This document shows, one piece after another, positions 1-64,000 of a DNA stretch of 64,000 nucleotides. The stretch is from Maribellus maritimus (GTDB lineage: Bacteria > Bacteroidota > Bacteroidia > Bacteroidales > Prolixibacteraceae): NCBI RefSeq assembly GCF_022267315.1, contig NZ_JAIKLE010000025.1:1-64000 (forward strand), read 5' to 3'. A program made the position numbers and the translations under genes. The notes under the pieces were generated by a model. The model made no database searches. It was not told the DNA's origin and saw only the letters and a list, made by a program, of their open reading frames with translations. Each line of letters begins with the position of its first letter. Position 1 is the stretch's first letter.

Positions 1-180
1 ACATGCCCCGGGAAAGGTATGTCCCTCTTTGTGTGTCCCGATAAAAGGATTGACATAAACAGTTAAATCTTCAATACCGGGTTGCTTTTTAGCAGCTTTA
101 TTTTGGCAGCCAAATGTAATTACTAAAAAAATAGCAGCCGCTATAATGATAACCTTACTCGTTTTATTAAAAGTTTCCAT
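1..180 (-). CDS. GH92 alpha-mannosidase, N-terminal 60 residues (cut by window edge)
   Basis: Reading down from the ATG at 180 gives 60 codons that run off the window. The first ~25 residues are a lipoprotein signal ending in a lipobox-like ITFGC (Cys25), so the mature enzyme should be outer-membrane or periplasmic. Residues 42-59 read YVNPFIGT...GHTFPGA, the hallmark start of GH92 exo-alpha-mannosidases, which are Ca-dependent enzymes that trim alpha-mannosides. It lies downstream of the beta-helix gene at 345-2045 on the same strand, 164 bases away, and is probably the last visible gene of module 1. The family call rests on this short N-terminal motif only; the catalytic part is outside the window. 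Confidence 0.78.
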   Translation of the reverse strand, partial: METFNKTSKVIIIAAAIFLVITFGCQNKAAKKQPGIEDLTVYVNPFIGTHKEGHTFPGAC

Positions 181-344
181 TTTAATTTTCCTTTGTAGTT
201 GTATATTTAACTTCACCATCATCCAGCACGGGTAACTATAGAATAATTTTAGGATTCTGCTTCATAAGATTGAAAAACAAATCAGTAGTAGAATACAATA
301 ATTCCGGATATTCTTTTACCTAAGGCTAAAAGGCAGTAAGAATT

Positions 345-2045
345 TTATCTCATATTCCTGAATAAAGGTTTTGAATATTCTTTACCTTTTTTAACAACAT
401 CTCCATTATTATTCCTTATAATAATGGATTCATCCTGCTCATCGAGCCATATTTCTTTAGTTGCACCTTTAAACACATTTCCTTCAACTAAAATATCATT
501 TCCATTCTTTTCGAACTGTATGGCAGCTGCAGCGGCGTCATTAGTAATAAAAATGTTATCTTTTAAAATGACCGGGCCGTATGTAGCATTGGTCTCATAT
601 GTAGTAAAATATATTTCAGAATAACTTTGCCATCCGCCGTTAACAATATTACGTCTTCCAATCACTGGGTTCTGAACTCCTTTGTTAGTGTTATTTACAA
701 AAATATTGTCCTTAATAATTATGTTTTCAGGTTGGTTTATCCATGCACCTCTTCCTCCACCTTTAAAAATATTACCTGTTAATGTTACATTCTTATTTGA
801 TCTTTCTACACTTAAAATTCTTGAACCATTATTACCCTCCACAATATTTCCTGAAATTGTTGAATTTTCGCAATATTCGGCAAGGAAAAATGCCCCCATT
901 CGGGCTCCCAGAATATGATTATTTGAAATAATATTATTATGGCATGCATACACATGCATTGCATCGCCGTATGCACTTAGCTTACAACCTTTAATTAATG
1001 TATTTTCGCAGGATACCAAATCAACAGCGCCTTTACCGGGGCCTGAGCCTTTGGGAGCCCAAATATAAAATGCATTGGTAGCATTTTTTATTATTTGAAC
1101 ATCTTTCCCTCCATTTCCTTTGAAGATTATGGGATTGCCATCCCTAGCGCCACTAATTTCAATATAAGTGGGTGATGAATTTACAACATAATACTTTTTC
1201 CCTTTGATAATATTATCCGGCAGTTTATCATTAAAAAAACATATATTCTGATTCTTTTCAAGAATTGAGTTACTATTATTTAATAAAATATGGCTTTCTC
1301 CATTTTGCATGCTAATATTTTTAATGATCAAATCTGTATCAAAATATTTATATGCCATATCGATTTCATTTCTCGAATAGTACTCACTGAAAACTACTAT
1401 TTGCCAAAGAAAGCCGTAATCCCACATAAATTTACCACTGTTTATTAAAGAACAGTTTTCAACCGTTACATTCGTTGCAAAATTGTTAGTTCGCGATTTT
1501 GATTTTGATGAGTAACCATTCACATTAATTACAGAACCGGCAATTCCCTGTGAATGGACATCACTAAAAATAATATTATCTGTCTTCCCCTTTTCAGATG
1601 TATTGATGACAAAAATACGTGTACTTACATTAGGTTCCCAGGTATTATTTGTTGCCTCTGGATTATATACAAATCCGTTAAAAGAACCTCCATACCACGA
1701 AAAGTTAGAAATATCTTCCCCTGAAAACAAAACGATTCTTTTCTCATCTCCCAAATGTTTAGGTAAATAAAAATTTGCTCCGTGTGAGAAAACAGTAGTG
1801 TTTGAGTGCATTGGAATTTCAAATTTTCCACTCACATAATAATCTCCGGCAGGAATTACAATTACTCCACCATTTGAGTTCTTTACCTGTTTAAATATTT
1901 CCAGGAATGCAGGTGTATCATCCGTAATTCCATCTGCTTTGGGAGAAAAGTCGGCTAAATTAAGCTCTTCTTTTTTATCCCTCTGCGCATGTATATTTGT
2001 ATATATGAATAGGTTAAAAAACAGAATAATTAAACTTATTTTCAT
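345..2045 (-). CDS. Secreted right-handed beta-helix protein (pectate-lyase-3 superfamily)
   Basis: The protein has 566 residues. Residues 1-20 are a Sec signal peptide ending in HAQ. Residues 30-85 carry the pectate-lyase-3 (PF12708-type) opening LADFSPKADGITDDTPAF followed by GGVIVIPAGDYYVSG. The remainder is a ladder of Asn/Ile/Gly-rich PbH1 strands (NNIISNNHILGA, ENSTISGNIVEGNN and similar), so the fold is a single-stranded parallel beta-helix. The fold is shared by polysaccharide lyases, GH28-like hydrolases and epimerases, so the substrate and chemistry cannot be fixed from sequence. It follows susD of module 1 after a strong hairpin and precedes the GH92 gene, so it probably acts on the glycan imported by that SusC/SusD pair. 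ATG start; no clear Shine-Dalgarno. Confidence 0.8.
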   Translation of the reverse strand: MKISLIILFFNLFIYTNIHAQRDKKEELNLADFSPKADGITDDTPAFLEIFKQVKNSNGGVIVIPAGDYYVSGKFEIPMHSNTTVFSHGANFYLPKHLGDEKRIVLFSGEDISNFSWYGGSFNGFVYNPEATNNTWEPNVSTRIFVINTSEKGKTDNIIFSDVHSQGIAGSVINVNGYSSKSKSRTNNFATNVTVENCSLINSGKFMWDYGFLWQIVVFSEYYSRNEIDMAYKYFDTDLIIKNISMQNGESHILLNNSNSILEKNQNICFFNDKLPDNIIKGKKYYVVNSSPTYIEISGARDGNPIIFKGNGGKDVQIIKNATNAFYIWAPKGSGPGKGAVDLVSCENTLIKGCKLSAYGDAMHVYACHNNIISNNHILGARMGAFFLAEYCENSTISGNIVEGNNGSRILSVERSNKNVTLTGNIFKGGGRGAWINQPENIIIKDNIFVNNTNKGVQNPVIGRRNIVNGGWQSYSEIYFTTYETNATYGPVILKDNIFITNDAAAAAIQFEKNGNDILVEGNVFKGATKEIWLDEQDESIIIRNNNGDVVKKGKEYSKPLFRNMR

Positions 2046-2111
2046 TTTAATTTATTTTAATGGTTAAGATTGTTCATTCTCAATTGTAATTTGAATTTTG
2101 ACTTAAACCTA

Positions 2112-2144
2112 CTAATCTCTCTTATAAGAATAAAGAGAGATTAG
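2112..2144 (-). promoter_or_regulatory. Intercistronic hairpin after susD (module 1)
   Basis: A perfect 12-bp inverted repeat (CTAATCTCTCTT / AAGAGAGATTAG) with a 9-base loop lies 40 bases past the susD stop and 67 bases before the beta-helix gene. No T-run follows it on the minus strand, so it is more likely an mRNA-stabilising or attenuating structure than a full terminator. Modules 2 and 3 have hairpins in the same place. Confidence 0.7.
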
Positions 2145-2183
2145 CAAATTTAAATACTTGTGAGCTTGATTTTCACTACCTAC

Positions 2184-3854
2184 TTAATATCCGGGATTTT
2201 GTTTCATGTCGCTATTCAAATCTCTTTCGAATTGAGGAATGGGCCACAAATAATTCTTGTTAGTATCAAAAACCCTATTTTCTATTATTCGCATTTCATC
2301 TTTATTTGAAACGGCAGAATAATCAGGTGTACCATTTTCATCAATCAAAGGAGCAGAACTTAATAATCCTTTTGGTATTCTGCCATAGAGTGGGCCATTT
2401 AGTACATCTTCAGCAATTTTCCACCTACGAATATCAAATAACCTAAGTCCTTCAAAAGCCAGTTCAATTTTTCTTTCCTTTCTCAAAATTGATCTTAATT
2501 CATTCTGCGATTTTCCTCCTTCTATTATAGGCATACCAACTCTTTCCCTAATCTGATTTATCGCATCATAAACAGACTGATCAATGTCATTAGCCTCAAT
2601 TTTTGCTTCAGCATAAGTCAACAGCACCTCTGCATATCTTATTAAAATAATTCCTGTTTCGCTATGTCTAAGCGAGTTGGCATCTTCATATGTAGCATAT
2701 TTTCGCCAACAATACCCCGAAAATGATGCATAAGGATTTGTTACGTCAGTATTCGTAACTCTAGCGGGAGGTGAGACATTATAATTCCAGCAAAGCAAGC
2801 TGTCTTTGTGGGTTTCATACTGATAACCATGGAAAATTGAGCCAGGCACAATTGTACTATATTGCAATCTGGGATCTCTGTTTTCAAATGGTTTTTGCGG
2901 ATTATATAAGGGAGACTCATGAATATTTAATCCATCAGCACACAAATAAGAATCCATCATTGATTGGGTAGGAATTAATCCGCTATATCCGGAAGCCATT
3001 CGAGAGCCACACCATCTTGGAGAAGAGTGATCAATTGTACCAACTAAATATGAAAGCTTTAGTATAATTTCATTTGAATTTATCTGTCCACTTTTTTCAA
3101 ACAATTGAGTGTAATCCTCATCTAATTCATAATTTAATGCCATTGTTCGTTGTGCCGCATCTATTGCGACAGTCCACTTTTCATTGAATAATGCAACCCT
3201 GGCTTTTAATGCTAAAGCTACTCCTTTAGTAATTCGTCCTAAATAACTGTCATCAGAATATTCTGCAACCAAAATGGATGAAGACTCCTCTAGTTCACTT
3301 AATATAAATTCTACTATTTGTGACTTTTCAGTTCTCTCTATTTTACTATTTTCCAATGTTAAATTAGTTGTATAAAATGGCACATCTCCGAAAAGTTCAA
3401 CTAGTTGATAATAAAAATATGCTCTTAATACCCTAGACTCAGCAAGCAGCTGATCAATCCTACTTTGATCTGAAATTGTTTCAATATTTGCAGCTCCTTC
3501 TATTGCATAGTTACATCGCTGAATGCCAGTGTACAAATGTTCCCACATTTCAAGAATAACAGCATTTGTAGGATCGAGAGTTCCGCTACCCAATAGTTGA
3601 AAATCTCCCCAAGCCCTGCTCCAACCAATATCAGAAGCTAAATCGAGATGTTGCTCCATTGGCAATCCGTAATTAAAATCATACCAAAGGCTATTGTAGG
3701 CTCCAATTACTGCCAATTCTAATTCTGACTCAGATTGTAAAAACACTGAAACCGATGGATTATCTATTGGACTCTTTGTTAAATAATCATTACACGAAGT
3801 AAAAACGGTAATTATAAGGAATAAAAAACTTGTATTTAAATATATTTTTTTCAT
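2184..3854 (-). CDS. SusD/RagB-family outer-membrane glycan-binding lipoprotein (module 1)
   Basis: The protein has 556 residues. A lipoprotein signal ends in VFTSC at about residue 21, followed by the SusD N-terminal pattern (DYLTKSPIDNPS..., then ELAVIGAYNSLW). TPR-like helices fill the first half, and the C-terminal RagB/SusD region has the usual ILIRYAEVLLTYAEAK, RKIELAFEGLRLFDIRRW and LWPIPQFERDLN...QNPGY. It should sit on the cell surface as the lid of the SusC channel just upstream (gap 11 bases). Compared with the SusD proteins at 11,207 and 25,185 it is longer and clearly more divergent, so module 1 probably binds a different glycan. Confidence 0.97.
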   Translation of the reverse strand: MKKIYLNTSFLFLIITVFTSCNDYLTKSPIDNPSVSVFLQSESELELAVIGAYNSLWYDFNYGLPMEQHLDLASDIGWSRAWGDFQLLGSGTLDPTNAVILEMWEHLYTGIQRCNYAIEGAANIETISDQSRIDQLLAESRVLRAYFYYQLVELFGDVPFYTTNLTLENSKIERTEKSQIVEFILSELEESSSILVAEYSDDSYLGRITKGVALALKARVALFNEKWTVAIDAAQRTMALNYELDEDYTQLFEKSGQINSNEIILKLSYLVGTIDHSSPRWCGSRMASGYSGLIPTQSMMDSYLCADGLNIHESPLYNPQKPFENRDPRLQYSTIVPGSIFHGYQYETHKDSLLCWNYNVSPPARVTNTDVTNPYASFSGYCWRKYATYEDANSLRHSETGIILIRYAEVLLTYAEAKIEANDIDQSVYDAINQIRERVGMPIIEGGKSQNELRSILRKERKIELAFEGLRLFDIRRWKIAEDVLNGPLYGRIPKGLLSSAPLIDENGTPDYSAVSNKDEMRIIENRVFDTNKNYLWPIPQFERDLNSDMKQNPGY

Positions 3855-3865
3855 GTCTAAGCAGT

Positions 3866-6800
3866 TTAAAATGAAATATTAACACCAATAGAATACGATT
3901 TCTGTTGCGGATAATAGGTTGCATTACCTACCGGTGTTTCAGCGTCAAATCCATCCCAGAAATTGTCTAAAGTGAGTAAATTCTGTCCTGAAACATAAAA
4001 CCGCAATTGCCTAATATTGGCCTTGTTCAAAAAGTTACTACTAAAACTATAGCCAATTTGTATATTTTTCACTCTCAGATAAGAAGCATCTTTTAACCAG
4101 AATGTTGAATTCTGATAATTATTGTCGTTATTAAACGCCAAACTTGGAAAACTTGCATTTGGATTTTCTTTCGTCCAATAATCTTTATGCATGGTTAAAG
4201 CTGTTGATCCATTGGAAAAAGGCCAGATAGCGGTTTCAGTTAAATAGCCATCTACTTTTCCCACCCCCTGGAGTAACATGCTAAAGTCTATATTTTTCCA
4301 CTTCAAATTACCATTGATACTAAATGTATACCTTGGAATATTGTTTCCAATAATTTTTCGATCATCTCCATCAATAGCTCCACTGTCATCCTGATCTTTA
4401 TATTTTATACTTCCCGGGATGATAGTCCCAGTTTGTGCAGGAGAGCTATCAATATCTTCCTGACTTGTAAAATATCCGATTGCTTCGTAGCCATAAAAGG
4501 AGTTTATCGCATAACCTTCAAAATTTACCAAAAGGTCGCCAACGTTTGCTCCTTTTAAATCAACAATTTTATTTTTCACATCAGAAAGTGATAAATTTAT
4601 CCCATAAGAAAGATCCTTTTTTCGTGCATTGTAACCTACGGAAAAGTCCCATCCATTATTCTTCACAATACCTGCATTCTGATATGGGGCATTTACACCC
4701 AGATAAGCAGGAATATCAAGTTGCAAAAGAATACCATTTGTTGTTTTATGATAATAATCAAAAGAGGCATTGAAATTTTTTACATTTACGTCGATTCCAA
4801 GATTCAACATCTCTGTTGTTTCCCAGGAGATGTTTGAGTTTGCAAGGTCTGTTACAGTTAATCCCTTGACTGCTTCTTCATTTAAAACGATTGTTTCAGT
4901 TTCAAGAAAAGAATCATAAGGATAATAACCAATGTTCTGATTTCCCAACTGTCCCCAGGAAAATCGAATCTTTAAATTATTAATTAAGTCTCTGTAATCA
5001 CTCCAAAAATTCTCTTCTGAAATTCTCCATCCTGAAGAAAAGGATGGGAAAAAGCCAAATTTATTTCCTGATAAAAATCGTGAAGAACCATCAAACCTAA
5101 AATTTGCTTCAACCAAATATCTATTTTTAAAGTTGTAATTCAGCCTTCCGAATAAAGATTGTAACGCCCAATCATAACCCGATCCCTCAGCTTGCATATT
5201 GCTTGGATCTCCCGCATTTAATACATCATATTGAGGAAGGTCAAATCCATCTCTAAAGCCTGAAAACCATCGGTTACTGTAGTCTTCCTGAGAAGCCCCT
5301 AATAAAACCTTCAAATTATGGTCGTTAAAATCTTTCTCGTAATTTATAGTTGCCCATAAATTATTATTGAAATAGCGTGTTTGCATTTGTGCTAATGAAT
5401 TAATTGAAGGACTATTATATGCCTCCCCGCTTGGATAATAAACAGTTATAATATCTCTAAAACGTTTATAGTTATCTTCCCAAATATGTGGTGAATATGT
5501 AAACTCAAAAGACAAATTTTTAGTAATATCATAAACAAATCCAATATTTAACAAGAAAGAAGGTGTTTCAGTGCGAGTATAACCGCTGCTTTCTGCCATG
5601 GCCAAAGGATTACTTGCTGTAGAAGGAGCGGCATATCCAAAAGGATAAACAGTTGGTTCGATTGCTGAAAGATGATTTGCATTAAAAAGTACGCTTCCAA
5701 TACCGGAGCCAGGTTCTTCATTTTTCATTAATTGGAAAAAAACGTCTGCTTTTATTGCAAGTTTTGTATTTATTTTCATATCAGTATTTAACCGAAAACT
5801 ATATCTGTCAAAACCTGTGTTTTTTATAATTCCACCTTGATTATAATACCCCAATGCTCCCAGAACCTTAATCTTTTCATTCCCCCCTTCAAAACTTAAA
5901 GAGTGATTCTGAGTGAATCCATTTTCTGTAAAAACTTCTTTAAACCAATCTGTGTCCGGATACAACAAAGGGTCTTCATTGCGCAAACTGCTATAGCTGG
6001 AAATTAAATCTTCTGAATATAGTGGAGTACTTCCTATATTTTTATATGAAAGGTTTAATAGAGTCATGTGCTCCTCTGCATTAACCTTTTCTTTCAGATT
6101 GGTAGGTGCACTGATTCCAAAATAATTTGAGTAATTAAAGGAAAATTTATTATTTGAAGCACGCTTCGTAGTAACAAGAATAACACCATTAGCCGCTCTT
6201 GCTCCATAAATAGAAGCAGAAGCTGCATCTTTTAATACAGAGACACTTTCTATTAAATTAGGATCAATGTTATTAATATCCATCGGAATACCATCCACTA
6301 AAACCAAAGGATTAGCATCATTTAAAGTTCCGATTCCTCTAATTCTTATAGTCCCTCCATCATTTCCAGGTTGGCCGGACGATTGGGTAACTGTTACCCC
6401 TGGCACAATTCCCTGCAATAACATGGAAGACTGACCGACCTGCCTCTTCTCTATTTCATCACTGCTTACTGAGTTTACAGCTCCCGTTAAGTTTATTCTT
6501 TTTTGCGTTCCATAGCCAATTGCAACTACTTCTTCAATTCCGATAGCATCTTCTTCCATTTTTACATCAATCACTGTTTGTCCTCCAACAACTATTTCTT
6601 GTGTCCGCATACCAACAAAAGAAAATTGCAGTGTTGCATTTACAGGTATATCTGAAAGTGAAAATTCTCCATCAGCATTGGTAACAGTTCCCTGTGTTGT
6701 TCCTTTAAATACAACCGTTACACCGGGAAGGGGTGCACCGGAAGAATCGGTTACTTTCCCTGAAACTGACTTTTGTTGTTCGATATCAAATTTGTCAGTC

Positions 6801-7165
6801 GTTGTAAGTAATATCTGGCGGTCGTTAATGCTGTATGTTATCCCTGTATTTTCGAAAAGTTGATCAAGGATATTGCTTATGGCTTGGTTCTCGCAGTCAA
6901 CAGTTTTTCTTTGACTGACATTGATTCTTGAAGCATCGAACATAAAATAGAATTCGGATTGATCTTCTATGTTCTCTAAGATGTTAGTGATTGTTTCATT
7001 TTCTAAATTAATACTTAAGCGTTTACTTTGTCCATAGCTGTCGACAGCAAAAGTTTGGGTTACTGTTATTAAAACTAATAATACAACAATCCTCATTCTT
7101 TTTAAAAATTTAGATTTCCGGATTTCAAACACTCCGGAAATCAATCCATAATAATTTTTTTTCAT
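3866..7165 (-). CDS. SusC/RagA TonB-dependent transporter with STN domain (module 1)
   Basis: Start chosen at the ATG at 7165 (MKKNYYG...), giving 1099 residues; the frame is open further upstream but that stretch has no signal-peptide logic. In order: signal peptide to about residue 46; STN secretin/TonB short domain about 50-122, the part that signals to FecR; carboxypeptidase-like beta-sandwich about 134-215 (VSGKVTDSSG...TNADGEFSL); plug from about 225 beginning EEVVAIGYGTQKR; and a 22-strand barrel ending in a typical YSIGVNISF. It imports oligosaccharides together with the SusD downstream. The STN domain and adjacent fecI/fecR genes indicate trans-envelope induction by the substrate. 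A possible antisense RNA starts opposite its start codon. Confidence 0.97.
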   Translation of the reverse strand: MKKNYYGLISGVFEIRKSKFLKRMRIVVLLVLITVTQTFAVDSYGQSKRLSINLENETITNILENIEDQSEFYFMFDASRINVSQRKTVDCENQAISNILDQLFENTGITYSINDRQILLTTTDKFDIEQQKSVSGKVTDSSGAPLPGVTVVFKGTTQGTVTNADGEFSLSDIPVNATLQFSFVGMRTQEIVVGGQTVIDVKMEEDAIGIEEVVAIGYGTQKRINLTGAVNSVSSDEIEKRQVGQSSMLLQGIVPGVTVTQSSGQPGNDGGTIRIRGIGTLNDANPLVLVDGIPMDINNIDPNLIESVSVLKDAASASIYGARAANGVILVTTKRASNNKFSFNYSNYFGISAPTNLKEKVNAEEHMTLLNLSYKNIGSTPLYSEDLISSYSSLRNEDPLLYPDTDWFKEVFTENGFTQNHSLSFEGGNEKIKVLGALGYYNQGGIIKNTGFDRYSFRLNTDMKINTKLAIKADVFFQLMKNEEPGSGIGSVLFNANHLSAIEPTVYPFGYAAPSTASNPLAMAESSGYTRTETPSFLLNIGFVYDITKNLSFEFTYSPHIWEDNYKRFRDIITVYYPSGEAYNSPSINSLAQMQTRYFNNNLWATINYEKDFNDHNLKVLLGASQEDYSNRWFSGFRDGFDLPQYDVLNAGDPSNMQAEGSGYDWALQSLFGRLNYNFKNRYLVEANFRFDGSSRFLSGNKFGFFPSFSSGWRISEENFWSDYRDLINNLKIRFSWGQLGNQNIGYYPYDSFLETETIVLNEEAVKGLTVTDLANSNISWETTEMLNLGIDVNVKNFNASFDYYHKTTNGILLQLDIPAYLGVNAPYQNAGIVKNNGWDFSVGYNARKKDLSYGINLSLSDVKNKIVDLKGANVGDLLVNFEGYAINSFYGYEAIGYFTSQEDIDSSPAQTGTIIPGSIKYKDQDDSGAIDGDDRKIIGNNIPRYTFSINGNLKWKNIDFSMLLQGVGKVDGYLTETAIWPFSNGSTALTMHKDYWTKENPNASFPSLAFNNDNNYQNSTFWLKDASYLRVKNIQIGYSFSSNFLNKANIRQLRFYVSGQNLLTLDNFWDGFDAETPVGNATYYPQQKSYSIGVNISF

Positions 7166-7178
7166 AAATTTGTTTTGA

Positions 7179-7277
7179 TTTGGATTATTTAATAATTCAA
7201 GTTGATTTTGCCTCTGGAGTTGGTCACTGCGAGGCAATAATAAAGCAAGAGGGAGATGTTAACAGCATCTCCTTTTT
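7179..7277 (+). ncRNA. Predicted antisense RNA opposite the susC leader (module 1)
   Basis: Seen: on the plus strand a -7-like box TAAATTTG at 7165-7172, overlapping the susC start codon, and about 80 bases on an intrinsic terminator with stem GGAGATG (7252-7258) / CATCTCC (7266-7272) followed by TTTTT. A second weaker hairpin GCCTC...GAGGC lies at 7210-7235. Known: Bacteroides ECF/anti-sigma PULs can carry cis-antisense DonS RNAs of roughly this size at this place. Inferred: an RNA of about 100 nt represses susC. No -33 TTTG was found at the expected spacing, so the promoter is only half supported. Ends are estimates. Confidence 0.42.
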
Positions 7278-7331
7278 AGTACATCGTTTTAATTCATATC
7301 ATAAGCAGATTTTTTTAAGTTATACAGTTCA

Positions 7332-8348
7332 TTATTTTTTTGAAATAATTATTTCGGGTTTAGCTTCTTGTTCGTAATTATGTATTAGTTTACAATGAAC
7401 ATCGCAAACAATTTCTATATACCTGAAAATTTCCTCGTAGCTTTCGTTTTGAATTGTTCCTGAGAAAATAGAGTTATATACTTCCTCATCGGCTACTTCA
7501 ATGTTGATGTTATACCACCTTTTTAGCTTTTCAACCACATTCTTCATCGATTCGTTGCGAAAGATAAGCTTTCCATTTTTCCAGGATGAATAAATGGTTA
7601 CATCAGTAAAATTCAGCGTTAATGCATTATCGGCTATGTTATACGTTGCTTTTTCTCCGGGTTGCATGGTATAACTAAAGGTTTCAATCTCTTTGTGTGC
7701 CAGCTCTACTTTACCCGATTCAAGCACAACAGCAATCTTATCGTTTTCAGGATATGCATCTACATCGAATTTCGTACCCAGTACTTTAACTATCAGACCA
7801 TTCGCTTGTACTGAAAAAGGGTCATCTTCTTTGTGGTAAACCTGAAAAAAAGCCTGTCCGTTGAGTGAAACTTTTCGGTTTTGTTCAGAAAAGTTGCCGG
7901 GATAAGAAAGTGTCGTGCCTGAATTTAACCAAACTATTGAACTATCGGGTAAAACAACCTTTGACCGTTGACCATCTTCAGTAATAAAAGAAGTATAAGA
8001 TAACTTTTGGGTGGTAATGGCGGAATTAAGTTGTTGTTTGCTTGTATAATAAATTGTGGTGAGGCTAATCAGAAAAACAATTATGGCTGCATATTTAAAA
8101 ACGATTCTAATTGTTGGGTTAAACCTTTCTTTTTTCCCTGAAATTTTATGCCGGGCTTTCAGGTATGCATTTTCAATCTCATAATCGTCCAATTTTCTTG
8201 TTGAAGAGAGGAATGCCCAGGAAATTTTCATTTTTTTAAATATTTCCTTTTTCTCTTTTTGATTATTAATTTCTGTAATAACTTTTTCCTTCTCCTCAAA
8301 AGGTAAATTTCCTGTTACCAGTTTTATTATGTCTTCAAAATTCTTCAT
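7332..8348 (-). CDS. FecR-family anti-sigma factor (module 1)
   Basis: The protein has 338 residues. The N-terminal ~85 residues are the cytoplasmic anti-sigma part. One membrane segment follows at about 88-108 (FKYAAIIVFLISLTTIYY). The periplasmic FecR domain covers about 120-215 (LPDSSIVWLNSGTTLSYPGNF, GKVELAHKE). A DUF4974-type C-terminal domain lies at about 255-325 and should contact the STN domain of SusC. It holds the ECF sigma factor encoded just upstream (gap 97 bases) until the transporter signals that substrate is bound. The order sigma, fecR, susC, susD is the standard one. Confidence 0.95.
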   Translation of the reverse strand: MKNFEDIIKLVTGNLPFEEKEKVITEINNQKEKKEIFKKMKISWAFLSSTRKLDDYEIENAYLKARHKISGKKERFNPTIRIVFKYAAIIVFLISLTTIYYTSKQQLNSAITTQKLSYTSFITEDGQRSKVVLPDSSIVWLNSGTTLSYPGNFSEQNRKVSLNGQAFFQVYHKEDDPFSVQANGLIVKVLGTKFDVDAYPENDKIAVVLESGKVELAHKEIETFSYTMQPGEKATYNIADNALTLNFTDVTIYSSWKNGKLIFRNESMKNVVEKLKRWYNINIEVADEEVYNSIFSGTIQNESYEEIFRYIEIVCDVHCKLIHNYEQEAKPEIIISKK

Positions 8349-8445
8349 CTATATTATAAATAAACCATGAAATAGCATTTACCCCCAGTAATGCTTTCCT
8401 TTTTTATACATCTTTTTTTTTCGTCTGTATATAAGATGCTGAAAA

Positions 8446-9033
8446 TTAAAGAACAAACAGATAGGCCACTAACGGTAAATAATCTTTTAAAGCAACTTTA
8501 AATGTTTTGATTCCTTTTGAGACATGCTTTTCTACTGTTTTTACAGAAATATTGAGTTCTTCTGCAATTTCACGGTTTTTCATTTCCTGAAACCTGCTGA
8601 GCTCGAAGACTTTTCTACATTGGGGAGGCAAACTTGCTAAAGTTTCCTGTATGATTTGTTCAATATCCATGAATGCGCATACCGATGTATCTACAGTTGA
8701 CAGTGTTTCTGCATTTAAATCCAACTCACCAACATCGATGGTATTCGTGAACAACTTTTGACTGTACCTTTTATTGCGTAACTTTTTTAGGGCATTGTTT
8801 TTGGCTACCGTAAAAAGGTATGACGTAAGATTTGAATCGTCTTTTAGTTCGTTGCGTTTGTTCCACAACGTGACTAAAGTATCCTGTACAATATTTTCTG
8901 CAGTGTCTTTGAAAGGGATAAACTCTAATACGAAATAATACAACTTTGGATAAAAGTCGTTAAAAAGGACTTTGAAAGCAGCTTCATCGTCGTTTCTTAA
9001 CCTTTCAAAAAGTTGTTGTTCGTTTTGGTTCAT
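8446..9033 (-). CDS. FecI-like ECF RNA polymerase sigma factor (module 1)
   Basis: The protein has 195 residues, a normal length for Bacteroidota ECF sigma factors. Region 2 is at about 20-90 (FNDFYPKLYYFVLEFI, NIVQDTLVTLWNKR, LTSYLFTVAKNNALKKLR) and region 4 at about 125-180 (LPPQCRKVFELSRFQEMKNREIAEELNISVKTVEKHVSKGI). It should direct transcription of the downstream susC-susD operon when released by FecR. A hydrophobic C-terminal tail (YLPLVAYLFVL) resembles that of the module 2 sigma factor. ATG start. Confidence 0.95.
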   Translation of the reverse strand: MNQNEQQLFERLRNDDEAAFKVLFNDFYPKLYYFVLEFIPFKDTAENIVQDTLVTLWNKRNELKDDSNLTSYLFTVAKNNALKKLRNKRYSQKLFTNTIDVGELDLNAETLSTVDTSVCAFMDIEQIIQETLASLPPQCRKVFELSRFQEMKNREIAEELNISVKTVEKHVSKGIKTFKVALKDYLPLVAYLFVL

Positions 9034-9239
9034 TGGTTTTTGTCTATTTAATCACAAAACTAAAAAATAAAATCAACAAATAATTTCAGGTCTGATTTAT
9101 GCTAACCAACATCCTAATATTTGCCTAATTTTAAATAAGTTACACCTCCATATTTCCAGCAAAGGGCGTTAGTAAGAGCTATGTGGTGATTACCAATTAC
9201 TGTAATAATAAGTCGTAACCGTCTATTCCGACAAAAAAA

Positions 9240-9387
9240 ATTGCTACAGTTTTGGATGTAGATATCCGGGAATTGTTGAAACCTATAAAATAAGGGAAAC
9301 TGATAAATTTGGTTTTCCTGACTTTTCTGCTGCAGAAAAAAAGCGATTATTTTACCATGTGAAAGAGCAGTTTTAGTATCAAAATAA
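9240..9387 (+). pseudogene. Possible remnant of a helix-turn-helix regulator
   Basis: The 748 bases between the sigma gene at 9033 and the gene at 9782 hold no intact gene. On the plus strand from about 9240, one frame reads IATVLDVDIRELLKPIK and stops; the next frame continues with RETDKFGFPDFSAAEKKRLFYHVKEQF and stops at 9387. The first piece resembles the end of an XRE-type DNA-binding domain (helix 4 of many Bacteroidota HTH proteins). One base lost near 9290 would join the pieces. No start codon or helix-turn-helix core is visible upstream, so this is at most a fragment. Confidence 0.25.
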
Positions 9388-9437
9388 ACCTGATGGGCAA
9401 AACAGTGGATACGCTTTTGATTTTTGTTTACGGGAGA

Positions 9438-9566
9438 ATGAAACAAAATACATACAGAAATAAGTTACCATCCCGCTTTGCCAAAAGCAGAAACAGGATT
9501 GTAACTCATTTATTCATCTTTCTTTCATTTTTGCTTCCTGTAACTTATGTTTTCGGTAAACAGTAG
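9438..9566 (+). CDS. Tiny ORF with a signal-peptide-like segment (42 aa)
   Basis: The frame from ATG 9438 (or 9393 for a 57-residue version) encodes a basic head, KLPSRFAKSRNRIV, then a hydrophobic stretch FIFLSFLLPVTYVFG, and stops. That is the shape of a lone signal peptide. It could be the severed start of a secreted protein that has been lost, or chance. It ends about 40 bases before the CCTGT/ACAGG box array that fills 9608-9671. I do not recognise it. Confidence 0.2.
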   Translation: MKQNTYRNKLPSRFAKSRNRIVTHLFIFLSFLLPVTYVFGKQ

Positions 9567-9607
9567 AAATAAACCAAAATATTTTTTCAGCTACCCAAAA
9601 GAACACT

Positions 9608-9671
9608 ACAGGACGATAAAAATATACAGTGAGCGGTAAAAGTGCTACAGGACAACAAAAGAACTTACAGG
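9608..9671. repeat. ACAGG/CCTGT box array, copy A
   Basis: ACAGG boxes begin at 9608, 9647 and 9667, with a degenerate ACAGT at 9626, giving steps of 18, 21 and 20 bp, about two helical turns. Spacers are A-rich on the plus strand (T-rich when read from the gene at 9782). Bases 9631-9652 are identical to 19285-19306 in copy B. The boxes read as CCTGT in the direction of transcripts leaving the 3' end of the gene at 9782-11068. The function is unknown. Confidence 0.7.
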
Positions 9672-9781
9672 CTTGTGATTTTTTCTTTATTTAACAGGAT
9701 TATTATGGATATAATTTTTCATCAATTACCTTATTGACCTTTTCAGAAAATAGAATCCATGAACATTTTAATAGTGGTATT

Positions 9782-11068
9782 TCATAAAATTCCAAGCCTC
9801 CGCGCTCTCCAGTAGGCGCCTTGAAGATAGAATATACCACTACTTGAAACATGCTCGTAGTCAAGCCTTGTGATTGCCAGGGATAATAACTCTTTCTGTT
9901 CTTTGGAAAAAGAGCTTTTTTGAGACATCAATTGAACCAAAGCAGCTTCCCCGCTCTCTCTTATACAATACCAAACTTTTCTATATTCTCCTTTAGGATT
10001 AAGCCCTTCCCCCGTCCTCCAGTCGGATCCAACCATTGTTAAATCAAGCATTTGCGCTCTTTTGTTCGCATTTACAGTGCGCTTTTCAGCCATATGGACT
10101 AACGATTCCATGATGATTCCCATTTTGTTTTTAAGAGTTGAATCCTCCTCAAGAGACAATAACAATTCAATTGAACTCTGCATTTGCAATAAAGCATAAG
10201 TTGGTTGCCCCTCTTCTATCTTAAGAGATTGATTAATTGCTGGTTTTATATATTCTCTGTATAAATCAAAATATTCAATATTACCTGTTGTATTCCAAGC
10301 AGCTGCATATATCATCGGAAGACGCGCGGCCTCATGCCCTTTAACATTCCACATTTTGCTTATACCTCGGGTATCATGTGTACCGTCGGCTCTAAGAAAA
10401 TCGTAATTATTTTCAGGTGTAACATTACGCTTCATCCTATCAGCAATTTCAGATAAAATTTCTCCAATTTCTTTTTTTGTTTTATCATCACACAAAGGGC
10501 TATGGAAATAATGCCATAGCCCATACACAACGTGAGTATATTGATCTCTCGATGAATTTATATATATACTTTTTTGATCTTCAACACAAACACATCTTGC
10601 TAAAAAGCCAGGACTTCCATGAACCGTTGCAGATAGTTTTATCCCTTGAAAAACAGCGTATGCGTAGTTCTTTAGATTATTATCATTGTTAACCATATAT
10701 TTGTCTATAATCATACACAGCATAACACCGGCGGAAATCATACAATCTTCCATTCCTGTATCATAGCCCTGATAATTTGGATATTGTTCATCCACCTCAT
10801 TGGAGGTTGGCAAATGGTTTAGCCCTTGCCCTTTTTCATAACTACTCAAATAATCGTAAAATTGCTGTGTACGGTCATTAAAAAACATACTCCAGGAAAC
10901 TTCCCAAGCCTGCTCCATACACACTTGAAGATTGTTCAGATGAACATTTGAACCCTGTATTTTTTGAGGTTGAGCTTGCCTAGCTTTTTTCGCAAAAACT
11001 TGATTTATGTTTTCAGCCCAACTGCCGGGCAAAATGAGCAATAGAATTAAAACTAATTTTGGCTTCAT
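9782..11068 (-). CDS. Secreted helical (alpha/alpha-barrel-like) protein of unknown function (module 2)
   Basis: The protein has 428 residues. A signal peptide occupies residues 1-18 (ending GSWA). The rest is helix-rich with regularly spaced aromatic helices (YAYAVFQGIKLSATVHG, YTHVVYGLWHYFHSPL, LPMIYAAAWNTTG), as in six-hairpin glycosidase or lyase toroids. Conserved-looking points are GYDTGMEDC, SRDQYTH, DGTHDTRG and GSDWRTGEG. I do not recognise the exact family. It is the only gene after susD of module 2, so it is the best candidate enzyme for the glycan handled by that transporter, possibly an unsaturated-uronide or glucuronide hydrolase. That function is inferred from context and fold shape only. 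Confidence 0.7.
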   Translation of the reverse strand: MKPKLVLILLLILPGSWAENINQVFAKKARQAQPQKIQGSNVHLNNLQVCMEQAWEVSWSMFFNDRTQQFYDYLSSYEKGQGLNHLPTSNEVDEQYPNYQGYDTGMEDCMISAGVMLCMIIDKYMVNNDNNLKNYAYAVFQGIKLSATVHGSPGFLARCVCVEDQKSIYINSSRDQYTHVVYGLWHYFHSPLCDDKTKKEIGEILSEIADRMKRNVTPENNYDFLRADGTHDTRGISKMWNVKGHEAARLPMIYAAAWNTTGNIEYFDLYREYIKPAINQSLKIEEGQPTYALLQMQSSIELLLSLEEDSTLKNKMGIIMESLVHMAEKRTVNANKRAQMLDLTMVGSDWRTGEGLNPKGEYRKVWYCIRESGEAALVQLMSQKSSFSKEQKELLSLAITRLDYEHVSSSGIFYLQGAYWRARRLGIL

Positions 11069-11165
11069 TTCTCAGTTAGAAAATTTAATACTAGTTAATT
11101 AATTAGAAATGTATCTACCTGTTGTTTATATCACTAAACAGTAGTTGTCGGCTCGAAAAGGAAGA

Positions 11166-11196
11166 CTGTAACTCTCAAATCAAATGAGAGTTACAG
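11166..11196 (-). promoter_or_regulatory. Intercistronic hairpin after susD (module 2)
   Basis: A perfect 12-bp stem, CTGTAACTCTCA / TGAGAGTTACAG, with a 7-base loop starts 11 bases past the susD stop. On the minus strand it is followed by a weakly T-rich stretch, so it may act as a partial terminator that keeps SusC/SusD mRNA more abundant than the downstream enzyme mRNA. It matches the position of the hairpins at 2112 and 25069. Confidence 0.7.
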
Positions 11197-11206
11197 CCCA
11201 AAGCCA

Positions 11207-12634
11207 TTAATATCCTGGATTTTGATCTTGTATAGGATCTATTGCCTTATTATAGTTTGTTTCTGATATAGGTATTGGCCACAAATACATACTTTCATCT
11301 AAATCAATTCCCTCGGTTTCTTTTATTACTTCCGCTGCCTTCCCCGTCCGAACCAAATCCAGCCAACGCTTACTTTCCATAAGAGTTTCATAGCCTCTCT
11401 CCTTAAAGACCAATTCAAAAAATGAATCTTTATCATAGTCTCCAATTTCAAAATCGACAGGAGAAGGTGATTCAGGATTATACCCATAAGCTCTGCGATG
11501 AACACTATTTAAACATTCAACCGCAAATTCTGTTGGTCCATTGTTAGCATTGTTTGCGGCCTCCGCATATATAAGAAGCAACTCAGCATAGCGATAGATT
11601 GGCCAATCATTTGAAGCATTTACAGTACCATTAGGATCTATGTATTTTTTAAACAATAAAGTATTATCTCCAAGCCCAATGTCACAAGAGTAGTAAACGT
11701 GTTGTTTTCTAAAGTCATTGTCGTCCCAATTTTTATAAAAATAATTATCAGTTGTTGAATAGAAAGAATACCAATTACTTCCATAAGGTTTATAACCGTC
11801 TGAGGGATGATGAAAAAAATTCATTAGTGCCCATCCGCTTTCATCGTTATATTTAAAGTAAAAGATTTCTTCAGAGGTAGTGAGTACGTCTGCTCCATAA
11901 ATTTTTTCAAAATCATCCGGTATAATTACCTCAACCAATGAATATTTACCCGATTTGATAACTTCATCTGCCTTATCCCTGGCATTTGCCCATTCTTCAC
12001 GAAAAAGATAGACATCAGCAAATAGTGTTTTTGCTGTCCATTTTGAAGGAGTACCTAATAAACGAGGAGAATCAGGTAAGTTATTCTCTGCATATTTTAG
12101 GTCATCTATAATTAATTTATAAACATCATCTACAGAGCTTCTTGGTATATCAAGCTCATTCATTGTTTCTTCGGTACGAAGGGGAACACCAGCCCACAAT
12201 CGAACTAAAAAGAAATAATCAAGAGCCCTCATAAATCTTGCTTCGGCTATATATTGTGCTTTCTCTCCATCTGTTGTATTCGAACCTTGAGGCGTATGTT
12301 TAATGACTAAATTGGCATTTCGAATAGATAAATAGAGAGCGTCCCAAACACGTCGCATGTTTCCAATGTTAGTTGTATTGAACCCCTGATAAGCATTTAT
12401 TGAACCTATGCTCCCTCTTCCATAAACATAATCAGCACAGGGAGTTAAATGTGTAAAATAAGAAACAAACTCACCACCATGCAGGGGAGGATAAATAGCA
12501 TTTACTGCAGCCTCTACCTCGGCTCTTGTATTATAAAATGTTTCACTTGCTATTGATTTCGGATGCTCTTCCAGAATATCTTCGCATGCTGAAAACAACA
12601 AAATGGCTATTAATATTAATCCAATATTTTTCAT
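11207..12634 (-). CDS. SusD/RagB-family glycan-binding lipoprotein (module 2)
   Basis: The protein has 475 residues. A lipoprotein signal ends at LLFSAC (Cys about 17). The N-terminal SusD motif reads ILEEHPKSIASETFYNTRAEVEAAVNAIYPPL. RagB/SusD C-terminal features are present: YRYAELLLIYAEAANNA, FKERGYETLMESKRWLDLVRTG, LWPIPISE and a final DQNPGY. It is strikingly parallel to the SusD at 25,185 (LQEEPKAMVVEQFYNT...AVNAIFNPL), pointing to duplication of the whole module. It works as the lid of the SusC encoded 11 bases upstream. Confidence 0.97.
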   Translation of the reverse strand: MKNIGLILIAILLFSACEDILEEHPKSIASETFYNTRAEVEAAVNAIYPPLHGGEFVSYFTHLTPCADYVYGRGSIGSINAYQGFNTTNIGNMRRVWDALYLSIRNANLVIKHTPQGSNTTDGEKAQYIAEARFMRALDYFFLVRLWAGVPLRTEETMNELDIPRSSVDDVYKLIIDDLKYAENNLPDSPRLLGTPSKWTAKTLFADVYLFREEWANARDKADEVIKSGKYSLVEVIIPDDFEKIYGADVLTTSEEIFYFKYNDESGWALMNFFHHPSDGYKPYGSNWYSFYSTTDNYFYKNWDDNDFRKQHVYYSCDIGLGDNTLLFKKYIDPNGTVNASNDWPIYRYAELLLIYAEAANNANNGPTEFAVECLNSVHRRAYGYNPESPSPVDFEIGDYDKDSFFELVFKERGYETLMESKRWLDLVRTGKAAEVIKETEGIDLDESMYLWPIPISETNYNKAIDPIQDQNPGY

Positions 12635-12645
12635 TTGACTATTTT

Positions 12646-15600
12646 TTAGAATGATAACTTAACTCCAACTGTAAAACTCTTTGCAGTTGGATATGAATAA
12701 TAATCTATTCCCTGGTTAATGGAATTACCTCCTCCATATGAATTAACCTCCGGATCCCACCAAGGATAATCAGTAATTGTCAGTAAATTCTGAGCACTGA
12801 TATAAACCTGCCCTTTTGTTAGCCAATTGATCCCGTATTTTTTTAATGGAAGGTTATACGAAAGTTCGATATTTTTTAACCTTATATAGGAACCATTATA
12901 CATAAAATTATCAGCCATTTCCGTGGAAAAAATCTCGTCTATTACAGGATATCTGGCATTTACATTTTCCGGGGACCAGTGATTGTATAACACTTCTTTC
13001 TGCATATTGTATCCGATATACCATTTATAGTTTTGGTTTACCATACCTAATGCAAAAATATCATTCCCGTATGATCCTTGAATAAACAAATTCAGATCAA
13101 AATTCTTCCAGGACATATTTGAATTTAAACCATAAATAAAATCGGGATTTGGATCACCAATAAAGGTTCTATCTTCATCAGTAACTTCTCCGTCACCGGT
13201 TATATCCTGATATGTATAGTGTCCATTTTCGTCAAAACCTTTCCATTTATAACCATAAAAAGCACTGATTGATTCTCCTTCTCTTAACAGGTTAATATTG
13301 TTATTTGCAACAATCACATTAAAAATACTACCCGGGATATCTTGTCCTTCATAAAGTTTTACAATTTCATTCCTGTTAAAAGAAATATTTGCTGACATAT
13401 CCCATTTGAACTCTCTGTTTAAGATATTAGCATCTAACTGAAATTCAAAACCTCTGTTTCTCATTTCCCCAATATTTTTAACAGTCGTCCTATATCCTAA
13501 TGAAGCCGGTAGCTGAACAGTGTTTAATAAATCCCGGGTATTTTTTATATAGTAATCAGAAGTTATTCTAAAACGATTATCTATGAAACTTATATCCAAT
13601 CCAAAATCTATTTGAGAAGTGGTTTCCCATTTTAAATCACCAGGTAAACGAGTCCCTGGAGCAAAATAGGTATAGAGACCATTTTCAAATAAAGCCTTGC
13701 CTGACGAAAGCATGTCTAATGTATAATATGGACTTATTGCCGTACTTCCTGTTTCTCCGTATCCAACTCTAATTTTTGCATCAGAAATAGTACCTAAATT
13801 TTTCATAAAATTTTCTTCAGTAATCCTCCATGCGATAGCTCCTGAAGGAAAAAATCCCCATTTATTCCCCTCACTATAACGTGACGAGCCATCTGCTCTA
13901 AAGCTCACTGTAGCCAAATATTTATTTTTATAAGAATAGTTTAGTCGTCCCAAATAGGAAAGCAATGCCCAATCTGAATATGAAGACCAAGGTGTCCCTA
14001 TTGTACTTGCTGAACCAATATTATAAGTTTCTGTCGCATCACTCAAAAACCCTGAACCACTTGCCCCTAAAGACTTAGATGTAGATTTCTCATAAGTAAG
14101 TGCACCTGTGACAGAGATATTATGGACCTCATTAATATTTTTATTGTATGTTACTATATTATCACTATTTAAATGAAGTGACCTATTTGAACTAATACTT
14201 GCTCCGCCTGAAGAAGTGGGATAATCTACTCCGGTGTAGCTGTCGGAGCGATAATCAGTGTTCGAGACGTTCCCTGAAATTTTTATCGATAAGCCATCAA
14301 TTGGTTTGTAAAGGAGAGAGACGTTTGCCATTACCCGATTTGTAACCTGCAAATTAGAAACTTCATTAAAATCGGCTTCAGGGTTATATAGATTATCGGG
14401 GCTAAATGCATAAATTGTATTTAAGTCTGTGTAATCACCGTCTTCATCATAAGGGTCGACCGTTGGGGCTGCAGATAATGCGGCAAGTAAAATTCTCGAA
14501 TCATTTACAGGATTGTTATCTATCCTGCTTAATATTGTATTAAATGATATATTAAACTTGTCACTGATCTCATGATTTACATTACTTCGTAAAACAATTC
14601 TCCTATAATCATTCGTCTCAATAATTCCGCCCTGGTCAAGGTAGCTTGTTCCAACTGAAAATTGTGTTTTATTATTTCCACCGCTTACAGTTAATGAATG
14701 ATTATGAACCGGAGCTGCTCTAAAGACTATATCCTGCCAATCAGTACTCTCGCCAAAATTATCAATTTCATTTTGTGAAAAGTATTCAGCACCTTTTGTA
14801 TTCTCCCAGAAAATGTTGTAAAACTGTGCGTATTCCTTTGCATTCATCAAATCCATTTTCTTTCGTATGGTTTGGATACTAAATCCTCCCTGATAATCAA
14901 TTTTAGTCTTTCCTTCTCGACCTCTTTTAGTAGTAACCAGTATTACTCCATTAGCTCCTCTCGAACCATAAATCGCAGTTGCTGAAGCATCTTTTAATAT
15001 TTCAATACTCTCAATGTCTGAAGAATTTAATAAACTCTGGTCACCAGGAAATCCGTCAATTATCCAAAGAGGTTCATTACTTCCCTGAATTGAGTTTGTT
15101 CCTCTTATACGAATCTGTATTGCTGAACCCGGAGCCCCGGAGTTTTGCTGTACATGAATTCCAGTAGAACGACCTTGTAAAGCTTGTGACAGATTGTTTG
15201 TAGGGAACGAATTAAGTTCTTCTGACTTCACCGATGAAACGGCCCCTGTTAAGTCACTTTTTTTCATGGTCCCGTAGCCAATTGCAACTACTTCTTCTAA
15301 CCCTATAGCTTCTTCAACCATTGATATATTAATAGTGGTTTGACTTCCAACTGGAACCTCCTGTGTTTTCATCCCCACAAATGAAAATTGCAGTATTGTA
15401 TTTTCTGGCACATTGACCAGTGAGTATTCCCCATCAGCGTTAGTTACGGCCCCCTGTGTTGTGCCTTTAATTATTACTGACACACCGGGAAGCGGTAATC
15501 CGGACGAGTCGGTTACTTTACCTGAAATCGTCTTTGGTTGCTGCAATACATCTAATTCTCCTGTACTTTCTTCAGGTGTTGTTAACACGATAAAGTGGTC

Positions 15601-15939
15601 ACGTATAGAATATTCAACGCCTGTACCTTCAAATATTAAATTCAGTACCTGTTCTACTTTTTTGTTTTCAATAGTTATATTAACCTTTCGTTCTACATCG
15701 ATAAGATTTTCGCTATACAAAAAATAAAACTCACTTTGGTCTTCAATACTTTTTAAAACCTCCTTAACAGTGGCTTCATGCATATTTAGGTTAAGCATTT
15801 TGGTCTGCGAATAGCTTTTATTGGCTAAAACCCCAGCCACCGAAACCAATAATAGAAAAACCGTTAGTCTCATTACTTTTAATAATTTAATTAGCCCGGA
15901 AAATTTCCAATCCCGGTCAAAACAGAATTTTTTTTTCAT
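12646..15939 (-). CDS. SusC/RagA TonB-dependent transporter with STN domain (module 2)
   Basis: The protein has 1097 residues from ATG 15939. The N-terminus is a basic cytoplasmic-side extension plus hydrophobic signal segment (LTVFLLLVSVAGVLA). The STN domain is at about 50-120 (ATVKEVLKSIEDQSEFYFLYSEN), the carboxypeptidase-like domain at about 138-220, and the plug from about 228 (EEVVAIGYGTMKK); the barrel ends AKSFTVGVKLSF. It imports oligosaccharides with the SusD downstream. Shared blocks such as KMDLMNA.EY, FAPGT.LPGDLKWETT and DPNPDFIYGLNS show that it is a close paralogue of the SusC at 26,658 rather than of the one at 3,866. Confidence 0.97.
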   Translation of the reverse strand: MKKKFCFDRDWKFSGLIKLLKVMRLTVFLLLVSVAGVLANKSYSQTKMLNLNMHEATVKEVLKSIEDQSEFYFLYSENLIDVERKVNITIENKKVEQVLNLIFEGTGVEYSIRDHFIVLTTPEESTGELDVLQQPKTISGKVTDSSGLPLPGVSVIIKGTTQGAVTNADGEYSLVNVPENTILQFSFVGMKTQEVPVGSQTTINISMVEEAIGLEEVVAIGYGTMKKSDLTGAVSSVKSEELNSFPTNNLSQALQGRSTGIHVQQNSGAPGSAIQIRIRGTNSIQGSNEPLWIIDGFPGDQSLLNSSDIESIEILKDASATAIYGSRGANGVILVTTKRGREGKTKIDYQGGFSIQTIRKKMDLMNAKEYAQFYNIFWENTKGAEYFSQNEIDNFGESTDWQDIVFRAAPVHNHSLTVSGGNNKTQFSVGTSYLDQGGIIETNDYRRIVLRSNVNHEISDKFNISFNTILSRIDNNPVNDSRILLAALSAAPTVDPYDEDGDYTDLNTIYAFSPDNLYNPEADFNEVSNLQVTNRVMANVSLLYKPIDGLSIKISGNVSNTDYRSDSYTGVDYPTSSGGASISSNRSLHLNSDNIVTYNKNINEVHNISVTGALTYEKSTSKSLGASGSGFLSDATETYNIGSASTIGTPWSSYSDWALLSYLGRLNYSYKNKYLATVSFRADGSSRYSEGNKWGFFPSGAIAWRITEENFMKNLGTISDAKIRVGYGETGSTAISPYYTLDMLSSGKALFENGLYTYFAPGTRLPGDLKWETTSQIDFGLDISFIDNRFRITSDYYIKNTRDLLNTVQLPASLGYRTTVKNIGEMRNRGFEFQLDANILNREFKWDMSANISFNRNEIVKLYEGQDIPGSIFNVIVANNNINLLREGESISAFYGYKWKGFDENGHYTYQDITGDGEVTDEDRTFIGDPNPDFIYGLNSNMSWKNFDLNLFIQGSYGNDIFALGMVNQNYKWYIGYNMQKEVLYNHWSPENVNARYPVIDEIFSTEMADNFMYNGSYIRLKNIELSYNLPLKKYGINWLTKGQVYISAQNLLTITDYPWWDPEVNSYGGGNSINQGIDYYSYPTAKSFTVGVKLSF

Positions 15940-15952
15940 ATTTTTGTATTGA

Positions 15953-16042
15953 TAAAGTTAGAAATGCCCTGTAAAGTGAAGCGTACAGGGTAATTTTTAC
16001 AATCACCGGGGAAATGTTGATAGCATTTCCCTGTTGTTTTTT
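15953..16042 (+). ncRNA. Predicted antisense RNA opposite the susC leader (module 2)
   Basis: On the plus strand a -7-like TATTTTTG lies at 15939-15946 at the susC start codon. An intrinsic terminator follows with an 8-bp stem GGGAAATG (16009-16016) / CATTTCCC (16024-16031), then TGTTGTTTTTT. A further perfect hairpin CCCTGTA (15967-15973) / TACAGGG (15984-15990) would form the 5' part of the RNA. Size and position match the candidates in modules 1 and 3 and the known DonS class. No convincing -33 box was found; ends are estimates. Confidence 0.45.
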
Positions 16043-16090
16043 AATGAATTCGTTTGTTCATAGGCAACTTCGTTTTAGTTCGGTTTTATT

Positions 16091-17143
16091 TTATTTTTTC
16101 TCAATTAATATTCTTTGTTTCGAGAATGTTCCATCAGGATTTTTTACACGTGGCAATGCATGGTATTGAACTGGTGTTGCAACTGACAACAATTCAAGTA
16201 TTTGAAAAAGCGGTTCATCAACAAAGGTTACCGTATATCTGTATTTCTTCACCTCATTATCGACCTGTATTTCAACATTAAACATTCGGCTTAACCTTTG
16301 GGCGATTTGCTCAATTAGTTCGTTATCAAAAACCAGTTTACCATCTTTCCAGGCAATATATTTATCAACTCGCTCTATGCTTGACTTTACAGCACCCGTT
16401 TTCTTTTCGTATATTACATGCTGACCGGGTATCAGTTCTCTCATGATTTCTTTATTTCCGTCTTTTTTCATTTCCTCTATTAACACTTTTCCTTCTACAA
16501 GGGTAGTAGCAACGTCAGTGTTTTCCGGGTATGCATTAACATTAAAAATCGTACCCAGCGCTTTAACATCAATACGGCCAGTTGTAACCACAAAAGGTTT
16601 ATCCGGATTATGAGCAACCTCAAAATAACCTTCACCGCTTAAAACAATACCACGGGTCTCTCCCCAAAAATTCTTAGGGTATTTTATCCGGCTGCCATAA
16701 TTAAGATGAACTACTGACCCATCCGACAATTCAACAACAGTTCGTGAACCAACCGGTGCTATCACTTCTAAAGAATCGACAGAAACAGTTGTAATTTGAT
16801 TTGTTAACCGGATATTTTCAGAAATTGTATAAAACAAAAAGGCCAAAACCGGAATTAAAATAATGGCAGCAACTTTCGATATCCAACCAATTAACCTGCT
16901 ACGTTTTATTTGAACCGTTCGGATCTCTTCGATATTTAATTTATGGTGGATTTTATCAAGGAGGGTATCCAGCTTTTCGTCTGATACAAAACTATCTTCT
17001 TCCTTAAATTGCTGCCAGTCTACCCTTGCAAGCTCTTTACTTTCAGCAAAGAAGGACTGTTGCTTCATCCATTGAATAACCTCTTCAGCTTCCTGTGAAG
17101 TACAACGGTTATTCAAATATTTTTCCAGCAAATCTTTTGTCAT
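16091..17143 (-). CDS. FecR-family anti-sigma factor (module 2)
   Basis: The protein has 350 residues. The cytoplasmic N-terminal part covers ~90 residues (LLEKYLNNRCTSQEAEEVIQWMK), the membrane segment about 92-112 (SKVAAIILIPVLAFLFYTI), the periplasmic FecR domain about 130-225 (ELSDGSVVHLNYGSRIKYPKNFW, VEGKVLIEE), and the C-terminal DUF4974-type domain about 265-335 (GKLVFDNELIEQIAQRLSRMFNVEIQVD). It is predicted to restrain the sigma factor encoded upstream (gap 133 bases) and to receive the signal from the SusC STN domain. Confidence 0.95.
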   Translation of the reverse strand: MTKDLLEKYLNNRCTSQEAEEVIQWMKQQSFFAESKELARVDWQQFKEEDSFVSDEKLDTLLDKIHHKLNIEEIRTVQIKRSRLIGWISKVAAIILIPVLAFLFYTISENIRLTNQITTVSVDSLEVIAPVGSRTVVELSDGSVVHLNYGSRIKYPKNFWGETRGIVLSGEGYFEVAHNPDKPFVVTTGRIDVKALGTIFNVNAYPENTDVATTLVEGKVLIEEMKKDGNKEIMRELIPGQHVIYEKKTGAVKSSIERVDKYIAWKDGKLVFDNELIEQIAQRLSRMFNVEIQVDNEVKKYRYTVTFVDEPLFQILELLSVATPVQYHALPRVKNPDGTFSKQRILIEKK

Positions 17144-17276
17144 CTTTCTTTTTCTGAACGGGACCTCAAAATTGCTGAGGCCCCGAAAACTAACTAAACT
17201 ATCAACTAATGATATCTTTTACAAGTTATACAACAAGAATTGCAAACAGGACTAATAAAAAATGATATTTTTGATG

Positions 17277-17861
17277 CTATAGGAATAAACTAACAAACAA
17301 GCCACTAATTAACAAGCCATTATCAAGCTTGCTTCTTAAAAAAGAAAGTGTAGTTACCAGATGGTTTTTTACCGTGTGTACTGAAATTCCTAATTTTTCT
17401 GCTATTTCTTTATGACTTAACTCCTCTTCTCTGCTTAGCTGAAAGATCTCTTTTTGACGGGGCGATAATTCATTTAACAAGTCCTGAAACTTCTGTTTTA
17501 ATTCCTTATAATGAATTTCATCGGTAAATTCATATGCTTCATCAATGCATTGAAGCGATTTTATATGTTCAACGTATTTTTGTTCGGTTGCCCTCTTTTT
17601 TAGCAGATTTACCGTTGCATTGTGGGCAATAGTGAACAGAAAAGATTCAAAAGAGGAATAAATATTTAGTTTTTCCCGGCTTTTCCAAATCTTCACAAAC
17701 ACCTCCTGTACAATTTCTTCAGTATCAGCTTCTTGTTTTACATAACGAAAAACAAAACCATATAATCTCCTGGAATATTTTTTGTAAATAATATCAAATG
17801 CCGACATGTCTCCATTTTTCAGGAGTTTTACAAGGTCGGTATTTGTATCGGTCTTTTTCAA
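17277..17861 (-). CDS. FecI-like ECF RNA polymerase sigma factor (module 2)
   Basis: The protein has 194 residues. Region 2 is at about 20-90 (YKKYSRRLYGFVFRYVKQEADTEEIVQEVFVKIWKSREK) and region 4 at about 125-180 (LSPRQKEIFQLSREEELSHKEIAEKLGISVHTVKNHL). The start is a TTG at 17861: no ATG or GTG lies between it and the upstream in-frame stop, and the next ATG (MSAFDII...) would remove part of the region-2 lead-in. Use of a rare start may keep the sigma level low. It should drive the downstream susC/susD operon. Confidence 0.93.
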   Translation of the reverse strand: MKKTDTNTDLVKLLKNGDMSAFDIIYKKYSRRLYGFVFRYVKQEADTEEIVQEVFVKIWKSREKLNIYSSFESFLFTIAHNATVNLLKKRATEQKYVEHIKSLQCIDEAYEFTDEIHYKELKQKFQDLLNELSPRQKEIFQLSREEELSHKEIAEKLGISVHTVKNHLVTTLSFLRSKLDNGLLISGLFVSLFL

Positions 17862-18335
17862 GATTTAGTTAAATGATTAGAATTACAAAAGTATTAATAT
17901 AAATTAATCACAAAAATCAATAAAACACGATACATTCTTTTTTAAAAGTTTTTGATGCAGAATTAAACAACTGCAATTAAAGAGAAATCTTATCATAGAC
18001 AAGTTTGATAAATTGAAAAGGGAAGTATCTCATCTCAACCCCCATACAAACATCACTCAAAACAGTAATTATTTTTCACTTTTCCGATTTTAGAGAGGAA
18101 TGTTTTGGAGCATCTTCCGGGACTTTGATTCTTTTTTCTCTCAAATAATTCTTAAATTAAGCTACTTACAAACCCGAAAAACAAGGAAATAACCTTGAAT
18201 ACCGAAAAAAATAGCTAAAAAAATTGTTTTTAATCCTGAATGGCAAAAAACCGGCAAGCTGTAACGGAGCCTGCCGGCAGAGATCAATAACGCCCTTTGA
18301 AGGGCATAATATTAACATTGTAAATTTATAAAATT
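17862..18335. other. Gene-free 474 bases with two short palindromic structures
   Basis: The left part should contain the minus-strand promoter of the sigma gene, but no clear box was identified. Towards the right, just before the gene at 18336, CCGGCA (18251-18256) pairs with TGCCGG (18272-18277), and CTGCCGGCAG at 18271-18280 is itself a perfect palindrome. GCCCTT-TG-AAGGGC at 18292-18305 is a tight inverted repeat 30 bases ahead of the start codon. These could be operator or leader hairpins of the unknown gene. Nothing else was seen. Confidence 0.45.
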
Positions 18336-19078
18336 ATGGCAAACATTGATGACTACAATGCCCGGTTATCCGACATCAAGGCAATTCCTGATGAAGAAAC
18401 CCGGGAACCGGGTATTCCTGTAGATGTTGCTTTACAGGAAGCCGAAAACCTCCATCACTGGAGTTTAAACGATGCCGCCGCATTAGCGGTCGTTGGAATT
18501 ACTTCCGACATGATTAACGACCTGCCCGTACGTGCAGGCGCCTGCCGCGAGGCACAATCGATTTGGAACAAAGACTACCGTTCGCAACAGGAAGCCCAGA
18601 AAGAATGGGCAGAACAAGCACCTGAAGGCTACGCTTTCCGCGATGACCTGCTCGCTTCGCTTCGTTTTGCTTACCGGAAAGACGATGCCCTTCTAAGCCA
18701 TGTAAGTGCTATTACCGATGGCAGCGGCCATGCCGACATGATACAGGATCTGAATGACATCGCCGTTTTGGGCCGCGAAAATCCGATCCGCTTACGGCTA
18801 TTGGTTTCGATCTCACACAACTCGACTTGGCGGCCGCCCGGGCAGATGAGTTGGCTAACCTGCTGGCTGAAGCGAACGGCGACAAAGCCGATCCCAACGA
18901 ATCGAAAATTATCCGCGACAAGGCCTACACGCATATGAAAGTACTGGTGGATGAGATACGTGAAGCCGGTAAATATGTATTCCGAAAAGATAAAAACCGG
19001 TTGAAAGGTTATTCAAGCGAGTACTGGAGAAAACAAAACCGGAAAAGCAACGATGATAATAGTGAAGTGGCTGAATAA
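18336..19078 (+). pseudogene. Conserved-looking protein of unknown function, broken by a one-base frameshift
   Basis: ATG 18336 opens a frame that is coherent to about 18784 (MANIDDYNARLSDIK..., LPVRAGACREAQSIW, DGSGHADMIQDLNDIAVLGRENP) and then becomes nonsense. The -1 frame takes over at 18785 (DPLTAIGFDLTQLDLAAARADELANLL...) and ends at 19078. Restoring one base in the CCG at 18783-18785 gives a 247-residue soluble, helix-rich, acidic protein with no signal peptide and a basic tail (KDKNRLKGYSSEYWRKQNRK). By eye it is clearly richer in G+C than its neighbours and is the only plus-strand gene in the first 33 kb, both hinting at transfer. Thirty bases past its stop starts the largest CCTGT array. 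The break could be real decay or a sequencing error. I recognise no domain. Confidence 0.75.
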
Positions 19079-19108
19079 CACTGTTGTCTTTGGTATAATA
19101 TGGGGCGT

Positions 19109-19325
19109 CCTGTTAGTACACGGGGCGCCCTGTTGTTTTCTGCCCCTCCCTGTTACAAAATTATCTTCCCTGTACCGTTTTGGGCCTTCCTGTTAAACAG
19201 GACAGGAAAAAAGTGAACAGGATTCTGAAAAAAATGAAACAGGGCGTCAAAAAAACCCTACAGGCCAACTAAAAAGACAACAGGGAGCGGTAAAAGTGCT
19301 ACAGGATAACAAAAAAACAGACAGG
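19109..19325. repeat. CCTGT/ACAGG box array, copy B (head-to-head, ~20-bp period)
   Basis: Five CCTGTT/CCTGTA boxes start at 19109, 19129, 19149, 19169 and 19189, exactly 20 bp apart. They meet the mirror-image series of ACAGG boxes at 19197, 19202, 19217, 19239, 19260, 19280, 19301 and 19321, mostly 20-22 bp apart. The junction CCTGTT-A-AACAGG (19189-19201) is a perfect dyad. Between boxes the sequence is not conserved, apart from short T-runs when read in the CCTGT sense. Both halves read CCTGT outward from the 3' end of the flanking gene (18336 on the left, 19335 on the right). It is not a CRISPR array: units are too short and only 5-6 bases are conserved. The function is unknown. Confidence 0.85.
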
Positions 19326-19334
19326 ATTAAAAAA

Positions 19335-20291
19335 TTACTTAATCAACACCACCACTTTGCCAGTATTTTCATTATTTTGTAAAATAGCGTGAGCTTCCTC
19401 TACTTGGGTGATCGGAAGTGTTTTATAAATCAACACCTTAATTTTGCCAGAAGAAAATGCTGGCCATAACTGTCTTTCAAGTCCGCCAAGAACTTCAGCT
19501 TTCATCTCCAAAGTCCTGTTTCGAAGGGTACTGCCGATAAGCTTTACTCCTCTTTTAAAAAAATTCAGCATATTCAATTCGCATATAGATCCTCCCAATG
19601 TAGCGATAACGATCCAGCGTCCACCATATGCCATTTTCTCCAGACAAGGACCAAGTTCTGGACCAGCTACACAGTCTAATGCCACGTCTACTGAATATTT
19701 TGACAGAACATCCGGAATGCTTTCGTTTCTTCGATTGATGACAACATCCGCCCCTAGTTCACTTACAAATCGCAACTTTTCTTCCGAACCAACTGTTGTG
19801 ACGACCTTTGCTCCAAACTCTTTGGCTACCTGGATCGCAGCCATACCCAATCCACTGGCGCCTGCCTGAATAAACACTGTGTCCCCAAATTTCATCTCAC
19901 CCTCAATGCATAAATTTAGATAAGATGTAGCAAATGCTTCTGGTATCGCAGTAGCTTCAACCATAGACAGACCTTCAGGTATAGGTAATATCATGTTGGC
20001 TGGAACCGCCACTTTTTCTGCATATCCCCCGCCACCAAGTAATGCACAAACTTTATCACCAACTCTCCATCGTCCTTTCTTTGGAACCTCAATAACTTCT
20101 CCAGCTACTTCAAGCCCCATCCATTTTGGCCAACCTTGAGGCGGAGGATAATTACCCTCGCGTTGCATCAGGTCGGCACGGTTTAGTGCTGCGGCATGGA
20201 CGTCTATTATTACTTCATTCTCCCTACGCTTAGGATCAGGAACCTCACTCCAAACAAGTGATTTGTCTTTATTTATCAGGATCGCATGCAT
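19335..20291 (-). CDS. NAD(P)H:quinone oxidoreductase, zinc-independent MDR family
   Basis: The protein has 318 residues of the TP53I3/PIG3-like quinone oxidoreductase type. The GroES-like N-terminal domain is at about 1-120 (HAAALNRADLMQREGNYPPP...GLEVAGEV). The Rossmann domain follows, with AGASGLGMAAIQVAKEFGAKVV at about 143-164 binding NAD(P)H. No zinc-binding Cys/His set of alcohol dehydrogenases is present. It has no signal peptide and so is cytoplasmic, unlike the exported oxidoreductases upstream in the same direction. Last gene of module 3, ending 10 bases from the CCTGT array. It may reduce quinones or alpha,beta-unsaturated carbonyl products of sugar oxidation, or be a general detoxification enzyme. 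Confidence 0.9.
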   Translation of the reverse strand: MHAILINKDKSLVWSEVPDPKRRENEVIIDVHAAALNRADLMQREGNYPPPQGWPKWMGLEVAGEVIEVPKKGRWRVGDKVCALLGGGGYAEKVAVPANMILPIPEGLSMVEATAIPEAFATSYLNLCIEGEMKFGDTVFIQAGASGLGMAAIQVAKEFGAKVVTTVGSEEKLRFVSELGADVVINRRNESIPDVLSKYSVDVALDCVAGPELGPCLEKMAYGGRWIVIATLGGSICELNMLNFFKRGVKLIGSTLRNRTLEMKAEVLGGLERQLWPAFSSGKIKVLIYKTLPITQVEEAHAILQNNENTGKVVVLIK

Positions 20292-20381
20292 TACGTTTTT
20301 CTTTTTTCATTTATGTGACTTGCAGGTACTTTATTTGCAAAAAATAAAAGCAATGATAAAGCACAACTTCTGAAAATTGAA

Positions 20382-21092
20382 TTATAATATTTTAGGCTTA
20401 GGCTTAATCGCTGAAATTGTTATTTCGTCAAAAACATTCAGTGCAGAAGTTATACCTTCCAATGGCTGGATTACCTCTCCTTGCTCATTCAATACGCTCA
20501 TACCAATAACTTCAGGAATAACAATATTACCACTTACTGCCTCAATATTGGTTTTATATACTATAGCAGGCTGCCCTGTTCCAAATTCATCAGTCTTTTT
20601 ACTTATTTTATCGAAATTCGGAAAGTTCTCGTTATAATCACCTGCAAGGTTCATTTCTATCCAGCAAATCCATTTGCTTTCTGGGTTAACCCTAACTCTT
20701 GTTATAAAATATCCCGGCTTTGGGGTGGCTCCTGAAACTGCGTCAATATTAATGTCTGTCGGCTCTGTCTGTATCTCCTTTTTTCTTATTGAATCCCATT
20801 TAGGCAGTGCAGTTGGAACATCAACCTTCCCTTCCCAGTCATCCACTCCGGCACGATTTGTAACAAATATGGTTTTGGTCTCTCTTGTTTCGGGGTTTTC
20901 AATCCAGATGACAAATGTCGGTGATTCTCCATAGACTGATTGTAAAACCAATTCTTCATTAATATGAATCCTGAACTCTAATTCTGTTTTTCCCCAAGTC
21001 TGAGCATATGCATAAAAAATTAGACTGCCTAATATAAATAATCCAGAAAGTAAGACTATTAATAATCTTATCTTGACCTTTTTTGATATCAT
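20382..21092 (-). CDS. Membrane-anchored or periplasmic DUF2271-like protein
   Basis: The ATG at 21092 is preferred, with an AAAGGAA element about 10 bases upstream. A TTG at 21113 overlapping the previous gene's stop is possible but less likely. The 236-residue protein starts with a short basic head and a hydrophobic segment (IRLLIVLLSGLFILGSLIFYAYA), then a beta-rich exported domain with TFVIWIENPETRETKTIFVTNRAG and DAVSGATPKPGYF. That pair of features resembles DUF2271-type periplasmic proteins, which are often found with redox or FMN-binding proteins. It follows the Gfo/Idh/MocA gene by 17 bases, so it probably works in the same exported redox process. Function unknown. Confidence 0.7.
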   Translation of the reverse strand: MISKKVKIRLLIVLLSGLFILGSLIFYAYAQTWGKTELEFRIHINEELVLQSVYGESPTFVIWIENPETRETKTIFVTNRAGVDDWEGKVDVPTALPKWDSIRKKEIQTEPTDINIDAVSGATPKPGYFITRVRVNPESKWICWIEMNLAGDYNENFPNFDKISKKTDEFGTGQPAIVYKTNIEAVSGNIVIPEVIGMSVLNEQGEVIQPLEGITSALNVFDEITISAIKPKPKIL

Positions 21093-21109
21093 ATATTTAT
21101 AATTTCCTT

Positions 21110-22549
21110 TCAAATTTCTTTCGGCATTTCAAAACCTTTCCGATATTGATAGAAAGCCAAGTCCTGAGCCTTGTTGTCGTTTATTATAGTTTCATACTCG
21201 GGCGAAAAATCAAGATATTTACAGCCCACCCTATAAGACATATTAGCAAGATGTACCAAAACCGTACTTTTATGACTTTCAACAATATCTCCATTTGGAC
21301 GTTTTCTACTTCGGACACAATCGAAAAAATTCTGCAAATGCCTTTTTAATGGATAATACCCTGTTTGCTCGGCAACAACTTCTCCACCTTTGTCGAAAAC
21401 CTGCCAGCCACTCCCCATACGTCCCAGAAACATCATTCGTTTAGTGCCTAGTATTTCAACATGGAATGCATTTGTATTCCACTTTGGGAAAATGTTACCA
21501 TAACGCACTTCTGGCGGAGCTGGTACCATATATGGCGTACACTGACCCGCTTCAATTGTCATTACATATTTACCAAAATCAAAGGTGGTCATCTGGTAAT
21601 CCGGAATATCTCTCTTATCATCAAAAAAATACCTCCCTCCAAGACAGTAAACCGAAGAAGGGAATCCAGGATCACCCAGAACAAACCTTGCCAAGTCTAA
21701 TTGATGTATAACCTGGTTGGTCATAACTTCGCCCCCTCCATAAGCCCAATAATAAGTCCATGATTTATTTCTTGTAATATTATAAGGTACTAAAGCAGCA
21801 GGGCCCAACCACATATCCCAGTCAATTGTATCAGGTACATCACTATTTTCCTTTTCATTAAAAGGGACAGGTCCCATATACAACGACTTTACTTTAACTG
21901 CAGCAATTTCGCCCAATTCTCCACTATCAATATAATTTTTTGCAGTAAGGGCTTCGGCTGCGCTTCGGTTTAGTGTCCCACTTTGAATAATTCTTTCATA
22001 CTTCATTCCGGCTTCAATCATCCTTTGCCCCTCAACAATATTATGTGAGACGGGTTTTTCAACATAAACATCTTTACCAGCCTGACATGCCCAGATTGTA
22101 GCCAATGCGTGCCAATGTTCCGGGGTTGCAATAAACACCGCATCTACTTCCTTATCATCAAAAACTTTTCGCATATCCCTAATCCTGATGGGTTTAAAAT
22201 TTTGTTTTTTTTCAAGTTCCTTAATAATGAACCCACCTCTTGTATCATCAACATCACAGACATATTTGACCCTCATGTTCTCGCCTACATCAGAGGCCTG
22301 CGTGATTAAATTTGTACCCCAGCCCCCTGCGCCAATAAGGGCTACAGTTATCATATCATTAGCGCTTTTATATTTATTCCTAAACGTTTTTTTGACAACT
22401 TTACGGTAGGAAGGTTCCTCTGTTACCAAAGATTTTACAGTCTCTTCCGAACCAGACAGGGAATCCGTTTTTGTTCCCTTACATGAAGAGGACAAGGCTA
22501 AACCTGCTGCACCGGTGCCCGCTATAAAGAAAAATTTTCTTCGTTCCAT
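21110..22549 (-). CDS. Exported Gfo/Idh/MocA-family oxidoreductase (module 3, enzyme 3)
   Basis: The protein has 479 residues. The N-terminus MERRKFFFIAGTGAAG...SSSC combines a twin-arginine motif with a lipobox, so it is probably a Tat-exported lipoprotein carrying its NAD(P) cofactor. The Rossmann domain is at about 65-195 with VALIGAGGWGTNL, ATPEHWHA and the family signature EKPVSHN. The C-terminal alpha/beta substrate domain (GGGEVMTNQVIHQLDLARFVLGDP) matches the Oxidored_bac_C type common in Bacteroidota and Planctomycetes. Relatives oxidise sugar hydroxyls to ketones, and some (GH109-like) cleave glycosides by oxidation and elimination. The substrate is not predictable. Genes with the same logic sit on both sides. 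Confidence 0.9.
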   Translation of the reverse strand: MERRKFFFIAGTGAAGLALSSSCKGTKTDSLSGSEETVKSLVTEEPSYRKVVKKTFRNKYKSANDMITVALIGAGGWGTNLITQASDVGENMRVKYVCDVDDTRGGFIIKELEKKQNFKPIRIRDMRKVFDDKEVDAVFIATPEHWHALATIWACQAGKDVYVEKPVSHNIVEGQRMIEAGMKYERIIQSGTLNRSAAEALTAKNYIDSGELGEIAAVKVKSLYMGPVPFNEKENSDVPDTIDWDMWLGPAALVPYNITRNKSWTYYWAYGGGEVMTNQVIHQLDLARFVLGDPGFPSSVYCLGGRYFFDDKRDIPDYQMTTFDFGKYVMTIEAGQCTPYMVPAPPEVRYGNIFPKWNTNAFHVEILGTKRMMFLGRMGSGWQVFDKGGEVVAEQTGYYPLKRHLQNFFDCVRSRKRPNGDIVESHKSTVLVHLANMSYRVGCKYLDFSPEYETIINDNKAQDLAFYQYRKGFEMPKEI

Positions 22550-22679
22550 TATTTTTATTTGTTTTTATCCTACACTTATAAAATTTTATTAGCAATAAAC
22601 TTTTCAGTGTCCATGAAAACCCTAAAAGCTTGCTTGAAATTTTCAAAGGTTATTTCTTTCAGTTAGTGATTTTAGTTTT

Positions 22680-23702
22680 TTAGCAGAAATCACTATGTCT
22701 AGCTAAAAAGCTGTTGAGCGCAACCTTATTTGCAGAAGAGAGGCGGTTGGAAAGTTCGCGCATTTCGTCCTGTGGCATCTCACGGAATGTGGAAGCCCAC
22801 CTGGCGTTTTGCTCCACCTCTTCAAGGCTGGTCATGCCGACCATAGAGGATGCAATGGGAAGGCTCCATGCATAACGCATAAGGGTTTGCGGATCGGCCT
22901 TTTTAGGAGGGGTACCCAGTAGGTGTCCATAGCCGAGTGTCTTCATAGCGATGATGCCCATGTTCTTTTTTTGCGCAGCCGGCAACGTAATGTCCTCGAA
23001 ACTGGGAGAGGATACTTCCGGGGCGAGCCTCCAACCTGGTTGGGTAACACCCTGCGTTGCTGCATTTAGCACGAGTTGTACGCAGTCAAAATCGTAGCGT
23101 TCGATGAAGCGCTTCATCTGGACCGGTTGATCGTGCGACGAAACACCAATGAAACGTACTACCTTTTGCTCGCGCAGCTTGTAGAAGGTTTCCACACTGT
23201 AACCCTTTTGTCCGAGAAGATCGACTTCGTCTGCCTTGAGCCAATGGACATGAAGCAGGTCAATGTAGTCTGTTTGAAGGCGCTTCAGCGAGATCTCGAC
23301 TTGACGCATAATTTCGTCGTAAGTACGGTCGTGGATTTTTGTGGTGAGGAAGACTTCCGTGCGCCGATTTTCGAGCACACGCCCTATTAACTTTTCAGAC
23401 CAGCCGTCTTTGCCGTAGATGTGCGCGGTTTCTAACCATGTGATGCCGAGGTCAACCGCGCGGTGGAGCAGTTGGACCGCCTCGTCTTCCCGGCCTTCGT
23501 GGGCGCTTTGGAATTTGCTGCCGGTACCAAAGCCAATAATGGGGACCTCCGCACCCGTCCGTCCCAAAATTCGTTTTGGAATAAGTGACTTCTTCTTTCC
23601 CACATGGGCACTTCCACAACCCAAAGTGCTACCGAAGGTTGCAGCTGCTGCGGCGGTAGCTGTCAATGAGAGATATTCACGACGTGTCATTTTGTTTTTC
23701 AT
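22680..23702 (-). CDS. Exported aldo/keto reductase (module 3, enzyme 2)
   Basis: ATG at 23702 is preferred (MKNKMTRREYL...); an in-frame TTG lies two codons upstream. The protein has 340 residues. The twin-arginine motif TRREYL and a Cys after STLG suggest Tat export as a lipoprotein. The AKR barrel follows: RILGRTGAEVPIIGFGTG, ETAHIYG, TTKIHD, DLLHVHWL. Tyr, Lys and His of the catalytic tetrad are recognisable, but the usual Asp of the DTA..YG motif is Glu here, so ordinary reductase activity is uncertain. By eye the gene is richer in G+C than the susC/susD genes, as is the next gene upstream (gap 18 bases). Confidence 0.88.
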   Translation of the reverse strand: MKNKMTRREYLSLTATAAAAATFGSTLGCGSAHVGKKKSLIPKRILGRTGAEVPIIGFGTGSKFQSAHEGREDEAVQLLHRAVDLGITWLETAHIYGKDGWSEKLIGRVLENRRTEVFLTTKIHDRTYDEIMRQVEISLKRLQTDYIDLLHVHWLKADEVDLLGQKGYSVETFYKLREQKVVRFIGVSSHDQPVQMKRFIERYDFDCVQLVLNAATQGVTQPGWRLAPEVSSPSFEDITLPAAQKKNMGIIAMKTLGYGHLLGTPPKKADPQTLMRYAWSLPIASSMVGMTSLEEVEQNARWASTFREMPQDEMRELSNRLSSANKVALNSFLARHSDFC

Positions 23703-23720
23703 ATTCAATTCTTTTTTATC

Positions 23721-24983
23721 TTATTTACTTTTGAATTTTTCTAAGGGATGCCTACGATCTGCCAGTGGAAAGTATATCGGACTCTTCGTGAGATGAGACG
23801 CGTAAACACCATAGATCATTTCCAATGCCGCCCGTGCATCGTAAATATTCGTTATCGGTTGACGATCTTCCTGAATCGCCTGCATCAAGTCCCAAACCGC
23901 AAAGCGGCCAGCTTCAATAAAAATCGGTCCAAAAGGAACATCTTGTGTACCTACTAAGGAATAATCCAACGGTTGGGCACCAGGGATTACCCGATCTTCA
24001 TTCAATTCTATCGTTTCAGCTACGGTTTCATTTGCAGGTGCACATGGTGCATTGTTGAACCGGAGTGGCTGTGGCTCACGATGAGCGTCTGAAAACCGAA
24101 GTGACAACATGCCTTTGCTTCCAATAACACAAACTCCCATTCGGTTATCATTTTTGTACAGATTACTGCGACTTTCGAAAATCCCCCGAACACTACCGGG
24201 AAACCGGAATGTAGCGAAAATTTCGTCGCCTGCCGCCAGTCCAATAGGTTCCGTTGTTTTAGTCAGTTCCAGACCTGTAAAGGGCTTTCCGTTGACCCGT
24301 ACATCAGCAGATACAGATTCCGGTCGCCCGAAGAGATAAATCATCAGATCGAAAATGTGTGTTCCAAGCGTCATCATATCTTCGCCGCCGCCACGATGAT
24401 CGCTTTTACCCCATCCATGAACAGTAAGGGGGATACCAATTTTACCAGACTCAATGAGCCTTTTCATCGTAACGAAACCAAGTCCGTTGCGACAGGGATG
24501 AGCCATAGCGATTTTTATTTCGTTTTTTTCTGCAATTTGAATAATTTCATCTGCTTCATATAAAAAGGCGGTCAACGGTTTTTCGCAATAAATATGGCAA
24601 CCATTTTCAGCAAAAAAACGAATCTGCTCCAAATGATCATTTGGCCAACGTGACGTCAGTACAACTATGTCTGGTCTTTCGTTTTTCAATAACGCTTCGC
24701 AGCTTAAGTAATGCTGTTTTGCCTCTGTTTGCGCCAATTTTGCTTCGATATTGCTTGTGCTGCCATCGACAAGACCAACAACTTTGACATTAGGTATACC
24801 ATGAAAAGCAACATGCATTCCGTGCAGGCCGAACATCTGTTTCGACTTGTCTTTGACGATGGCAACTTTCCATTGTTTTGTGTTGTCAGCATAAGCTGGC
24901 CTACCATAAGAAAAGGGGCCTATTAAAGCGGTACCGGCAGTCCCCACTAAGCTTTTTTTAATAAAATCTCTTCTCTGCGTCAT
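23721..24983 (-). CDS. Tat-exported Gfo/Idh/MocA-family oxidoreductase (module 3, enzyme 1)
   Basis: The protein has 420 residues. The start MTQRRDFIKKSLVGTAGTALIG is a clear twin-arginine signal, cleaved around PAYAD. The Rossmann part covers about 38-160 and includes the signature CEKPLTAF. The substrate domain contains GWGKSDHRGGGEDMMTLGTHIFDLMIYLFGRP, with a His of the type used in catalysis by this family. It differs from the second Gfo/Idh/MocA protein at 21,110, so the two probably do different steps, for example oxidation of one sugar and reduction or epimerisation of another. First gene after susD3 and the hairpin at 25069. By eye it is G+C-richer than the susD gene before it. Confidence 0.9.
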   Translation of the reverse strand: MTQRRDFIKKSLVGTAGTALIGPFSYGRPAYADNTKQWKVAIVKDKSKQMFGLHGMHVAFHGIPNVKVVGLVDGSTSNIEAKLAQTEAKQHYLSCEALLKNERPDIVVLTSRWPNDHLEQIRFFAENGCHIYCEKPLTAFLYEADEIIQIAEKNEIKIAMAHPCRNGLGFVTMKRLIESGKIGIPLTVHGWGKSDHRGGGEDMMTLGTHIFDLMIYLFGRPESVSADVRVNGKPFTGLELTKTTEPIGLAAGDEIFATFRFPGSVRGIFESRSNLYKNDNRMGVCVIGSKGMLSLRFSDAHREPQPLRFNNAPCAPANETVAETIELNEDRVIPGAQPLDYSLVGTQDVPFGPIFIEAGRFAVWDLMQAIQEDRQPITNIYDARAALEMIYGVYASHLTKSPIYFPLADRRHPLEKFKSK

Positions 24984-25068
24984 ATTATTCTATTTAATCC
25001 AATATATTGTTCTTTTGATTCGTCTTTGATTTAGGTGATAAGACAAAAACTATTGCCCTAAGTGACAA

Positions 25069-25094
25069 ACAGGTGGTTACCATAACCAACCTGT
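25069..25094 (-). promoter_or_regulatory. Intercistronic hairpin after susD (module 3)
   Basis: ACAGGTGGTTA (25069-25079) pairs with TAACCAACCTGT (25083-25094) with one bulged base and a 3-base loop. It lies in the 201-base gap between susD3 and the first oxidoreductase gene. Same relative place as the hairpins at 2112 and 11166, which argues for a role in separating transporter and enzyme expression. Confidence 0.6.
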
Positions 25095-25184
25095 CTGTCA
25101 AAAAGCGGGTTGGATTTTACTCCACAAAAAATGTTTTCACCAAATTCATAATTTGCGTAGCACCGACTATGCTGTCAATTACAT

Positions 25185-26639
25185 TTAATAGCCCGGATTC
25201 TGTTCATTGTCGTTTATAGCATCATTTAGCTCAAGCTCATTACTTGGAAACGGCCATAAAAAATGTCGTTCAGCGATATCTTTTCCTGTAATATCCTTTA
25301 TTACTTCTCTTGTTTTATCCCTGCCAAGTCGAATCAAATCAAACCAACGTTTTCCCCCTTCAAAATCGTTTTCATAGCCTCTTTCTATTAAAACTAAATC
25401 AAGGAAACCCGACAAATCAGAATAATCGGTTAATTGAAAATCGACTTCAGATGGTTGTGAAGGATTTTTCCCATAGGCTCTGCGGTGCACCATATTTAGT
25501 TTTTCCATCGCATCTGCTGTTGGGCCATTACTCATTCTGGCCGCTGCTTCTGCATATAGTAACAGTACATCAGCATATCGATATAAAGGAAAATCTGTGG
25601 CAGAATTTGAGAGACGTTCGGTATCATAAAATTTCTTACTTAGCATAGTATTAGGCCCCATACCAAATTCAAAGGGAAAATAAAGTTGTTTGCGAAGATC
25701 TGCATCATTCCATCTGTTCCAAATATTTGCCTGTAATACGGTATCCAAATGCAATCCATATAGTCCACCTCCATTATATAGACCATCATTTGGATGGCGC
25801 AAAAATTCAACGAAATACCATCCTGACTCCTGGTTGTACTTAATGTAATAGATCTCTTCCGAAGAAGTAATAAGAGTTGCTCCATAAAGCTTTTGAAAGT
25901 CCTCAACAGTTTCAATACCAATTAATTCAAATTTATTTGAGTTAATTACTTCGTTCGCTTTATTCATTGCATTGTCGTAGTCACCTCTTGTAAAATATAC
26001 ATGGGCCAAAACTGACTTTGCCGCCCACCTTGTTGGCCTTCCAGCAACACTGGGATCATCTGGAAGATTTTGTTCCGCATAAAGAAGATCATTAATAATA
26101 AGGGCATAAACATCACCTTCACTGCTTAAAGGAATATTCAAATCTCTATAATTATCTTCAGTAATTAAAGGTAGCTTGCCCCACATGGGAATCATATAAA
26201 AGTAAGATAAAGCTCTCAAGAATTTAGCCTCTGCCATATATTTTACAATTTCCGCTTCACTGGCATTATTTGCATTTGGTGCATTTTCGATCACCAGGTT
26301 AGCGTTTCTAATCGCCTGGTAAAATTGGATCCAAATAGAACTAATTCTATTTATATTGGTATTGTCAAGTCCGTTAAATTCCAATAAAGGCAAATAGCTA
26401 CCACCACGAATAAGATGCATTCCAGAGTAAACTTCTAATTGCCAGGTATAGAGCGCACCAAAGCAATTATTTGACCGAAGTGGATTAAATATTGCATTAA
26501 CAGCTGTCTCAAGATCTCCGGCTGTGTTATAAAACTGTTCTACAACCATTGCTTTAGGCTCTTCTTGTAAAATATCTTCACAAGATGTTACTCCAATAAT
26601 AATTCCAGTGATAATCCCAACTAATATTATTTTTCTCAT
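25185..26639 (-). CDS. SusD/RagB-family glycan-binding lipoprotein (module 3)
   Basis: The protein has 484 residues. A lipoprotein signal ends IGVTSC at about residue 20. N-terminal SusD motif DILQEEPKAMVVEQFYNTAGDLETAVNAIFNPL. C-terminal RagB/SusD features: YRYADVLLLYAEAAARM, LIERGYENDFEGGKRWFDLIRLG, LWPFPSNELELND, NEQNPGY. A close paralogue of the SusD at 11,207. It pairs with the SusC 18 bases upstream and should bind the glycan or glycoconjugate whose processing needs the oxidoreductases encoded downstream. Confidence 0.97.
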   Translation of the reverse strand: MRKIILVGIITGIIIGVTSCEDILQEEPKAMVVEQFYNTAGDLETAVNAIFNPLRSNNCFGALYTWQLEVYSGMHLIRGGSYLPLLEFNGLDNTNINRISSIWIQFYQAIRNANLVIENAPNANNASEAEIVKYMAEAKFLRALSYFYMIPMWGKLPLITEDNYRDLNIPLSSEGDVYALIINDLLYAEQNLPDDPSVAGRPTRWAAKSVLAHVYFTRGDYDNAMNKANEVINSNKFELIGIETVEDFQKLYGATLITSSEEIYYIKYNQESGWYFVEFLRHPNDGLYNGGGLYGLHLDTVLQANIWNRWNDADLRKQLYFPFEFGMGPNTMLSKKFYDTERLSNSATDFPLYRYADVLLLYAEAAARMSNGPTADAMEKLNMVHRRAYGKNPSQPSEVDFQLTDYSDLSGFLDLVLIERGYENDFEGGKRWFDLIRLGRDKTREVIKDITGKDIAERHFLWPFPSNELELNDAINDNEQNPGY

Positions 26640-26657
26640 GATTTATCAATTTTAATT

Positions 26658-29600
26658 TTAAAAATCAGCTCGTATTCCAAAATTTACAGACTTATTTACC
26701 GGGAAAGTATTATAGTCTATACCCTGGTTCATTGAATTAGATCCTCCCAAGGAATTTACTTCTGGATCCCATCTTGAATAGTTTGTTAAAGTGATAAGAT
26801 TTTTCCCACCAATATATACCTGAACATTCTTAATCTTAGAAATGCCCCATTTGGAAAATGGGATATTATATGCCAATTGAATATTCCGGAATCTTAAATA
26901 TGAACCATCCTCAATAAATCTATCGGAAACGCGAATACTATTGTAGCGGCTTGGGATAGGATATTTGGCATTTGGATTCTCAGGTGTCCAATGATTATAT
27001 AGTACTTCTTTGGGCATATTCCCTCCGAAATGAACATCGAGGGTACTGTTAACCCCTGCAAGATTAAATATATCATTCCCCTGAGTCCCTTGTATAAAAA
27101 CTGTAAACTCAAAATTCTTGAACGATAGAGTTGAATTTAAACCATAAATAAAATCAGGATTTGGATCTCCAATAATGGTTTTATCTTCCTCACTAATAAC
27201 GCCATCTCCACTAATGTCAACATAATTACCAATCAACCCATTCTCATTGTAACCATCATCCAAATATCCATAAAAAATGGCAAAGGGTTCTCCTTCTCTG
27301 AGAATATTGAAATAGTCGTTAATTACTGTTACATTAATACTTGAACCCAAAATATCTTCTCCTTTATATAATTTGTCAACTCTGCTTCGATTAAATGAAA
27401 TATTTGCATCTACAACCCATTTTACAGGACCTGATAAAATATTTGCATTTAAAGCTAACTCTATTCCTTTGTTACTAATTTCTCCAATATTGTCAATTGT
27501 TGTCAGAAAACCGCCAGATGGAGGCAGTTGCACCGTATTAAGCAAGTCACGAGTTTTTTTCATGTAATAATCTACCGTGAAATATAAACTGTTATTAAAA
27601 AATCCGACATCAACTCCTAAATTGGTTTGCTCGGTTGTTTCCCATTTTAAATCACCCGGAAGATTAGTTCCAGGTGCAAAAGATGTATAGTACTGACCTC
27701 CCAGTACAGTTTTGCCAGCTGATAAATCATTCAATGTTGCATAAACTCCAATTGCCTGGCTACCAGTGCTTCCCCAACCAGCGCGTAATTTTAAATCTGA
27801 AATAATTTCAGAATCACTTAGAAAACCTTCATTAGATAAACGCCAGGCAACAGAACCTGAAGGGAAATATCCCCACTTGGCCCCCTCAGAATATTTGGAA
27901 GAACCATCAGTCCTGAAGTTGACTGTAGCCAGATATCTGTCATCATAATTATAATTTATACGTCCCAATCCTGAAAGAATGACGGAAAGCGAATAACCTG
28001 AATCCGGGATTCCAGGAACACTGGCTGCACTGAGGTCATAAGACTCCTGAACATCACTTAAAAATCCCGTACCACTGCCACTCAAAGAAGTTGACAAAAA
28101 ATCCTGATACGTAAATCCAACCAGTCCTGAAAAATTATGTTTTCCTACTGTTTTTGAGTAGGATATAGTATTTTCATTTAACAAACTTGTAAACTGACTG
28201 GTACTGACACTTGCGTATGCACTCGCGCCAATATAATTATTGGTACGATAATAATCACCCCTGTAATCGTTGTTCTCTATTCCACCCATTATCCGTATGG
28301 TTAAATCACGTATTGGTTTATATTCAAGACTTGCACTTGCCAATACTTTATTTTCCCGACCTTCTGAATTTTTTTCATACATTTCTAAGGCCGGATTAGA
28401 AATTTCCGGAGCATGATTATAGACTAATTTCGTGTTTCTCCAGGAACCATCTTCATTCCAGGGAGTGACAGTTGGAAATGTATTTAAAGCATTGGAAATA
28501 AGTGAAGTGCCTCTACCTCCGCCACTACTGCTTTGATTCTGTTTGTAAAGTTTTGATAAAGTAATATTACTGCTGATTTTAAACTTGTCACTTATATTAT
28601 GTGCCACATTAGTCCTTACAGAATATCGTTTATAACCGCTATTTACTATAATCCCATCTTCATCAAAAAGAGAACCGGATATTGAAAATTGTGTTTTTTC
28701 ATTACCTCCGTTAACTGAAATACTATGATTCTGTATTAGTGCTTTTTGAAAAACAAAATCCTGCCAGTCAAATCCTTCTCCAGTTGAATTAATTTCCTCC
28801 TGGGTAAAAAGTGGATCCAAACCAGCATTCTCCCAAGCCATGTTATAAAACTCAAGATATTCACGTGCATTCATTAAATCCATTTTTTTTCTGAGAGATT
28901 GTATCCCAAAATTAGATTCTAAACGTACATTAGTCTTACCGACATTCCCACTTTTAGTTGTAATTAAAACTACTCCGTTTGCACCACGAGAACCATAAAT
29001 CGCGGTAGCCGATGCATCTTTCAATATTTCAACGGACTCAATGTCAAGGTTATTTAAAATAGTAGGATTACTGCCTGATGTAGGAAATCCATCTATTACA
29101 TATAAAGGTTCATTACTCCCCTTGATAGAGTTAGTACCTCTAATCCTCACACTAATAGAACCACCAGGCTCACCAGTTCCTTGTAATACTTGTACTCCCG
29201 CTGCTCTCCCCGAAAGAGCCTGTAAAACATTTGTAGTAGGGAAGGCATTAACACTTTCGTTTTGAACTGAAGCAACAGAACCGGTTAAATCACTTTTTTT
29301 CATTGTACCATAGCCAATCGCCACCACCTCTTCAATCCCAATAGCATCTTCTTCCATTATTAAGTCAATCACCGTTTGTCCTCCAACAACTACTTCCTGT
29401 GTCCGCATCCCAACAAAAGAAAACTGCAATATTGCATCACCTGGAATATTTGCTAATGAATATTCGCCATCAGCATTCGTTACCGTTCCTTGGGTAGTTC
29501 CTTTTACTACTACTGTTACTCCCGGGAGTGGTTGGCCTGAAGAATCAGTTACTTTCCCGGAAACCGTTTCCAACTGCTGTGCACCAATAACCGAACTAAT

Positions 29601-29975
29601 ATTTGGAGTACCTTCCTGATGTATAATTATCAAACGATTGTCTACTGTATAAGTGATGTTCGTTCCTTCTAAAACAGAGTCAAGTATTTTTTCGACCTGT
29701 TTATTTTTAAAATCGACATCAACTGTTTTACTCAAATCAACCTGTTTTAGATTGTAGATAAAAGAAAACTCAGATTGGTCTTCAATCAATTCAAACACCC
29801 GTTCAAGCGACAAATTTTTACCATTTAAGTTTAATTTTGTTGTTTGAGAATAGCTGGAAGCCGAGACCTGAAGCAAGGCAGCAAATAAAAACAGACAAAT
29901 TAATCTCATAATCCGATAAATTTTGGGGAGGTCGTCAAACAGAAAACTCTTCCCCTGAGTTCGTTTTTTTTTCAT
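26658..29975 (-). CDS. SusC/RagA TonB-dependent transporter with STN domain (module 3)
   Basis: The protein has 1105 residues from ATG 29975. After a basic extension and signal segment (ICLFLFAALLQVSASSYSQ), the STN domain covers about 50-120, the carboxypeptidase-like domain about 138-220, the plug from about 230 (EEVVAIGYGTMKK), and the barrel ends NKSVNFGIRADF. Residues about 140-250 are nearly identical to the same region of the SusC at 3,866 (KGTTQGTVTNADGE, LQFSFVGMRTQE), although the barrels differ. The barrel itself is closest to the module 2 SusC. It imports the module 3 substrate. Confidence 0.97.
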   Translation of the reverse strand: MKKKRTQGKSFLFDDLPKIYRIMRLICLFLFAALLQVSASSYSQTTKLNLNGKNLSLERVFELIEDQSEFSFIYNLKQVDLSKTVDVDFKNKQVEKILDSVLEGTNITYTVDNRLIIIHQEGTPNISSVIGAQQLETVSGKVTDSSGQPLPGVTVVVKGTTQGTVTNADGEYSLANIPGDAILQFSFVGMRTQEVVVGGQTVIDLIMEEDAIGIEEVVAIGYGTMKKSDLTGSVASVQNESVNAFPTTNVLQALSGRAAGVQVLQGTGEPGGSISVRIRGTNSIKGSNEPLYVIDGFPTSGSNPTILNNLDIESVEILKDASATAIYGSRGANGVVLITTKSGNVGKTNVRLESNFGIQSLRKKMDLMNAREYLEFYNMAWENAGLDPLFTQEEINSTGEGFDWQDFVFQKALIQNHSISVNGGNEKTQFSISGSLFDEDGIIVNSGYKRYSVRTNVAHNISDKFKISSNITLSKLYKQNQSSSGGGRGTSLISNALNTFPTVTPWNEDGSWRNTKLVYNHAPEISNPALEMYEKNSEGRENKVLASASLEYKPIRDLTIRIMGGIENNDYRGDYYRTNNYIGASAYASVSTSQFTSLLNENTISYSKTVGKHNFSGLVGFTYQDFLSTSLSGSGTGFLSDVQESYDLSAASVPGIPDSGYSLSVILSGLGRINYNYDDRYLATVNFRTDGSSKYSEGAKWGYFPSGSVAWRLSNEGFLSDSEIISDLKLRAGWGSTGSQAIGVYATLNDLSAGKTVLGGQYYTSFAPGTNLPGDLKWETTEQTNLGVDVGFFNNSLYFTVDYYMKKTRDLLNTVQLPPSGGFLTTIDNIGEISNKGIELALNANILSGPVKWVVDANISFNRSRVDKLYKGEDILGSSINVTVINDYFNILREGEPFAIFYGYLDDGYNENGLIGNYVDISGDGVISEEDKTIIGDPNPDFIYGLNSTLSFKNFEFTVFIQGTQGNDIFNLAGVNSTLDVHFGGNMPKEVLYNHWTPENPNAKYPIPSRYNSIRVSDRFIEDGSYLRFRNIQLAYNIPFSKWGISKIKNVQVYIGGKNLITLTNYSRWDPEVNSLGGSNSMNQGIDYNTFPVNKSVNFGIRADF

Positions 29976-29988
29976 AAATTTGAAATGT

Positions 29989-30059
29989 TAATTCAATGAT
30001 TAAATGTTATTGATTATTGAAAGGTGGTTTGTCCTGGCCGACTCTCCACCTTCTTTTTT
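29989..30059 (+). ncRNA. Predicted antisense RNA opposite the susC leader (module 3)
   Basis: The plus strand has a -7-like TAAATTTG at 29975-29982 over the susC start codon, and a terminator-like stem AAGGTGG (30021-30027) / CCACCTT (30046-30052) followed by CTTTTTT. The 18-base loop contains a smaller GTC/GAC pairing. This is the same layout as 7179-7277 and 15953-16042. Weakest of the three because of the larger loop; no -33 box at the expected place. Ends are estimates. Confidence 0.38.
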
Positions 30060-31065
30060 ATTTCGCTTTATATCTGATTTCGAATTTTCTGAATCCTGTT
30101 TTTTCGTAATCAATAGGGGTAGTTAACTTTAAAGCATCCAACACCTGCCAAATGGATTCCTGGTTTCTGAAATTTCCACTGTACAACATCTCTTTCAACT
30201 GAGGCGCTGTGTAAGTAAGACGAACATCATACCAACGTTCCAAACGTTTTATTAATTCAGGAAAAGCAATTTCTTTAAATCGAAACTCTCCTTCTTTCCA
30301 CGATGACTCTATATCTACATCGCTTTCCGATACGCTGTACTTTCTTTCTTCTTTATTTAAGTATAGCTGCTGACCGGGAACAATCCCAACGGCAGGCTCC
30401 CCTTGTTCCAACTGGATTCTAACTTTACCTTCCAGAAGCGATACTTTTGAAAAACTATCGTCTGCGTACGAGCAAATATTAAACTGAGTACCTGTAACCT
30501 CCACATTTAAATCGGAAGTTTTCACGATAAAAGGGTGTTCTTTGTCTGACTTCACCATAAAAAAAGCTTCGCCACTCAAACTCACTTCCCGATTTTTGTT
30601 GGTAAATACTCCCTGATATTTTAATTCCGAGCCGGAATTTAGTATCACATTTGTTCCATCGGGCAAGTTTACCTGAGAACGAGAGCCCATTGGAACTTTA
30701 AATGAAACCAATTCTGTTTTACTTCCTGTCACTTCCTCTCCCCGGGTAAACATATTAAACAGAAACGCACTAAAAAAAACGACAGCTATAACGGCCGCAA
30801 CACCGGCAATCGTTTTCCATAAGTAAAGAGTCTTTCCGAAAGAACTATTTTGGGAAGCCTGTCTTTTATAAAAATGAAGCAAAGCATCTTTTGAATTGTC
30901 CTTTTCTTTTACAGATGCATCCCAGGTGTCTTTAGTCTGATAAAACAATTTTCTATTTTCCTCTGATGACTCCAACCATATTTTAAATGTTTCCCGGTCT
31001 GAGGAAGTGCTTTCTCCATTCAAGTGACGGGCAATTAATTGTTCGATATTTGTTTTTTGGTTCAT
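30058..31065 (-). CDS. FecR-family anti-sigma factor (module 3)
   Basis: The protein has 335 residues. Cytoplasmic N-terminal part (IEQLIARHLNGESTSSDRETFKIWLESSEENRKLF), membrane segment about 86-107 (TIAGVAAVIAVVFFSAFLFNMF), FecR domain about 120-215 (LPDGTNVILNSGSELKYQGVF), and C-terminal DUF4974-type domain about 255-325 (KEIAFPELIKRLERWYDVRLTY). It controls the sigma factor encoded upstream and should touch the SusC STN domain in the periplasm. Its 3' end overlaps the terminator of the predicted antisense RNA by two bases. Confidence 0.95.
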   Translation of the reverse strand: MNQKTNIEQLIARHLNGESTSSDRETFKIWLESSEENRKLFYQTKDTWDASVKEKDNSKDALLHFYKRQASQNSSFGKTLYLWKTIAGVAAVIAVVFFSAFLFNMFTRGEEVTGSKTELVSFKVPMGSRSQVNLPDGTNVILNSGSELKYQGVFTNKNREVSLSGEAFFMVKSDKEHPFIVKTSDLNVEVTGTQFNICSYADDSFSKVSLLEGKVRIQLEQGEPAVGIVPGQQLYLNKEERKYSVSESDVDIESSWKEGEFRFKEIAFPELIKRLERWYDVRLTYTAPQLKEMLYSGNFRNQESIWQVLDALKLTTPIDYEKTGFRKFEIRYKAK

Positions 31066-31224
31066 TTTCTATTCGCTTCTATATGCTAATACACCTTTGG
31101 CGTAAAAACTACGTCAACGAATTAGGAAAAAATTATTTTTTGTTAAATAAACATTCCCAATTAGCAGATTATGTGACCATAAAGCAAATATAAAAGAAGG
31201 AAACTCTAACAGAAATTTAACGAT

Positions 31225-31755
31225 TCAATCGGATTCAAATATCATGTTTACCAAAATAAAAATTTGTCTCTGTGTGAGCATCTTTTTTAAGGCAGACAAA
31301 GCCCGAAACAACCGGGTCTCAACCGTCCGTAAAGGAATATTTAATTTTTCAGCTATTTCTTTATTTTTTAGACCTTCAAACCTGCTTAGTTCTATAACTT
31401 CCTTATAATCTTCTTTTAACAAAGAAATTGCCTCATAAATATTATTCAGATCTTCTTTCTCAATCAATGACTTCTCTCCGCTTTCGTAGAAATTCAGTTC
31501 ATTAAATACCTCATATTCTTTGTACTTGTTTACAACAGCCCGATGCCGATGGTAATTCAGACAACTGTTCCGAACCGAATTAAATAAGTATGACTTTAAA
31601 TGTACATCCTCTAGTTTGTACTTTCTATTTTCCCAAACAACCATAAATATTTCCTGCAAGATATCACAAACATCGTTCTCGTTATTAATGAATTTCTTTC
31701 CGTACAAAAATAAAGAATGGTAATATTTTTGAAATATTTGGTCAAAATCAGTCAT
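31225..31755 (-). CDS. FecI-like ECF RNA polymerase sigma factor (module 3)
   Basis: ATG 31755 is chosen; a TTG immediately upstream is in frame but unnecessary. The protein has 176 residues. Region 2 is at about 5-75 (FDQIFQKYYHSLFLYGKKFINNENDVCDILQEIFMVVWENR) and region 4 at about 110-165 (LLKEDYKEVIELSRFEGLKNKEIAEKLNIPLRTVETRLFRAL). It should activate the susC/susD/oxidoreductase genes of module 3. It is slightly shorter than the other two sigma factors and the most divergent in sequence. Confidence 0.95.
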   Translation of the reverse strand: MTDFDQIFQKYYHSLFLYGKKFINNENDVCDILQEIFMVVWENRKYKLEDVHLKSYLFNSVRNSCLNYHRHRAVVNKYKEYEVFNELNFYESGEKSLIEKEDLNNIYEAISLLKEDYKEVIELSRFEGLKNKEIAEKLNIPLRTVETRLFRALSALKKMLTQRQIFILVNMIFESD

Positions 31756-32047
31756 CAATATCTCCGTTTAAACCAGGAATTATTTTCCCTTATCTCCCCG
31801 ACAAATTGTATTAAATAATTTTATCGACCAACTCCTTAAAAATACAAAGATTTATCAAACTAATTATTTAAATTTTATCTGTGCCGAGTACAAAGGGTTT
31901 TAAATAATTATCAAAATGCAACAAAGATATACTTTACAGAGCTTAATTGTAAAAATAATAGACCAATAGTTTTTTATTACATTAATCTCAGAAAAAACTA
32001 TCATAAGAAAAGAGCCTTCACAATTTCTGGTGTTCCCAATGTAATTT
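31756..32047. other. AT-rich gene-free stretch upstream of the module 3 sigma gene
   Basis: No coding region is supported. The stretch should contain the promoter of the sigma gene, but no reliable TTTG/TAnnTTTG pair was identified on the minus strand. Its right end runs into CCTGT array copy C. Confidence 0.4.
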
Positions 32048-32102
32048 CCTGTTACACTGTAACTCAAAAAAAAAAAAACAGGGACACAAAAAAGCATACA
32101 GG
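32048..32102. repeat. CCTGT/ACAGG box array, copy C (short)
   Basis: One CCTGTT at 32048 is followed by a related CACTGT at 32055, then an A13 run and ACAGG boxes at 32078 and 32098, 20 bp apart. It lies 28 bases past the stop of the fucosidase at 32131 and reads CCTGT in the sense of that gene's transcript. It has the same orientation rule and spacing as copies A and B but fewer units. Confidence 0.6.
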
Positions 32103-32130
32103 GGTTAAGCTATAAATTTCTATTTTTTAC

Positions 32131-33183
32131 TCATCGTTTCAACATTTTACCAACTTTCAGTAAAATATCAACAGAAGCGTCCGGAATTTCGCCATTACCA
32201 TCAGGTCCCACATTAAGTAAAAAATTTCCACCTTTTTTATTAATATCCTTCAGTTTTTCATAAACCTCTTCAGGCCTTTTCCAATCGGTATCTTTGATCT
32301 TAAACCCCCATGAATCGTTCATCGTATAGCAGGCTTCCCAATAATAATCCAGCGTTCCATCCGGGTGAAACTGCTCTGGTGTGCCGAAGTCTTTTTTGAA
32401 GATTTCGCGTTTTGAAACCCGGTTATTGATAATTATTTCTGGTTTCAACTCCCTGATATACTGGTATAAATCATTTCCATCCTCAGTCGTCCAATAACTC
32501 GCCCAATCACCATCAAACCACAGGATGTCGGTATCGTACTTTTCAATAAGTTCCTTTATCTGGTTTTTCATATATTGTACGTATTCCTCCTTTTTCCCAT
32601 TATTAAAACGTGGATTTTGCCAACGTTTGCGGGTAACTTCTTTAGCGTCTGAATCCGGAATGTCGTGCGATGGATGATTCCAGTCGATGATACTGTAATA
32701 CGTACCAAAACGGATTTTATGCTTTTTACAGGATTCTGACAATTCTTTAATAAAATCACGGCCCTTCATTGGGGAACCGGCAATATCGTATTCAGTATAA
32801 TCAGAATCCCATAAACAGAATCCTTCATGATGTTTGGTAGTTATTACGATATATTCCATTCCAGCTTTCTTTGCCAGTTTTACAATTTTATTGGCATTAA
32901 ATTTTTCGGGAGCCCACGTATCGATCAGTTTGATATAGTCTGATTTTGGGATCTGCTGATTAGCCTGGATCCATTCCGCATAACGACCTGATTCATTTCC
33001 TTTGTAAATTCCCCCCAACTGACTATATAATCCAAAATGAATAAACATTCCATACTTAGAATCAGTAAACCATTCCATTCGTCTTTGGTATTCTTCTTTT
33101 GATTCGTTTAAATAGTTCTTGGTCTGTGCGTTTAAACTCACACTCATTACTATAAGAATTGCAATTACACCTAATAGCTTCAT
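32131..33183 (-). CDS. Alpha-L-fucosidase, GH29, catalytic domain only
   Basis: The start is ATG 33183 because AGAGGA lies 3-8 bases upstream; the longer TTG version lacks this. The protein has 350 residues with a signal peptide to about residue 20 (SLNAQ). The GH29 barrel shows KYGMFIHFGLYS, TKHHEGFCLWDS, and ILWFDGDW with the expected nucleophile Asp224; it ends with NFLLNVGPDGNGEIP. The usual C-terminal beta-sandwich of GH29 enzymes is missing, so it is shorter than most relatives. Exo-hydrolysis of terminal alpha-L-fucose in the periplasm is the likely role. A decayed GH97 gene lies immediately upstream on the same strand. Confidence 0.95.
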   Translation of the reverse strand: MKLLGVIAILIVMSVSLNAQTKNYLNESKEEYQRRMEWFTDSKYGMFIHFGLYSQLGGIYKGNESGRYAEWIQANQQIPKSDYIKLIDTWAPEKFNANKIVKLAKKAGMEYIVITTKHHEGFCLWDSDYTEYDIAGSPMKGRDFIKELSESCKKHKIRFGTYYSIIDWNHPSHDIPDSDAKEVTRKRWQNPRFNNGKKEEYVQYMKNQIKELIEKYDTDILWFDGDWASYWTTEDGNDLYQYIRELKPEIIINNRVSKREIFKKDFGTPEQFHPDGTLDYYWEACYTMNDSWGFKIKDTDWKRPEEVYEKLKDINKKGGNFLLNVGPDGNGEIPDASVDILLKVGKMLKR

Positions 33184-33346
33184 AATCCTCTTTTTATTTA
33201 TCAAACATTAATTTTCACAATAATACGTTTACTTTCTCATCTTTGGTTTAATCCACATACAATATTCGCCAATCAGAGCCAGTTTTTCTTCTATTATCTC
33301 TTCCTTTCTTATTGTTGTGTGGCAATTAATAGCATCGGAGTAGCAG

Positions 33347-33838
33347 CTACCATAAATTCTGTAAATAAAAACGGTTCATCATAAAAACCGACCAACAATT
33401 TACTTTCAGCCCCATGTGCATGGCCTTTTTTGCAAAAGGAACATTGACGCTCATAAAACCATATTTAATTCCTTTCCCACCCACTGAATAAAGGTATGGG
33501 AATAACTCTTTGTCGCCATAACCTCCCTCATGCCTGTCACAATATAAAATAATATCTACATTCTTTGTCTTTGCCTCGTTAATGACTTTGGACAAATCAA
33601 ATTTCTCATTTATTTCAAAAATGCCTTTTACAATCTTTGTGTACCAATCAGCATCAATTAAAAACACACTACTCCTCTTACAGCACAAAGTCAACAAACA
33701 TTTATAACTTCCAGAGTTTATTCGCTACACCAAATCGCCCGGAGTGTAATATCCATGAGCACACCATTCCCAAAGTATTTTTTCAGGGTTAATCCTGTCT
33801 GCACTTTCAAGTTTACACGGGCTCGCTAAAAAGGTAAG
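33347..33838 (-). pseudogene. Decayed GH97 (SusB-like) glycosidase fragment
   Basis: The minus-strand frame from 33838 reads LTFLASPCKLESADRINPEKILWEWCAHGYYTPGDLV, then a TAG at about 33726, then continues in frame through FLIDADWYT, FDLSKVINEAKTKNVDIILY, DRHEGGYGDKELFPY and GKGIKYGFMSVNVPFAKKA. These are the GH97 barrel blocks around the strand ending in YVLID..WY and the YGD.ELFPY region. Near 33410-33422 the frame shifts; the next frame gives AESKLLVGFYDEPFLFT, matching the GH97 AE..LL..FHD.PVP.TG segment. Both ends are missing. With a nonsense codon, a frameshift and truncation it is dead. It marks a lost alpha-glucosidase/galactosidase next to the fucosidase. Confidence 0.87.
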
Positions 33839-33956
33839 TCATAGAAAATAACGCAAAAAAAGCCTTTTAACCATATCTATAAAAACTCTTGTGAAAACAA
33901 CAATTTACAAACACTTTTAACTAACTTTATCTGACATTCAGTAAACAAAAGTCAAA

Positions 33957-34691
33957 ATGAAATTTTACCGGATAATATTTATAACTGCTATTTTTTATCT
34001 TGGTTGTCAAAACCCAAAACCAAAGGTGGAAGAAACCGTTAATTTGACACCCGCAGAAGAGGGGATTACAATCGTAACAAGATTATATGAAAATTCGGCT
34101 ACCGCAGTTGAGTATGAAATTCCTGTGGTAAAAGGAACAAGCATTAAACACGGGATTCAAAAAAGATACTATCAACATGGCAGTTTATATTCAGAAATCC
34201 CTTACGTTGCAGGAGAACGGGAAGGAACAGCATACACCTACTACCCTGTAAACGGAAACGCAAAGCCCATTATCTGGAAAGAGCAGTCTTACAAAAAAAA
34301 TAAACTGGACGGAGTTTGCAGAAGATATCACCGCGACGGAACACTTCAGGCCGAATACGAATACAAGGACGGTCTTCCGGCAGTTGGATTAAAAGAATAT
34401 TATCAATCAGGAAACCAGATAAAACACCCTGATTTACTGCTTAAGAAAGTCAAAACTCTGGAAAATTACTATATCACAGCCCGTTTATCAGATGGTTCAA
34501 AAAATGTAGATTTTTTTATTGGTGATTTAGCTGAAGGAAAATATTTACCGGAAAACTTAAAAGGATTACAGGTAGTAAAAGGTGTGGGCGAAATTCTTAT
34601 TCCGTTAACTACCCAAAACATTACAATTACTGCAGTGAAATTCACCGATTATAAAAACCGCTATATCGTTTCGGAATCAATTACTTTTTGA
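33957..34691 (+). CDS. Lipoprotein with MORN/YwqK-type repeats
   Basis: The protein has 244 residues. A lipoprotein signal ends IFYLGC (Cys17). Residues about 65-155 contain repeated G-x-x-x-x-Y-Y/H-x-x-G-x-L units (HGIQKRYYQHGSLYSEI, DGVCRRYHRDGTLQAEYEYKDG, VGLKEYYQSGNQI), the YwqK/MORN-variant repeat that folds as stacked beta-hairpins. The last ~90 residues are a beta-rich domain without a match I recognise. It should be anchored to the outer or inner membrane facing the periplasm. Relatives lie next to many kinds of genes and no specific function is assigned. Single-gene unit in opposite orientation to its neighbours. Confidence 0.85.
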   Translation: MKFYRIIFITAIFYLGCQNPKPKVEETVNLTPAEEGITIVTRLYENSATAVEYEIPVVKGTSIKHGIQKRYYQHGSLYSEIPYVAGEREGTAYTYYPVNGNAKPIIWKEQSYKKNKLDGVCRRYHRDGTLQAEYEYKDGLPAVGLKEYYQSGNQIKHPDLLLKKVKTLENYYITARLSDGSKNVDFFIGDLAEGKYLPENLKGLQVVKGVGEILIPLTTQNITITAVKFTDYKNRYIVSESITF

Positions 34692-34716
34692 CAAAATTCA
34701 AATGTATAAAAACACA

Positions 34717-34750
34717 AATGGGAACTACTCTGTAACGAATAGCTCCCATT
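34717..34750 (+). terminator. Hairpin after the MORN lipoprotein gene
   Basis: AATGGGAACTA (34717-34727) pairs with TAGCTCCCATT (34740-34750) with one mismatch and a 12-base loop, 26 bases past the stop. No T-run follows, so it is a likely but imperfect terminator or 3'-end protecting hairpin. Confidence 0.5.
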
Positions 34751-35300
34751 CACTTGAGGTAACCGAAGTTTCCTCTCGTGCCAGGTTACGGTTATTTTGA
34801 CCGGCTTTCTTCAATTCTTTCGAATTTGATTTCTGCCCTTTAGCTTCCAGCTTAGCTTTCTACGGCGTAAACTTTTCAGCATTCCGTTCGGCATTCCGGA
34901 TTGCCTTCCTGGACGAAGTGTCATTCAGTGTTTATTCTTCTTCCTTTCGGTTGTTGAATTTCTTCCAGTTTTCCGGGTTTTAGCCCTTAAACTGTGCAGT
35001 TTGATATTTCCGACCGAAATCGTTTTTATCTCCTGCCTGATGACTCAATATTAAAAGAACGTCTGGTGTTCTTCCGATAATTGACTGAACGTTGATTTCC
35101 AGACTGTCAAGTTCAAACTTCGGCTCTTTCTGTGTGCCATCCCGAAGGTTGGGTTGAAAGGTTCCGGTTTCAACTAAGAAACTTTTCCCGTTTCCACACG
35201 TTCGGAGCAGTCTTTTATCGCTCACCTGATGAATCAAAATTAAATAAATATTAAATTTCATACAATAGACCACCCACTGTTTATATCCACCATATTTCAA
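34732..35300 (-). pseudogene. Degenerate reading frame of unknown origin
   Basis: One minus-strand frame can be followed from 35300 to about 34732 through three internal stops. The first part (to the stop at 34980) reads, among others, IGRTPDVLLILSHQAGDKNDFGRKYQ; past the stop it continues NPENWKKFNNRKEEE, stop, DTSSRKAIRNAERNAEKF, stop, then a Lys/Glu/Asn-rich tail. The tail looks like a real coiled-coil or basic protein end, which is why I read it as decay rather than noise. I do not recognise the family. The rest of the 672-base gap between the genes at 34691 and 35364 shows nothing further. Confidence 0.35.
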
Positions 35301-35363
35301 CCGGAGATATTAACAATTGTTGATAACCACAAAACATTAATCGAATAAAAACCGGACATTCTT

Positions 35364-37157
35364 CTATTTTAACCACCCCCATTGAAACAGGATGCTTTCT
35401 CCCTCTGCAGGAATCACTTCCAACTCCACGATATAAAAACCTTTTTCTGCAAAACTAAACTCACCCAAAGAATTTGATTTGTAATTATCGATTACCCAGC
35501 GGGAATTTGCCTCCCCAACGGTTTTACCTGTATTTTTTACTTCATGCACAAGATTATCCCCCGCTGCGATCACTTTTATTATGCTGCTACCTTTTTTACT
35601 TTGAAAACTGTAAGAAATATCAACCGACTTTTTACCCGGCTCATCCACATATATTTTCCACGAAAACTTTTGAGATTCGGAAACAACAACGTGTTCAGGA
35701 ATAGTGCCTCCTCTTTCCTTTTTCTCAATCTGCATTTCATCTCGCTTTTCAAATACATTGAGGGGAGTCAAAGAAAATCCGCCTTCCTGATTTTTTGCCA
35801 CCAGGCCATCTTCAATTTCCGGTTTTGTTTTATACTCAACTACAACAACAGAAACATACGGATCGGGCTGCAAAGAAGGCAATTCAATTTCAGTAAAAAC
35901 ATTTTCACAGTTAAAATGAAGCGGACTCTTTTGTTTATCCGCAAGCAGATAAATTTTCTCAGGCTTCGCTTCTACCCCCGTTAAATAAAGCTTTTTACTC
36001 AGCGGCCAATTAAAAACATGCAGAAACAGTTTTTCTCCATTTTCTGTTTTCTTGCAGGTAATCTTTCCCCAGTCATGCAAATCTTTATCCAAATCAAAGG
36101 CTTCAGCTCCGTATATCGATTCTCCGTTTACATTCAACCACTCTCCCATTTCCAGCATGCGCTGTTGAATTTCAAAAGGCACATCACCATTTGCACGAGG
36201 GCCAATGTTTAACATGAAATTTCCATTCAGGCTTACATTATTGATAAGCGATTTTAGCAGCGTTGACGTTGACTTCCATTGCGTATCAGAAGAATGAAAT
36301 CCCCAGGAATGAGCAACGGTTGCCGGCGACTGCCAGGGAAAATCTTCTTTTTTGTCACCAAGTTGATTATCGCCCAAAGTTTTGAAATCAATATCAGGAT
36401 CTTCTTCTATGGTCAATCCCAGACGAGAATTCACCAAACAATTGGGTTGCAACTCCCGAATTAGATTTTTGAGTTGCATCAACTCCTCTTTCGAAACAAT
36501 TGCCTGAGAGTGGTCAATCCACATATCGAACCAAATCATGCCTATTTCGCCATAATTGGTCAACAATTCCCGCATCTGAGGAATCACCTTTTCCTGCCAG
36601 TATTTATCGTAATCTTCTTGTGAAATCGGATTTAACTCCTTTGTGTGATCCCACCCAAAAGGATGCTCCCAATCCAGCCAATGCGAATAATACAAGCCCA
36701 ATTTTAAACCGTGTTTTTTGCAAGCATCAGCTAATTCTTTGATAATATCACGTTTGGGATTTGTATAATTTCCCAAATCATAATTACTCACTTTACTGTC
36801 CCACAATCCAAATCCGTCGTGGTGTTTTGCAGTAATCGTAACATACTTCATCCCCGATTTTTTAGCCAGAATTACCCATTCTTCCGGATCGATCTCGTCC
36901 CAATCAAAATTATCGAGCAAAGTCAGATACTCCTCTTTTTCAATACGGTTCCGGTAAAAAATCCATTCTGCATAATCGTTGTCATTACGCAATTTTTCAC
37001 CTTTCCAGTATCCCTCCGCACTACTGTAAATTCCCCAATGAATAAACATACCAAAACGCGCATCGGCAAACCATTTTGCCCGTTCGTTGGTCTGGTTTTG
37101 TCCAAATACTGAAAAACATATAAAAAGAGATAGAAATAATAATGACAATTGTTTCAT
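35364..37157 (-). CDS. Alpha-L-fucosidase, GH29, with C-terminal carbohydrate-binding-like domain
   Basis: The start is ATG 37157 (MKQLSLLFLSLFICFSVFGQ, a signal peptide); the frame is open upstream but overlaps the previous gene. The protein has 597 residues. The GH29 catalytic barrel runs to about 350 with FGMFIHWGIYS, TAKHHDGFGLWDS and MIWFDMW, where Asp211 is the expected nucleophile. A small beta domain follows, then at about 470-597 a beta-sandwich resembling carbohydrate-binding modules (SWKIYVDEPGKKSVDISYSF). It is twice the size of the fucosidase at 32131 and not a close copy. It follows the NspC gene by only 37 bases, so it may share that transcript. Confidence 0.93.
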   Translation of the reverse strand: MKQLSLLFLSLFICFSVFGQNQTNERAKWFADARFGMFIHWGIYSSAEGYWKGEKLRNDNDYAEWIFYRNRIEKEEYLTLLDNFDWDEIDPEEWVILAKKSGMKYVTITAKHHDGFGLWDSKVSNYDLGNYTNPKRDIIKELADACKKHGLKLGLYYSHWLDWEHPFGWDHTKELNPISQEDYDKYWQEKVIPQMRELLTNYGEIGMIWFDMWIDHSQAIVSKEELMQLKNLIRELQPNCLVNSRLGLTIEEDPDIDFKTLGDNQLGDKKEDFPWQSPATVAHSWGFHSSDTQWKSTSTLLKSLINNVSLNGNFMLNIGPRANGDVPFEIQQRMLEMGEWLNVNGESIYGAEAFDLDKDLHDWGKITCKKTENGEKLFLHVFNWPLSKKLYLTGVEAKPEKIYLLADKQKSPLHFNCENVFTEIELPSLQPDPYVSVVVVEYKTKPEIEDGLVAKNQEGGFSLTPLNVFEKRDEMQIEKKERGGTIPEHVVVSESQKFSWKIYVDEPGKKSVDISYSFQSKKGSSIIKVIAAGDNLVHEVKNTGKTVGEANSRWVIDNYKSNSLGEFSFAEKGFYIVELEVIPAEGESILFQWGWLK

Positions 37158-37194
37158 GGTATTTTGTCGGATTTTATTTGTTATAAAGTAAGAA

Positions 37195-38331
37195 TCAGGA
37201 AAGCCTTCCTTTGAAATCTTCGTAATGAAATTCTCTAACAATTTTTAATTCATCGTTTTCAGTCCAGACAGCAATGGCCGGATGATTCACGCCGTTAAAC
37301 ATCGTTGTTTTTACCATTGTGTAGTGAATCATATCCAGAAAAATAACCTGTTCGCCTATTTGAAGTTCGTGTCCAAAATCATAAGCTTCCATAAAATCGC
37401 CAGCCAAACAACTCACTCCTCCCAAACGGTACAAATGCCTACTGTTTTCATCCGGATCTTTTGCACCCACAATTCTTGGCCGGTAAGGCATTTCAAGCGT
37501 ATCGGGCATGTGGGCAGTAAATGAAACATCAAGAATAACGGTTTTTATTCCTTTGTGCTCCACGATATCCATCACTTTCGAAACCAAAACCCCGGTATCC
37601 CAGGCAATGGCACTTCCCGGTTCCAGAATCACTTTTACATCGTATTTTTTTCTGAAATTCTGAAGCAACTGAATCAAATGGTCGTGGTCGTAACCTTTGC
37701 GCGTCATTAAATGGCCACCGCCCATATTCACCCACTTTACCTGATGCAGGTACTTTCCAAACTTCGTCTCCAAATTTTGAAGCACTTTTCCCAAACTGTA
37801 GGAATCGGATTCGCACAAAACATGGAAATGAATTCCGTCGATGCCCTCCGGAAGTTCATCCGGAAATTCCTCACTTCCCACTCCCAAACGCGAACCTGCT
37901 GCACTCGGATTATACAAATCAGTTTCTACATCGGAATATTCAGGATTTACCCTTATTCCACAGGAAACAGGATGATCTGTTTTCTGTGTTTCTGAATAAA
38001 ACTTATTGAATTGATTAAAAGAATTAAAAACGATATGCTTCGTATATTTCATCAACTCCGGGAACTCGCTTTCAAAATAAACGGGAGAATAAACATGTGC
38101 GCGAGTTTTCATTTCTTCAAAACAAAGTCGGGCCTCGTTAAGTGAACTGGCAGTTGCACCGCTTAAATATTCGCGAACCATAGGAAAAGCACTCCACATG
38201 GCAAAACCTTTAAATGCCAGAATAATTTCAATCCCGGCCTCGTTCTGAACCCTGTTTATCAGTTGTAAATTTTGCCGGAGAAGTTCTTCATCCAACACAA
38301 ACGCCGGGAATGGAATTTTTGAATAGTCCAA
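37195..38331 (-). CDS. nspC: Carboxynorspermidine/carboxyspermidine decarboxylase
   Basis: The protein has 378 residues of the fold-III PLP decarboxylase family. IILAFKGFAMWSAFP contains the PLP-binding Lys41; further family marks are YNPSAAGSRLGV, IDGIHFHVLCE, VNMGGGHLMTRKGYD, LEPGSAIAWDTG and GVSCLAGDFMEAYDFG. It removes CO2 from carboxyspermidine (or carboxynorspermidine) to give spermidine (or norspermidine) in the cytoplasm. The start is a TTG at 38331: no ATG or GTG lies nearby in frame and the sequence MDYSKIP.P matches the usual family start. The dehydrogenase for the preceding step is encoded 60 bases upstream, completing the pathway. Confidence 0.95.
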   Translation of the reverse strand: MDYSKIPFPAFVLDEELLRQNLQLINRVQNEAGIEIILAFKGFAMWSAFPMVREYLSGATASSLNEARLCFEEMKTRAHVYSPVYFESEFPELMKYTKHIVFNSFNQFNKFYSETQKTDHPVSCGIRVNPEYSDVETDLYNPSAAGSRLGVGSEEFPDELPEGIDGIHFHVLCESDSYSLGKVLQNLETKFGKYLHQVKWVNMGGGHLMTRKGYDHDHLIQLLQNFRKKYDVKVILEPGSAIAWDTGVLVSKVMDIVEHKGIKTVILDVSFTAHMPDTLEMPYRPRIVGAKDPDENSRHLYRLGGVSCLAGDFMEAYDFGHELQIGEQVIFLDMIHYTMVKTTMFNGVNHPAIAVWTENDELKIVREFHYEDFKGRLS

Positions 38332-38391
38332 TGTAATAAATTTAAAGAAAGAGAGCCTCGCAAAAAAACGAAGCTCCCGAATATGAATAAA

Positions 38392-39585
38392 TTAAACTTC
38401 CAAGTCAAGATTAAATTCTTCGTTCCAGGGCAGGCCATGTTTTCCAATTTCTGCCATAAACGGGTCCGGATCGAATTCCTCCACATTAAACACGCCGGTT
38501 CCACTCCATTTTCCGGTAAGTACCATTTTGGCACCTAACATGGCAGGAACTCCGGTTGTGTATGAAACTCCCTGTGTTCCTGTTTCTTCGTATGCTACCT
38601 GATGACTGGCATTGTTCCAAACATAGTAAGTTTGTTCTTTGCCATCTTTTAGTCCTTTTATGCGGCACCCGATAGACGTTTCACCCGTATAATTTTCACC
38701 TAAATCTCCCGGATTGGGAAGAACAGCTTTCAAAAATTCCAAGGGAATAATATCAACACCTTTATATTTTACAGGGTCGATTCTCGACATACCGATATTT
38801 TGAATCACACGCAGGTGAGTTAAGTATTCATCGCCAAAAGTCATCCAGAAACGAGCTTGTTTTATAGTCGGAAAATTTTTTACCAGCGATTCCAACTCTT
38901 CATGATAAAGCACATACGAATTGCGTGCTCCAATATTTGGATAATTAAGCGCTTTTTTAATTTCGAAAGGTTTGGTTTCAACCCATTTCCCGTCTTTCCA
39001 ATAACGCCCGTTTTGGGTTATTTCGCGAATATTAATCTCAGGATTAAAATTGGTTGCAAAAGCTTTTCCATGGTCGCCACCGTTGCAGTCAACAATATCT
39101 AAATAATGAATTTCATCAAAATGATGTTTGGCTGCATAAGCGGTATAAATACTTGTTACACCTGGATCAAAACCACAGCCCAAAACAGCCATAATTCCTT
39201 TTTCTTTAAAGCGATCCTGGTAAGCCCACTGCCAACTGTATTCAAATTTTGCTTCTTCTTTGGGTTCGTAATTGGCGGTATCCATGTAATTCACACCGGT
39301 TTCCAAACAGGCATCCATAATTGGAAGATCCTGATACGGAAGCGCAACATTAATTACCAACTCCGGCTTGAAACTATTTATTAAAGTAACAACTTCAGGA
39401 ACATTATCGGCATCAACCTGCGCTGTTTGAATCCGTCCTTTACCAACTTCTTTGGCAATTACATCACATTTTGATTTTGTACGGCTAGCCAGCAAAATCT
39501 CAGAAAAAACATCCGGGTTATCAGCACATTTACTTGCAACTACCCGGCCAACTCCACCGGCTCCAATTATTAAAACTTTACTCAT
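38392..39585 (-). CDS. Carboxynorspermidine synthase/dehydrogenase (saccharopine-dehydrogenase-like)
   Basis: ATG 39585 is chosen (MSKVLIIGAGGVGRVVASKCADN); the upstream extension starts with TTG and would spoil the Rossmann N-terminus. The protein has 397 residues. NAD(P)-binding GAGGVG at about 8-13, then NVALPYQDLPIMDACLETGVNYMDTANYEP, AVLGCGFDPGVTSIYTAY and DCNGGDHGKAFATNFNPEINIREI. It condenses putrescine (or diaminopropane) with aspartate semialdehyde and reduces the imine, the CANSDH step of the alternative spermidine route. It sits directly before nspC on the same strand. The divergent gene at 39769 leaves a 183-base intergenic region for promoters. Confidence 0.94.
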   Translation of the reverse strand: MSKVLIIGAGGVGRVVASKCADNPDVFSEILLASRTKSKCDVIAKEVGKGRIQTAQVDADNVPEVVTLINSFKPELVINVALPYQDLPIMDACLETGVNYMDTANYEPKEEAKFEYSWQWAYQDRFKEKGIMAVLGCGFDPGVTSIYTAYAAKHHFDEIHYLDIVDCNGGDHGKAFATNFNPEINIREITQNGRYWKDGKWVETKPFEIKKALNYPNIGARNSYVLYHEELESLVKNFPTIKQARFWMTFGDEYLTHLRVIQNIGMSRIDPVKYKGVDIIPLEFLKAVLPNPGDLGENYTGETSIGCRIKGLKDGKEQTYYVWNNASHQVAYEETGTQGVSYTTGVPAMLGAKMVLTGKWSGTGVFNVEEFDPDPFMAEIGKHGLPWNEEFNLDLEV

Positions 39586-39768
39586 TTTCAATCGTTTATT
39601 TACAGGGTAATCTCCCTTTTTTCGTTTCAAATTGTTTAAAATACGGAAAAAATATACGCAAACAAATTAAATACTTTTTAATAATAAACATAATTCATTT
39701 TTCAACTTTTATAAAGAACAATCAACATTTTATTCTTTTTCCAGTTTATTATAAAAATTCTAGTAATC

Positions 39769-40332
39769 ATGAGCATAAATAATATCATAAAAAACCGCAG
39801 GGCAACGCCGCCCCGTTTTATGTCGAAAGAAGAAATTTCGGAAGAAACGACTCAACAGTTGCTTGAAAATGCCAATTGGGCGCCCAACCACAAACAAACT
39901 GAACCCTGGAGATTTAAAGTTTATTCAGGAGCAGCAAAAGAAAAAGTGGCGAATGCTATTTTTCTCCGGCTCGAAGAAAAGATGAAAGAGGGAGCAAACG
40001 TAAATATGCAAAAGGCTGAAAAACTGCGCGAAAACATAAAACGTGTTCCGGTAGTAATTTCGGTTGCCATGCAACGCGACGAAGCTCAACGAATTCCTGA
40101 ATGGGAAGAGGTAGCTGCCGTTTCAATGGCTGTACAAAATATGTGGCTCACTGCAACAGAAATGGGGCTTGGCGCTTTCTGGGCGACGCCTTATTTTATA
40201 TCTTTGCTCCACGACATTTTGGAAGTAAAACCGGGCCAGTTGCCAATGGGATTCTTTTACGTGGGAAAAGTTGCAGTGGACTACCCTTCTCCCGGACGCG
40301 GGCCTGTCGATTCCAAAGTGGAATGGAAATAA
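39769..40332 (+). CDS. Nitroreductase-family FMN oxidoreductase
   Basis: The protein has 187 residues, close to the short YdjA-like class of nitroreductases. It opens with IIKNRRATPPRF (the R-R-S/A-x-R FMN-contacting start) and has ANWAPNHKQTEPWRF, AVSMAVQNMWLTATEMGLGAFWATP and a C-terminal GFFYVGKV. It should be a cytoplasmic, homodimeric FMN enzyme that reduces nitro compounds or quinones; the physiological substrate is unknown. The esterase gene follows after 16 bases on the same strand, suggesting co-transcription without an obvious functional link. Confidence 0.92.
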   Translation: MSINNIIKNRRATPPRFMSKEEISEETTQQLLENANWAPNHKQTEPWRFKVYSGAAKEKVANAIFLRLEEKMKEGANVNMQKAEKLRENIKRVPVVISVAMQRDEAQRIPEWEEVAAVSMAVQNMWLTATEMGLGAFWATPYFISLLHDILEVKPGQLPMGFFYVGKVAVDYPSPGRGPVDSKVEWK

Positions 40333-40348
40333 AACCTAAATCGACAAA

Positions 40349-41557
40349 ATGAAAAAAGCAACCCGGATTACCTTGTATTTACTGAGCCTATTACTTATTA
40401 CGGTTACAACAAAAGCACAAACTAAATTAAGTTCTGAAAAATATCACATCCATCGTTCGGCATTAAAAAATTCGTATCTGAAGTTTGCGAATGAAAAGCG
40501 CGGGCGCGTTGTGTTTTTGGGAGGTTCAATTACACATAATCCGGGTTGGCGAGATTCTGTGTGTAATTATCTCACACAAAAATTTCCTGATACTGAATTT
40601 GATTTTATCAATGCCGGAATTCCTTCGATGGGTTCAACTCCTGCTGCCTTTCGGTTTGGACGCGATGTTTTGAAAAACGGTCCGGTGGATTTACTTTTTG
40701 AAGAAGCGTCGGTAAACGATGATACTAATCATCGGAAACCGGAGGAGATTACACGCGGCATGGAAGGAATAGTCCGGCATGCATTAACCGAAAATCCTGC
40801 CTGTGATATTGTTTTTATGTATTTTGTCGACCCCGGAAAAATGGAACATTACCAGGCAGGAGAAATTCCTGAAGAAATTCAATTACAGGATGCTGTTGCA
40901 AAATATTACGACATTTCAGCAATTAACCTGGCACAGGAAGTTACGGAACGAATTGATGCCGGCGAATTTGACTGGAAGAACGACTTTAAAAATCTGCACC
41001 CCTCGCCATTCGGGCAAAATATTTATTTTCAATCTATCAAAACATTTTTGGAAGACCAGTGGACAAATGATTTTCCCGGAGCAAAAATTACAGAACACGA
41101 CATTCCAGATGCCATTGACGAGTATTCCTATTCCAACGGAAAACTGGTTGAGCCCAATCCTAAAAAAACATTTAAAGGATGGACAATGATCGAAAACTGG
41201 CAGCCGGAAGACAAAAAAGGAACACGTAATAATTATATTGATGTACCAATACTCGAAGGAACCTATCCGGGAAAAGTTATTAAATTTCATTTTAAAGGAA
41301 CTGCTGTTGGCATTGCTGTAGCTGCTGGGCCAGATGCCGGAATCATCGAATACAGCGTTGATAATCATCCCTGGAAAAAACAGGATTTATACACAGAATG
41401 GAGTAATTCGCTGCACTTACCCTGGTACTACACTTTGGAAAACGAACTAAAAGACCGAAGTCACACGCTACAAATTAGAGTTTCGGAAGATAAAAATTCT
41501 GAAAGTTTGGGAAACGTTTGCAGAATCCGGTATTTCTTTTTCAATGCTAAAAAATAG
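40349..41557 (+). CDS. Secreted SGNH/GDSL-family hydrolase, probable carbohydrate esterase
   Basis: The protein has 402 residues. Signal peptide to about 23 (ending TKA). Block I reads VVFLGGSITHNPGWRD with Ser60 as nucleophile. Further on are INAGIPSMGSTPAAFRFGRDVL (Gly block), ASVNDDTNH (Asn block) and HPSPFGQNIYFQSI carrying the catalytic His. After about residue 250 a beta-sandwich domain follows (GTAVGIAVAAGPDAGIIEYSVDN), as in several sialate or acetylxylan esterases. It probably removes acetyl groups from glycans before glycosidase attack. Which glycan cannot be said. Confidence 0.87.
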   Translation: MKKATRITLYLLSLLLITVTTKAQTKLSSEKYHIHRSALKNSYLKFANEKRGRVVFLGGSITHNPGWRDSVCNYLTQKFPDTEFDFINAGIPSMGSTPAAFRFGRDVLKNGPVDLLFEEASVNDDTNHRKPEEITRGMEGIVRHALTENPACDIVFMYFVDPGKMEHYQAGEIPEEIQLQDAVAKYYDISAINLAQEVTERIDAGEFDWKNDFKNLHPSPFGQNIYFQSIKTFLEDQWTNDFPGAKITEHDIPDAIDEYSYSNGKLVEPNPKKTFKGWTMIENWQPEDKKGTRNNYIDVPILEGTYPGKVIKFHFKGTAVGIAVAAGPDAGIIEYSVDNHPWKKQDLYTEWSNSLHLPWYYTLENELKDRSHTLQIRVSEDKNSESLGNVCRIRYFFFNAKK

Positions 41558-41760
41558 AAGCTTCCCTTTTCAAATGAGGTCACTTTCTTCTTAAATTTTG
41601 TTTTTTTTGTCCTTTATTAAAAATACAGGAGAATAATAAAAATCTGGAAACAGGATAAAATTTTAGAATTTTTCTTTTCCAGTCCCTTTTATATGAAAGG
41701 TTTGTATTATTTTTAGGCTCTTTATGGGGCAACAATTAATCAAACTATAAAAACAACAAT

Positions 41761-42675
41761 ATGAAGACTTTTAAAAACAGAAGAGATTTCCTCAGAATTT
41801 CTGCCGCAGGAACAGTTGGATTGATGGCTTTAAGTCCATTAGCATGTACATCCGGAGCTGCAGTCGACAAGAAAAGTTTTGGCGTTGGGCTACAGCTATA
41901 TACTATCCGTGATGCCATGGCTGCGGACGTGCCTGGTTCGTTAAAAAAGGTTTCGGATTTAGGATATAAATATGTAGAACTTGCCGATTATGCTGATGGC
42001 AAATTTTATGGCTACACTCCTTCTGAATTCAAAAAGATGGTGAATGATCTGGGAATGGAGGCAAACAGCAGCCACACCGCGGTAGAATCAGCAGTGGTTA
42101 CCGTTGACAGTGCAAAATTATTGGCCGATGCTCATGCTGAGTTAGGTGTTAAATACTGCGTTCAACCATGGATTAACGACGAAGACAGAAATATTGAAAC
42201 CTATAAAAAAATGATTGCTGACTGGAACAGCGTTGGAGAAATCATGAAAAATGTAGGTATTCAGTTTGCGTATCACAATCATAATTTTGAATTCAAGGAA
42301 GTGGATGGAATGATTCCTTATTATGATCTTTTCCTGAAAGAAATGGATTCGGATTTGATTACCATGGAACTTGATTTGTACTGGGCAACAAAAGCAGGCC
42401 AGGATCCGGTTGAAATGTTTAAAAAATATCCGGGAAGATTCCAGTTGTGGCATTTCAAAGATATGTCGGAACAAAGCGCGCCTTTCTACGAAGTAATAAA
42501 AGATGATATCACATCGGTAGGTTCCGGTCTTATCGATTTTAACAGAATTTACGCAGCCAGAGAAACTGCAGGGTTGAAAAATTTCTTTGTTGAGGACGAC
42601 AACCAGGGAAATGGTAAACCGTTTGAAGGAATTGAAACCAGTGTCAATAACCTGACAACAAAAATTTTAGTATAG
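41761..42675 (+). CDS. Tat-exported sugar phosphate isomerase/epimerase-like TIM barrel
   Basis: The protein has 304 residues. FKNRRDFLRISAAGTVGLMALSPLAC combines a twin-arginine motif and lipobox, so it is probably a Tat-translocated lipoprotein. The AP-endonuclease-2/xylose-isomerase-like barrel shows FGVGLQLYTIRDAM, YKYVELADYADG, FAYHNHNFEFKEV, LDLYWATKAGQDP, FQLWHFKDM and FVEDDNQGNG, with the Glu, His and Asp metal ligands typical of the family. Exported members often accompany Gfo/Idh/MocA oxidoreductases in oxidised-sugar metabolism, but none is adjacent here. The 203 bases before it hold no gene. Confidence 0.9.
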   Translation: MKTFKNRRDFLRISAAGTVGLMALSPLACTSGAAVDKKSFGVGLQLYTIRDAMAADVPGSLKKVSDLGYKYVELADYADGKFYGYTPSEFKKMVNDLGMEANSSHTAVESAVVTVDSAKLLADAHAELGVKYCVQPWINDEDRNIETYKKMIADWNSVGEIMKNVGIQFAYHNHNFEFKEVDGMIPYYDLFLKEMDSDLITMELDLYWATKAGQDPVEMFKKYPGRFQLWHFKDMSEQSAPFYEVIKDDITSVGSGLIDFNRIYAARETAGLKNFFVEDDNQGNGKPFEGIETSVNNLTTKILV

Positions 42676-42708
42676 TAGTTGACTCAGAACATTACGAATA
42701 AATATATC

Positions 42709-42747
42709 AAAACCCGGATTCAAAATGAATTCCGGGTTTTATTTTTT
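42709..42747. terminator. Bidirectional intrinsic terminator
   Basis: AAAACCCGG plus ATTC (42709-42721) pairs with GAAT, a bulged T, and CCGGGTTTT (42727-42740), followed by ATTTTTT on the plus strand and preceded by an A-rich run. It lies between the convergent genes ending at 42675 (plus) and 42763 (minus) and can serve both. Confidence 0.85.
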
Positions 42748-42762
42748 CAGGTCTGAATTATT

Positions 42763-44991
42763 CTAATTCTCAATAAAATATCTCAGTTGATCTAACATAA
42801 TTGGCACATCCTCCGGATTTACCCCCTGGCCAACCAAATGATGATAATCTTCTTCAAGCACATCAAAAAACTCCTGCTCTGTAAAATCATTTTTCTCCAC
42901 CGATTTTTTGTAGTAATCAAGTGCTTCTTTCCGGTTTCCCATACTCCACTGCACGTGTCCCATATTCATGAGATCGTGTTTATTTGGCTCATCATCAACT
43001 AATTTTTGAAAATATTTTTCGGCTTGTTGTTTTTTGCCACTTACAAAAGAACACCAGCCAATCGGCCGCCATACCTTTTTATTTCCGGGCGACAAATATT
43101 CCACTTTAAAATAACATTTCAGCGCTTCTTCAAACTCGCCCAACTCCAGCAAACAATGCCCGATGGAAAGTTGAATATTCAAATTTTCAGGATCTATTTT
43201 TTCTGCCTCCCGGTAATACTCAAGCGCACTTGCCGGCTGTTTTAAATTTCGGAAACAAAGTGCAATTTTTTTATAATTCCACAATTTATTTAACTCGTAC
43301 AACTCCGCTTTCTGATAATTATCCAATGCTTTTTGAAACATTCCCATTTTCTGATAACAGAAGGCTATCTTTTGGTAGATTTCGCCACCTTTTTCAATGG
43401 TCAGCAAATAATTATATATTTCCACCGCCTCATCAAAATAATTTTTCCCAAAATAGTATTCGGCAATATTTCGCAATATTTTAGGATCTTCCTGCAGTAT
43501 TCCGCCGATGGTTTCCGAGTTATGAAAATCAAAACGCCAGCTAAAAATATCTTCAAAACCCGATTTGCGGGGATGTAATTTGTAAAAACGATACAGATCC
43601 TGAATATATTGATTGGAAATAAACTCAGCCTTTTTCCCCGGCGCAGTTATCTCTTTATCCTTTTCAATTTCTTTAAACTGATCCATTTCAGCTTTCATTC
43701 CCTGCGCCATAAATTCACGGTTTTCAGCAGGCAGATTCTGTATGCTAAAACAAAACGAATATTTATCGGAATTACATAAAATTGGTGCACTGTTTATGGT
43801 TTCAATAAATTTTCGATTCAAATCATCATCCAAATTAATGTCTTGTGAAATTTGTGGATTCTCACTAAAAAAAGGAATAAACCAGTTGCTAATCTCATTA
43901 AAAAACGGAAATAATTTCAACATTGAAAATGAACCGATAAACACATCCGCCCCTTCCATTTGAAGTTCAGAAAACTCTTCCATTTTATCCATCAATCCCG
44001 GAGAATCCTTAAAAATTTCCTCCCACTCCGGATTTTTATCATCCGAAATGCTATCGTCCATTAAACTGTCGAGATTAATTTTATCTTTTAAATTCGGACT
44101 TATTTTTATCATCTCAGGAATTATCTCATCCTTTATCTTTTTCTGGATTTTCTCGGTTTCTTTACTTCTTATTAACTGAATAATAATCCGTTCCAGGTTT
44201 CTTTTAAATCCGGGATCTTCATTCAAAATTTTCAACCTCCCCGTAATTTCCGGATAATATTGCATTCTGGAATCATAACGATAAAAATTAATAAGCAATG
44301 CAATTAATGCACGCTGACTAATTTCATTTTGGTCTGATTCGTATAACTCAAAAAACACCTTGAGTTTTTCAGGGCAAAAATATCTTTGTGAACTTAACAT
44401 TAGTGCAGAAACAATTAATGCCTTATACGAATCGATAATCTGTTCGCTTTCGAAAAACGCACGTAAAAAATCTGTTTCTTCCGATGAAAGTTCATTACTG
44501 AACCAGAAATGATAGAATAATCTGACGATTTCCTTTTGATGTTGCTTTGCATCAGCAAGCTGATTTGAAGTTTTAATTTCCCCGTTTTCTATTAAAGATT
44601 TCAAATCTTTATCAAGATAAAAATCTTCCAATTCAGGCAGGATGCCGGAGAAATCTTTTATAAAATCTTCTGCCCAAAGCCTTTTCTTTTCGTATTCAAC
44701 CGATGAAGAAAATTTTAAACGAAGCGCTTCGTTCACTTTATCGGTCAATTCGTAAACAGAAACAATAAGCTTACGATAAACTTTTTGGCGTTCAGGATCC
44801 TGAATTCCTTCCACCGTATATTTTAGCATATAGTGGTAAGTTTCCTCCAGATTTCGGTACTCGTCAGTTAACGCCAGCAAACCTTTTTCATTAATTAATT
44901 TCTCTAACTGATCAAATGCCGGTTTTAACTTTCTTGCTGCAAGATTGTCACATATTTCTACGTATTTATTTTTGAGTTGCTTTTCCGTCAT
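42763..44991 (-). CDS. Large tetratricopeptide-repeat protein
   Basis: ATG 44991 is used; a GTG codon lies one triplet upstream. The protein has 742 residues, no signal peptide and no membrane segment. The first ~480 residues are helical, acidic and without a domain I recognise. From about 490 to 720 there are six or so TPR units with the usual A/Y/A/P pattern (YYFGKNYFDEAVEIYNYLLTIEKG, MGMFQKALDNYQKAELYELN, PASALEYYREAEKIDPENLNIQLSIGHCLLELGEFEEALKCYFKVEYLSP). Probably a cytoplasmic scaffold for protein-protein contacts. Similar TPR proteins in Bacteroides sit alone, as here. No specific role can be given. Confidence 0.9.
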   Translation of the reverse strand: MTEKQLKNKYVEICDNLAARKLKPAFDQLEKLINEKGLLALTDEYRNLEETYHYMLKYTVEGIQDPERQKVYRKLIVSVYELTDKVNEALRLKFSSSVEYEKKRLWAEDFIKDFSGILPELEDFYLDKDLKSLIENGEIKTSNQLADAKQHQKEIVRLFYHFWFSNELSSEETDFLRAFFESEQIIDSYKALIVSALMLSSQRYFCPEKLKVFFELYESDQNEISQRALIALLINFYRYDSRMQYYPEITGRLKILNEDPGFKRNLERIIIQLIRSKETEKIQKKIKDEIIPEMIKISPNLKDKINLDSLMDDSISDDKNPEWEEIFKDSPGLMDKMEEFSELQMEGADVFIGSFSMLKLFPFFNEISNWFIPFFSENPQISQDINLDDDLNRKFIETINSAPILCNSDKYSFCFSIQNLPAENREFMAQGMKAEMDQFKEIEKDKEITAPGKKAEFISNQYIQDLYRFYKLHPRKSGFEDIFSWRFDFHNSETIGGILQEDPKILRNIAEYYFGKNYFDEAVEIYNYLLTIEKGGEIYQKIAFCYQKMGMFQKALDNYQKAELYELNKLWNYKKIALCFRNLKQPASALEYYREAEKIDPENLNIQLSIGHCLLELGEFEEALKCYFKVEYLSPGNKKVWRPIGWCSFVSGKKQQAEKYFQKLVDDEPNKHDLMNMGHVQWSMGNRKEALDYYKKSVEKNDFTEQEFFDVLEEDYHHLVGQGVNPEDVPIMLDQLRYFIEN

Positions 44992-45119
44992 CACAATTTG
45001 TTCTAATTCAAATTTAACTGGAAAAACTTTTGATCAAAAATAAATCCAATGCAAAATATCGGATGATTTGGCGGGTTATTTTAATAATTTATGACAAGTT
45101 GCCTTAATTCTACGAACAT

Positions 45120-46358
45120 TCAGGATACAAATAATTTATTTGGAGCTTGCCATTTTATTTGTGCAATAAACACACTTCCATCGCTCCCATATTTTTCGAC
45201 TCCTTCAGGTTGCATCCACTCCGACACGGTAACCCAGGTTTCATTTTCACTAACATCGGTTACACCAAAATTTCCAAGCCGCGCGCCCCGCTCCGGGACT
45301 AAAATTTGTTCTGTTTCGCGAATTACACAGAGTCTTTCCGTGTCTACCTGAGCCATAAACAGTGGCGCACGATGACGAAAAACATGGTCGTTATTCGCCC
45401 CCCGCCTTGTATAAACTAAAAATAAAGCATCGCTGTGAGCTACCCAGTGTTGCTGGGTATTATAACTTCCCAGTTCTGTTCCGTCATCAAATACCCAGGG
45501 CTTGATTTTTGCAAAGTTTAAACCGTCGTTACCGGTTGTTATAAAACCCATTTTGTCATTTCTGATCGTCAGGAAGTATTTCCCGTCAAACCTCATTAAA
45601 GACGGCTCACCCAGACCACGGGTTTCATCGTTTAATTCAAGTTCTGAACCGTGTTTGAGATATGTTAATGTTTCTCCGTCAAAGGTGCATTTTGCAACCG
45701 AAACTCGTGAGTTTTTCCCGGTTGGTTTAAAGGAAAAGGGAAGCAAAATATTTCCATTTTCAAGGTCGTACCTTTGTACACATCCGGCTCCGGCGTTATA
45801 GAATTTGATGTTATCGGGCATTTCCAATTTTCGCCATTGATTCCAACTTCCACTTGCCCGGTCATAAACAGAATATGAGGTGTGCCTGGGTCGTGGATTT
45901 GTCACTTTCCAATCCCTTGTGTAAGCTACAGTATGCCCGGTTCCAAGAAGCGTTTTTGTTTTTTTATGCCAGCGCGGCCAAAAGTCGCTAACTGCAACCG
46001 GTCTTTGTTCCCCATCTATTTTTTCTACTCGCGGCGCCAGTGTTGGTAAGAGTTTTGGTTCAGTCCAGGTGTCACCAAAATTTAAACTTTCAAGTCCAAA
46101 CATACCTTTAAACACGTCACTTCCTGCCAAGTCAAGGCTATTCATGGTCATTACCACTTTCGGGATTTCCTTTTTGTTTGTGGCGGGAATAATTCCTGCG
46201 CGGGGATGCGTCCAGCATTTTTCTCCGTCATACAACCTGGTTGCAGTAGTTCGTTTCAAATGAAACAAGCTTTTGCCCTCTGAAAATCGGAAAGATGGCA
46301 AAAGTACAGTTGAAACCCCTGCTACGATAGAATTTTGTATAAACTTACGTCTTTTCAA
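45120..46358 (-). CDS. Exported BNR-repeat (sialidase-like) beta-propeller protein
   Basis: The protein has 412 residues. The start codon is TTG at 46358, fixed by a strong AAGGAG element six bases upstream and by the twin-arginine-like start MKRRKFIQNSIVAGVS. The body is beta-rich with an Asp-box (SLNFGDTWTE) and propeller motifs (GNDGLNFAKIKPWVFDDG, RHTSYSVYDRASGSW). Arg-rich points such as CWTHPRAGIIPA and YTRRGANNDHVFRHRAP could line an active site for acidic sugars. It may be a sialidase-fold hydrolase or a lyase; I cannot separate these. Last gene of the ten-gene lyase operon, 14 bases after the gene before it. Confidence 0.78.
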   Translation of the reverse strand: MKRRKFIQNSIVAGVSTVLLPSFRFSEGKSLFHLKRTTATRLYDGEKCWTHPRAGIIPATNKKEIPKVVMTMNSLDLAGSDVFKGMFGLESLNFGDTWTEPKLLPTLAPRVEKIDGEQRPVAVSDFWPRWHKKTKTLLGTGHTVAYTRDWKVTNPRPRHTSYSVYDRASGSWNQWRKLEMPDNIKFYNAGAGCVQRYDLENGNILLPFSFKPTGKNSRVSVAKCTFDGETLTYLKHGSELELNDETRGLGEPSLMRFDGKYFLTIRNDKMGFITTGNDGLNFAKIKPWVFDDGTELGSYNTQQHWVAHSDALFLVYTRRGANNDHVFRHRAPLFMAQVDTERLCVIRETEQILVPERGARLGNFGVTDVSENETWVTVSEWMQPEGVEKYGSDGSVFIAQIKWQAPNKLFVS

Positions 46359-46372
46359 ATGACACTCCTTTA

Positions 46373-47566
46373 TTAATTATTTTCAGTTATCGGCTCATCC
46401 AAAAGCCAAATCAACGGATTTCGTATCGGCAAATTGCGAATCACTTCCTGTGTTTTCGGATAAGCGTCAAGCGTTTGCCACAAATTTATGTATTCCGGTT
46501 TATCGTAAGCTTTTCCCGCAAACAATAAAAACGGATGCCGCACCGGCCATTCATCCCAATACATTACGTCATGCTTATAAGGCCAAGCCGACTTATCTTT
46601 CACGTACGGAAACATAAACTCTGCGCCCTTCTCCAAATTTTTTCCATCGGAAGTTGTAAATGTATATAAATTATGGTCTTCATCCGAAAGAATTTCGGCG
46701 CAGGCATAAAATGCGTCTAAATTAAAAAGTGAATATCCGTAAGGTTTTGTGCGCTCCAACTCAAGCGGAAAAGAACCATCTTTTGCCATCTGGTTGGGAA
46801 GCAGAATATTTTCAAAACGATTCCGGCACATTTCCACGATTTCTTCATTATTCACCAATCTGGCAAAAGCGGCTACCTGCATCACCCAGCAGGTGGCGTG
46901 ATTATTTTTAGTGTTCATCTCGTCAATGCCGTAGGAATGTATTGTCAGCCAGTTTACAAAATCGCTAAACCAGTTTTTTACTCCGGAAATTGTTTCTGCT
47001 GGCAAAGCATTATTTTTTTCCAGAATTTCTACAGAACGCGCCACTTCGATTAAATGAATGGCGTCAATAATTCCAATTCCCCGCCCGGTTACACGGCCTT
47101 TTATCGCCTGCACATAAAGTAAGCTAGGATTCATTTGGGTTTCAGTATTCACAAACCACGCTTCCAAATGTTTTTGCGTTGCCAAGGCAAATTTCTCGTC
47201 GCCGGTTAACAAATAAGCCGAAGTTTGCATTCCTACAATTTGACTCAAACGAATCATTGCCAGCCGGTGTGCCATAAAATTATCAGGATTGGTTTGCCCG
47301 TCTTTTCGAATATACGGTCCATCCGGATTTTCAGGGTCGGGCCACCAATAATCACCTTCGGAATAAAAATCGTGCAGCCCGCCGGCACTGCGCTCGCATT
47401 TTGATGCAGTCACGGTTACCGGCAAACTGTCGATGTAAGAATTTGCTGTTTCAATTATATAATTTTGTTCTTCGTCCGAAATAAACGGAACAGCATTTTC
47501 CTTTGTGCTGCAACTTATCAGAGCGAGAAAAAAAATTACACCTGCAATCTTTGCAATAAATTTCAT
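46373..47566 (-). CDS. Alginate-lyase-type (PF05426-like) polysaccharide lyase lipoprotein
   Basis: The protein has 397 residues. A lipoprotein signal ends LALISC (Cys19). The alpha/alpha toroid shows the family blocks KCERSAGGLHDFYSEGDYWWPDPENPDGPYIRKDG, GRGIGIIDAIHLIEV, KNNHATCWVMQVAAFARL (catalytic Asn222/His223 region) and DGSFPLELERTKPYGYSLFNLDAF. This architecture is found in PL5/PL38-like lyases that cut uronic-acid polymers by beta-elimination. In this setting a glucuronan-type or oligosaccharide-cleaving role is more likely than alginate. Upstream gap to the heparinase-like gene is 13 bases. Confidence 0.87.
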   Translation of the reverse strand: MKFIAKIAGVIFFLALISCSTKENAVPFISDEEQNYIIETANSYIDSLPVTVTASKCERSAGGLHDFYSEGDYWWPDPENPDGPYIRKDGQTNPDNFMAHRLAMIRLSQIVGMQTSAYLLTGDEKFALATQKHLEAWFVNTETQMNPSLLYVQAIKGRVTGRGIGIIDAIHLIEVARSVEILEKNNALPAETISGVKNWFSDFVNWLTIHSYGIDEMNTKNNHATCWVMQVAAFARLVNNEEIVEMCRNRFENILLPNQMAKDGSFPLELERTKPYGYSLFNLDAFYACAEILSDEDHNLYTFTTSDGKNLEKGAEFMFPYVKDKSAWPYKHDVMYWDEWPVRHPFLLFAGKAYDKPEYINLWQTLDAYPKTQEVIRNLPIRNPLIWLLDEPITENN

Positions 47567-47579
47567 TACGTTTAAAATT

Positions 47580-49511
47580 TTATTTTACTTCTGTCACCAC
47601 AATCTCGTTTCTCCCTTTTTCTTTTGCGTTAATTACATTGAAAACAATCCGGTTGATTCCGTCCCAGTATCGTTTTAACCCCGAGTCTGTAATTTTTGTA
47701 TATTCAATTTCAGGTGTTACAACTTTCGGATTGTAACTCATTTCCAAAACAAATCCATCGCCTTTTAATTGCAGCTTATCTTCGTCGACTTTTTGCACAT
47801 CGCAATTGGTTACGAAATTCAAAGTAGTGGGTTCGTCTTTAACTTCGCTTAAAACATAATTATCGGCAATGGTAAATTTTTTGCCACGGTCGAGCGTGTA
47901 AGTTCTTTCCCATTTGTCAACTGCAGCGTCTTCAGGATAAGCTTTTGAAATATCGGTTGAGAAAGTTGCCTTTTTAGAATTGGCGCTAAAGTTTGAATTT
48001 GTTGCCACAAAATTTCGGCCGTTCATTTGATCAACTCCATTAATTTTGGGAAGGTTATGATATTGTGATTGCATTGTCCAGATTTCATAACGGCGACTGC
48101 TAAATGTTTTTGCGGTATAGGTTTCCCGACCGATATCAACCAAACAGGGTTTTCCGTTATAATACAAAACACAGGTTCCTAAATCGTTGTGATTATGACT
48201 TTCAGCATTGTGTCCGCCTTTGGCTGCAAAAAAGAAACCTTTGGCAGAACCTGCTTTATCGCGTGCACCAGCCACCTGTGTTTCCGGCAGCCAGAAGTTG
48301 CTGATTAGGGCATTTTCTGCGTCGGCATTTTTGATTTCAGCCAAATGCATCAGCTGCATAATTTGTTCATCAACTTTTCCTCCCGGAGGTTTTGTTCCCC
48401 AATCCTGTTTTTCTGCCAGGAAAGCGCCAAACTTTTGCATCACCGGATCGTTGATATCTTTTCCGTAACTGTAAATAATCTGCGGGCGGCCTCCCGTAGT
48501 TGCATCGGCATCGGCAAAATTGATAAAATACGGATAGTTGATATAAGCTTTGTAAATATAATTCCCCATATTTTTTATCAACTGATTGTCAAATACATCA
48601 AACTTTCCGTTGGTTGCCCGTTTTAACAAATCAAGGTTTTGATACAACGAAGCTCCCGCCCTTCCCCAATACGACGGACCTTCATCGCAACCGCCGTCAT
48701 TTGGATAAACATTTACAAACTGGTCGAGCGATTTTACCACTTTTTCAACTCCTGCAATTTTCTTTTCCTGATCATCTTCCAAAATTAAAATTGCAGTTAA
48801 CATGTTATGATTTGTCCACGGATTCCAGTTATTTACATCGCGAGAACCGTCCAGTCCCTGCCACCAAAAATCGTTACGTTCGTAATATGGAATCACAGCT
48901 TTTTTCATGATTTCATTTTTCAAACGCTTTGCAATCAAGGGATGAATCTCGTCAAATTGATCTTTAAACAACAACCATGTCCATGAAAGAATATTGGCGA
49001 TTTCACCTACCCCCAAATCGATAATTGGTTCATTAACATCGGGTAAACCGTGCGGTGCTTTTTGTGCTGTTAAGTGTGCCGACCATCCCCACCAGGTTTG
49101 TTCGCAGTAATACCAAACACCGTTTACAATCTGGTCGATAAAACGACTTTCTCCTTCTGTTAATTCGCCCATAACCAGTGCCCCCAAAGCCGCGCGCGGA
49201 GCAGCATAAACCTGTTGCCGACGATCGCCGGAACGAATAATTTCCAGATAATCGGTTGCTTTTACAACCGGCCAATCGTAATCGAGATAACTTTCGGCTT
49301 CTTTTATGTATTCACTTTTTACAGCTTCGGGCAAAGAATTCCAAAAAGCACGTGATTTATAATTTGGAAAATCTAACCCCGAAAAATCTTTGATTAACGA
49401 CGCTGCCAAATTAATTTCGGCGGCTTCTTTTTGTAACAAGTCCCGTTTTTCTGCTGAAAAAACTGTCGTTGAGAAAACGACTATAATTAGCAAAAGAAAA
49501 ATTCGTTTCAT
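47580..49511 (-). CDS. Heparinase II/III-family lyase, copy 1
   Basis: The protein has 643 residues. Signal peptide to about residue 19. The N-terminal alpha/alpha toroid covers about 30-390 (APHGLPDVNEPIIDLGVGEIANILSWTWLLF, NNWNPWTNHNMLTAILIL). The C-terminal beta-sheet domain starts near 420 with the heparinase II/III signature GGHNAESHNHNDLGTCVLYYNGKPCLVDIG, followed by SQYHNLPKINGVDQ. The His/Asn/Tyr residues in these blocks are the expected catalytic set. It cleaves a uronate-containing polysaccharide by beta-elimination. It is clearly different from the two other heparinase-like proteins at 56684 and 60159. Confidence 0.9.
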   Translation of the reverse strand: MKRIFLLLIIVVFSTTVFSAEKRDLLQKEAAEINLAASLIKDFSGLDFPNYKSRAFWNSLPEAVKSEYIKEAESYLDYDWPVVKATDYLEIIRSGDRRQQVYAAPRAALGALVMGELTEGESRFIDQIVNGVWYYCEQTWWGWSAHLTAQKAPHGLPDVNEPIIDLGVGEIANILSWTWLLFKDQFDEIHPLIAKRLKNEIMKKAVIPYYERNDFWWQGLDGSRDVNNWNPWTNHNMLTAILILEDDQEKKIAGVEKVVKSLDQFVNVYPNDGGCDEGPSYWGRAGASLYQNLDLLKRATNGKFDVFDNQLIKNMGNYIYKAYINYPYFINFADADATTGGRPQIIYSYGKDINDPVMQKFGAFLAEKQDWGTKPPGGKVDEQIMQLMHLAEIKNADAENALISNFWLPETQVAGARDKAGSAKGFFFAAKGGHNAESHNHNDLGTCVLYYNGKPCLVDIGRETYTAKTFSSRRYEIWTMQSQYHNLPKINGVDQMNGRNFVATNSNFSANSKKATFSTDISKAYPEDAAVDKWERTYTLDRGKKFTIADNYVLSEVKDEPTTLNFVTNCDVQKVDEDKLQLKGDGFVLEMSYNPKVVTPEIEYTKITDSGLKRYWDGINRIVFNVINAKEKGRNEIVVTEVK

Positions 49512-49549
49512 AATAAATTATTTTTAGTTGGTTATTATTTCTTTACCAC

Positions 49550-52500
49550 TTAAAAAGAATTAATCCTGATTTCAATATCATTTTTCCCGGGACTCAACCG
49601 AATGCTTCCAAATGAAAGATTTACCGGTTCACCATTTACAGTTACCACATCCTGCGGAGAAAAATCAAGGATAAATTCGCCAATCATATTGGCTGGCAGT
49701 TCAATGTTATATTTCTGAAAACGCTGATTTACAAACTGGTACTCACCTTTAATTTGTCCCTTCAACGTAGGAACAATAATAGAACTTGTTTTAAGACTAC
49801 TCATTTGCGGCTTAATTACTGCTTCGCCATAGCCTGGTGTTTTGGGCTGAATCCCCCACAAATAACGCGGAACAATGTTCGCCGGTGCAGCTCCCCAGGC
49901 ATGATTCCAGTCGGAGTTGGGTTTGTATCTCATGTCCCAGGCTTCCATTGCTATTGTTGAACCGACTTTAATCATATTGTACCAGCTACGATCATGGGTG
50001 GCTGTCATCAACTCCAGAGCATAATCGCCGGCACCTGCATTGTAAAGGCCTTCCATTAAAAATTGCGCACCGTAAACACTGCAACCCATTCCGCGGGTTT
50101 TAATATAATCGGCTACACCTTTCTTGTAGGCATCGGGTACTATTCCAAAAGCCAATGGTAACATATTCGAGTGAATGGCACCATGATTGGTATCAATCCC
50201 ATCTTTGTAATAACCACCTTCTTTATTAAACAGGTACTCGTTAATCGATTTTTTCACTCTTGCCGCACGCATCTCAAAATCCAACTGTTCCTCGGTTTTG
50301 TTTAAAATGCGGGCAAACTCAGCCATAATTTTCAAATTCTGGTAATAAAAGCTATTAATAACCGTACTGATTGACGTAAACACAAAACCGTCACGTTCTC
50401 CCTGTGGCCAGTCTTTGGGAAGTTTCCATCCGGTATCCTTTTGTGCAGGCGGCCAGTCCACAATATCCCGAACACGCTGTGTTGTATCTGCAAAACCGAG
50501 TTTCTCCATAAATTCGCCGTTTAAGTTTGGCGAGTGAGTGCTAATCAACCCGTGTTTATATTCCAGTTCCATTAAGGTTTTATATTTTAATGGCTCATAA
50601 TATTTTTCGATAAGTTCAGTGTTTCCGGTGTACATATAATCCTGGTAAAACAAAAGGACCACATGAAGTTGCCATTCAGTGGGCCAGGTTGGATAATCCA
50701 TAAAATATTCAATGGTTTTCCGGGCAATCGCATACTCATTGTCCACCGAGTAATGACTCAATTGATTTAAATAAGCATCGGCTTCATAAGGAATTCTTTC
50801 ACGGTCGCCATCCACGTAAAGACCCGCAAAAGAAGTTGCTTTTTGCGAATATTTACACATTTCCCACACTTGATTAAGAATATCATCGGAGCTTGAAAAT
50901 GAACTCGCACTGTAATCAAAATAGTTAAAATATGCAATTTGTGTTAAATCATCTGCTTCAAGGTTACCGGCACACTCCACCTCTGCATAACGGAAAGGTG
51001 TAATAACCGGAAATGAATCGGGCAATGTAACAGCCATTGAATTTGTGTTACGTTCATCAGGTATCAAATTTATCTGATATTTGGTTTTTTCGGGCGACAC
51101 TTCTAATTTCAACTCTGAAAAACGAATGGTTCCTCCGGGATTCTGATCAATTTTTTCGTCGAGTAATTTTTCTCCTAAACGGATAGTAATTGTCTCATTT
51201 TGCCTTACTGAATAACTAATCTGAAGCGTTCCGAAAGCATCTTTTCCAAAATCGGCAAAATAACTGCCCTCCAGGTTCTTTTTGAACGTAACTGGTTTTA
51301 TTTTTTCAATTTGAAACCAATTTTCTGAAGTAACTTTGTCGCCAAAAGTGCCTGTAGTAAATTGTTGTGGTTCGGAATATTCCGATAGCCGGTTATCTTT
51401 ATCAAAAATACGAACTTTCCAGAAATAGGTAGTATTTTGTTTGAGTGGCTCACTCCCCAGTTCAATATCAATCGATTTGTTGCTTCTTACATTTCCGCTG
51501 TCCCAAACATCGCCAATATTATTGTCGATATTCTTTTTACTTGAAGCCACCAAAACCTGATATGCCTTTTGAATAACTGCTTCCGCGGGCACAATCCAGC
51601 TAAATTCGGGCTTGCTGTCTATAATTTTTGTAAAACGTGGATCACGAATGTATTCAACTGTCAAACCAGATGGAACTCCGGAATAGGGATCAGCATATTT
51701 TTTCGCGAGTTCATCATTCTTCGCACGAAATTCCTGAAGCACTTTCTTAAATTTCCTGCGACCGGCAAGATTATTTATTTCTTTTGGATCGTCTTTTAAA
51801 TTGTACAATTCTTCCACAGACTTATCATTGATGTATCGCATATATTTCCATTCGGCTGTGCGCACACCTTCACTTGGTGGAATATTCTCAAACTCCCAAA
51901 GGTGTTCAATTAAAATTGTATCACGATTGACTGACTTTTCTTTACCGGAAACAACAGGCACGAGGCTTTTTCCCTGATATGTTTCCGGAATTTCTATACC
52001 TGCTAAATCCAGAATTGTTGCAGGGATATCAATATTTAACGCCATGTCGCTGACATCCTCATGTTTACTTTCCCGAGGGTCGTAAATGATGAGTGGAACC
52101 CGAATGGAATTATCGTACATCAACCATTTACCGGCCAGTTGGCGTTCACCTAAAAACTGCCCATTGTCGCCCATTAAAATGATGACCGTATTTTTGTCTT
52201 GCCCCGTCTCTTTTAATTTCTGCCTGATTTTGGCGATTTCCAAATCGATGCCATAAATCATACGATAATATCCTTTTACACTGTGCTGGTATTTTTCCGG
52301 TGTATCATAACGCCATGTCCAGCGCAACCGGTTAAAACCTTCGCGAACATGTAACGGCAAGGAATTAAAATACTTGTCATCGGAAATATCAGCTTCCGGC
52401 ATTTCCATCCCCTGATACAATTTATCCGGTTCTTCCTGCCAGAAATACTGCAAAGGTGCCCCGTCGTGGGCGTGAGGCGCACTAAAACTTAACGATAAAC

Positions 52501-53086
52501 AAAAGGGCTTTCCAGCAGGAACATCGTCAATAAAATCCAGTGCCTTTTGCCCGGTATATCTTGTTAAATGAACGGTATCGCCATCCAGGGTTTTATAATA
52601 ATATCCCCGGTAATCATTAAACTGATTATTACGATCATAGTCTTCTATTACATCAAATTGTTCTTCTTTGCCGGGAAAATTCACGCCATATTTACCATAA
52701 AATCCGGTATAATACCCTGCATCTTTTAACAATCTGGGGTAAGCCGTTTCCATGTATTCAGAACGAATAGGACCTGTTTGAAATGTATACCTGTGTGTGC
52801 GTTCGTGTAAACCTGTAAAAATGCTGGAACGACTGGCGGAACAAATTGGTGTTGTTACAATAGCATGCTGAAAATAAATACCGGTCGCAGCCAGTTTATC
52901 CATTTCAGGAGTTTGTATGACAGCATTCCCTGCGTATCCCAACGCACTCCAGCGCTGATCATCTGTTAAGATAAAAATGATATTTGGCTTTTGTGTATCT
53001 GTTTTTGCCTTTTCAATGGCTTTTGATAAAACACTATTCAGCAACAAAAAACAAAAAAGAAAGAACACGGTCAGTTTTAGTTTCAT
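49550..53086 (-). CDS. Sulfatase-GH78 alpha-L-rhamnosidase fusion
   Basis: The protein has 1178 residues. Signal peptide to about 22. The S1 formylglycine sulfatase covers about 33-480: metal-binding LTDDQRW (~41-46), activation motif CSASR with Cys82, HAHDG, and [16 protein letters not shown]. After YADPYSG the chain continues without a break into an Ig-like GH78 N-terminal domain (~500-590, [21 protein letters not shown]), a beta domain, the alpha/alpha barrel with [14 protein letters not shown] (general-acid region) and [21 protein letters not shown] (base region), and a C-terminal beta domain ending at 1178. It would desulfate and release alpha-L-rhamnose, probably rhamnose-3-sulfate. Sulfatase-GH78 chimeras are known from ulvan PULs. 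The subfamily was not determined. Confidence 0.93.
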
Positions 53087-53185
53087 TATAAAAATTTTAT
53101 GGTTCTAATTTTTTAAAAGTAAACATTTGAACTACATTTCACATCCTGCTGAATACTGCACGAACCCGCTTTAGGAGTTTACATA

Positions 53186-54577
53186 CTACTTTATTTTTTC
53201 AGGTTTTTCTTTCGAATTTCTCATCTCATACGGCAACTTCCAGATATTTCCATCAAAATCGCCAAAATACAGCTCCGACTTACTGAATTCATGCGAATCA
53301 CCATCAGCCCAGAAGAAACAGAATGGTGCTTTGTAATTCACCGGACGACGAACATAAGAGTGGCTCATTTTGCTGTTTTTTGTAAGCATTTTTTTTCGTT
53401 TCCAATTCTCGCCTTTATTTTTTGAACTCCAAACGGCCAGTTCTCCGCCAACGCCCCACTTTTGTGGTCCGGGTTCGGTTGGCCCAACTATTTTCCATTC
53501 TTTTTCTGAAAGATACAAACTCCCCATGTCATAATTATGATCGGAAGTTGTTATCACAAATGTTTGCCAATTCACACCGTCCCATTTGGTAATGCACCAC
53601 TCGTAGGGTGCACTTTTCGGGCCAGGTTCATGGCCGTTGCTTCGAACATATAAACAAACCGGATTTCCATTCTTATCAAAGTCCATGTCTTTCATATAAA
53701 CATTTTTGCCCTGTTTACTGTAATTTATAACACGTGCCGGTGTATCCAGTTCTAACAAAGGAAGTTCCAGTTTGCCACCAAGCACATCATTCCATGTTTT
53801 TCCAAAATCGGACGACTCCATGTAATACAAATCGGTTCTTTTATCCACATTCCCATTGGGATGCCGGTTAAAAAATGTTCCCACTTTCTTTCCCTCAAAA
53901 CAAGCACTGGTTTGGTAATGGCCCGATTTTTCGCCTTCGTTTACCGGAATTGCAGCCAGTAATTTGTCGTCCGTCCAATGAACTCCATCCGTACTTGTTT
54001 CGAAATAAAGTTGGCGAACTCCGGTGTATTTCGTAAAAAAATGAAAAAATCCAAACTGCGTTTTCCAGGGTTGCGGATAGGTCATTTCTTCTTCTGTAAT
54101 TTGTTCGAAATCATTGATATCAAACGGCTTTCTGCTTTTATATTTAAATCCCGGGCGGGTTTGTCCGCGCCCACTTACAAATACCCAAATGTAACCTTCG
54201 TCGTCAATCAGTAACGAAGGATTATCATGCGGGTCGTCCACACCTTGTTTGTCGTACACTACCGTCGGTTTTGAAACCATTCCCGATTTGTGGTCGTACT
54301 CGCCAATCATACAAAGCAGGTGCCGTTCATCGGCCTTCGTCGTTCCGCCATACACAAAAAAAGTTTTATCCACTTCCTTTGCATAAATTGCCAGCGGAAC
54401 ATGCTTTGCAGTATAAGTTCCCAACGCGCCGGAATACTTGTCGCCGTATTCATATTTCTGGTTGAGTTCGAACCAAATAGCACGGTAGCCGTTGAACTTT
54501 TGATTGGTTAAGATTTGTGCTTTTCCGGCACTCCCGATAGTTACCAATACGACTAATAACAGTATAAATTCCTTCAT
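53186..54577 (-). CDS. BNR_4-type seven-bladed propeller, probable lyase or hydrolase, copy 1
   Basis: The protein has 463 residues. Signal peptide to about 20 (AGKAQ). The propeller has repeated blade motifs (PLAIYAKEVDKTFFVYGGTTK, DPHDNPSLLIDDEGYIWVFVSGRG, LYFETSTDGVHWTD, LYYMESSDFGKTWNDV). The PF15892-type start and the His-rich DDPHDNPS and GEKSGHYQTSACF blocks resemble the scaffold shared by PL24/PL25 ulvan lyases and GH145-like rhamnosidases. Which chemistry applies is not decidable by eye. Gap to the PL8 gene upstream is 11 bases and to the sulfatase-GH78 gene downstream 99 bases. Confidence 0.77.
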   Translation of the reverse strand: MKEFILLLVVLVTIGSAGKAQILTNQKFNGYRAIWFELNQKYEYGDKYSGALGTYTAKHVPLAIYAKEVDKTFFVYGGTTKADERHLLCMIGEYDHKSGMVSKPTVVYDKQGVDDPHDNPSLLIDDEGYIWVFVSGRGQTRPGFKYKSRKPFDINDFEQITEEEMTYPQPWKTQFGFFHFFTKYTGVRQLYFETSTDGVHWTDDKLLAAIPVNEGEKSGHYQTSACFEGKKVGTFFNRHPNGNVDKRTDLYYMESSDFGKTWNDVLGGKLELPLLELDTPARVINYSKQGKNVYMKDMDFDKNGNPVCLYVRSNGHEPGPKSAPYEWCITKWDGVNWQTFVITTSDHNYDMGSLYLSEKEWKIVGPTEPGPQKWGVGGELAVWSSKNKGENWKRKKMLTKNSKMSHSYVRRPVNYKAPFCFFWADGDSHEFSKSELYFGDFDGNIWKLPYEMRNSKEKPEKIK

Positions 54578-54588
54578 ATCTTTTCTTT

Positions 54589-56670
54589 CTATCGAATTTT
54601 CAATATCAAATTCATTGTTTTTCCGGCTTCCTCGTTTTTAGGAAGGTCTATTTTTATTTTCGTCCTGCCATTTTCCTGTACTGTATTTTCGCCTAAAAAC
54701 TTGCCATTCAATGTCAAGGTTATTTCATTTAAAAGCTGTGTAGGCTCTGCCACAAAAAGCCTGATTTCATCCACTTGCTTTTTTAACATTACCAAACAGG
54801 GTTCATCCACTTCTATACCTCCCATAAGTTCCGATTTACCAGCCTCATGAAAAACAATTCCGGCTATCTTTTCATCTTTTGAAACAACTTCCTGTAAATT
54901 CTTTTTATTATGAACTTTGAAAGGAAAATCAGCATCCAAAGTTTTCATTTTTGCAACGGTTGCATTCGGAACCAAAAGATATTGGTACGTTTCATTTTGA
55001 GGATTTACACCGTGTTCCAGCCACAATCGGAAGATCTTTGCATAGGTAGTTTTTGGGGGATAGCGACTGGCAACCCAATTCCACGAACCTTTTTCAGTTT
55101 TTGCCGTCAGTTTTACGTTTGAGCCTTCAGGGAAATAATACCCACTTTTTTCGTGAAGTATCCATTTGTAAATTTCGTCGCTGCCCGGTTTTGTTGCAGA
55201 CTCAATTTCACCGTTATAGTAAACCTGATTGACTCCGGTGGTCACGGGCAAATCCATGGAAGAAGTGATTCCTGCCCCCAAACAAACGACCAGATCATCA
55301 AACATAAACCATGACTTCTTCGCAGTCAGCCCATTACGTTTGTAATCCATAGCAGCAATTCCATCCCTCCCGTCAGAAACTCCACCGACAAAATTACTTT
55401 CAAGCCGGTAACCACGGGCCGTTAACACTGGTAATGTATCTTTATCCTGGTGAGCTGTAACTCCGGGTATCTTTTTCCAATCCAAAAATGGAAAGATATT
55501 ACGATATTCTTCTCCGTTTTGATACAGAAAAGTGGCTCCATCTCCCATGTAATATCCCTGTAAATTTTCAGAATTACACGACTCTGCACCAATCACGCGT
55601 TCCGAACACATTTTAACAGAAAAATAGGATCCAGGAGTTCGCTGCACTTGAAAATCGGAACGCCAGAAATGTTTGTTTCCGGAAAGCATTTTATAATCGT
55701 TGGCCTTTTGATATTTTTCTGCATTGGCAGGATCGAGGCTTTCCATTTTTGAAAAACAAGAGGAAAGACTCGCTGCTTTTTGTTCAGGAGAATCGATAAA
55801 TAACTGGCGGCCGCACGCGCTAATGTCCATCTGATTTTTCCAGGTTACCCATTGTTGCCCATTGAGTAAATAGTTTCGTAGAATTTCTATTTTGTTTTCA
55901 TCAAACTGAAAAGATGTTTTTCGCAAAACTGAAATCCATTTTATCATATCGTTTATATACGATAAGCCGTAATTCCCAAATTGTAATTGCGGGCCATGTT
56001 GGTGATAGGACCAATCGGGTTGAACTCCTTCTCCTGTGCTAACCACAAGTTCTTCTTTTATGGATTCAGCCGCCTTTTTTATCGTTTTTGTATCTTTCAG
56101 CAGCAATGCTCTCATTAAAACATTTCCGGAAAGCCAAACTTTGTTTTGTCCTGTCATTCCAATCTCTGCACGATCCAATATTTGTATTCCCATCTGTTTT
56201 TGCGCTGCAGAGAGTTCAACTTCCATTAAAATCATTAAGGGCGCTAAAACAATTGGAACACCAATTTCAGGATACCACCAGTTTGGACAGATAAAATCGT
56301 TTTTGAACCAAAAATTTAGTCCTGAGTGAATCTTTTGTGAAAGCTCTTTGTTTTGAAACAACCGGGAACCCTCGGTTTGATAGGCCGTTGCCATTTTCAG
56401 CAAACGCGAAATATGACTCCGTGGTTCCCAGGCACCGCGTTGCTGACTGGTATAATCGATATCTTCCCAGGAGCCTTTTGCAGTCAGAAAACTCATCAAA
56501 ACCGCAACTTCTTCTTCATCAACAGGTGTCTCTAAAATATTTGCCCAAACATTTTGATGCAATTGTTTTAATTGCTCCGGATATTTTAGCTGATTTTGAG
56601 AAATTACATCTTTACAAAAGATAAAGGATAAAATTATTATGAAACTAAAAAGGCTAAAAACTCGGGCCAT
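54589..56670 (-). CDS. PL8-family polysaccharide lyase
   Basis: The protein has 693 residues. Signal segment to about 24. An alpha/alpha toroid to about 320 has the PL8 catalytic landmarks: CPNWWYPEIG (Asn), DWSYHQHGPQLQFGNYG (His and Tyr pair) and SACGRQLF (Arg). The central and C-terminal beta domains follow: GYYMGDGATFLYQNGEEYRNIFPFLDWKKIPG, FVGGVSDGRDG, KKSWFMFDDLVVCLGAGI, and LEHG.NP..ETYQYLLVPN. PL8 enzymes cut chondroitin, hyaluronan or xanthan next to a uronic acid. It is somewhat short for the family. A second PL8 protein lies at 62029; the two are paralogues. Confidence 0.93.
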   Translation of the reverse strand: MARVFSLFSFIIILSFIFCKDVISQNQLKYPEQLKQLHQNVWANILETPVDEEEVAVLMSFLTAKGSWEDIDYTSQQRGAWEPRSHISRLLKMATAYQTEGSRLFQNKELSQKIHSGLNFWFKNDFICPNWWYPEIGVPIVLAPLMILMEVELSAAQKQMGIQILDRAEIGMTGQNKVWLSGNVLMRALLLKDTKTIKKAAESIKEELVVSTGEGVQPDWSYHQHGPQLQFGNYGLSYINDMIKWISVLRKTSFQFDENKIEILRNYLLNGQQWVTWKNQMDISACGRQLFIDSPEQKAASLSSCFSKMESLDPANAEKYQKANDYKMLSGNKHFWRSDFQVQRTPGSYFSVKMCSERVIGAESCNSENLQGYYMGDGATFLYQNGEEYRNIFPFLDWKKIPGVTAHQDKDTLPVLTARGYRLESNFVGGVSDGRDGIAAMDYKRNGLTAKKSWFMFDDLVVCLGAGITSSMDLPVTTGVNQVYYNGEIESATKPGSDEIYKWILHEKSGYYFPEGSNVKLTAKTEKGSWNWVASRYPPKTTYAKIFRLWLEHGVNPQNETYQYLLVPNATVAKMKTLDADFPFKVHNKKNLQEVVSKDEKIAGIVFHEAGKSELMGGIEVDEPCLVMLKKQVDEIRLFVAEPTQLLNEITLTLNGKFLGENTVQENGRTKIKIDLPKNEEAGKTMNLILKIR

Positions 56671-56683
56671 TTTTCAATTAATT

Positions 56684-58693
56684 TTATAGAGGAATGGTTA
56701 CAAACCACTCATCATTATTCGAATTGAAAACTCGCAGCCTAATTTCGTCATCGGTTTTCGAAACGATTTCAGCTTTCACATCTTTTATTACTTTTTCTGA
56801 AGGATACAAAACCCAGATAAATTGACTATTCCCTTTTATTTTTGTAGAATATGCTGATGCAACATTGGGCTCATAAGTATTGTATTCTTTGCTATACCAG
56901 CCTTGAATCTCAGGTTTTTCCTGTCCTTTTATAAATTTGATATCCCAATCCTGATCTCCTACAGGAATGATTTGCAGGTTTCCTCTTTCATTGTCGGAGA
57001 AAACACGTTCACCTTCAACTTTTACATTGCAGGTAGGATGCCAGTGCCAAAGTGTTTCAATTTCCCTCGGACGATCGGTTTCAATTTCATCAATAACCAC
57101 CCACATATCTCCGCGCACATAAAACAAGCGCCGTGTATGTTTACACTCTCCTTGCAAATCAATAAAATCATCAAATGAACCAATCGCGTAATCGTAATCA
57201 TCGGTAAGTCTGTAATACTTTTCGGTTAAAGGCTCTTCTGCTAAACGTGGTCCGGGCGCCTGTCCTTTTCCATCAATCAGAATAACGTTGTGACTTTGAC
57301 TTCCCTGCGCATATCTCCTGAACTTGTCGGCCACTGCACCACGATAGGCAAATCGTCCGCCGTCAACAAGTAAATCGCGGCCAAAAGCAGCTAGAGAAAT
57401 ATGCAATTTATCATTATGTTGATGCCCGCTCCCCCAAGGTCCAACGTCAAAAAATGACCATTGAGCGTCAACATCAAAACCACTTCGTGAAATTAAATGC
57501 CCTGCCCAGGGGAAAAAGTATGATGGCCCATCTATTGGCGAGGTTCCTTCTTTTCCGTTGGTAGCGATGTGTTTCCAGTCGGGCTTACTGTACTTTTCAG
57601 CGGCGTAAAGAATTAGTTCCCGGTCGCTGCCAAGGTCGCCGTCGTTATTTAAAATTCGGTTGCCATCGGGGCGAACAGCGTGAGCAATATAATAACACAT
57701 GTCCTCAATAGTTTGAACAAAAAACTCGGGCAGCTCGCGGTTTGCATGTTTACAAATCTCCTCGAATAACTCAAAATTCCGCATCGCTACAATATGATAA
57801 TGTGATGAAAGTTCTGTTTGTACACCATCTTTGTACACTTGTCCCTTCATACTCTCAGAAATGGTCGCAATCGCATAATCCAACCATTCATCTGATTTTT
57901 TAAACTCAGGAAAATTGGTCGCAGCCGTTGCCAATGAAGAAATTTCCATAGTGAGCCAGTTATTTTGTCCATGAAAATTTCGGTTGTAATGCGCATGGTC
58001 GGGCAAACTGCTTAACATTAACAATTGGGTTGCAGGCGACAGATAATTACTGTTAATCATTCCGTAGAAAATACGCGACCATACTTTTACGCGTGCGGCT
58101 ACTTCTAATCCACGCCAAACTGATGTACTGCTTTTTTTCTCCGGATAGGGCCAGCTCCCGATAATAAAATCACGCAAAAACAAGTCGATATAGTTTGCAT
58201 ATTCAGGGTTTCCGGTTTTGAAATAAGCCAAAAAAACTTCACTAATCTGACTGTGCCGATTGGATAACCACGCCCATTCTTCATCTGTATTTGGCCCTTT
58301 GTAATACCAGTCGCGATGACCATCTTCCAGATAGGGAACAACCCCTTTTACATTCTGAATGGTAAACACATTTTTTAAAATCGTATCGGCAGAAGCAACC
58401 GTTCCTGTTCCCGGCACCGGCTGTTCACGTCGCAAATGTTCAGCTGCATTTCCGTTTTTGTAGTATTCCAGGAGCTCGGCACAAGCTTTTTCAATATTAC
58501 CTTTCTGATAGGCTTTCCTCACTTTTTCCAAACCCGGGTAATCCAGATTAAAATCATCAAGCATTTTTTTCATTTGCTCAGGGTAGGTGCTACAAACATC
58601 CTCTACACTTTTTATATCCTTCCAACTTTTTTGAGCAAAAAGATTTCCCCAAAAGATAAAGACTGTTGCAACGAACAGTAAGTATTTTTTCAT
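56684..58693 (-). CDS. Heparinase II/III-family lyase, copy 2
   Basis: The protein has 669 residues. Signal peptide to about 20 (NLFAQ). An N-terminal heparinase-like helical domain (YPGLEKVRKAYQKGNIEKACAELLEYYKN) leads into the alpha/alpha toroid with NRNFHGQNNWLTMEISSLA and GVQTELSSHYHIVAMRNFELFEEI. The beta domain starts near 415: SFFDVGPWGSGHQHNDKLHISLAAFGRDLLVDGG, then GSQSHNVILIDGKGQ. The pattern is typical of heparinase III-like lyases and of the PL12/PL37-like group. Cleavage of a glucuronate or iduronate polymer is expected; the substrate is not fixed. It is separated by 13 bases from both neighbours. Confidence 0.92.
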   Translation of the reverse strand: MKKYLLFVATVFIFWGNLFAQKSWKDIKSVEDVCSTYPEQMKKMLDDFNLDYPGLEKVRKAYQKGNIEKACAELLEYYKNGNAAEHLRREQPVPGTGTVASADTILKNVFTIQNVKGVVPYLEDGHRDWYYKGPNTDEEWAWLSNRHSQISEVFLAYFKTGNPEYANYIDLFLRDFIIGSWPYPEKKSSTSVWRGLEVAARVKVWSRIFYGMINSNYLSPATQLLMLSSLPDHAHYNRNFHGQNNWLTMEISSLATAATNFPEFKKSDEWLDYAIATISESMKGQVYKDGVQTELSSHYHIVAMRNFELFEEICKHANRELPEFFVQTIEDMCYYIAHAVRPDGNRILNNDGDLGSDRELILYAAEKYSKPDWKHIATNGKEGTSPIDGPSYFFPWAGHLISRSGFDVDAQWSFFDVGPWGSGHQHNDKLHISLAAFGRDLLVDGGRFAYRGAVADKFRRYAQGSQSHNVILIDGKGQAPGPRLAEEPLTEKYYRLTDDYDYAIGSFDDFIDLQGECKHTRRLFYVRGDMWVVIDEIETDRPREIETLWHWHPTCNVKVEGERVFSDNERGNLQIIPVGDQDWDIKFIKGQEKPEIQGWYSKEYNTYEPNVASAYSTKIKGNSQFIWVLYPSEKVIKDVKAEIVSKTDDEIRLRVFNSNNDEWFVTIPL

Positions 58694-58706
58694 TTTTTAA
58701 TATAGT

Positions 58707-60101
58707 TTATTTCGTTTTCTTTACTTTATATAAATACAGCTGGCCTGGCTCGGGCCAGGGTTTATCACGTGGGCGATCTCGGTTTCGATCCAAAGTTTCC
58801 CATTTCATCATGTATCTGACATCTTCACTGGGATCACCAATATCACCGGTTGTTTGAATTTGCAATCCGGGAAAATTCCCCTCAATCTCCAACTGTGTAT
58901 AAAATGGTTCAGGCTTTAAAACTTTGCCAATATTTTCAAATCTATCATTTAAAAGAATAGTGCCATTCCCGTATTTGATGTGCCAGAAATCCACCTCATA
59001 ATATCCGTCGTCGCGTTTTTTTAATCCCTTCAAACGCACTTCGCTGTTAATGCTTCCGTTACCCGAGAATTCCCAACGATAGTCCCAGTTTGTAATTTGT
59101 TTATAAATCCACTTTTTATTTACAAGGTGCGCGGAATAAAACTGCAAATTCCCATCTTCGTCATATTTATGATAAACAAAAACAGGTCTGTTCTCATCGT
59201 CCAAACAAAGTTTTGCGGCCAAATTAATTATTCCACCTTGTACAGGAATCGGGTCAACAATTAACGATTTCTGGTCGAGCGTTGCCGGCATTTTTATTTG
59301 CTCTCCATAAGCATTATACCAGTTTTTCAGATCCGGGCTTTTCATATATGACAGATCATGATTTGTAGAACAATCAGGTGTGTCGCGCCAAACCCAATAT
59401 ACATGGTACCAACCGTCTTTCATTACTGTTGGCTGTGTTTGATAAGCATTCATCAAACCCTGTCCATCAGTAAGCGGCGTGTCCAACAGTCTTTTCCATG
59501 TTTTTGACTCGCAGTTATAAATGTTGTAAATCTCGTTTCCGTTTCCACTTCCTCCATCACGGTAATGAAAAAGTAACTCCCCTTCTTTGGTAAGCATAAA
59601 ATGTGGGTAGGTGCATCTTTTTTCTTCCCTTCCCACCATCTCAAAAACCTGTTGAAGCGTTGAAATGTCGTTTGGCTTTTCACTCCGGAAATAAGTAATT
59701 GGGTTGACATGCATATTGCCTGAAAGGTGGATATATCCTTCTTTGTCGATACCCAAAGTAAGGGAATTGTGACTATCCCATCCTAAAACGGTACTGGTCC
59801 CGCCAGCAGTTTCGCGCGATGTTGCCGGTAAAACGTAGAGTTCAAATTTTTTGTCGGTAAGTTTTCTTTGTCCAACAACTGTTCGTCGCTCGGCGTTATA
59901 ATATGCAATATACTGGCGGCTACCGTTTGTGTATAAACAAAAACCAACCGGATGACCAGCCCACACTTTATCAATCTCAATTATCTGTTCAATTGATTCC
60001 GTCTCTCCACTTTCATCTATAACTATCCCGTTTCTGTCAGTTTGTGAAATAACTACTAACGAAATCAAAGCAAAAGCCAAAAAGCAAAGAATATGTTTCA
60101 T
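58707..60101 (-). CDS. Ulvan-lyase-like (PL24/PL25-type) seven-bladed propeller, copy 2
   Basis: ATG 60101 is chosen (MKHILCFLAFALISLVVISQ, a signal peptide); the TTG six codons upstream adds nothing. The protein has 464 residues. Strong BNR_4 blocks follow: GHPVGFCLYTNGSRQYIAYYNAERR, GWDSHNSLTLGIDKEGYIHLSGNMHVNPITYFR, FHYRDGGSGNGNEIYNIYNC and NAYQTQPTVMKDGWYHVYWVWRD. The two His blocks (DSHNS and NMHVNP) and the Tyr/Arg-rich strand correspond to the active-site strands of PL24/PL25 ulvan lyases. This is the best pointer in the window to a glucuronate-rhamnose-sulfate polymer. GH-type relatives on the same fold remain possible. Confidence 0.83.
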   Translation of the reverse strand: MKHILCFLAFALISLVVISQTDRNGIVIDESGETESIEQIIEIDKVWAGHPVGFCLYTNGSRQYIAYYNAERRTVVGQRKLTDKKFELYVLPATSRETAGGTSTVLGWDSHNSLTLGIDKEGYIHLSGNMHVNPITYFRSEKPNDISTLQQVFEMVGREEKRCTYPHFMLTKEGELLFHYRDGGSGNGNEIYNIYNCESKTWKRLLDTPLTDGQGLMNAYQTQPTVMKDGWYHVYWVWRDTPDCSTNHDLSYMKSPDLKNWYNAYGEQIKMPATLDQKSLIVDPIPVQGGIINLAAKLCLDDENRPVFVYHKYDEDGNLQFYSAHLVNKKWIYKQITNWDYRWEFSGNGSINSEVRLKGLKKRDDGYYEVDFWHIKYGNGTILLNDRFENIGKVLKPEPFYTQLEIEGNFPGLQIQTTGDIGDPSEDVRYMMKWETLDRNRDRPRDKPWPEPGQLYLYKVKKTK

Positions 60102-60158
60102 AAATATCGGTTTAAACAAAAATTATTCAATAGTAGATACAATTAAAATGTCTGATGT

Positions 60159-62006
60159 TTACCACTCCGCTAGTGTTTTATCTCCAAAATCTGCTGTATC
60201 AGAGGCCTCTTCCGGAACCAGCAACACTTCAAATGTTTCTTTTGAATTTGCAGGCAAATCAACTTCAAAACCAACCATTATTGTCCCCGGATTTTCAGCA
60301 TCGTAGTCATTTGTCGGAGCGGTACTCCAGGTTTTCATCTTTAAATTTTTAGGGCCTTTTATTTTTAGGAATAACTTTTTGCCATCTTTTGATAAGGTAG
60401 CTGAATGAGAGCCCAATTCGACATCGGCGGGTGTTACCAGATTCCACCTCACTTTGATTTGTTTATCGGGAGTTTCGAGTTCATCGCGAACAACAACAAA
60501 ACTTTCATCCTTTATTCCAACTCCCCGAACTACTTTTTTTAGTTGCCCCTTATACAAAGTTGTAATATCAGAAATGGCATATATAAAATCACCGGTATCC
60601 GAATAATTATCGATTTTTGCATAACCATCCACCCGTTGTAATTCATCGTTCACGATAAGTGTACTATGCGCGAAATTGTTTAACCTGAAAATGGTCCATC
60701 TTTCTGCATCCTGAGTGCGCCCGAAAATCGACATTCCCTTTGATTCCAAAGATTCATAATTTTGCGAACCAAAATCCATAGCCCAGCGCACACCATTTGC
60801 TTCCATAACAAAAGAACCAATATCCATGTGCCCGTGGTTTACAGACGGAGAACCGGCTTTAAAACCGAGATAAACGGCATTCGGGTCTGTCCAGGAGCTA
60901 CGCATTAAACATATCGGATTTTTCCCCTGTCCCATCCAAACTTTTTCGTTGGGGTGGCTTATTTTATCCAGAGGAATATCTTTCCCCCAAATCATAATAG
61001 CAGGCAAAAGACGATCGCGCGTAAACTGCGAATAGTCGTTCGTTTCCAGAAATTGTTTTTCCATCCAGAGCAAAGAGGGATCATTATTTCTTTCGGCAAA
61101 CCATAACATGGCAGGTTTTAAACTTCCGCCTGAACCACAGTCGCCCCAATTATAGCAGCCACCAGAGGGCAACAGCATGTGCTCTAAAAAACCTCCGGAT
61201 TCAAGAAACCCCGGCGATTCTGATAATCCACGATCGGTACCCAGCGCCTTTTCAACAACGCTTAAAAACATCACGTTAAATGAAGTTCCGTAGCCCCAAT
61301 ATCCATATCCCTCGGGATATGCCCCATCAGGTTGATAGCCTTCCATTGCTTTCGGAATGGTTTCAAATGCCCGGTCAATTACTTTTTGAGCAAGTTCGGG
61401 ATAATCCTCCTGAACGGCCAGAGCTCCGTATGTCATTCCTGCATTGCACACCTGGTTCCAATTATGTTCCGCATTCAAAAACCAATTGTAATCTTCATTA
61501 AAAGAAGGTTCAATCCCTTTTTCCACAATCGCCTTTTTAATTATTTCTTTTGATTCTTCCGAAAGTTCATCAAAAAGCCAATCGTAACCTATAGCCAGTG
61601 CCATGGTCATTTCTCCCACATCAAGAAAATGAGATGGATTCCAGTCGGAAAAACCGGCCGCTTTTACCATTTCTTTTTCTGCACGTTTGGCAAAACGATC
61701 GTCACCCGTCATCCGGTAAGCATAAGAAAGATAAAATATCCGGCGCAAATATTCTCTTGAGGTTCCAAGTAACCTTCTTCCAATTTTTATTCGTTCATGT
61801 AACTCGGATTGAAGAATATTTTCACTTTCACCAATGATTGCTTCATGAACCTTCCCCCAGGTTTCACTGGATTCTATCTGGTTTTGAATACTTTTTTCCT
61901 CGCCATCCAGTAACAATATCCTGGGATGTCCTGACTTTTCCTGACAGGAAATTAAAAAAGCAATAAGAAAAATAAATACTGACCATCTTAACAATTGATT
62001 TTTCAT
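60159..62006 (-). CDS. Heparinase II/III-family lyase lipoprotein, copy 3
   Basis: ATG 62006 is chosen; the longer GTG-initiated version would overlap the upstream gene. The protein has 615 residues. A lipoprotein signal ends FLISC (Cys21). A toroid domain has YLSYAYRMTGDDRFAKRAEKEM, DVGEMTMALAIGYDWLFDEL, NAEHNWNQVCNAGMTYGALAV and DGAYPEGYGYWGYGTSFNVMFL. The beta domain has SPSVNHGHMDIGSFVMEANGVRWAMDFG and FAHSTLIVNDELQ. The HWNQVCN-type and NHGHMD blocks carry the usual Asn/Tyr/His lyase residues. It is a different subfamily from copies 1 and 2, so it probably cuts another linkage or chain length of the same polymer. Confidence 0.92.
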   Translation of the reverse strand: MKNQLLRWSVFIFLIAFLISCQEKSGHPRILLLDGEEKSIQNQIESSETWGKVHEAIIGESENILQSELHERIKIGRRLLGTSREYLRRIFYLSYAYRMTGDDRFAKRAEKEMVKAAGFSDWNPSHFLDVGEMTMALAIGYDWLFDELSEESKEIIKKAIVEKGIEPSFNEDYNWFLNAEHNWNQVCNAGMTYGALAVQEDYPELAQKVIDRAFETIPKAMEGYQPDGAYPEGYGYWGYGTSFNVMFLSVVEKALGTDRGLSESPGFLESGGFLEHMLLPSGGCYNWGDCGSGGSLKPAMLWFAERNNDPSLLWMEKQFLETNDYSQFTRDRLLPAIMIWGKDIPLDKISHPNEKVWMGQGKNPICLMRSSWTDPNAVYLGFKAGSPSVNHGHMDIGSFVMEANGVRWAMDFGSQNYESLESKGMSIFGRTQDAERWTIFRLNNFAHSTLIVNDELQRVDGYAKIDNYSDTGDFIYAISDITTLYKGQLKKVVRGVGIKDESFVVVRDELETPDKQIKVRWNLVTPADVELGSHSATLSKDGKKLFLKIKGPKNLKMKTWSTAPTNDYDAENPGTIMVGFEVDLPANSKETFEVLLVPEEASDTADFGDKTLAEW

Positions 62007-62028
62007 TGGTTGTGGTTTTAAATCATCC

Positions 62029-64000
62029 TTATAATTTAATTGAAACACTGGCTCCCCGATAGTTCTTTCGGGGCAAACGAATGGTAATGTTCGTTAAATT
62101 TTCTTTTGCATTCCACGTAGCATCCAAATATTCTCCCGGATTTGCAATTTTTTGTGAAATCGACAGGTGGTAATTATCCAATTCCCTATTCGGATCAGCA
62201 ACTGTTATTTTGGAGACTTTATCTCCTTCCATTTTTAACATCACAATTCCCGGATGTTCGCTCACCAGTTTAAGATTATTTGAAATATCAAGTTCGCCGG
62301 CTTTGTAAAACACGACCTGGCAGATTTGTAATTCTTTATTCTTTACCGACTGTATTTCAGCGGTATTGACAAGAATTTCTATATTATTCTTTGAAACATT
62401 CCTTTCAAGTTTTCCGATTGTTGTTGCGGGTACAATGATATATTCGTAAGTTTCGTTGCTTGGTCTTTTCCCATGGTCAAGCCAAAGGCTAAAAACATCC
62501 AAACTCATTTGGTCTTTTGGCGAATCGGATTGTTTGTTGATTTTCCACCACGAGCCGGTTGCAGCTTCGTTTTTGATATTTACAATTGTTGATTTAGGAA
62601 AAACATAGCCCACTCCATCCTGAAATATCCAATCTACGTTCTCAAATTTATTCTTCCCACGTTCAACTACGGAAGAAATATCGTTTGCCGAAACAGTTAC
62701 ATCATCCCTGAGTAAACACTGATTTAAAGTTGTAAATACGGGGAAATCGTTATTCCTGCACGAAATTCCGGTTCCCAAACAAACATATTCATTATCAAAA
62801 AAGAACCATGCTTTTCGGGCAATTAATGGATCATGCGGGCTTTTAAAATCAAAAGCCGCAGCGCCGTATATTCCATCGGTTACTGCTCCCACAAAATCAG
62901 TTTCACCCAATTTCTGAACTTCATTTTCTGAAGGCAATTCCGGCTTTTGCATCACTGTTGTTCCCGGAATTTTCAAATAATCGTAAACCGGCCAGATATC
63001 AAAATATTCGTCGCCGGTAAGTGATACATGATTGACACCATCGCCACGATGATGATTGAGCAGTCCCTCACTGTTGTAGGGCCACTCCATGTTGTAAACT
63101 CGTGTAGAATACATTCTTACGGATGTAAACCAGTCGGGCCGCTGAAATGAAAAATGCTCGGAATCCCAAAAAAAAGTTGCATGAGAAAGTGTTGGTTTTA
63201 TTCCTTTATTTCGGATGTTAACAATTTCCTGTAACTCTTTCTTACGGTAATCAGTGGTTTTTAATAAGTTTTCTGCAGTTGTTGCGCTGTATGGTTTTAA
63301 CGTTCCTTCTCTGCTGATACTTCTGTTTTTTGCTCCGGGGTCCGGGTATTTTCCAAACACACAAGTTTTACAAATTCCATCGAGGAAATAGTTTATCAGT
63401 TCTTCCAGTTTTTCTTCAGAAAAAGCATATTTCGTTCCGTTTGTATAAACCGCCCATTCAACAAAAGCATCGGCATAACCCAATCCGTATGAGAGTGTGT
63501 TATTTACTCCGTCTGTGCGGTGGTGAAAACTATTGTCATACTGAATTCCACGACCTTCAGCCGACCGATTATCAAAGCCACCAACTATCCTCCGAAAGCC
63601 AAAACCGTAGTCGTTTCCAATCCACTCAACATGTTTTATTTCGCCTTCAATCACTTTAATAACTTCATCAAACTTTTCTCTATTTCCCAGGAAAAGCATA
63701 TTCTTTGCTTCAATTCCTGCTATTTTAATACGGTCTCCTCCCGGGCGGGCGCCTCCGGCACTAATATTCGCTCTTCCGATTATTGGCTGAGCCTTTTTTA
63801 CCAGTTCCTCCGGGAGTTCGTCTCCTGCCAACACCATAAGTGTAACAAGATTATTGGGCGTACCAATCTGGTTGTGCCACCAGTTGTCGCATATATAGTC
63901 GTTATCAACCCAAGTTTTTAATGCTGCTGAGATGGTTGATTTTACTTCTGCACTTTTGTAATATTTTGAATCTTTTTTTTGGTAAGCTCTTGCCAATGTC
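62029..64000 (-). CDS. PL8-family polysaccharide lyase, 5' end outside the window
   Basis: At least 657 residues; the frame is open to base 64000, so the apparent TTG start at 63996 is internal (LARAYQKKDSKYY aligns with LLKMATAYQ... of the PL8 at 54589). Catalytic blocks present: CDNWWHNQIGTP (Asn), NSFHHRTDGVNNTLSYGLGY (His and Tyr), PDPGAKNRSISREG (Arg) and GLLNHHRGDGVNHVSLTGDEYFDIWPVYDYLKIPGTT. The C-terminal beta domain ends RGASVSIKL. It keeps the fuller HHRTDG..NTLSYG motif of chondroitin and hyaluronate lyases than its paralogue does. First visible gene of the ten-gene operon, with 22 bases to the next gene. Confidence 0.93.
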   Translation of the reverse strand, partial: TLARAYQKKDSKYYKSAEVKSTISAALKTWVDNDYICDNWWHNQIGTPNNLVTLMVLAGDELPEELVKKAQPIIGRANISAGGARPGGDRIKIAGIEAKNMLFLGNREKFDEVIKVIEGEIKHVEWIGNDYGFGFRRIVGGFDNRSAEGRGIQYDNSFHHRTDGVNNTLSYGLGYADAFVEWAVYTNGTKYAFSEEKLEELINYFLDGICKTCVFGKYPDPGAKNRSISREGTLKPYSATTAENLLKTTDYRKKELQEIVNIRNKGIKPTLSHATFFWDSEHFSFQRPDWFTSVRMYSTRVYNMEWPYNSEGLLNHHRGDGVNHVSLTGDEYFDIWPVYDYLKIPGTTVMQKPELPSENEVQKLGETDFVGAVTDGIYGAAAFDFKSPHDPLIARKAWFFFDNEYVCLGTGISCRNNDFPVFTTLNQCLLRDDVTVSANDISSVVERGKNKFENVDWIFQDGVGYVFPKSTIVNIKNEAATGSWWKINKQSDSPKDQMSLDVFSLWLDHGKRPSNETYEYIIVPATTIGKLERNVSKNNIEILVNTAEIQSVKNKELQICQVVFYKAGELDISNNLKLVSEHPGIVMLKMEGDKVSKITVADPNRELDNYHLSISQKIANPGEYLDATWNAKENLTNITIRLPRKNYRGASVSIKL

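Follow-up and report, generated by a model that had tools for sequence, protein, structure and literature searches.

What is an array of short boxes, set at a fixed distance from one another and reversed in the middle, doing behind an unannotated gene of Maribellus maritimus? In the window (the whole stretch of 64,000 nucleotides analysed here), five CCTGT boxes start at 19109, 19129, 19149, 19169 and 19189, that is, in exact 20-bp steps, and make up a left arm on the plus strand (19109-19194). The right arm, on the minus strand (19197-19325), consists of ACAGG boxes starting at 19197, 19202, 19217, 19239, 19260, 19280, 19301 and 19321, mostly 20-22 bp apart (successive steps of 5, 15, 22, 21, 20, 21 and 20 bp). 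The two series join at a perfect palindrome, TCCTGTTAAACAGGA, which a palindrome search places at 19188-19202 and which belongs to neither strand. These positions confirm the preliminary description of the locus, in which CCTGT boxes exactly 20 bp apart meet a mirror series of ACAGG boxes.

Chains of at least four identical 5-mers at 19-23 bp were found only twice in the 64 kb, one of seven ACAGG and one of five CCTGT boxes. Across the 7.33-Mb genome, a pattern of three CCTGT boxes with 14-16 bp gaps has 12 matches, all of them in the window array or in one array on contig C44; read backwards as a control, the same pattern has none. An isolated palindrome, without an array, lies at C140:6463 of this genome.

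The gene behind which the array lies

The window array is directly 3' of an unannotated plus-strand gene (18336-19078) with a single break in its reading frame, near 18800. Its first part is an open reading frame in the starting frame (18336-18938, plus strand), with a match to the protein family over 18336-18803 and the frame lost afterwards. The second part (18770-19078, plus strand) continues in another frame, after the one unmended frameshift, to the stop that ends the reading frame, and matches the family over 18770-19018 in one search and 18770-19063 in another. Translation, together with the covariation of boxes discussed below, puts the codons of a predicted DNA-reading C-terminal helix, EYWRKQNRKSND, at 19019-19054 on the plus strand (family residues 229-240). 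The C44 array sits behind a gene copy that is intact and encodes 247 aa, and two further copies, of a subfamily without the C-terminal tail, are found on contig C138.

The C138 copies (L014, G000:C138) are followed by a degenerate array that the strict detector did not pick up, with a period of about 22 bp and, by eye, a box like CCACAACG. The 5' leaders of the window gene (18263-18335) and of the C138 copy (L014:2320-2400) are alike, and both carry a GC-rich inverted repeat (GCCGGCA..TGCCGGC) just upstream of the start codon. Near-tandem diverged repeats of about 450 bp surround the gene copy of a relative (L194:9591-11620 and L194:2223-8283), and repeats related to them occur near the C44 copy. 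An empty insertion site is not readable at the window locus, because nothing in 37 genomes of the genus closely matches the neighbouring oxidoreductase (the best match outside its own genome reaches 34% identity).

Association of gene and array across relatives

The locus is one case of a wider gene-array module, in which an array of 5-7 bp boxes, one every 20-22 bp, lies behind the gene and the box sequence differs between loci. Relatives were taken as the best 80 of 112 from a search of genome contigs. Removing duplicates identical in residues 21-180 reduced 156 genes to 141, and 138 near full length were kept. The 80 of these 138 with a strict array form the sample for the tests of covariation, spacing, palindromes and hairpins; the window copy stands outside it, and protein set A2 excludes L061 (internal stop), L090, L103 and L117.

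By autocorrelation, 61 of 71 downstream flanks are periodic compared to 5 of 71 upstream (of 80 loci, the nine lacking 400 bp on one side or the other were left out), the averaged downstream signal peaks at 21, 42, 63 and 84 bp, and the other 10 downstream flanks have no periodicity. Chains of identical 5-mers at 19-23 bp with a score of at least 4 occur in 48 of 77 downstream flanks; upstream the figure is 2 of 73, and for shuffled flanks it is 1 of 770 (L070, L073 and L104, with short flanks, were dropped). The chains contain 4 to 16 boxes each. The preliminary description had named random placement as the outcome that would speak against it. Placement is not random: within 470 kb of loci, 43 of the 46 strong arrays lie at most 600 bp downstream of a member of the gene family; the three exceptions are L098 (985 bp downstream) and L074 and L115 (upstream). 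We could not find a description of such a module among open-licence PMC papers, and searches of the same papers for arrays, helical turns, specificity cassettes and Prolixibacteraceae repeats gave nothing relevant.

The homologues are all-helical proteins of about 228-264 aa, acidic as a whole (median pI 5.3). Most come from Bacteroidota, with others from metagenome-assembled genomes labelled KSB1, Neomarinimicrobiota, Aminicenantes, Acidobacteriota and Proteobacteria. The family has a match in 49 of 140 genomes of the window's own family (Prolixibacteraceae), and is patchy, since a profile search of a phylum-wide sample gives 1 of 395 genomes, the window's own. Among the 76 members scanned Pfam recognises no family, two isolated weak hits to other families (E 0.003 and 0.008) being the only exceptions, and PADLOC returns no match for the two proteins queried. 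The profile has no match among the sequences of solved structures in the PDB, and Foldseek against PDB and BFVD gives nothing at E up to 0.001. An AlphaFold2 model of the Gaoshiqia homologue (L046) is all-helical, without a strand (mean pLDDT 90.8, pTM 0.70). Its best structural alignment, to 2rld_A (Z 8.2 over 91 residues), falls below the level that the aligner treats as meaningful for helical bundles, so we draw no family membership from it; a Nop5 chain among the weak helical fold matches (Z 6.7 over 88 residues) is likewise below that level. A profile self-comparison (hhalign probability 56%, E 1e-4) only suggests that the protein may contain an internal duplication. No viral carriers were found by single-protein queries of IMG/VR or phages, PHROGs gives one weak match (phrog_18511, function unassigned there, E 1.9e-4, residues 169-211), and a tblastn search with one member against 72,556 plasmid records found no match; gene copies sit on megabase contigs.

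Period and symmetry of the array

Consecutive boxes on the same strand of the 80 arrays are separated by 20 bp in 109, 21 bp in 298 and 22 bp in 31 of 568 cases (438 altogether). A further 60 distances are of 40-43 bp, as though one box were missing, none is of 9-12 or 30-33 bp, and the odd locus L091 is the most likely source of 17 distances of 7 bp. The array period is two helical turns. This agrees with the proposal, made from the window alone, that one face of the helix is contacted at intervals of two turns, and with the expectation that the spacing would be kept in relatives; the candidate role of a cooperative, centromere-like DNA site was counted as supported along with that conserved spacing. 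One turn away from the boxes, at the centres of the spacers, 59 of 74 arrays are AT-rich (p = 5e-9), with the 7-bp tandem repeat L091 excluded both from this test and from the composition profile. Palindromes of a locus's own box occur in 30 of 80 arrays compared to 3.0 expected, and 35 of 80 arrays hold boxes in both orientations. In L048, for example, the boxes lie about 4, 25, 45, 65 and 85 bp to either side of the palindrome.

Could the array instead act as a transcribed RNA, whose boxes are bound in the transcript by the arginine/lysine-rich tail as a scaffold or sponge? Basic tails of this kind resemble RNA-binding peptides, and 9 of 48 arrays on the plus strand and 6 of 48 on the minus strand fold below z -2 (gene controls, 1/48 and 0/48), with the strongest folds at L091 (z -14.7) and L107 (z -6.3). 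As a group, however, the 48 arrays give no general folding signal (median z -0.19 and -0.15), and Rfam at gathering score has no match in nine loci (55,595 bases). The box spacing equals two turns of B-DNA, both box orientations are kept in the 35 arrays mentioned, and where an array is one-sided, as at L067, L084 and L094, inverted boxes that could serve as pairing partners are lacking. Terminator-like hairpins, moreover, stand ahead of 30 of the 80 arrays. Because of the two-sided symmetry, the hairpins before many arrays and the AT-rich spacer centres, we favour double-stranded DNA over RNA as the form in which the boxes are read; a function in the transcript is unlikely, and ranks first among the rival explanations.

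Two kinds of array differ in their layout. At the odd locus L091 (about 3700-3860), the array behind an Aquimarina gene repeats the 7-bp unit GTTGATG in tandem, with three units to every 21 bp, and its very strong single-stranded fold is on one side. In L067, L068, L082 and L084, units often alternate in an ABAB manner with a super-unit of about 41-42 bp, and GGGTCAA or GGCGTCAA recurs in one of two alternating unit types at unrelated loci.

Covariation of the C-terminal tail and the box

Boxes include GCAGGA, ACAGGA, CGAGTAA, GTGATAA, TGTAGGA, GGGAGAAC and GCCGGGA, and 51 of 80 consensus units contain GGA in one of the two orientations. A box is common to 7 of 8 pairs of proteins more than 90% identical and to 132 of 930 pairs at 45-50%. 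Which part of the protein follows the box? L009 and L017, whose boxes are unrelated, have two differences in residues 1-217 and all others from 218 on. In pairs with a core identity of 0.6-0.95, and after correction for identity, residues 229-240 are linked to box sharing with a score of 0.162; the next window scores 0.040, and the flanking windows 217-228 and 241-247 score -0.007 and 0.019. Pairs at 0.5-0.6 are less clean (0.091 for 145-156, 0.079 for 229-240). When all pairs from 0.5 up are permuted, none of 200 permutations reaches the value for 227-238 or 233-247, while 27 to 191 of 200 reach that of the ten remaining windows.

Nearest pairs made disjoint point the same way: tail identity is 0.71 where the box is shared (12 pairs) and 0.27 where it differs (17 pairs), with core identity differing too (0.83 and 0.67). 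With the core limited to 0.55-0.95, tail identity is 0.68 (n=11) in same-box pairs and 0.28 (n=10) in different-box pairs (p 0.0006). Among 62 loci, the nearest neighbour has the same box in 63% of cases when chosen by tail, 42% by core and 15% for random partners. The p values of these covariation tests are a guide only, because the loci are related and box sharing was scored coarsely. By eye, tails fall into classes: ..YWRK.HRKQ goes with GCAGGA, ..YWRKQNRKK with ACAGGA and ..FWRKKNSRK with CGAGTAA. The window protein was not used in this analysis because of its frameshift, and its tail, EYWRKQNRK, agrees with the window's ACAGG boxes. There are exceptions, namely similar tails with different boxes (L065/L090 and L112/L120), a box common to L034 and L064 at 25% tail identity, and a 228-aa subfamily without the tail, some members of which still have arrays (L037, L043, L044, L166 and L179). 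Residues 229-240, the predicted C-terminal helix, are the stretch of the protein that best tracks the box, and it is strongly suggested that the tail binds DNA.

Since tail and array adjoin, part of this covariation may be linkage. In its extreme form, the two would covary merely as DNA neighbours that are replaced jointly, and another host factor would read the boxes. A block replacement of just this kind is seen once: L195, from the window's own genome, and L194, from a relative, are 96% identical over 940 bp, starting about 230 bp upstream of the start codon, and the identity ends inside the tail codons, beyond which the arrays are unrelated. Tail and array were thus replaced as a block at least once. 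Against linkage alone, residues 241-247, which are encoded nearest the array, and 217-228 lack a link comparable to that of 229-240, and like tails go with like boxes at unrelated loci of different genomes. Copies within one genome differ in their boxes in 15 of 16 pairs (the window and C44 copies, both with CCTGT, are outside this count), which a host factor leaves unexplained. Joint replacement without recognition is thus improbable, and ranks second among the rivals to recognition of the box by the tail.

Box changes can also be seen inside arrays. The central boxes of L187, L190 and L191 differ throughout, with outermost boxes and parts of spacers alike, and L035 has five boxes of one type followed, at the far end, by boxes of its relatives' type (both by eye). 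Such wholesale box change with persisting spacers represents an unusual case of a protein and its target changing together. In 51 related pairs, 2813 of 3490 box positions are conserved versus 6342 of 11067 spacer positions, the box mask being taken from one member per pair.

Genomic surroundings

The gene-array unit seems to stand alone, because few flanks are shared, neighbours have no preferred orientation and no neighbour family dominates. Two loci rarely have flanking DNA in common (7 pairs upstream for 70 loci and 3 pairs downstream for 71), and the upstream neighbours are oriented 35 and 33 in the two directions. A survey of 122 of 124 neighbour ORFs found 143 Pfam families, the commonest in 7. 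Downstream, 36 of 65 loci have a convergent ORF next and the other 29 a co-directional one, for which reason the array is not the general element for convergent transcripts that had been suggested from the window. An autoregulated operator array was considered as well and rejected: the 300 bp upstream of the gene hold no excess of own boxes (47 matches in 78 loci, compared to 54.9 expected from foreign boxes), so that the gene does not resemble an autorepressor.

The same surroundings bear on whether the array is a terminator, an insulator or a roadblock for neighbouring genes. In the window, folding predicts a terminator-like hairpin (19100-19133, -23.3 kcal/mol, z -5.06) followed by a T-rich run, the whole (19100-19142, plus strand) overlapping array units 1-2, and terminator-like hairpins occur near the gene in 34 of 80 downstream flanks versus 4 of 80 shuffled ones. 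A terminator-like element, as proposed in the preliminary description, is therefore present at the locus, but termination is not supported as the role of the array, given that the hairpin precedes the array in 30 of the 34 hairpin loci. The unbiased orientation of the downstream neighbours also goes against a role of this type, and a plain terminator would make a cognate protein tail superfluous. We regard this explanation as quite improbable.

A proposed module

The best explanation, to which we give a probability of about 0.6, is that the tail of the protein selects a cis site on which the protein assembles into a phased nucleoprotein array. Gene and array would be the two halves of one module. 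The protein is predicted to be elongated and all-helical. Its core, roughly residues 1-217, is conserved, whereas the C-terminal helix after it (229-240) is short, basic and variable, and this helix would read the 5-7 bp box in double-stranded DNA. The array presents one box per two turns behind the gene, beyond a terminator-like hairpin in at least 30 of 80 loci, and copies of the protein may load on it side by side, along one face of the helix. We infer that binding is physical, that it takes place at the DNA level and that the protein assembles cooperatively on the array. Tail and array would change together, exchangeable as a specificity cassette, while the core stays. If they move as one cassette, coexisting copies would therefore stay orthogonal, which matches the different boxes of most same-genome pairs.

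What the nucleoprotein array might do is a more tentative matter. Organising, segregating and marking DNA are the candidate roles. Our leading guess is a cis-acting site for organising or segregating DNA, similar to a plasmid centromere without a known motor, although this role is less likely than not. The broader proposal falls a little short of an even chance: a new class of chromosomal module, in which a motor-less centromere-like array is bound by a protein that reads its own boxes through an exchangeable helix, with a near-readable residue-to-base code, tail and array forming one cassette and coexisting copies being orthogonal. Whatever the role, most loci of this unannotated family link it to a DNA target that can be seen, and its specificity can therefore be read from sequence alone. 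For a code of protein-DNA recognition, the tail-box pairs are a data set supplied by nature; at position 235, for instance, Asn or His occurs with ACAGGA or GCAGGA. If the array does organise or segregate DNA, chromosomes would carry a centromere-like site of a type that we did not come across in the searched papers.

Comparison with known systems

Short constant boxes alternating with variable stretches next to a solitary gene recall a guide-RNA array such as CRISPR or TIGR (boxes as repeats, 14-15 nt spacers as guides), a reading that can be dismissed as highly improbable given the near-identical or alternating spacers of L082, L084, L094 and L095, the Pfam and PADLOC results above, and the different build of TIGR arrays. 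According to PMC12045711, two repeats of 8-12 nt alternate in them, the spacers measure 9 nt, the guide RNAs 36 nt, and the protein has a Nop domain. TIGR-Tas resembles the module in its solitary gene by an array and in repeats that are constant within a locus and variable between loci. The module, in contrast, has one 5-7 bp box per 20-22 bp, some of its arrays alternate in spacer type, and no Nop family appears in the Pfam scan of 76 members.

The protein is related to the PQLLE family (NCBIfam NF052641). The homology is distant (P0001, E 2.7e-8; profile comparison probability 86.8%, E 4e-6), and two members score 33.8 and 12.4 bits, below the family cut-off of 80 bits. Some PQLLE members (L133 and L139) have arrays of about 21 bp close by, as in the module, but upstream of the gene, and several members carry long C-terminal extensions. 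Those of several relatives in genome G162 resemble, by eye, fibronectin type III domains. Upstream arrays are seen at PQLLE loci L126-L141 (e.g. L139:778-1072 and L133:962-1214, with 15 ATAGA and 10 CGTAG boxes). The library entry gives no function for the family, and its name occurs in no paper found among open-licence PMC articles.

Plasmid stability systems offer closer parallels. In R388, as described in PMC3098194, StbA and its repeats stabilise the plasmid with no motor proven necessary, and the stbDRs surround the promoter in two sets, each made up of five 9-bp repeats separated by 2 bp. Like this system, the module pairs one DNA-binding protein (predicted here) with direct repeats adjoining its own gene; unlike it, the boxes follow the gene at steps of 20-22 bp, with no excess of own boxes upstream.

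ParR of pSK41, according to PMC9426499, binds 20-bp repeats, and its cognate specificity underlies incompatibility; the ParMRC families of Clostridium perfringens differ in specificity by family, which keeps coexisting systems apart. The likeness to ParR-parC is a DNA-binding protein (predicted here) with an array of cognate repeats. ParMRC, however, has its repeats upstream of parM, typically a ribbon-helix-helix ParR, and a necessary actin-like motor, and it resides on plasmids. The module has its array downstream, with only the box constant, and a different, all-helical protein; the AlphaFold2 model, which has no strand, and the Pfam scan of 76 members, which recognises no family (the two weak matches aside), both go against a ribbon-helix-helix fold. 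ParM is not among the 25 commonest of the 143 Pfam families of the 122 nearest neighbours, and copies lie on megabase contigs, with no plasmid match for the one member searched against 72,556 records. Because the protein differs, the array is downstream, only the box is constant and the one plasmid query gave no match, we file the module under neither ParMRC nor StbA. By analogy, the ParR-bound centromere arrays of plasmids and StbA with its repeats are its nearest working counterparts.
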